Assembly: GCA_021777365.1 (NCBI GenBank)
Contig: JAJYDP010000127.1
Location: 1-10,391, forward strand
Reading direction: 5' to 3'
Length of the DNA: 10,391 nucleotides
DNA from: Chloroflexota bacterium
Lineage (GTDB): Bacteria; Chloroflexota; Limnocylindria; Limnocylindrales; CSP1-4
Position 1 is the stretch's first letter; every line of letters starts with the position of its first letter. Made by a program: the position numbers and the translations under genes. A model generated the notes under the pieces. That model ran no database searches, had not been told where the DNA came from, and saw only the letters and a list, made by a program, of their open reading frames with translations. Below, one piece after another: positions 1 through 10,391 of the stretch.

Positions 1-634
1 CTGGGTGGCCGGCCACCCCGCGGAGATCGGGGCCGCGCTGGGCCAGCACGTCCTCCTCACCGTGCTCGCGGTGCTGGGGGGCCTGGCCATCTCGCTGCCG
101 CTCGCGGTGGCGGCACACCGGTACCGCCGGGCGGAGGCGCCGATCACCTGGGTCGCGGGGGTGATCTACACCATCCCCAGCCTCGCCCTCTTCGTGCTGC
201 TGATCCCCGTGACGGGGCTCTCCGTCCTGACCTCGGAGATCGGGCTGGTCGGCTATACGCTCCTCATCCTGGTCCGCAACACGCTCGCCGGCCTGGACGG
301 CGTCCCGTCGGACGTGCTCGAGGCGGCGGACGCCATGGGTCTCACCCGGCTGCAGCGTCTCGTCCGTGTCGAGGTCCCCATCGCCGTCCCGGTCATCGTG
401 GCCGGCATCCGCATCGCGACGGTGACCACCGTCGGCCTGGTCACGGTCACCGCGCTCATCGGGCAGGGCGGGCTCGGCCAGCTGATGCTGACCGGCTTCA
501 TCAACCTCTTCCCGACGGAGATCTACGTCGGCGCGCTGCTCTCGGTGGCGCTGGCCGTGGTGGCGGACGCCGGGCTGCTGCTCCTGCAGCGGGCCCTGAC
601 GCCGTGGGCCCGCGTCCGCGGGGCGGGAGCCTGA
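1..634 (+). CDS. Quaternary-amine (OpuC/ProW-type) ABC transporter permease, 5'-partial
   Basis: Inner-membrane permease subunit of a glycine betaine/choline/carnitine-class ABC importer. The frame is open to the left window edge. A GTG at position 5 could be a start (209 residues), but relatives usually have some 10 residues more before this point, so I treat the gene as 5'-truncated. Counting from that GTG, hydrophobic segments lie near residues 15-37, 49-72, 78-96, 126-152 and 172-195. The EAA loop that docks on the ATPase is clear (E106-A-A, G112, then VEVP at 122-125), followed by the family-typical ALIGQGGLG at 150-158. The stop is 3 bp before the next permease, so the two are surely co-transcribed. 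The ATPase is not in the window and is expected upstream. The transporter class is secure; the exact substrate is not readable from a permease. Confidence 0.9.
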   Translation, partial: WVAGHPAEIGAALGQHVLLTVLAVLGGLAISLPLAVAAHRYRRAEAPITWVAGVIYTIPSLALFVLLIPVTGLSVLTSEIGLVGYTLLILVRNTLAGLDGVPSDVLEAADAMGLTRLQRLVRVEVPIAVPVIVAGIRIATVTTVGLVTVTALIGQGGLGQLMLTGFINLFPTEIYVGALLSVALAVVADAGLLLLQRALTPWARVRGAGA

Positions 635-637
635 GCC

Positions 638-1357
638 GTGGAGCTGCTGGCCCAGGTCCTGGCCTGGTTCGGGGATCCTGCGCACTGGCAGGGGACGGAC
701 GGCATCCCGACCAGGGTGCTGGAACACGTCGAGGCCTCGGGGCTGTCCGTGCTGGTCGCGGCGACGCTGGCGCTCCCGCTCGGACTGGCCGTGGGGCACA
801 CGGGCCGCGGCGCCTTCCTGGTCGGCAGCATCGCCAACCTGGGCCGTGCCCTCCCCTCCTTCGCGCTCCTCCTCATGCTGATCCCCATCGCGGTGAACCT
901 GCGGCTGGACTTCAGCACCTGGCCCATCCTCGGCGCGATGGTGCTGCTCGCCATCCCGCCCATGCTGACCAACGCCTACGCCGGCATCCGGGCGGTCGAC
1001 CGGGAACTCGTCGAGGCCGCGCGCGGGATGGGGCTGAGTGGCCTCCAGGTGCTCCTGCGCCTGGAGCTCCCGCTCGCCACTCCCGTGATCGTGACGGGCG
1101 CCCGGCTGGCGGCGGTGCAGGTCGTGGCCACGTACACCCTGGGCGCGGTGGCGGGTGGCGGCGGTCTCGGGCGCTACATCTACGACGGCTTCGCCACGCA
1201 GGACACCGCGCGCATGGTCGCCGGCGCGACCCTGGTCGCACTGCTCGCGATCGCCACCGACGTCGCGTTCGGCGGGGTGGCGCGCCTGACGGCGCCGCGC
1301 GGCGCGACCGCGCGTCGGTCCCTGGCGCCGCCTGCCGGCGAGCCCGGGGCCGCCTGA
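638..1357 (+). CDS. Quaternary-amine (OpuC/ProW-type) ABC transporter permease, second subunit
   Basis: Second membrane subunit of the same importer, 239 residues from a GTG start 3 bp after the previous stop. It forms a heterodimeric channel with the upstream permease. Hydrophobic segments lie near residues 33-53, 58-86, 97-116, 146-170 and 192-214. The EAA motif is at E126-A-A with G132, followed by LELPLATPVI at 142-151 and the glycine-rich AGGGGLG at 172-178. Paralogous permeases in tandem are the rule for OpuB/OpuC-type systems, where ATPase, permease, binding protein and permease are encoded together. Here the binding protein follows both permeases. The C-terminal 20 or so residues are Pro/Ala/Arg-rich and probably a cytoplasmic tail. 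Start choice: the GTG fits the short spacing and the length of relatives. The upstream GAG-rich coding end gives only a weak ribosome site, so translational coupling is likely. Confidence 0.9.
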   Translation: MELLAQVLAWFGDPAHWQGTDGIPTRVLEHVEASGLSVLVAATLALPLGLAVGHTGRGAFLVGSIANLGRALPSFALLLMLIPIAVNLRLDFSTWPILGAMVLLAIPPMLTNAYAGIRAVDRELVEAARGMGLSGLQVLLRLELPLATPVIVTGARLAAVQVVATYTLGAVAGGGGLGRYIYDGFATQDTARMVAGATLVALLAIATDVAFGGVARLTAPRGATARRSLAPPAGEPGAA

Positions 1358-1363
1358 GCCCTC

Positions 1364-1395
1364 CCGGACCCGCCGTACAATCGCCACGGGTCCGG
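1364..1395. promoter_or_regulatory. 9-bp perfect inverted repeat enclosing a TACAAT box, ahead of the binding-protein gene
   Basis: CCGGACCCG (1364-1372) and its exact reverse complement CGGGTCCGG (1387-1395) flank a 14-nt spacer that contains TACAAT (1376-1381). As DNA this could be an operator straddling a -10 element that gives the binding-protein gene its own promoter; only a weak -35 candidate (CTGAGC, 1354-1359) lies upstream. As RNA it would be a strong hairpin in the 79-nt permease/binding-protein junction, of the kind that alters segmental mRNA stability. There is no T-tract, so intrinsic termination is unlikely. Confidence 0.5.
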
Positions 1396-1436
1396 CACTC
1401 CAGCCGGACGCGACGCATCGACGAGGGGGGTGTCTC

Positions 1437-2492
1437 ATGCGGCTGCACCGCATGCTGGCCCTGGGAGCGTCCGCGCTGGTGCTGGCGAGCGCCTGCGGGA
1501 CGGGCGGGGGGACGAGCCCGGCGCCCACCGGCGCGTCCGCCGCCCCGGGACCGAGCCAGGCCGTCGCCACCGCGGCGCCGGCATCCACGAGCCCGGCCAC
1601 GGCGCCGTCCGCGGCAGCCCCGTCGGCTGCCCCGGCCGCCGACACCATCGCCAGCCGCCTGGTCCTGGGCGGGCCGCCCGAATGTCCGCAGCGGCCCTTC
1701 TGCCTGATCGGGCTCCAGAAGGTCTACGGGCTGACGTTCAAGTCGTTCCTGCCGCTCGACGCGGGCGGTCCCCTGACGGTGGCCGCCCTGCAGACCGGCC
1801 GGATCGGGGTCGGGCTCCTGTTCACCTCGGACCCGAGCATCCAGGTCGACGGGTTCGTGCTCCTCAACGACGACCGGCACCTGCAGGCCTCGGACAACAT
1901 CGCGCCGGTCATCCGCACCTCGGTGCTGAAGGCGCACCCCGGCATCGCGACGCTCCTCGACACGATCTCGGCCCGGCTCACCCAGGCCGCGCTCACCTCG
2001 CTCAACAAGCAGGTGACGGTGGACAAGACCGATCCCGCCGACGCCGCCCGCGCCTGGCTGCAGCAGCAGGGATTCGTGCCCTCGGGTGCCTCGAACCAGG
2101 GCACCGTGGTGGTGGGTTCCACCAACTTCTCCGAGCAGCTGGTGCTCGCCGAGCTGTATGCACAGCAGCTCGAGGCGAACGGCTACACCGTCGTGCGCAA
2201 GTTCAACCTGGGCAGCCGCGAGGTCGTGCAGCCGGCGATCCAGTCGGGCCAGATCGACCTCTACCCCGAGTACCTCGCCTCGCTCACCGAGTACCTCGAC
2301 AAGGGCGCGGGGCTGGCCACCGGCGATCCGGCGAAGACCGCGAAGGTGCTCGCCGGGCTCCTGGCGCCGAAGGGCGAGACCGTGCTCGCCTACGCCCCCG
2401 CCACCGACGAGAACGGCTTCGCCGTGACGAGACAGACGGCGCAGCAGTACCACCTGGTCAACATCAGCGACCTCGCCCGGCCTGCGCCGTAG
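1437..2492 (+). CDS. ABC transporter substrate-binding lipoprotein (OpuAC/ProX type) with circularly permuted halves
   Basis: Extracytoplasmic solute-binding protein, 351 residues, that should deliver quaternary amines such as glycine betaine or choline to the preceding permeases. The ATG follows an AGGGGGG ribosome site at 1424-1430. Residues 1-20 are a lipoprotein signal with the likely lipidated cysteine at C20 (LASAC), then an Ala/Pro/Ser/Thr-rich linker to about residue 70. Residues 75-213 match what is normally the C-terminal half of this family: LGGPPEC at 77-83, YGL at 97-99, FLPLDAGGPLT at 104-114, DNIAPVIR at 153-160. Residues 223-351 match what is normally the N-terminal half: VVVGSTNFSEQ at 224-234, NLGS at 257-260, DLYPEY at 274-279, and a terminal ISDLA at 343-347. 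In ordinary relatives ISDLA runs directly into the LGGPPEC segment, so the order is swapped with both halves complete. Family assignment is firm; permutation is read from motif order. Confidence 0.85.
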   Translation: MRLHRMLALGASALVLASACGTGGGTSPAPTGASAAPGPSQAVATAAPASTSPATAPSAAAPSAAPAADTIASRLVLGGPPECPQRPFCLIGLQKVYGLTFKSFLPLDAGGPLTVAALQTGRIGVGLLFTSDPSIQVDGFVLLNDDRHLQASDNIAPVIRTSVLKAHPGIATLLDTISARLTQAALTSLNKQVTVDKTDPADAARAWLQQQGFVPSGASNQGTVVVGSTNFSEQLVLAELYAQQLEANGYTVVRKFNLGSREVVQPAIQSGQIDLYPEYLASLTEYLDKGAGLATGDPAKTAKVLAGLLAPKGETVLAYAPATDENGFAVTRQTAQQYHLVNISDLARPAP

Positions 2493-2496
2493 CCGG

Positions 2497-2532
2497 CGCC
2501 GGGGGCGGAGCGGATCCCCTGACCGCCCGGCG
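2497..2532 (+). terminator. GC-rich hairpin after the binding-protein gene (possible transcript end)
   Basis: Starting 5 nt after the TAG stop, CGCCG (2497-2501) and GGCGG (2504-2508), separated by a 2-nt bulge, pair with CCGCC-CGGCG (2523-2532) around a 14-nt loop. It is well placed to end the transporter transcript, but no T-run follows, so this is not a canonical intrinsic terminator. Confidence 0.3.
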
Positions 2533-2638
2533 CGTCTCGTGGCGCGGCGGCCCGACGTATCGCACGGGGAGTGGGCGCATGTCCCGATGCGGGCTCGCGC
2601 GCATCGTGAGACGCTTGGGGCCGTCACGCGCGAGACCC

Positions 2639-2670
2639 CGGCGGTCGGTGACCGCCGGCAGACCGCCGGC
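2639..2670. repeat. 8-bp inverted repeat plus tandem GACCGCCGGC direct repeat in the leader of the F420 cluster
   Basis: CGGCGGTC (2639-2646) is mirrored by GACCGCCG (2650-2657) with a 3-nt GGT loop. Its right arm is also part of a direct repeat, GACCGCCGGC at 2650-2659 and again at 2661-2670. It lies in the 242-bp gap between the transporter and the F420 gene island, where a promoter for the island is expected. It could be a regulator site with repeated half-sites or a leader hairpin. I found no convincing -10/-35 pair in this gap. Confidence 0.35.
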
Positions 2671-2676
2671 CGCGGT

Positions 2677-2690
2677 GCCGCGATCGCGGC
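2677..2690. promoter_or_regulatory. 14-bp perfect palindrome upstream of the F420 cluster
   Basis: GCCGCGATCGCGGC reads identically on both strands and ends 44 bp before the first start codon of the island. Its size and placement would suit a dimeric (for example TetR- or GntR-type) repressor, but GC-rich palindromes also arise by chance in this base composition and no adjacent regulator gene is present. Confidence 0.25.
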
Positions 2691-2734
2691 TCCGTGCCGG
2701 GGGAACGCGCTCCAGCGCCGTCCGGGAGGAGAGC

Positions 2735-3166
2735 ATGTCCGACGCCGCCCCAAGCGCACCGATCGAGCCGTCCGTCCGCCGCTTCCTCGAGGCCCCCGGC
2801 CACTTCGCCGTGGTCGCGACGCTCGACCCGGACGGCTCCGTCCACCACGCCGTGGCCTGGTACCTGCTGCGCGACGGGACGCTCGTGCTGAACTCGCGCG
2901 AAGGGCGGCGCTGGCCAGGCAACCTGCTGCGCGACCCGCGCGTGAGCGTGGCGGTCGAGGACGGGTATCGATGGGTCACGCTGCGGGGCACGGTCGAGGT
3001 GATCGACGACCAGGCCCGCGCACAGGCCGACATCGCCGAGATGGCCCGGCGGTACCACGCCGACGACCCGGCCCACGCGGAGGAACAGGTCCGGATGTTC
3101 CGGGAGCAGCGGCGGGTCACGTTCGAGCTGGCACCGGCCCGCGTGGCCGCATCCGTGGAGGACTGA
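2735..3166 (+). CDS. PPOX-class F420-dependent protein (Rv1155-like split beta-barrel)
   Basis: Predicted F420-binding flavin-reductase-fold protein, 143 residues, of the pyridoxamine-phosphate-oxidase-like superfamily (F420 branch, Rv1155/TIGR03618 type). The sequence shows the family pattern: FLEAPGHFAVVATLDPDG at 17-34, WYLLRDGTLVLNS at 42-54, the N-terminal EGR and NLLRDPRVSV of the cofactor-contacting segment (56-72), the RGTVEVIDD strand-turn at 84-92, and a closing FELAPARV at 130-137. Relatives often carry Lys where this protein has Trp60. The ATG is preceded by GGAGGA at 2725-2730. The frame is also open upstream, with an ATG at 2579, but the extra 52 residues are Arg-rich and unlike the family, so I reject that start. 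The next gene begins 5 bp downstream, and the F420 biosynthesis genes behind it support F420 over FMN. The substrate cannot be told. Confidence 0.85.
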   Translation: MSDAAPSAPIEPSVRRFLEAPGHFAVVATLDPDGSVHHAVAWYLLRDGTLVLNSREGRRWPGNLLRDPRVSVAVEDGYRWVTLRGTVEVIDDQARAQADIAEMARRYHADDPAHAEEQVRMFREQRRVTFELAPARVAASVED

Positions 3167-3171
3167 ACGGA

Positions 3172-4161
3172 ATGGCAGCATCCGGCATCGGCTATGCGGC
3201 GATGCTCGAGCAGTTCGCGCCGCGCGACCTGGTCGACTGGTCGGTGGCCGCGGAGGCCGCCGGGTTCAGCGGCATCATGGCCGCCGACCACGTGCAGCCG
3301 TGGGTCCCGCGCCAGGGAAACGCGGCGTTCGTCTGGTCGTACATGACCGCGGCGGCGGAGCACACCGTGGGCGACATCGGGCCGGGCGTGGTCTGCCCGT
3401 CGTTCCGGATGCACCCGGCGGTCGTGGCCCAGGCGGCGGCGACCATGGCAGCCATGTACCCGGACCGCTTCTGGCTGGGCCTGGGCTCCGGAGAAGCCCT
3501 CAACGAGCACATGGTGGCGGCCTACTGGCCGGAGATCCCGGAACGGATCGCCCGGATGTTCGAGGCGATCGAGATCATCCAGAAGCTCTTCAGCGGCAGG
3601 GACGTCAAGCACCGCGGCGAGTACTTCCGGATGGAAACGGTGCGCCTCTGGACCATGCCGGCGACGCCGCCCCCGATCTACGTCGCCACGGCGGGGCCGG
3701 TGACCGCGGAGAAGACCGGACGCCTGTGCGACGGAATCATCACCGTGGGCGCCGCGGACGAGAAGATCGACGCCGTCTTCGCGCGCTTCGACAAGGGCGC
3801 GCGGGAGGCGGGCAAGGACCCGGCCACCATGCCCCGCATCCTGCAGCTCCACCTCTCCTGGGCGCCGACGCAACCGGAGGCCGAACGCAACGCCCTGGAG
3901 GAGTGGCCCAACGGCGGCATGAAGTTCGCCAAGCAGGACATCCGCACACCGCAGGTCTTCGAGGCGATCGCGGGCCTCGTGCGCATCGACGATTTCAAGG
4001 GCCGCATGCTGATCTCCGACGACCTGGAGGTCCACCGCCGCGAGATCCAGCGCTACCTCGACATGGGCTTCACGAAGATCTACCTCCACAACGTGGGCCG
4101 CAACCAGCGCGAGTGGATCGAGGCCTTCGGCCGCGAGGTGCTGCCGAGGCTGACGGCATGA
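3172..4161 (+). CDS. F420-dependent LLM-family oxidoreductase, glucose-6-phosphate dehydrogenase-like (TIGR03557 type)
   Basis: TIM-barrel luciferase-like oxidoreductase, 329 residues, closest in pattern to F420-dependent glucose-6-phosphate dehydrogenase (FGD1, 336 residues). Visible family motifs are [14 protein letters not shown] (7-20), ADHVQPW (38-44), HPAVVAQA (81-88) and [11 protein letters not shown] (102-112). The residues matching the catalytic set of mycobacterial FGD1 are in place: H40, W44 and E108 (FGD1 Glu109). A lysine also sits at position 198, where FGD1 has a phosphate-binding Lys, though the alignment there is less certain. The usual reaction is hydride transfer from substrate to F420, giving F420H2 for other enzymes. 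The start has GGAGGA at 3157-3162, inside the end of the previous gene. Its end overlaps cofD by 4 bp. The subfamily also includes enzymes acting on other substrates, so glucose-6-phosphate is plausible, not proven. Confidence 0.85.
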
Positions 4162-5180
4162 TGGAACCGCACCGGGATCCCGCCATGGCCGCCGCGCCGG
4201 GGGCATCGACCCGCGTGGTCGTGCTGGCCGGCGGCGTCGGGGGCGCCCGGCTGTCCCACGGGGTGGCGCGCCTCCCCGGCGTCGAGCTGACCGTCGTCGT
4301 CAACACGGGGGACGATCTCGAGCTCCACGGCCTGGCCATCTCCCCGGACGTCGACACCGTCCTCTACACGCTGGCGGGGGTGGCGAACCCGGAGACCGGC
4401 TGGGGCCTGCGCGACGAGACCTGGTCGGCGCACGGGATGCTGGCCCGCTACGGCGCCCCCACGTGGTTCCGCCTGGGTGACCGCGACCTCGCGACGCAGC
4501 TGGTGCGGACTCGGCGGTTCCGCGACGGGGCGACGCCCACCGACGTGACCGGCGAGCTGGCGCAGGCGCTCGGCGTGCGGGCGCGGATCCTTCCGATGTC
4601 CGACCGTCCCGTGCGCACCCACGTGCGGACGCACGGCGGATGGCTCGAGTTCCAGGAGTGGTTCGTGGCCCGCGGGCATGCCGACGACGTCCTGGAGGTC
4701 CGCTTCGACGGTGTCGAGGACGCGCGTCCGACCGAGCGGGTGCTCACCTCGATCGCGGCGGCGGACGCCATCCTCGTGGCCCCCTCCAACCCCTTCGTGA
4801 GCATCGGGACCATCCTGGCACTCCCCGGCATGGTGGCGGCGCTGCTTGCGGCCGCGGCACCCGTGGTGGCGGTCAGCCCGATCGTCGCCGGCGCCGCGCT
4901 CAAGGGCCCCGCCGACCGGATGTTCGAGACGCTGGGCGGCGAGTCGAGCGCCCTGGGGGTCGCACGCCACTACGCCGGCGCGTTCCCCGGGCTCGTGGAT
5001 GGGCTCGTGATCGACGGGGCGGATCGCGACCAGGCGGCGGCGATCGGGCAGCTGGGCATCCGGACGCTGGTCACGTCGGCGATCATGCGCGACGAGGACG
5101 ACCGGGTCCGGCTGGCCGGCGAGGTACTCGGCTTCGCGACGGAGCTCCGCCGCGACGAGCAGCGACGGAACGAGGGCTGA
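4158..5180 (+). CDS. cofD: 2-phospho-L-lactate / phosphoenolpyruvate transferase (F420 biosynthesis, CofD/FbiA)
   Basis: Transfers the phospho-lactyl or phospho-enolpyruvyl group from its GDP adduct to the deazaflavin FO, giving (dehydro)F420-0. The 340 residues carry the whole CofD signature: AGGVGGAR at 24-31, VVNTGDD at 47-53, [14 protein letters not shown] at 61-74, RLGDRDLAT at 105-113, PMSDRPVRT at 146-154, WLEFQEWFV at 162-170, PSNPFVSIG at 209-217, SPIVAG at 240-245 and KGPAD at 249-253. The chosen ATG at 4158 overlaps the upstream stop as ATGA and has GAGG 8 nt before it (4146-4149). A second in-frame ATG follows at once and a third lies at 4185, giving a start nearer the usual family length. 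Whether the donor derives from lactate, PEP or another acid cannot be read from these motifs. Function is secure. Confidence 0.95.
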
Positions 5181-6044
5181 ATGCGCATCGGGATCGGACT
5201 GCCCACCGTCATCCCCGGCGTCGCCGGGGATGACGTCCTGGAGTGGGCGCGCCGGGCCGAGGGGCGCAGCTTCGCCACGCTCGGGGTGATCGACCGGATC
5301 GCCTACCCCAACTACGAGCCTCTCACCGCGCTCGCCGCCGTCGCGGGCGCCACCCGGACCATCGGTCTGATGACCGACGTACTGCTGGGACCGACCCGTG
5401 ACCCGGTGCTGCTGGCGAAGCAGGCGGCCAGCCTCGCCCTCCTCTCGGGCGGACGCCTCACGCTGGGCCTGGGCGTGGGGGCCCGGCCGGACGACTTCGC
5501 CGTCACGGGTCGCGACTTCCACGCGCGGGGCCGCGACTGGGATGTCGCCCTCGCGACGATGGACCGGGTGTGGCGCGGCGACCCGCCGCCCGGGACCACC
5601 CGGACCAGCGCCCCGGGAGCCGGGTCTGGCGGCCGACCCCGGCTCCTCTTCGGGGGCACGTCCGACGCCACGTTCCGGCGCACGGTGCGCTGGGGCGCCG
5701 GCTGGACGGCGAGCAGCAGCGCGGGCGACGCACTGCCCGGGCTCATCGAGCGCGTCCGTTCGGCCTGGCACGAGGCAGGGCGGCCCGGCGATCCGTGGAT
5801 CTCGGTGCTCACCTACTTCGGTGCCGCCGGCGACCCGGACGACCACCGGCCCGCCGCCTTCCTCGCCGACTACTACGGGCCCCAGCGAGGCCCGGCCCTG
5901 GCGGCGACGCTGGCGCGGACGCCCCAGGCGATGCGCGCGATGGTCCGCCGCTGCGAGGACCTGGGGGCGGACGAGGTGGTCGCGTTCCCGACGCTGCCCG
6001 GGGTCGAGCAGGTCGACCGGCTCGCGGACGCGGTGCTCCGCTAG
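5181..6044 (+). CDS. LLM-class (F420-dependent) oxidoreductase inserted between cofD and cofC
   Basis: Luciferase-like TIM-barrel oxidoreductase, 287 residues, probably using F420. The start MRIGIGLPT forms the first barrel strand. AKQAASLALLSGGRLTLGLG at 79-98, GVGARPDDF at 98-106 and FGGTSDATFRR at 157-167 (the usual phosphate-contacting loop) identify the family. The position of the catalytic His in FGD-like members is not obviously conserved: the segment reads VIDRIAYPNYEP (36-47). The ATG follows the cofD stop with no gap and has GAGGG at 5172-5176. Its place inside the cof operon suggests a reaction tied to F420 formation or first use. I cannot assign a substrate. It is shorter than the other two LLM genes here and carries a Pro/Gly/Ser-rich loop at 135-152. 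Confidence 0.8.
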   Translation: MRIGIGLPTVIPGVAGDDVLEWARRAEGRSFATLGVIDRIAYPNYEPLTALAAVAGATRTIGLMTDVLLGPTRDPVLLAKQAASLALLSGGRLTLGLGVGARPDDFAVTGRDFHARGRDWDVALATMDRVWRGDPPPGTTRTSAPGAGSGGRPRLLFGGTSDATFRRTVRWGAGWTASSSAGDALPGLIERVRSAWHEAGRPGDPWISVLTYFGAAGDPDDHRPAAFLADYYGPQRGPALAATLARTPQAMRAMVRRCEDLGADEVVAFPTLPGVEQVDRLADAVLR

Positions 6045-6070
6045 GGATCGACGGGGCGTGGGCGGCGTGC

Positions 6071-6076
6071 GAGGAA
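6071..6076 (+). promoter_or_regulatory. Ribosome-binding site that favours the GTG 6085 start of cofC
   Basis: GAGGAA ends 8 nt before GTG 6085. The alternative GTG at 6211, which would remove the unusual N-terminal tail, has no purine-rich site before it; GTGs at 6058 and 6067 have weaker G-runs. Confidence 0.45.
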
Positions 6077-6084
6077 CCGGCGAC

Positions 6085-6870
6085 GTGCGTGGCCATGGGG
6101 ATGCCGGCAGCCCGGGCGACCGGGCAGCGGCGCGCGGCGCGGGCGCCCATGCGGGCGCCGCCGGCGAGGCGGGCGGCACGGCACGGGCGGACCTGGCGCG
6201 GCTCCACGTCGTGATCCCGCTCCGCTCGCTGGAGGGCGGGAAGACCCGCCTCGGGGCCGCGCTCGACGCGGAGGAGCGCGAGGAGCTGATCGTCGGGATG
6301 CTGCGCCACGTGCTGGCGGTCACGCTGGCCTGGGGGGGCGCGGGGGACGTGCTGGTGGTGAGCGCGGACCCGGCGGTCCTGGCGATCGCCGCGCGCGACG
6401 GGGCACGGACGCTGCGACAGCGCACCGGCGACCTGAACGCCGGGATCCGCCTGGGCCGCGACGACGTCGTCGCGGCCGGCGCGACGGCCCTGCTGGTCCT
6501 TCCCGCCGACCTGCCGCTGCTCGAGGCGGCATCGCTGGAGCGCCTGCGCGATGCCTCGGACGCGGCGCTCGCCGCGGGATCCGGGCGGGCCCTCGTGGCG
6601 ATCGTGCCCGCCGATGCCCGCAGCGGCACCAACGCGCTCCTGCTGGCCCCGCCCGACGCCATCGAGCCGGCGTTCGGCCCCGACAGCCTGCGGGCCCACC
6701 TGGAGGCCGCACGGGCGGCCGACGCCACGGTGCAGCTGGTGGAGGACCCGGCCCTGGGCTTCGACCTGGACACGCCCGCCGACGTCGAGCGCCTCGACCC
6801 GGCGCGCCTGGCGGCCCTGCAGGCGATCGGCGCGGCGGCCGGAGCCGCGGGCGCCGGGGTGGATCCATGA
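6085..6870 (+). CDS. cofC: 2-phospho-L-lactate (or PEP) guanylyltransferase (F420 biosynthesis, CofC/FbiD)
   Basis: Uses GTP to activate the phospho-three-carbon acid as a GDP adduct, the donor for CofD. With the GTG start at 6085 it has 261 residues. The catalytic nucleotidyltransferase-like domain starts near residue 41: VVIPLRSLEGGKTRL at 42-56, VVSADPAVL at 91-99, GDLNAGI at 115-121, LVLPADLPLL at 137-146, SGTNALLL at 180-187, AFGPDSLRAHLEAA at 196-209 and GFDLDTPADVERL at 225-237. These are the family hallmarks. The first 40 residues are a Gly/Ala/Arg-rich tail absent from typical members of about 200-230 residues, so the true start may be GTG 6211, which lacks a ribosome site. The gene follows the LLM gene by 40 bp. 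The function call is secure; the N-terminus is not. Confidence 0.92.
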   Translation: MRGHGDAGSPGDRAAARGAGAHAGAAGEAGGTARADLARLHVVIPLRSLEGGKTRLGAALDAEEREELIVGMLRHVLAVTLAWGGAGDVLVVSADPAVLAIAARDGARTLRQRTGDLNAGIRLGRDDVVAAGATALLVLPADLPLLEAASLERLRDASDAALAAGSGRALVAIVPADARSGTNALLLAPPDAIEPAFGPDSLRAHLEAARAADATVQLVEDPALGFDLDTPADVERLDPARLAALQAIGAAAGAAGAGVDP

Positions 6871-6923
6871 GCACGCCGCGCGCATCCCGGGCCGGTTCCG
6901 GCCCCACCGGAGGAGCACCATGA
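6867..6923 (+). other. 18-codon reading frame bridging cofC and cofE with ATGA overlaps at both ends
   Basis: ATG 6867 overlaps the cofC TGA, and the frame ends in a TGA that overlaps the cofE ATG (6920). The 18 residues (Ser/Gly/Pro/Arg-rich) show no homology I recognise. Only a GGGGTGG stretch precedes it. It may be a translational coupling device or chance; the ten bases around both ATGs (CCATGAGCAC at 6865 and 6918) are identical, hinting at a small duplication of the start region. Confidence 0.15.
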
Positions 6924-7771
6924 GCACCACGGGCCCGGAGCATCGGGCCGAGCCCCCGGCCGCCGGCGGCCCGCCGCCCGGGGCGGCCCCGGGGGAAGGC
7001 GCCGGGCGGATCACCGCGATCCCGCTGCCTCCCCTCCCCGACGTGCATCCGGGCGACGACCTGGCCCGCATGATCGCCGATGCGCTCCGCGCGGGTGCCT
7101 CGTCCGATCCCGAGTTCGCGCCGCGCGCCGGCGACGTGCTGGTGGTGACCCAGAAGGTCGTCTCGAAGGCGGAGGGGCGCCTCGTGGACCTGCGCACCGT
7201 GACGCCGAGGCCGGAGGCGGAGGCGTTCGCCCGGCGCTGGGGCCGCGACCCGCGCCAGGTGGAGGTGGTGCTCCGGGAGTCGGCCCGCGTGGTGCGCATG
7301 GAACGCGGCGTCATCATCGCGCGGACCCGGCAGGGCTACGTCTGCGCGAACGCCGGGGTGGACGCGTCGAACACGGATGCCGCCGACGTGGTGACGCTCC
7401 TCCCCGAGGATCCCGACGCCTCCGCGGCGGCCATCCGCGATCGGCTCCGAGAGCTCCTCGGGGTCGAGGTGCCGGTCATCGTCGCGGACTCCTTCGGCCG
7501 GCCCTGGCGCTGGGGGATCACCGACGTGGCGCTGGGCGTCTCCGGCTTCGCACCGCTCGCCGACTTCCGCGGACTGGAGGACACCACGGGGCGGGCGATG
7601 CACGCCACCGTGGTCGCGGTCGCGGACGAGATCTGCGCCGCGGCCGAGCTGGCCTCTGGCAAGACGTCGCGTCGGCCCGTGGTCCTGGTGCGCGGCGCGC
7701 CGCTGCCGGCAGGGGACGGCAGCATCGTCCGCGACGTGGTGATGCCGGAGGCGTACGACCTCTTCGGGTAG
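6920..7771 (+). CDS. cofE: Coenzyme F420-0:L-glutamate ligase (CofE), stand-alone
   Basis: GTP-dependent ligase that adds one or more gamma-linked glutamates to F420-0. The 283 residues include GDVLVVTQKVVSKAEG at 71-86, RQGYVCANAGVDASN at 137-151, ADSFGRPWRWGITDVALG at 189-206, LADFRGLEDTTGR at 213-225, VAVADEICAAAEL at 232-244 and SGKTSRRPVVLVRG at 246-259, all standard CofE blocks. The protein ends shortly after, so the C-terminal FMN-binding nitroreductase-like domain of mycobacterial FbiB is absent. The ATG is set by AGGAG at 6911-6915. The first 30 residues are a Pro/Gly/Ala-rich tail before the usual CofE N-terminus (ITAIPLPPLPDV, 31-42). It follows cofC by 49 bp and is the last gene of the tight island; the next gap is 147 bp. 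Confidence 0.95.
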   Translation: MSTTGPEHRAEPPAAGGPPPGAAPGEGAGRITAIPLPPLPDVHPGDDLARMIADALRAGASSDPEFAPRAGDVLVVTQKVVSKAEGRLVDLRTVTPRPEAEAFARRWGRDPRQVEVVLRESARVVRMERGVIIARTRQGYVCANAGVDASNTDAADVVTLLPEDPDASAAAIRDRLRELLGVEVPVIVADSFGRPWRWGITDVALGVSGFAPLADFRGLEDTTGRAMHATVVAVADEICAAAELASGKTSRRPVVLVRGAPLPAGDGSIVRDVVMPEAYDLFG

Positions 7772-7813
7772 GGCGCGGCCCGTGGACCGGCTCGCGGGCG
7801 GTCGGGTCCCGGA

Positions 7814-7833
7814 CCACGGCAGGGATCCCGTGG
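7814..7833 (+). terminator. Hairpin in the cofE downstream gap (weak terminator candidate)
   Basis: CCACGG (7814-7819) pairs with CCGTGG (7828-7833) around an 8-nt loop, 42 nt after the cofE stop. A second inverted repeat, GGCCGT/ACGGCC (7832-7837 and 7848-7853), overlaps it. Neither is followed by T residues. The position fits an end to the F420 operon, the sequence only loosely. Confidence 0.25.
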
Positions 7834-7906
7834 CCGTCGGGCGGCGCACGGCCGTCACTCGGACATGCCGCCGACGCGCCGCCTGCGCGGATCGTCGTGT
7901 CCCGGG

Positions 7907-7912
7907 TACTCT
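7907..7912 (+). promoter_or_regulatory. -10-like TACTCT box placed for leaderless transcription of the Rv1855c-type gene
   Basis: TACTCT fits TANNNT and ends 6 nt before ATG 7919, so a start of transcription 6-7 nt downstream would coincide with the start codon. No Shine-Dalgarno sequence precedes that ATG, as expected for a leaderless mRNA. No clear -35 is seen. Confidence 0.4.
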
Positions 7913-7918
7913 CGTGCC

Positions 7919-8821
7919 ATGAAGATCGGACTGCAGATCCCCAGCTACACCTGGCCGGGCGGCGACGCCGCCATCGGCCCCACCTTCGCTCGCATCCTCC
8001 GCGAGGCCGACGAGGTGGGGTTCGACTCCATCTGGGTGATGGACCACTTCTTCCAGATCCCCAGCGTGGGCGGCGCCGAGGAGCCCATGCTCGAGGGATG
8101 GTCGGCCCTCGCCTTCGCGGCGGCCGTCACGAAGCGCGCCGAGCTCGGCCTGATGGTGGGCGGCGTCCACTACCGCCAGGCCGGGCTCTGGGCCAAGCTC
8201 GCCACCACGCTCGACATCCTGTCCGAGGGTCGCGCCTGGCTGGGAATCGGCGCGGCCTGGAACCAGCAGGAATCCGAGGGGCTCGGCTTCCCGTTCCCGC
8301 CGCTCGGCCAGCGCTTCGAGATGCTGGAGGAGACGCTCAGGGTCGTGCACGAGATGTGGAGCGGCGAGCGCGGCTCGGAGGCGGCGTTCCACGGCCGCCA
8401 CTACCACATGGACCGGCTGCTGAACAGCCCGCAGGCGATCCGCCGGCCACACCCGCCGGTGATGATCGGGGGCGGGGGCGAGCAGAAGACCCTGCGCCTC
8501 GTGGCCCGGTACGGCGACGCCACGAACATCTTCGGCGGACCGGACAACCTGCGCCACAAGTACGCGGTCCTGCGCGAGCGGTGCGAGGAGATCGGGCGGC
8601 CGTTCGACCAGATCGAGCGGTCGAACCTGAACGCGTTCCGCGTGAGCCGCGACGGCGGCGGCGAGACGACCTCGCCTGCCGAGATGGTCGACCGGATCGG
8701 CTCCTGGCGTGACGCCGGCTCGCAGCACGCGATCTTCTCGATCCGCAACATCCCGGAACCGGGGGTCCTGGAGCTGGTCGGCCGCGACGTCATCCCGCAG
8801 GTGCACGGGATGGACCGCTAG
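7919..8821 (+). CDS. F420-dependent LLM oxidoreductase, Rv1855c type (TIGR03560)
   Basis: Luciferase-like oxidoreductase of 300 residues, matching the Rv1855c group of probable F420-dependent enzymes. Diagnostic blocks are SIWVMDHFFQIP at 37-48, PMLEGWSAL at 56-64, LGLMVGGVHYR at 76-86, GRAWLGIGAAWNQQES at 104-119, GFPFPPLGQRFEMLEETL at 123-140, LNSPQ at 168-172 and PPVMIGGGGEQKTLRLVARYGD at 179-200, the last holding the cofactor-phosphate loop. MKIGLQIPSY from ATG 7919 is the first barrel strand. An in-frame ATG at 7865 would add 18 residues (Arg/Cys-rich) without family support, so I chose 7919. It sits 147 bp after cofE, probably as its own transcription unit, and so is a user rather than a maker of F420. 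The physiological substrate of this group is unknown to me. Confidence 0.87.
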   Translation: MKIGLQIPSYTWPGGDAAIGPTFARILREADEVGFDSIWVMDHFFQIPSVGGAEEPMLEGWSALAFAAAVTKRAELGLMVGGVHYRQAGLWAKLATTLDILSEGRAWLGIGAAWNQQESEGLGFPFPPLGQRFEMLEETLRVVHEMWSGERGSEAAFHGRHYHMDRLLNSPQAIRRPHPPVMIGGGGEQKTLRLVARYGDATNIFGGPDNLRHKYAVLRERCEEIGRPFDQIERSNLNAFRVSRDGGGETTSPAEMVDRIGSWRDAGSQHAIFSIRNIPEPGVLELVGRDVIPQVHGMDR

Positions 8822-8824
8822 CCG

Positions 8825-8830
8825 TACCCT
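8825..8830 (+). promoter_or_regulatory. -10-like TACCCT box upstream of rpe
   Basis: TACCCT lies 3 nt after the previous stop. With its flanks it reads GTACCCTC, sharing GTACNNTC with the boxes at 1375 and 7906. It would place the transcript start at the base of the 8835-8862 hairpin. No -35 is obvious, so this is tentative. Confidence 0.3.
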
Positions 8831-8834
8831 CAAC

Positions 8835-8862
8835 GGCGCGCGGACCGGCCGGCCCGCGCGCC
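8835..8862 (+). repeat. Perfect 9-bp all-GC hairpin in the rpe leader
   Basis: GGCGCGCGG (8835-8843) is exactly complementary to CCGCGCGCC (8854-8862) across a 10-nt loop that is itself GC palindromic (CCGGCCGG). It ends 8 nt before the AGGAG of rpe. It could end the upstream transcript, protect the rpe 5' end, or modulate translation; there is no following T-run. Confidence 0.45.
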
Positions 8863-8880
8863 TGCCAGCGAGGAGTGCAG

Positions 8881-9621
8881 ATGCCGGATTCCGACCAGCA
8901 GCGCACGTCCGCTCCCGGCGCGGGATCGCCGGGCCCCCGGATCGTGGCCTCCGTCCTCCCGGCCGACCTCTCCCGTCTCGGCGAGGAAGTGGCCGCGCTC
9001 GAGGCCGCCGGCGTGGACTGGATCCAGTGGGATGTCATGGACGCCTGCTTCGTACCGAACCTCACGTTCGGCCCGGACGTCATCGCCGCGGCCCGGCGGC
9101 ACACGTCGCTGCCGTTCGAGGCGCAGCTGATGGTGGCGAACCCGGATCTGCTGATCGGTCCCTGCGTGGAGGCCGGCTGCGAACGGGTGATCGTGCACGC
9201 CGAGTCGACGCACAACCTGCACCGCAGCCTGATGCGCGTCGCGGAGTCCGGGGCCCGGGCCGGCGTCGCAGTCAACCCCGCCACGCCGTTCGAGGCGGTG
9301 GTGAACGTCCTCGACCTGGTCGACCTGGTGCTCGTCATGACGGTCAACCCGGGCTTCGGCGGGCAGGCGTACCTGGCGAGCATGGAGCCCAAGCTGCGCG
9401 TCGCGCGCTCGGCGATCGAGGCGACGGGCCGCCCGACCTGGCTCGAGGTGGACGGCGGGATCGCGCCCGACACGATCTCCACGTGCGCCGCTGCCGGCGC
9501 CGACGTCTTCGTCACCGGCAGCACGCTCTTCCACGATCCGCAGGGTCCCGACCACGCGGTCCGCGAGCTGCGCCGGCTCGCCGCCGGCGGACCGCCGGGC
9601 GGCAGCGCCGGGATCCGGTGA
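8881..9621 (+). CDS. rpe: Ribulose-phosphate 3-epimerase with variant metal-ligand positions
   Basis: TIM-barrel enzyme of 246 residues interconverting ribulose-5-phosphate and xylulose-5-phosphate in the pentose phosphate pathway. AGGAG at 8871-8875 sets the ATG; a GTG two codons earlier lies inside that site. Family blocks are IVASVLPADLSRLGEEV (21-37), WDVMDACFVPNLTFGP (50-65), LMVANPD (83-89), NPATPFEAV (132-140), MTVNPGFGGQ (153-162) and EVDGGI (189-194) with VTGSTLF (211-217). The catalytic aspartates are present (D51, D191). Two positions stand out. The usual metal-binding His in W-I-H-x-D is Gln49, and the His of the usual H-L-M-V is Gln82. Family membership is clear, but metal use or even the exact sugar-phosphate substrate may differ. 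An 18-residue Ser/Pro/Gly-rich tail precedes the first strand. Confidence 0.9.
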   Translation: MPDSDQQRTSAPGAGSPGPRIVASVLPADLSRLGEEVAALEAAGVDWIQWDVMDACFVPNLTFGPDVIAAARRHTSLPFEAQLMVANPDLLIGPCVEAGCERVIVHAESTHNLHRSLMRVAESGARAGVAVNPATPFEAVVNVLDLVDLVLVMTVNPGFGGQAYLASMEPKLRVARSAIEATGRPTWLEVDGGIAPDTISTCAAAGADVFVTGSTLFHDPQGPDHAVRELRRLAAGGPPGGSAGIR

Positions 9622-9629
9622 GGATGCGG

Positions 9630-9635
9630 TAAGAT
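9630..9635 (+). promoter_or_regulatory. Candidate -10 box (TAAGAT) for trxB
   Basis: TAAGAT agrees with TATAAT at four of six positions, lies 27 bp before the first start codon and overlaps the palindrome at 9633-9651, the arrangement expected of a repressible promoter. No -35 match is seen. Confidence 0.35.
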
Positions 9636-9651
9636 ACTCCCAGGGGGTATC
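9633..9651. promoter_or_regulatory. CsoR/CstR-like palindromic operator upstream of thioredoxin reductase
   Basis: GATACTCCC-A-GGGGGTATC is symmetric about A9642 at eight of nine base pairs (the T9638/G9646 pair breaks symmetry). The pattern ATAC-C-rich-G-rich-GTAT resembles operators of CsoR-family repressors (copper-sensing CsoR, persulfide-sensing CstR). It fills the short 41-bp gap between rpe and trxB and overlaps the candidate -10. No csoR-like gene is in the window, so the regulator is inferred. Confidence 0.45.
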
Positions 9652-9662
9652 CCAAGGACTGG

Positions 9663-10391
9663 ATGCCTCGGCACACCATGGAGCAGACACGAATGGACCA
9701 GGGCACGGGTGGGACGCGCGGCATCACGCCGCTCCAGATCATGAGCGACGGTGAGCAGCCGGTCGCCGCCCCCGTCGGCACCCCCGTCCCGGCCCCCGCC
9801 GACGAACAGCGCACCGATGCCCGGGTGGTCATCGTCGGCTCGGGGCCGGCGGGGCTGACCGCCGCCATCTACGCCGCGCGGGCCAACCTCGAGCCGATCG
9901 TGCTCGGCGGGTACGAGGCCGGCGGGCAGCTGATGATCACCAGCGAGGTGGAGAACTTCCCGGGCTTCCCGGAGGGGATCCAGGGACCCGAGCTGATGGA
10001 CCGCATGCGGGCCCAGGCAACGCGGTTCGGCGCCCTGGTGCTCGACGTGGACGTGGAGCGGGTGGACTTCTCCCGGCGTCCCTTCCGGCTGTGGGCGGGC
10101 GGCGTGGAGTACACCGCGCAGACGGTGATCGTGGCGAGCGGCGCTTCCGCGATCTGGCTCGAACTGGAGAGCGAGACGAGGCTGCGGGGCCGCGGGGTGA
10201 GCGCCTGCGCCACCTGCGACGGCTTCTTCTTCCGCGACCGCAAGGTCGTGGTGGTGGGCGGCGGCGACTCGGCGCTCGAGGAGGCGCTCTTCCTGACCAA
10301 GTACGCGCGCGAGGTGGTCGTGGTGCACCGCCGCGACCAGTTCCGCGGCAGCCGGATCATGCAGGAGCGCGCGCTCTCCAACCCCCGGATC
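9663..10391 (+). CDS. trxB: Thioredoxin-disulfide reductase, 3'-partial
   Basis: FAD- and NADPH-dependent reductase of thioredoxin. The frame is open to the right window edge, showing 243 residues. Motifs are FAD-binding [20 protein letters not shown] at 55-74, GGQL at 87-90, ENFPGFPEG at 97-105, the redox-active CATC at 182-185 within [15 protein letters not shown]-binding [12 protein letters not shown] at 197-208 and HRRDQFR at 222-228. The last suggests ordinary NADPH use rather than F420H2. Three in-frame ATGs compete: 9663 (AAGGA at 9654-9658, 4 nt spacing), 9678 (no site) and 9693 (GGAG, 9 nt spacing); 9741 is also possible. I chose 9663. All give a Pro/Ala-rich tail before the Rossmann fold, which usually begins within the first 10 or so residues. 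The promoter region holds the 9633-9651 palindrome, so redox or metal control is likely. Confidence 0.93.

Follow-up and report, generated by a model that had tools for sequence, protein, structure and literature searches.

The window, meaning here the whole stretch of 10,391 nucleotides that was analysed (positions 1 to 10,391 of contig JAJYDP010000127.1, assembly GCA_021777365.1, from a Chloroflexota bacterium), opens with two ABC permease genes followed by a gene for a solute-binding lipoprotein, the two halves of which stand in swapped order. The features concerned, in window coordinates, are as follows.

1 to 634, forward strand: ABC permease 1 (BPD_transp_1 by Pfam), its 5' end cut by the window edge; the full gene is L099:6442-7104
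638 to 1357, forward strand: ABC permease 2 (BPD_transp_1 by Pfam)
1437 to 2492, forward strand: circularly permuted solute-binding lipoprotein in the order termed CP-A (second half, linker, first half), from Pfam, PDB matches and half-profiles
1437 to 1496, forward strand: lipoprotein signal peptide ending LASAC (residues 1-20, lipobox Cys20), read by eye
1497 to 1658, forward strand: low-complexity Ala/Ser/Pro tether (residues 21-74, 54 residues), with pLDDT below 50 nearly throughout residues 1-63
1659 to 2084, forward strand: segment homologous to the second half of ordinary members (residues 75-216), from PDB matches and the h2 profile
2085 to 2102, forward strand: linker from the ancestral C-terminus to the ancestral N-terminus (residues 217-222), from the joint analysis
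2103 to 2489, forward strand: segment homologous to the first half of ordinary members (residues 223-351), from Pfam, PDB matches and the h1 profile

Downstream of the transporter, positions 2735-8821 hold a block of F420-dependent PPOX and LLM oxidoreductase genes interleaved with coenzyme F420 synthesis genes, namely cofD (4161-5180), cofC (within 6043-6870), and cofE (6920-7771, its start chosen by hand), beyond which lie rpe (8875-9621) and, starting at 9663, a thioredoxin-reductase-like gene.

The upstream end of the operon is seen in G000, a second assembly of the same species, where the gene order runs ATPase (L099:5113-6435), permease, permease, and binding protein. The ATPase matches ABC_tran and CBS, the latter at 26.2 bits against a cut-off of 24, and scores 316.6 bits with TIGR01186 (ProV), just below the cut-off of 326.6; the operon, with a ProV-like ATPase carrying CBS and two BPD permeases, is hence of the OpuC/OsmF importer type. 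In a comparison of 33 hand-picked loci, the same four-gene order was found with permuted genes of Chloroflexota and Actinomycetota (L003, L004, L006-L008, L010, L012, and L017-L019) and with ordinary genes (L022, L024, L102, and L103, with L100 on the other strand), and the permuted gene therefore occupies the slot of the ordinary one. The operon is not universal, since the ordinary-order loci L046, L106, L107, and L115 gave no permease or ATPase match within the stretch of DNA examined.

The binding-protein gene is an open reading frame of 351 codons for amino acids, starting with ATG. PF04069 (OpuAC) was the sole family returned by hmmscan (172.7 bits against a cut-off of 21.2), in two stretches, the best of which aligned residues 223-350 with profile positions 2-112; the protein thus belongs to the family by score, with its halves swapped relative to the profile's own order. 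A phmmer search of the PDB returned 27 sequences at E<=0.01, nearly all of them by name osmoprotectant, choline, or ergothioneine binding proteins or sensors built from these. All three alignments examined placed the later part of the protein on the N-terminal half of the chain and residues 71/74-214 on the C-terminal half, as in 5teu_A (E 1.8e-25), where residues 211-348 aligned with chain positions 12-148 and residues 74-214 with 155-300, and each half searched alone returned largely the same chains. The original prediction had read residues 75-213 as the second half of an ordinary member (LGGPPEC, YGL, DAGGPLT, DNIAPVIR, WLQQ) and residues 223-351 as the first (VVVGSTNFSEQ, NLGS, DLYPEY, ISDLA), with each block kept once in a circular permutation; the blocks are found at these places in the open reading frame, some 6-9 residues connect the old ends, and neither the PF04069 nor the PDB alignments of the two segments are collinear with the normal family order. 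Half-profiles, h1 for the first half (NFxEQ...SDLA) and h2 for the second (LGGPPEC to the end), were constructed on a hand-picked set of 16 permuted and 8 ordinary sequences, and no other open reading frame of at least 100 amino acids in the window matched either at E<=1e-5, in agreement with the view that no leftover half-gene flanks the gene. The swapped order is not due to chance, which is excluded by the E-values together with the conservation of the order among homologues. As judged from its sequence, the product is a lipoprotein, marked by the LASAC signal peptide and the 54-residue tether; L16, A19, and C20, invariant across 22 permuted homologues, support the lipobox.

Further permuted arrangements emerged when genome contigs were scanned with the permuted alignment. 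Of 251 loci confirmed, the best 80 were read for order, giving 17 of the h2-h1 kind (L003-L019, 14 titled Chloroflexi, Chloroflexota, or Limnocylindrales and three Actinomycetota or Actinobacteria), 56 ordinary, six of a second permuted kind (CP-B), and one of a third (CP-C). The 56 ordinary loci include some cut by contig ends and the broken L023, in which h1 and h2 of an ordinary-order gene (L023:5779-6641) lie in two overlapping frames, probably through a frameshift or sequencing error. CP-B, from Acidimicrobiia and other Actinomycetota (L020, L030, L035, L042, L043, and L055), reads h2[29-140]-h1-h2[1-28], with the cut in L020 falling between YGLTF and EFVPLD, and gave matches of 45-100% identity in 7/79 genomes of its taxonomic order, counting its own, the arrangement in L134 being read by eye. 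CP-C, found in L080 (Demequina), reads h2[64-140]-h1-h2[1-62], with the cut between SSDGALA and QLVVLEDD; within the Demequina family, 43/47 genomes, counting its own, gave a match, which in 38 of them covered almost the full length, and all 120 of the L080 homologues listed are CP-C. The ATPase gene was observed to be divergent, on the strand opposite the permease, permease, and binding-protein genes, in five of the six CP-B loci first found (L020, L030, L035, L042, and L043, not L055), an orientation unlike that of the CP-A and ordinary loci with an ATPase in the 33-locus comparison; in L080 the nearest ATPase match is also on the opposite strand.

In EgtUC, lobe D1 comprises residues 232-331 and 445-503, lobe D2 residues 341-432, and the linker strand residues 332-340, as given in the available part of PMC9732360. 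On this scale, from alignment and hand count, cut A falls near 363-368 (partly extrapolated), cut B at 394-397, and cut C at 424-429; all three lie in D2 and none in the linker strands, with C just before one. The cuts accordingly fall in the lobe opposite the original chain ends, which are in D1. Thus, the permutation proposed from the window stands, whereas its placing of the new termini at the hinge does not, as these lie inside D2, some 23-28 residues past the linker strand.

CP-C proteins (L080 and P0240-P0359) carry two extra cysteines (C53 and C270 in L080), located at the new N-terminus and at the former junction of h1 and h2, respectively. Both are present in 128 of 130 CP-C proteins and the second alone in the remaining 2, and neither occurs at the matching places in any of 143 ordinary-order proteins; the pair is probably a disulfide, for which it is the candidate on sequence grounds, pinning the new end of CP-C. 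The predicted CP-C model (mean pLDDT 79.4) fits OpuAC over 50-268 and ordinary proteins over approximately 138-336, and none of the 50 structure matches listed spans the whole fold.

To count the events, the halves were re-aligned in ordinary order and trees were built with IQ-TREE from 59 rows (quick), 58 rows (careful), and 67 rows (careful). Near-duplicates of fetched loci were dropped before the counts, two three-half database proteins (P0029 and P0135) were left out of the trees and column counts, the second gene of L015 was left out of the later trees on account of its long branch in the 59-row tree, and the label of L134 was manually changed from CP-A to CP-B after inspection of its C-terminal tail. 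The arrangement label requires seven changes on the 67-row tree (eight before the relabelling of L134). CP-A proteins of Chloroflexota group with ordinary Chloroflexota, and those of Actinomycetota lie inside ordinary Actinomycetota; a tree in which all CP-A are constrained to a single clade is worse by 120 (58 rows) or 127 (67 rows) log-likelihood units, and the AU test rejects it (p 1.5e-69 and 4.3e-5, respectively). Since a single origin of CP-A is thereby rejected, at least four permutations took place in the subfamily: the minimum is CP-A twice, CP-B once, and CP-C once, in addition to OpuAC outside it. The best tree suggests three changes for CP-B, but several origins were not adopted, as the AU test retains one clade (p 0.149 and 0.139), and several origins of CP-A within Actinomycetota were set aside on the same ground (p 0.101 and 0.062). 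CP-A Chloroflexota form one side of a branch in the 58-row tree with modest support (93/66), and as a clade are not firmly supported, the 67-row tree being unsettled around L022; the position of CP-C shifted between the trees of 59, 58, and 67 rows. The ordinary order is taken to be ancestral because the chosen outgroup and the solved relatives have it, and a single gene is taken to have been rearranged because both halves of the window protein share largely the same nearest ordinary relatives.

A broader proposal is that permutation occurred in this one subfamily four times or more, perhaps seven, using three loops that all lie in the lobe without the original ends, that selection repeatedly moved the anchor from D1 to D2 with a longer tether, and that the Demequina family fixed in CP-C a new topology with its own extra disulfide, which no solved structure listed fits end to end; taken with all its parts, this proposal is judged to have slightly less than an even chance of being right.

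For the window gene itself, the reading preferred here, to which a probability of about 0.9 is assigned with its likely function, anchor shift, and origin included, is that of a binding lipoprotein serving an ABC importer of the OpuC/OsmF type (two permeases and a ProV-like ATPase that carries CBS) and having an intact type II fold in a circularly permuted chain, a short linker joining the ancestral ends and the new ends lying in D2. The swapped order, its conservation, the operon slot, the unchanged pocket and core columns, the mostly confident fold model, and the several independent origins with three cuts were all computed directly. The ancestral ends would have been joined by the short linker (the median bridge being 7, 10, and 8 residues in CP-A, CP-B, and CP-C) and the new ends opened in D2, where the ISDLA helix gives way to the LVLGGPPEC strand. 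The protein would close on a small, probably cationic solute and pass it to the permeases like its ordinary relatives, with the lipid anchor now presumably holding D2 instead of D1 and the longer tether compensating. The median tether, from lipobox Cys to fold with the lipobox located by a regular expression in place of a signal-peptide program, is 40 residues in CP-A (n=176), 27.5 in CP-B (n=12), and 33 in CP-C (n=128) against 16 in ordinary proteins (n=146), the rows being related; within Actinomycetota alone the difference is small (26 for CP-A against 17), the CP-A genes among the fetched loci have a median of 24, and some ordinary proteins are also long-tethered.

The swap would have begun with a tandem duplication in place, after which the outer halves were lost and the signal peptide was retained, along the lines of the duplication-and-trimming model of circular permutation described in the available part of PMC3320104. 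In the Actinomycetota CP-A protein P0122, pieces of the old joint are found at both new ends, EPVASQ before the h2 strand (..EPVASQ-LGGPPEC) and SDLAEPAS at the end, where ordinary members read SDLAPVAGE/Q-LGGPPEC (SDLAPVAGE-LTLGGPPEC in P0139), and CP-B retains joint remnants around 'TF'. These surviving pieces in P0122 would fit duplication and trimming. The strongest competing route, fission into half-genes with fusion in reverse order, or else cut and paste, is considered unlikely: it gains from the fact that no unquestionable tandem or three-half intermediate was found, but no free half-genes were seen in the fetched loci, the two-frame split of L023 looking like a frameshift, and joint residues at both new ends in Actinomycetota CP-A and around 'TF' in CP-B are what duplication predicts. 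P0135, which reads h1-h2-h1, also speaks against fission and fusion, though it may be a mosaic.

Two database proteins with three halves were observed, P0135 and P0029 (h2-h1-h2), each a single database sequence. When 50-residue pieces were compared one by one, the proteins closest to P0029 were permuted ones (92-98% from residue 51, often P0122) as far as approximately residues 200-220 and thereafter the ordinary P0121 and P0123 (98-100%), whereas P0135 is nearest to the ordinary P0139 and P0232 up to approximately residue 280 and then mostly, not always, to permuted proteins. They were rejected as duplication intermediates on account of this appearance of ordinary/permuted mosaics, and may be true intermediates, fusions, recombinants, or assembly chimeras; being mosaic-like single sequences, they are no proof of the duplication route. 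Adjacent ordinary and permuted genes were likewise rejected as the source of such mosaics, as the two kinds lie on different contigs in the genomes that hold both (G115 and G127, and G062 and G063 for CP-B). In L015, the permuted gene (1739-2773) is directly followed by a strongly diverged ordinary-order binding-protein gene (2674-3738).

The closest relatives of the window protein by sequence are OsmF/YehZ, EgtUC, A. fulgidus ProX, and B. subtilis OpuBC and OpuCC, a group within PF04069 designated subcluster F-III in the available part of PMC9732360, and both of its halves show this kinship. These proteins have the ordinary order, whereas that of the window protein is swapped, and the window protein falls far below the OsmF equivalog NF049931 (114 bits against a cut-off of 400). 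The structure comparison gave a different neighbour: the predicted model, a mostly confident fold, has B. subtilis OpuAC (2B4L) as its best match, far above the rest, and OpuAC carries the same circular permutation with the same cut and is lipid-anchored like the window protein (PMC2861598, available part). The event type, as had been anticipated, is therefore not unprecedented, and the breakpoint, which had been singled out for attention, is itself not new, since OpuAC in another subfamily has the same swap. It could be supposed from the shared order and cut and from the structural match that there was a single ancient permutation and that the window protein just belongs to the OpuAC subfamily, already known to be permuted. 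This is very improbable, as 2b4l is neither among the 27 PDB sequences at E<=0.01 nor among the 27 returned by the A1 profile at 1e-5, while the same searches do return the ordinary-order OsmF, EgtUC, AfProX, and OpuCC, and there are relatives of ordinary order that share 60-66% identity with each half of the window protein. Moreover, the OpuAC pocket is a prism of three tryptophans (PMC2861598, available part), which is impossible in a protein with W207 as its sole Trp, and the nearest solved unpermuted kin of OpuAC is the L. lactis OpuA domain, not OsmF. Membership of the OpuAC subfamily was thus rejected by sequence searches with both the window protein and the A1 profile, and, as the sequence kin are of ordinary order and the best structural match is OpuAC, a topology already on record was arrived at a second time, independently.

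The 2008 CPSARST paper (PMC2395249, available part) reported permutation in proteins that bind glycine betaine. A further naturally permuted, lipid-anchored binding protein is T. pallidum TpMglB-2 (proposed type Ic/cluster Bc), for which tethering was suggested by its authors as a possible reason for the permutation; it differs from the window protein in having a type I (cluster B) sugar-binding fold and another breakpoint, and the available part of PMC4990184, the source for all of these points, describes no series of cut points. Circular permutation is therefore already known in binding proteins, and what would be new here is that OsmF/OpuC-type members are permuted, that one cut was used repeatedly, and that two others exist; no report of any of these was found in the titles and abstract openings of the open-access literature among the matches listed.

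The pocket was mapped via an alignment with EgtUC, residue roles being taken from the available part of PMC9732360. The correspondences are F293 to Y279, N339 to N326, Y341 to F328, Y419 to F129, Y443 to D153, and K242 to S228, so that the full tyrosine cage of F-III (four aromatics with an Asn floor) is replaced by three aromatics and Asn, with Asp at the fourth position. With the OsmF/EgtUC group the window protein shares the kind of operon, the Asn floor, and an aromatic residue where EgtUC has F293; of the four-aromatic cage of those relatives, Y443 is replaced here by Asp/Glu and two Tyr by Phe. In ordinary, CP-A, CP-B, and CP-C proteins, respectively, the column is kept in 140/143, 174/175, 5/6, and 130/130 at Tyr279; 141/143, 175/175, 6/6, and 130/130 at Asp/Glu153; 139/143, 174/175, 6/6, and 130/130 at Asn326; and 137/143, 175/175, 6/6, and 130/130 at Arg86, which appears to match R149 of AfProX (PMC10087775, available part); Phe328 is more variable (117/143, 172/175, 2/6, and 118/130). 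Most pocket columns are thus independent of chain order, and the rearranged chain therefore rebuilds the same pocket, though without the full Tyr cage. The label 'glycine betaine binding' is an annotation and not a finding, and glycine betaine as the ligand is not supported by the pocket, which departs from that of EgtUC at three of four cage positions (Y443 to D153, Y341 to F328, and Y419 to F129). Asp/Glu at cage position 153 hints at a ligand other than plain betaine. The site, which by numbering is Y214 in AfProX, was observed to be Asp/Glu nearly throughout the subfamily in both orders.

The notion that permuted genes are in decay or lack a function has nothing beyond the odd order in its favour and is scarcely credible, given that the pocket and core columns are conserved, the signal peptide and operon are intact, and permuted forms are spread through clades, up to the 43 matches among the 47 Demequina-family genomes.

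In G000, the same gene in the same order lies on contig C24, with DNA 99.7% identical to the window, which spans the end of C24 and the start of contig C111; the 0.3% difference and the contig break indicate that the window contig and those of G000 are different assembly products. Of 61 genomes searched (relatives, its own included), 26 matched at 1e-10; the window's order was found in ten genomes of its family (G000, G001, G002, where the gene is divided over two contigs, G004, G007, G010, G011, G015, G030, and G032) and the ordinary order in others of that family, such as G012, G019, and G028. In the window's class, 12/131 genomes matched at E<=1e-60, and among the 120 homologues listed (the query's own cluster included) the half-profiles read 119 as h2-h1 and one as h2-h1-h2. 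The supposition that two tandem binding-protein genes were wrongly joined in assembly or annotation, for which it may be said that the relatives are metagenome-assembled and that P0029 attests ordinary/permuted mosaics in databases, is rejected as having next to no chance, the order being kept in the second assembly, the family genomes, and the homologues, as the original prediction had proposed to check, and CP-C in named Demequina isolates, with no second copy found beside the gene within the window.

As a rule, a natural circular permutation is encountered as one ancient event. The present case is a replicated series in one subfamily, with the same cut reached more than once and two other cuts besides, and is of greater interest as such than as the single case first seen. 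Given that unpermuted relatives 48-72% identical per half (the nearest among the matches listed) survive, many in the same operon slot, the series makes it possible to test how permutations originate in genomes and how moving the chain ends and the lipid anchor between lobes affects transport. The domain annotation (PF04069, 'glycine betaine SBP') hides this topology, and the cuts are natural split points for sensor engineering.
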